DNA from: an uncultured Selenomonadaceae bacterium
GTDB lineage: Bacteria; Bacillota; Negativicutes; Selenomonadales; Selenomonadaceae
DNA length: 7,405 bases
NCBI GenBank assembly: GCA_905236785.1
Contig: CAJOQC010000055.1
Coordinates: forward strand, 1 to 7,405
Reading direction: 5' to 3'
Shown here piece by piece: positions 1-7,405 of the stretch (positions are counted from its first letter, which is position 1; each line of letters begins with the position of its first letter). Made by a program: the position numbers and the translations under genes. The notes below the pieces were generated by a model. The model had not been told where the DNA came from. It saw only the letters and a list, made by a program, of their open reading frames with translations, and ran no database searches.

Positions 1-228
1 AGTGTTGTACCAGCCGTCGCCGGCTTCGATACTCCTTGAGACCTTGCCGTTTATGACAAAAACCATTTGATCTTTCATATCCTGTTCGCTTAGGCGGTCG
101 CCTTCAAAGTAAACGGCAAGTTTGGCGGCGGATTTGCCTTCGCCCAGTCGAGCGCTTTGCAAGATTTGTTGTATAACGCCCTGATCACACTCTTGCAAAA
201 GCGGCAATTTGAACAGATAATCCTGAAG
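1..228 (-). other. Cyclic-nucleotide-binding-like domain (N-terminal half, cut by window edge)
   Basis: This is residues ~488-563 of the partial protein. The pattern of a hydrophobic helix, then LPLL, a polar helix, a short basic and glycine-containing stretch, FEGD, a hydrophobic strand FVI and NGKV matches the first half of the Crp/cNMP-binding beta roll, where PLF, xEGD and xxxGxV are the usual marks. The ligand-contacting Gly-Glu and Arg cassette is not in the window, so cAMP, cGMP or another ligand cannot be judged. Confidence 0.68.
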
Positions 229-1689
229 TTCCCGTATGTCGCTTTGTCTTTGCCCTTGTGCATCGGTCAGTAAATTCTCGATACGAGCGGTAAGCCGCTC
301 GCTGAAGGCATCATAGGGCAGTGTCCAATCGGTGACCATTTGTTGCACGGACACCAAGTATTGATCGGCAAAAAGCGCGATGTCTTTTTCCTCAAAAACA
401 TTCTTGTCATAAAAAAGCGACAAATAAACTTGATTGTCATAGTAGCGAAAATCCATGCTGAGGCAAATATCCTGCGCATCTCGCGACACCTGCGTCACGA
501 TTTTGCCGTCGGGCAACGCCTCGGTTTTTGAATAGGCTTCTTCGCCAACGAAAAAATTGAAAAAATCAAGCACATGATTAAAAGAGCCGCCCTGCTCGGC
601 CAAAAGATCGACAATGCTTTCCTTCCCCGCGTTGGCGTAAGGTTGAGACACCATAAATTGCTTAAACGCCTGCGCCGTAAGGTCTTTAATCGTAGGGTTT
701 CCATCAATCTTCAACCGTATGGGAACGGTGCTTTGACTGCCGCGATCGCCGAAGGAACTTCCCTCGCGTTTTGGCATGGACAGGCAAAACACAACGTCGC
801 GACAATGATTGCTCTCTAACAGCAACATTCCCCAAGCCGTTTGCAACATGGTCATTAAAAGCAACTTGTTGGACTTTGCGTAATCCCGCAAATCGGAAAG
901 AACCGCGCCATGAATACGAGTGACATAAGATGCTTCTTGGGAAAAGCCCGCAACCGTCTTGGGCTTTTCCTTCGCGTTTGGCAACTTGGGCATAGGGCCA
1001 AGGTCGCTTAAAACATCCGTCCAATACTTGCGGACGGATTCGCTTAAACTCTCGGCTGTAAAATTCTCAAAATCCGCCGTCGGCGACGTTTGCCCTTCGT
1101 CTTGGTTTAACTTTAGCGCCTCGCGAAACAAACGGCGAACGTCAAAAGCCTCCACCACGGCGCGAACGGCCGTCACTATCACCGCATATTCTTCGTCCCC
1201 GGTATGCAACACGCAAAAGCGCAATAAATTCCCGGTGCGGGGGTCAAAACCGCGTCGAATTTCGGCATCCATTATCTTTCTGATGGTTTCGTCGATTTCG
1301 TCATCGTCAAGATTTGTAAGGTTGCGGAACATTATTTCGGGGGTATCCCGTCGCGCCTCAAATACAACGGCGAGCATTCTTTTGCCCACGGGGCAAAAAT
1401 TAAGACGCAAAACATCCTCGCGCAAAACCGCCGTATTTACGGCGCGGCTAAAGCGCGGCGGCAACAACGTGCCTTTTATTTTATAAAGCGTCTGTAAGAT
1501 AGATACGCCGGGGCTTAGGGCAATTTTGTAACCGAAACACCCCTTTTCCTGAGCGGTGAGTTCGCGAAAATAGGAAATGCGATTTGTCACATAAGAGTTT
1601 TCCGATTCGCTTTGCGCTCCGTAAAGTTGCTTGATTACACTTTGTTCATCAGCGGGCAACTCGCTGTATTTAAGTTTTGTTATCGTCAT
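1..1689 (-). CDS. Condensation-domain-like protein fused to a cyclic-nucleotide-binding domain (partial, C-terminus off the left edge)
   Basis: The frame is open without a stop from ATG at 1689 to base 1 (563 codons), so the gene is truncated by the window and not by mutation. Residues ~40-450 follow an NRPS condensation domain: LTAQEKG (C1-like, 44-50), LREDVLRLNF (C2-like, 89-98), GFDPRTGNLLRF (147-158), a Tyr-Trp near 222-223 (C4 region), STVPIRL (C5-like, ~319-325) and VLDFFNFF (C7-like, ~373-380). The catalytic C3 motif HHxxxDG is missing; TAVRAVV (173-179) takes its place, so peptide-bond chemistry is doubtful. From ~488 a Crp/PKA-type cyclic-nucleotide-binding fold begins: LPLLQECD (495-502), FEGD (528-531), MVFVINGKV (542-550). 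Its phosphate-binding cassette would lie beyond the edge. No signal peptide or membrane segment is visible. The start is supported by GGAGG 4 bases upstream. It follows yvcK by 88 bases. It could be a regulatory pseudo-enzyme, a CoA-type acyltransferase relative, or the first part of a longer synthetase. The domain calls are fairly firm; the function is unknown. Confidence 0.85.
   Translation of the reverse strand, partial: MTITKLKYSELPADEQSVIKQLYGAQSESENSYVTNRISYFRELTAQEKGCFGYKIALSPGVSILQTLYKIKGTLLPPRFSRAVNTAVLREDVLRLNFCPVGKRMLAVVFEARRDTPEIMFRNLTNLDDDEIDETIRKIMDAEIRRGFDPRTGNLLRFCVLHTGDEEYAVIVTAVRAVVEAFDVRRLFREALKLNQDEGQTSPTADFENFTAESLSESVRKYWTDVLSDLGPMPKLPNAKEKPKTVAGFSQEASYVTRIHGAVLSDLRDYAKSNKLLLMTMLQTAWGMLLLESNHCRDVVFCLSMPKREGSSFGDRGSQSTVPIRLKIDGNPTIKDLTAQAFKQFMVSQPYANAGKESIVDLLAEQGGSFNHVLDFFNFFVGEEAYSKTEALPDGKIVTQVSRDAQDICLSMDFRYYDNQVYLSLFYDKNVFEEKDIALFADQYLVSVQQMVTDWTLPYDAFSERLTARIENLLTDAQGQRQSDIRELQDYLFKLPLLQECDQGVIQQILQSARLGEGKSAAKLAVYFEGDRLSEQDMKDQMVFVINGKVSRSIEAGDGWYNT
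1153..1173 (-). other. Degenerate condensation-domain C3 motif (no HHxxxDG)
   Basis: This is residues 173-179, TAVRAVV, at the point where a condensation domain normally has HHxxxDG. The alignment is anchored by the preceding GFDPRTGNLLRF strand-and-loop and the hydrophobic strand YAVIV, and by the following helix VRRLFREAL. Both histidines, the aspartate and the glycine are absent, and no His-His pair occurs nearby; the closest histidine is H162, in the preceding loop. By family knowledge the second histidine is central to condensation activity. Confidence 0.7.
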
Positions 1690-1693
1690 AAAA

Positions 1694-1710
1694 CCTCCCA
1701 AGGAGAGATA
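1694..1710 (-). promoter_or_regulatory. Ribosome binding site within a small hairpin, for the condensation/CNB gene
   Basis: Read on the minus strand, GGGAGG (1694-1699) sits four bases before the ATG at 1689. Just upstream lies CTCC, separated by TTG, so CTCC-TTG-GGAG can fold and mask the Shine-Dalgarno bases. The short spacing and the possible masking suggest modest or controlled translation; this is inferred from base pairing only. Confidence 0.5.
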
Positions 1711-1737
1711 ATCCACGCTTTTTTATTCGCCCTTGGC

Positions 1738-1770
1738 GGCAAATTTCCTTTTTTGAAATTTGCCTTTTTT
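1738..1770 (+). terminator. Intrinsic terminator, oriented for plus-strand transcripts
   Basis: The arms GGCAAATTTC (1738-1747) and GAAATTTGCC (1755-1764) form a perfect 10-bp stem with a 7-base loop, followed directly by six T residues (1765-1770) on the plus strand. On the minus strand, the direction of every well-supported gene here, the hairpin has no T-tract after it, so it is a poor terminator for yvcK. It would stop transcripts running antisense through the condensation/CNB gene before they enter yvcK, or simply serve as a 3' stabilising stem of the yvcK message. Confidence 0.65.
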
Positions 1771-1777
1771 GGTAGTA

Positions 1778-3079
1778 TCACAATCCGGAAAAATGCTCAA
1801 AGGGTATTCCGTTCATTATGCTCTTTGCCAATTTTTCGGGGTCATGGCGAATAAGCTCGTTTTCGTTTATTATGTCGGCTTTTATAAGCCCCAAGCCCAA
1901 CGCGCTTATGGCGTCCTCGTCGATTTCCACCGGATATGCCCCCTCTTTGGCGTAATGCTCAAGCATATCTTCCGACAAAACTTTGGAATTTACCAAAATA
2001 TAGTCGATGATGCCGCGCCCGCCATGATCGATTATGGCCTTGGCGTGCATGGAGGCGGTGTAACCGTCGGTTTCCCCCGGTTGCGTCATTACATTGCAAA
2101 TATAAATTTTTACCGCTTTGCTCTTTATGACTTCCTCCGCCACACCCTCCACCAAAAGGTTTGGCATGACGGATGTGTACAAACTACCCGGCCCCAAGAT
2201 TATCACGTCGGCGGTTCGTATTGCCTCCAAAGCCGATTCCACGGGTTTAACTTCTTGGGGGAAAAGGCGAACTCTTTTAATGCGTTTTTTTGCCTCCGGG
2301 ATATGGGACTCGCCTTCAACGATTGTACCGTCCTCCATTATTGCGTCAAGGCGCACGGACTCGCGGCTTGAGGGTACGACACGCCCTTTAACCGCCAAAA
2401 CTTTGCTCGATTCGTTCAAAGCCTGCTCAATGTCGCCGGTGACTTCCGTCATGGCGGCGATAAAAAGATTGCCGAAACTGTGCCCCGAAAGCGACCCTTT
2501 CCCCGCCGTGAAACGATGTTGAAACAATTTTTCCATAAGCGGCTCGGTATCGGCCAAGGCCACCAAACAGTTGCGTAAATCCCCCGGCGGCACGATGCCC
2601 AAATCCTCCCGCAAACGACCGGAAGAGCCGCCGTCGTCCGCCACGGTCACCACGGCGGTAACATTGCTGGTGGCGGATTTTATGCCTCGCAAAAGGACGC
2701 TTAAACCATGGCCGCCGCCTATTACCGTTATGTTAGGGCCGCCCGCCAAACGCCTTTTTTCGTAGATTAAATCCACCAAGCGTTCGGACTTATTGGGCAA
2801 CAAAATCATGATGAGAGAACGCACCACAAATCGCGTGGCCACGAGCATAAGCACCGTACCCAACACTATTATGAATATGCCCATTGCCGTGGTAACCGTA
2901 TAGTTGTAACTGCCCCAAAAGGTGTAGACGGCACGAAAAATTTCTTCTTCAATCGCGTCCAAATACTTATAGTTAAAAACAAGGGCAAGCCCCAAACTCA
3001 CAAGCATGACCCCGACGGCAAAACAGAACATCCACCGCTTAAAGCCGATACCCGGATAAAGCCATTTCAAAAGATGCAT
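1778..3079 (-). CDS. yvcK: Gluconeogenesis factor YvcK, CofD-like, with N-terminal membrane anchor
   Basis: This 433-residue protein belongs to the YvcK (CofD/UPF0052) family. Members bind UDP-sugars such as UDP-GlcNAc and are needed for growth on gluconeogenic carbon sources and for normal cell-wall synthesis, without a settled enzymatic reaction. The core begins near residue 115: ITVIGGGHGLSVLL (117-130), VADDGGSSGRLR (146-157), GDLRN (166-170), HSFGNLF (200-206), LGPGSLYTSVMPNL (295-308) and TQPGETDGY (332-340), all family hallmarks. Before it are two hydrophobic segments, about 17-36 and 63-92, giving a membrane-anchored form roughly 110 residues longer than the soluble ~317-residue Bacillus protein. 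The start is supported by GGAG seven bases upstream, inside the end of rapZ. It begins two bases after rapZ, so the two are translated from one message. The usual neighbour whiA does not follow; a condensation/CNB gene does. Confidence 0.95.
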   Translation of the reverse strand: MHLLKWLYPGIGFKRWMFCFAVGVMLVSLGLALVFNYKYLDAIEEEIFRAVYTFWGSYNYTVTTAMGIFIIVLGTVLMLVATRFVVRSLIMILLPNKSERLVDLIYEKRRLAGGPNITVIGGGHGLSVLLRGIKSATSNVTAVVTVADDGGSSGRLREDLGIVPPGDLRNCLVALADTEPLMEKLFQHRFTAGKGSLSGHSFGNLFIAAMTEVTGDIEQALNESSKVLAVKGRVVPSSRESVRLDAIMEDGTIVEGESHIPEAKKRIKRVRLFPQEVKPVESALEAIRTADVIILGPGSLYTSVMPNLLVEGVAEEVIKSKAVKIYICNVMTQPGETDGYTASMHAKAIIDHGGRGIIDYILVNSKVLSEDMLEHYAKEGAYPVEIDEDAISALGLGLIKADIINENELIRHDPEKLAKSIMNGIPFEHFSGL

Positions 3080-3081
3080 TG

Positions 3082-4014
3082 TTATTCTCCGTCAACGTGC
3101 TCCCAAACATCGTTTTTCATAAGGTCGCGATGCTCCAATTTTACCTGATGCCCCCGCGCCTTTAATAAATCGTAAAGATGCCGCGCTATAAAAACGCTTC
3201 TGTGCATCCCCCCGGTGCAACCTACGGCAATGACAAGTTGGCTCTTGCCTTCCTTAATATACTGCGGCACAAGGAAATCCACAAGCGCATCAAGCCTTTT
3301 GACAAATTCCTGAGTTACCGGCTTAGAGGCTATATACTCGGCGACTTCCTTAACCTGCCCGCTTTTATGGCGAAGGTCGGGAATGTAAAAGGGGTTGGGA
3401 AGAAAACGCACGTCAAGCACCATATCTGCGTCAAGGGGCATACCGAACTTAAAGCCAAAACTCAAAATATCAATGTTCATCAGCCCGTTGTCGTTGCCGG
3501 CGAATAGTTTGTGTATTTTCTCTTTAAGCTGGACTTTTTTTAACGTGGTGGTGTTAATGATATACGTCGCCTTGTTGCGGACAGGATCGAGCCGCGCCCT
3601 TTCCTTGGCGATGCCGTCGGTGATGCGCGAGTTGGGCGCAAGGGGGTGACGGCGGCGGGTTTCTTTATAACGGCGGATTATGGTTTCATCCGCCGCATCC
3701 ATAAACAACATTTCAAATGGTTGTTCGTTCCTGTCCATGTCCTCAAGGACATGAATAAACTGGTCGAAAAAATCGCGGCTTCTGGTGTCAACCACCAAAA
3801 CCACCTTTGAAACGTGCCCCCCGGAACTTTCGCACAGCTCATGGAATTTCGGAATAAAAATCGGCGGCAGATTATCGACGCAAAAATACCCCAAATCTTC
3901 AAGAACACGACACGCCTCCGTTTTGCCGCCGCCGGACATACCCGTCACTATGACAAAACGCGGTTTCACAGGCTCGACGTTTTTGGCAGAAAGAGCGGTT
4001 TCTTTTTCGTTCAT
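3082..4014 (-). CDS. rapZ: RapZ/YvcJ family nucleotide-binding protein (RNase adapter)
   Basis: This 310-residue P-loop protein is of the RapZ (YvcJ) family. In enterobacteria RapZ guides RNase E to the small RNA GlmZ and so adjusts GlcN6P synthesis; in Firmicutes YvcJ binds and hydrolyses nucleotides and its target is less clear. Walker A is GMSGGGKT (25-32). Further marks are GYFCVDNLPP (42-51), YKETRRRHPL (116-125), DVRFLPNP (201-208) and the C-terminal GCTGGMHRS (265-273). The length is close to the family norm, with roughly 15 extra polar residues at the N-terminus. The ATG overlaps the stop of the upstream HAD gene as ATGA, and GGAGG lies seven bases upstream, so coupled translation is likely. 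It is followed two bases later by yvcK, the classic pairing, consistent with shared control of amino-sugar or envelope precursor metabolism. Confidence 0.95.
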   Translation of the reverse strand: MNEKETALSAKNVEPVKPRFVIVTGMSGGGKTEACRVLEDLGYFCVDNLPPIFIPKFHELCESSGGHVSKVVLVVDTRSRDFFDQFIHVLEDMDRNEQPFEMLFMDAADETIIRRYKETRRRHPLAPNSRITDGIAKERARLDPVRNKATYIINTTTLKKVQLKEKIHKLFAGNDNGLMNIDILSFGFKFGMPLDADMVLDVRFLPNPFYIPDLRHKSGQVKEVAEYIASKPVTQEFVKRLDALVDFLVPQYIKEGKSQLVIAVGCTGGMHRSVFIARHLYDLLKARGHQVKLEHRDLMKNDVWEHVDGE

Positions 4015-4826
4015 TGGTTTTCCTCCGCTGACAGAACATATTTATAAACCGCTGCGGCAAAACCGTCCTTATCGCAACTTTCGGTGATAAAATCACAGGC
4101 CGCCTTCACATGGGGGGCGGCGTTGCCCATGGCAATGCTTTTTCCGGCGGCTTTTAGCATGGGCAAGTCGTTGTCCGAGTCCCCTATGGCCATTACCTCT
4201 TCAATGGGTACGGCAAGTTTTTCCGCCAATATTTTAAGGGCGGCCGCTTTGCTTACGCCGGGGTTTACCGCTTCCGCGTAATTTGCGTTGCTTTTAACTA
4301 TGTTTAGTTTGTCCGCAAAATGCTCCTGTAATTTATTTATGCGGGCGGCTGTTTCCTCCGCGCCCTTGGTGATGAGCAGTAATTTGGTAACGTCCTCGGT
4401 GCGCTCTCTAAGCCCTGCCGCGCCGACTTCGTGTCCTGCTACTTTTTGCGCCGTTTCGTAGCCATGTGATTCTGCGCAACTTTTTGCGTAATAAAGCTCG
4501 TCGCGGCTGTATAACTGAACATACCAATTATTTTTTTTGCAAAAATCAAGGACGCCTAAAACAATATCCGGGGCAAGGCAATTTTTATAAACAACTTCCC
4601 CCGTCACTTTTTTTATCAATGCGCCGTTATAGGTGATAATCGGCACATCAACGGCAAGTTTTTTGGCCACGGGCAAAGCGGCTTTGTACATTCTGCCGGT
4701 GGCTATGGTCACCGTTATTCCCGCCGCGCTCATATCTTGCGCCGCTTTGATGTTTTTTGCCGACACCTCGTCTCCCGTCGGCAAAAGCGTGCCGTCCAAA
4801 TCGGAAACAAAAAGTTTCACCGCCAT
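4011..4826 (-). CDS. Cof-type HAD-IIB family phosphatase
   Basis: This is a 271-residue haloacid-dehalogenase superfamily hydrolase of the Cof/YidA type. These are cytoplasmic, Mg-dependent phosphatases acting on small sugar or cofactor phosphates; the substrate cannot be told from sequence. Motif I is SDLDGTLL, with nucleophile D9 and D11; motif II is IATGR (T43); the motif III lysine is probably K193 in GVSKAAAL; motif IV is IGDSDNDLPML, with D216 and D220. The region between ~85 and ~185 is the C2-type cap that sets specificity. All catalytic residues are present and the length is typical. An AAAGGA site seven bases before the ATG supports the start. It begins one base after the proS stop and overlaps rapZ by four bases, so it is an integral member of the operon, although its link to the neighbours' functions is unknown. 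Confidence 0.92.
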   Translation of the reverse strand: MAVKLFVSDLDGTLLPTGDEVSAKNIKAAQDMSAAGITVTIATGRMYKAALPVAKKLAVDVPIITYNGALIKKVTGEVVYKNCLAPDIVLGVLDFCKKNNWYVQLYSRDELYYAKSCAESHGYETAQKVAGHEVGAAGLRERTEDVTKLLLITKGAEETAARINKLQEHFADKLNIVKSNANYAEAVNPGVSKAAALKILAEKLAVPIEEVMAIGDSDNDLPMLKAAGKSIAMGNAAPHVKAACDFITESCDKDGFAAAVYKYVLSAEENQ

Positions 4827-4827
4827 G

Positions 4828-6540
4828 TCAAAGTCCTTTCAAAATTTCTTTTAGTTCGGTCAAATAATTGTCGGCGGGCAAATTTTTCATTTCGCCGCTC
4901 TTACGGATTTTAATTTCAATTTCGCCCGTTTCTGCGGCTTTGTTGCCCACGGTAACGCGAAGGGGGTAGCCTATTAAATCGCAGTCCTTAAACTTAACGC
5001 CGGCGCGTTCCGGGCGATCGTCAAAGAGTACGTCTATGTTTTCGGCTTTTAACTCTTCGTAAATTTTTTCCGCTATGGCAAATTGTTTTTCGTCCTTTGC
5101 ATTAACCGGCACAACCACAACCTCAAAGGGGGCGATGGCTCGCGGCCAAATAATGCCATGTTCGTCGTTCATCTGCTCTATGGCCGCCTGCATGGTGCGC
5201 CCCACGCCGATGCCGTAGCAGCCCATTTGAAACGGCTTTTCCTTGCCATCCTCGTCCAAAAACTTTGCGCCCAATGCTTCGCTGTATTTTGTCCCCAAGG
5301 AAAAGACTTGCCCCGCCTCAATGCCGCGAGTCATAAACATTTTTTCGCCGCAACGGGGGCAAGGGTCTCCGTCCTGCACCATGCGTATGTCGGTTACAAT
5401 CATGTTTTTGTTCGTAAAATCCCGCGTCGGGTTTACGTTTTTATAGTGATAATCCCGCTCATTTGCGCCGGTCACGGCGTTTTTCATATTCATAACGGCA
5501 CTGTCAACAACGACTGTCGCCTCTTCGTTGATACCTATGGGGCTCATAAAACCCGGCTCGCCGCCTACGGCGCAAATTGCTGTATCTTCGGCCATGATAA
5601 GTTGCAATGCGCCCACAGCGTTTTTGATTTTCGTCTCGTTTGCTTCATGGTCGCCGCGCACGAAGGCCAAAATAACGCGGTCGTTTTCGTCGGCAAAGGC
5701 CACCGCTTTTATGGTCTTGGCGGCGGGAATATGCAAAAATTCCGCCAACAAGTTAATGGTGTGAGTGCCGGGGGTGGGGATTTTTTCCATGGGCAACATT
5801 TCTTCGGTGTCGGCGGCGGGAAGTTTTATCTCCGCTTTTTCGTCGCTGGCGGCGTAGCCGCATTTTGTGCAACAGGCGATGTTGGATTCCCCCGCCGGGG
5901 CAAGCACCGTGAACTCATGGGAATGGCCGCCGCCTATTGCGCCGTTGTCCGCCTCCACCGGGCGAAAGTCCAACCCGCAACGGGTAAACACGTTGCTGTA
6001 GGCATCGTACATTTTTTTGTAGGAAATGTTCATGCCCTCTTCGTCGCGGTCAAAGGAATATAAATCCTTCATTATAAATTCGCGGCTTCGCATAAGCCCG
6101 AAACGGGGGCGGATTTCGTCCCGATATTTGTTTTGAATTTGATAAAGCATTAGCGGCAGTTCTTTATAGGAACGCACTTCGTCCCGCACCAAGGAAGTCA
6201 CCATTTCCTCATGGGTTGGGCCAAGGCAAAATTCGCGGTCATGTCTGTCGGTCACTTTCATCATCTCTGCGCCGTACACGTCCCAACGGCCGCTTTCCTT
6301 CCACAGTTCGGCAGGTTGAATAATCGGCATGGCTATTTCCTGCCCGCCGGCTGCGTCCATTTCTTCGCGGATTATGGTTTCAATCTTGCGGAGCGTTCGC
6401 ACGGCAAGGGGCAAATAGGTGTACACGCCGCCGGCGGCCTTGCGGATAAGACCTGCGCGGAGCATCAGTTTGTGGCTTAAAATTTCCGCTTCCGCCGGAC
6501 TTTGGCGGAGAGTGGGAGCATAAAGAACCGTCGCTTTCAT
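4828..6540 (-). CDS. proS: Prolyl-tRNA synthetase, bacterial type with editing insertion
   Basis: Class II synthetase charging tRNA-Pro with proline in the cytoplasm, 570 residues. Marks are [20 protein letters not shown] (8-27), motif 1 around 38-61, GPTHEE (107-112), motif 2 [20 protein letters not shown] (139-158) and motif 3 [10 protein letters not shown] (440-449). The long insertion between motifs 2 and 3 (about 224-405) is the YbaK-like editing domain that clears mischarged Ala-t[17 protein letters not shown] (294-307) is characteristic. The anticodon-binding domain is ~472-570. Two CxxC pairs (C224/C227 and C394/C397) bracket the insertion and could bind metal. I chose the ATG at 6540: an upstream in-frame ATG at 6549 directly abuts the AAAGGA site, whereas 6540 sits nine bases from it and gives the family-standard MKA start. 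The gap to rubrerythrin is short, and no T-box leader fits in it. Confidence 0.96.
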
Positions 6541-6549
6541 CAAATTCAT

Positions 6550-6555
6550 TCCTTT
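6550..6555 (-). promoter_or_regulatory. Ribosome binding site that decides the proS start
   Basis: AAAGGA on the minus strand is immediately followed by one ATG (6549) and, nine bases further on, by an in-frame ATG (6540). Zero spacing makes the first unlikely to be used; nine bases is workable. This is why proS is annotated from 6540 and not 6549. Confidence 0.7.
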
Positions 6556-6576
6556 ACAAAATACTTTTCATCTTCA

Positions 6577-7125
6577 TCAATAATTTGCGGCGTTTACCTC
6601 AAAATAACTTTTGGGGTGAGCGCACACGGGGCAAAGTTCCGGGGCTTTCGTACCCACCACTATATGACCGCAGTTACGGCATTCCCACACTTTAACTTCG
6701 CTCTTTTCAAAAACCTGTTTGGTTTCAACGTTCTTCAAAAGAGCGCGATAACGTTCCTCATGATGTTTTTCGATGGCGGCCACGGCGCGGAATTTGGCGG
6801 CCAAGACGGCAAAACCTTCTTCTTCCGCCGTTTTGGCAAAGCCTTCGTACATATCCGTCCATTCGTAGTTTTCTCCGTCGGCTGCGGCGGCGAGGTTCTC
6901 CGCCGTATCGCCGATGCCGTTTAATTCTTTAAGCCACATTTTGGCGTGTTCTTTTTCGTTGTCGGCGGTTTTTAGAAAGAGGGCGGCAATTTGTTCATAG
7001 CCGTCTTTTTTGGCGCGAGAGGCAAAGTAGGTGTATTTGTTCCGCGCCTGGGATTCGCCGGCAAATGCAGCGGCAAGATTTTTTTCGGTTTTAGTCCCCG
7101 CATAGGGATTTTTCTGATTGGACAT
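6577..7125 (-). CDS. rbr: Rubrerythrin
   Basis: This 182-residue non-haem iron protein reduces hydrogen peroxide in the cytoplasm of anaerobes, taking electrons from rubredoxin or NAD(P)H-linked reductases. A ferritin-like four-helix domain (about 10-135) carries the diiron ligands: E24 in GESQARNKY, the E57-x-x-H60 pair, acidic residues in TAEEEGF (99-105), and E119-x-x-H122. A C-terminal rubredoxin-like domain holds the Fe(Cys)4 site: C149-x-x-C152 and C165-x-x-C168. Length and both sites are typical, so it should be active. The frame stays open further upstream to the right edge, but the ATG at 7125 has AGGAGG seven bases before it and gives the normal family start; the upstream extension lies in the promoter region and is not coding. 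Only 36 bases separate its stop from proS, with no terminator, so it is probably the first gene of the operon and transcribed from the promoter at 7165-7193. Confidence 0.96.
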
Positions 7126-7147
7126 GGTGTTGCCTCCTAAGATAAAA

Positions 7148-7189
7148 TTTTTGCATACCGAATAATTATAGCCGTTTTTCATGCAAAAA
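7148..7189 (-). promoter_or_regulatory. Inverted repeat and PerR-box-like sequence over the rubrerythrin -10
   Basis: TTTTTGCAT (7148-7156) and ATGCAAAAA (7181-7189) are perfect 9-base inverted arms, centred within one base of the -10 box. Inside them the minus strand reads TATAATTATT (7161-7170), matching one side and the centre of the PerR consensus TTATAATNATTATAA, while the other side diverges. Either could be an operator for a peroxide-responsive repressor, which would suit a rubrerythrin gene. This is inferred from pattern only. Confidence 0.4.
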
Positions 7190-7193
7190 GCAA
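7165..7193 (-). promoter_or_regulatory. Sigma-A-type promoter for rubrerythrin and probably the downstream operon
   Basis: On the minus strand a perfect TATAAT (7165-7170) lies 17 bases after TTGCTT (7188-7193), a four-of-six match to the -35 consensus. The distance to the rubrerythrin start leaves a leader of roughly 30 bases. No other promoter of this quality was seen in the gaps between the downstream genes, so it may drive the whole rbr-proS-HAD-rapZ-yvcK run. Confidence 0.75.
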
Positions 7194-7216
7194 AAAATAA
7201 GCGATGATAAAATCGC
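7191..7216 (-). terminator. Weak intrinsic terminator of an upstream gene outside the window
   Basis: On the minus strand GCGAT and ATCGC (7201-7216, 6-base loop) form a 5-bp hairpin followed by TTATTTTTTG (7191-7200). The stem is short, so efficiency is uncertain. It abuts the -35 of the rubrerythrin promoter and would separate that promoter from minus-strand transcription arriving from the right. Confidence 0.4.
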
Positions 7217-7405
7217 AGTGCCAAGCGTTTTTGAAAATGTCCCGAAAAAATAATGACATTAGCACGGTGGAACGAACTAAACTTCAAGAAAGTATTTAGC
7301 GGCGAATTTGCTTTTGAACTTGAGGAAATTATCGTTGCGCCAAAGGCGCGTTTGGAGCGGAATGTGCTTGTGATTTTGTTTCTTGGTAGATTTATCCGTG
7401 TAAAA
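7217..7405. other. Right-edge stretch without a supported gene
   Basis: This AT-rich segment has no recognisable protein. A plus-strand frame from ATG at 7253 is open to the edge (51 codons, beginning [15 protein letters not shown]) but has no Shine-Dalgarno site and no family I recognise. A minus-strand frame is open from the right edge to a TAG at 7277-7279 (42 codons, ending [10 protein letters not shown]) and could be the tail of an upstream gene. A small GCGCC-AAA-GGCGC hairpin lies at 7337-7349 without a T-tract. Nothing more can be supported. Confidence 0.4.

Follow-up and report, generated by a model that had tools for sequence, protein, structure and literature searches.

What might a protein do that joins a nonribosomal peptide synthetase (NRPS) condensation fold to a cyclic-nucleotide-binding (CNB) domain? 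The question is raised by a gene at one edge of the window, that is, the whole stretch of DNA analysed, which is contig G000:C55 (7405 bases) from draft genome G000 (1.65 Mb, 282 contigs, 79% complete). On the minus strand, 563 codons are open over window positions 1-1689 from an ATG at 1689, and the frame leaves the contig (Table 1). The initial annotation had read this frame as a condensation fold joined to a Crp-type CNB fold, and this was confirmed. The condensation profile (PF00668) matched the window protein, and predicted models with fold searches backed both a two-lobe fold of the chloramphenicol acetyltransferase (CAT) kind and a Crp-type beta roll with its C-helix, the fold of CNB domains (PF00027). 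The CNB part was folded separately, since a fold search with the full model listed condensation domains throughout. The further suggestion of a larger assembly, of which the frame would be the first part, was wrong: the homologue search returned a complete protein of 637 residues (P0001), 100% identical to the window-encoded part, so that the window gene product is without only its last 74 residues. No adenylation domain, carrier domain or NRPS partner was found in the condensation-CNB (C-CNB) protein or in the window. Of the genes upstream, we take the CofD-domain gene to be yvcK, and the tRNA synthetase is presumably ProS.

Table 1. Features of the window, with positions as window coordinates.
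Feature	Position	Strand	Basis or remark
C-CNB gene, codons 1-563 of 637	1..1689	-	ATG at 1689; 3' end on contig G000:C82 of the same draft genome
Start of Crp-type CNB fold, residues 523-563, with conserved Gly-Trp (residues 559-560)	1..123	-	
Condensation fold, protein residues 63-458	316..1503	-	Pfam PF00668, E 2.2e-28; model and fold search
HHxxxDG site, residues 175-181, reading VRAVVEA; both His and the DG missing	1147..1167	-	Gapless alignment to HHILLDG of bacitracin synthase 3; column counts
GGGAGG, Shine-Dalgarno-like, before the C-CNB ATG	1694..1699	-	Read in the sequence
YvcK-type protein (CofD domain), upstream of the C-CNB gene	1778..3079	-	PF01933, E 8e-118
RapZ-type protein	3082..4014	-	PF03668 and PF22740
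HAD-type hydrolase (Hydrolase_3)	4011..4826	-	PF08282
Class II tRNA synthetase with editing domain (ProS-type)	4828..6549	-	PF00587, PF04073
Rubrerythrin	6577..7125	-	PF02915, PF21349

The window protein has a common fold with NRPS condensation domains (PF00668; bacitracin synthase 3, tyrocidine synthase 2) over residues 30-460, along with several of their motifs, and these gave the best profile matches. It differs from them in having neither HHxxxDG nor an adenylation or carrier domain, and in having a CNB domain behind. A profile of 18 family members was aligned to bacitracin synthase 3 with no gap across the catalytic motif. The first His of HHxxxDG was missing from all 154 aligned family sequences, an alignment in which redundancy was left in; the catalytic second His was kept in three, and Gln stood in its place in 110. 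The three sequences with His at the catalytic column are those of loci L055, L060 and L119, the first two without the Asp of the DG, and a STAS gene adjoins two of the three. Other condensation-domain motifs and the fold itself were retained.

The CNB part is altered as well. The phosphate cassette of CNB domains has the consensus Gly-Glu and Arg, which was also seen in the CNB chains compared. The family departs from this cassette: the Gly is Asn in 147 of 147 sequences, and the residue after it is Glu in 78 and Asp in 9 of the 147. An Arg occupied aligned places 584-586 in 20 of 147 and an Arg or Lys lay within 582-587 in 142 of 147; the apparent loss of the cassette Arg is alignment-dependent. 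The Gly-Trp pair directly before the cassette was conserved (Gly in 149/154, Trp in 148/154). A search for class III nucleotidyl cyclases (PF00211 only) found none in 18 chosen genomes, and the control search was positive in 5 of 14 known genomes.

The first proposal for this gene, an acyl- or peptidyl-transferase under direct control by a ligand, is therefore unsupported, given the His in 3/154, the Asn in 147/147 and the cyclase in 0/18. A working transferase gated by a cyclic nucleotide would be in keeping with the retained condensation fold and motifs, and stand-alone condensation domains that make fatty acid amides exist. One of these is OaaC of a gut bacterium, which reads (D/H)HxxxDS (PMC13142362). 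The window protein resembles OaaC in being a free-standing condensation domain from a gut bacterium; OaaC, in contrast, is catalytically active, and the second His is more than 99% conserved in its stand-alone group (PMC13142362). The terms CNB, cNMP and cyclic nucleotide are absent from the main text of that paper. Because of the near-absent His and the uniform change of cassette Gly to Asn, we regard a ligand-gated transferase as highly unlikely.

The lost catalytic residues could also mark a decaying NRPS fragment without function. Against this, dN/dS was 0.05-0.31 in 38 of 39 pairs of relatives (one pair undefined), some pairs repeating one genome from two collections, and full-length frames were present in most of the matches listed from a search of 189 genomes. 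The C-CNB family is under purifying selection. For the family taken together this test rules out decay, the tested pairs being relatives that do not include the window gene, and we find decay barely credible as an explanation.

A dead condensation fold can act as a recruitment platform, as the X-domain of glycopeptide NRPSs illustrates: this domain has a condensation fold with a mutated HHxxxDG (HRxxxDE, first His kept), lies inside the NRPS and recruits P450s instead of making bonds (PMC6565677). The likeness lies in the dead fold. The window protein stands alone, outside any NRPS, and a link to STAS goes without mention for the X-domain in the portion of that paper drawn on here (PMC6565677). 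An identity as an NRPS X-domain was rejected, the C-CNB protein being a stand-alone protein of 637 residues with no P450 among the typed neighbours of its gene.

Of the 189 genomes searched in the window's taxonomic family, 111, from 14 of 30 genera, carry the architecture, a count that takes in divergent paralogues and fragments. Class-wide, 125 of 380 genomes matched, and in the 14 outside the family the matching proteins are NRPSs or more distantly related ones. When 84,980 species genomes were scanned, 115 C-CNB loci were obtained; the best 80 of these were titled Selenomonadaceae, Selenomonadales, Veillonellaceae or genera of these, many from rumen or other gut sites. An evenly drawn phylum sample of 398 genomes did yield NRPS condensation domains and Crp-type regulators; among the matches listed from it there was no full-length stand-alone C-CNB protein outside Selenomonadaceae, and no Ruminococcus or Blautia C-CNB protein. 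Among plasmids, 93 records matched, each over no more than 80% of the query, and the named features were mostly NRPSs in the 15 of 93 matches listed. No description of the C-CNB architecture was found among the literature matches listed (open-licence PMC).

Paralogues were also observed. The window's genome encodes a second, divergent C-CNB protein immediately before hypF (L113:24-1988, contig G000:C53). In another genome (G008), L114:4913-6019 encodes a 369-aa paralogue with the first condensation lobe only and a CNB domain over Pfam's cut-off, and resembling frames of 349-378 aa are present in six other genomes of genus g3. C-CNB genes stand as tandem pairs in L050, L068 and L134.

The nearest relatives outside the family are themselves stand-alone C-CNB proteins. 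In Sporomusa ovata (G298; L135), such a protein with PHxxxDG is encoded between the genes for a carrier protein and a phosphopantetheinyl transferase, downstream of an NRPS. A search with it returned 62 proteins, of which P0020-P0057 align as C-CNB, some named Ruminococcus or Blautia. P0020-P0053 and P0055, which include Sporomusa ovata, Ruminococcus sp. and Blautia sp., form a clade reading PHxxxD(G/A), with the His in 35/35 and the cassette Gly in 32/35; P0054, a partial protein, was left out of these counts. The clade has the two-domain order and the CNB Gly-Trp in common with the window family; it differs in that the His is kept and that the Sporomusa member sits in an NRPS cluster. These residues, and the NRPS, carrier and phosphopantetheinyl transferase genes about the Sporomusa member, are the further evidence in favour of a gated transferase, and they raise the question of whether some NRPS-associated condensation domains are regulated by a CNB-like module.

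In a tree with only four NRPS domains as the outgroup, all C-CNB proteins formed one clade (support 1.0), which splits into the His-bearing clade (35/35, PHxxxD) and the window-family clade (His in 1/18, that of L119), with support of 1.0 for each. The proteins of L133, L134 and L139, together with P0056 and P0057, read PQxxxD, with the Gly kept in some, and may be regarded as intermediates. An NRPS of 5169 aa (L137:1775-17281, G285) carries a CNB domain (E 2.4e-11) at its end, behind a domain of the thioester-reductase type. From the phylogeny we infer that the window family probably descends from an NRPS-associated C-CNB enzyme, that the His was lost, mostly to Gln, and that the protein was recruited into a partner-switching module of RsbU-RsbV-RsbW type. 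The route from assembly-line enzyme to signalling protein would then be readable in living proteins: an NRPS with a C-terminal CNB domain, His-bearing stand-alone proteins, Gln-bearing ones, and the dead version tied to STAS.

The STAS tie begins in the window's own genome. At one end of contig G000:C82 (3418 bases), on the minus strand, are 60 codons whose product agrees with P0001 residues 578-637 in all but one position (59 of 60). After the stop codon and a gap of 16 bases comes the gene for a 98-aa STAS protein of the linked subfamily. P0001 covers the 14 codons that separate contigs C55 and C82. As C82 carries the last 60 residues of the C-CNB protein and then STAS, the STAS gene follows the window gene. 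Two genes come after it, one of the D-Ala-D-Ala dipeptidase type and one of the L,D-transpeptidase type. In this genome HATPase_c_2 gave two matches, the first barely over Pfam's cut-off (399-aa frame) and the second below it; PPM gave two as well, in frames of 236 and 262 aa. Such doubtful kinase and short phosphatase matches in an incomplete genome count against a complete switch there. The genus's one other genome (G020) gave no STAS match, and its C-CNB gene sits at the end of a contig.

Across the 80 loci, a partner-switch gene lay within 5 kb on the same strand in 25. By type, 24 loci had STAS, 14 a SpoIIE-type phosphatase, 11 an RsbW-like kinase and seven an unnamed 207-aa protein, so that STAS, present in 24 of 25 linked loci, is the steadiest neighbour and the kinase is less constant. 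All 57 partner-switch matches within 5 kb were on the C-CNB strand (680 kb of flank), with one match beyond (293 kb). The neighbour profiles were made from genes of the same 80 loci and the species are related, and the counts are therefore non-independent. The acceptor Ser, which we take from SpoIIAA to be the phosphorylated residue, was kept in all 24 linked STAS rows, and the presumed ATP motifs were kept in 18 of 19 RsbW-like kinase rows; the identities of both motifs are our assumption, and a few rows repeat a genome. The STAS protein behind the window gene belongs to a group with this Ser throughout its linked rows. The gene order is RsbW-STAS-SpoIIE-C-CNB in Anaerovibrio, where MatE exporter genes adjoin the module, SpoIIE-RsbW-C-CNB-STAS in S. 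ruminantium S137 and SpoIIE-STAS-RsbW-C-CNB in genus g22 (L145). The linked phosphatases carry dCache or 5TM sensor domains of their own. No sigma-factor domain was found among the typed neighbours of C-CNB genes.

Some candidate assignments were set aside. A profile that included HAMP and Cache parts was dropped, as it also matched chemotaxis receptors (L003, L011, L135). A gene near the Sporomusa C-CNB gene was rejected as a SpoIIE phosphatase and is a chemotaxis receptor. The 207-aa protein (c14) was supported as a second ATPase by neither Pfam nor profile comparison.

The association was also seen genome-wide. With the STAS protein of the window's genome as the query (E 1e-15), the STAS (anti-anti-sigma-like) subfamily was found in 109 of the 189 genomes. 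When shared ancestry is ignored, 103 genomes had both C-CNB and STAS, eight C-CNB only, six STAS only and 72 neither. In genus g3, nine genomes had both, seven neither and none one alone. Both listings (150 C-CNB and 150 STAS places listed) share 97 genomes; in 28 of these the pair lay within 6 kb, on the same strand in 28/28. In the other 69 the pair was not within 6 kb, four having both genes on one contig farther apart and the remainder on different contigs. Three genomes of genus g10 are linked, while most members hold both genes. Unlinked genomes such as G078 and G133 have a STAS-RsbW-SpoIIE row elsewhere.

These data bear on whether the protein belongs to the switch at all. It could instead be a scaffold with no part in partner switching, serving perhaps cell-wall or secondary metabolism, and the STAS link would then be a habit of the lineage. 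Such a role would suit the 55 of 80 loci without a linked partner-switch gene within 5 kb, some of which are explained by contig ends, as well as the dipeptidase-type and transpeptidase-type genes downstream and the RapZ and YvcK types upstream in the window's own genome, and the amidase that follows the relative in L133. The co-occurrence of C-CNB and STAS even where the two are mostly unlinked, as in genus g10 with its three linked genomes, argues against it, as does the single strand of all 57 matches, and we consider it quite unlikely.

The other early suggestion, reuse of the fold by a signalling protein, gains support from the STAS, RsbW-like and SpoIIE-type genes near by and from the STAS gene that follows the window gene after 16 nt. 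The dead catalytic site, the altered ligand cassette, the selection on the protein and the tie to the STAS switch together point to a predicted binding role; since a phospho-switch gene accompanies it, the C-CNB protein is predicted to be a signalling partner and not an enzyme. The explanation we favour, to which we give an even chance, is that the window protein is a non-catalytic client, which the STAS protein encoded 16 nt downstream is predicted to bind or release according to its phosphorylation. We chose it because no other partner gene is as constant as STAS. The eight genomes with C-CNB and no STAS gene of this subfamily, the 69 in which the pair does not lie within 6 kb, the unlinked loci and the three His-bearing sequences count against it. 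A SpoIIE-type sensor phosphatase would dephosphorylate the STAS protein; the STAS protein or the RsbW-like kinase would then change its partnership with the C-CNB protein, which may relay the signal through the cleft of the condensation fold or the CNB surface.

The main rival places the C-CNB protein on the input side, where RsbR-type co-antagonists of the switch act. The cleft or the CNB domain would bind a small molecule, an acyl chain or a carrier protein and then tell STAS or the phosphatase to switch, with the output elsewhere. The CNB and condensation folds of relatives both hold ligands, STAS stands ahead of the kinase as the most constant neighbour (24/25 linked loci), and the basic residue near the place of the cassette Arg in 142/147 makes some anion binding possible. 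Loss of the catalytic site and the cassette Gly speaks against such a sensor, and with the dCache or 5TM sensors of the linked phosphatases a second one would be unneeded; we think this role rather unlikely.

Comparison with known switches bears on the client role. In the RsbU-RsbV-RsbW-SigB gene order, sigB stands directly behind rsbW (PMC11418112). The C-CNB loci likewise have SpoIIE-type phosphatase, STAS and RsbW-like kinase genes in a row, and in L145 the C-CNB gene occupies the sigB slot; they differ in having no typed sigma-factor domain and in that the proposed client is a pseudo-enzyme. It is a tentative possibility, short of an even chance, that a catalytically dead C-CNB protein replaces the sigma factor in RsbU-RsbV-RsbW-type modules of Selenomonadaceae, as the first NRPS-derived client of a partner switch. 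In Methanobrevibacter ruminantium, genes for serine phosphatases, an anti-sigma antagonist and a MatE exporter border an NRPS cluster (PMC2812497), suggesting an earlier encounter between switch and NRPS systems. The MatE and switch-type genes of this cluster recall the Anaerovibrio and S. ruminantium-type modules; the difference is the full NRPS there (PMC2812497). If the client role is true, common rumen bacteria use partner switching to control something other than transcription, and it is misleading to annotate C-CNB proteins as NRPS parts.

Other genes were observed near C-CNB genes. In S. ruminantium-type loci, a 207-208-aa protein is encoded downstream of STAS (L004:10205-10825, L010:10690-11313), with no Pfam match and, for that of L010, no NCBIfam match. 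Adjoining the S. ruminantium-type switch module is a gene for a MatE exporter that bears an RsbW-like HATPase domain at its C-terminus (L004:3578-5329, L123:1303-3042). As a raw observation, cell-wall enzyme genes (D-Ala-D-Ala dipeptidase-type, L,D-transpeptidase-type, amidase) lie near the C-CNB gene in three loci, G000:C82 (L195), L117 and L133. Flagellin genes adjoin it in two loci (L126:7878-10805, L055:6405-7751).
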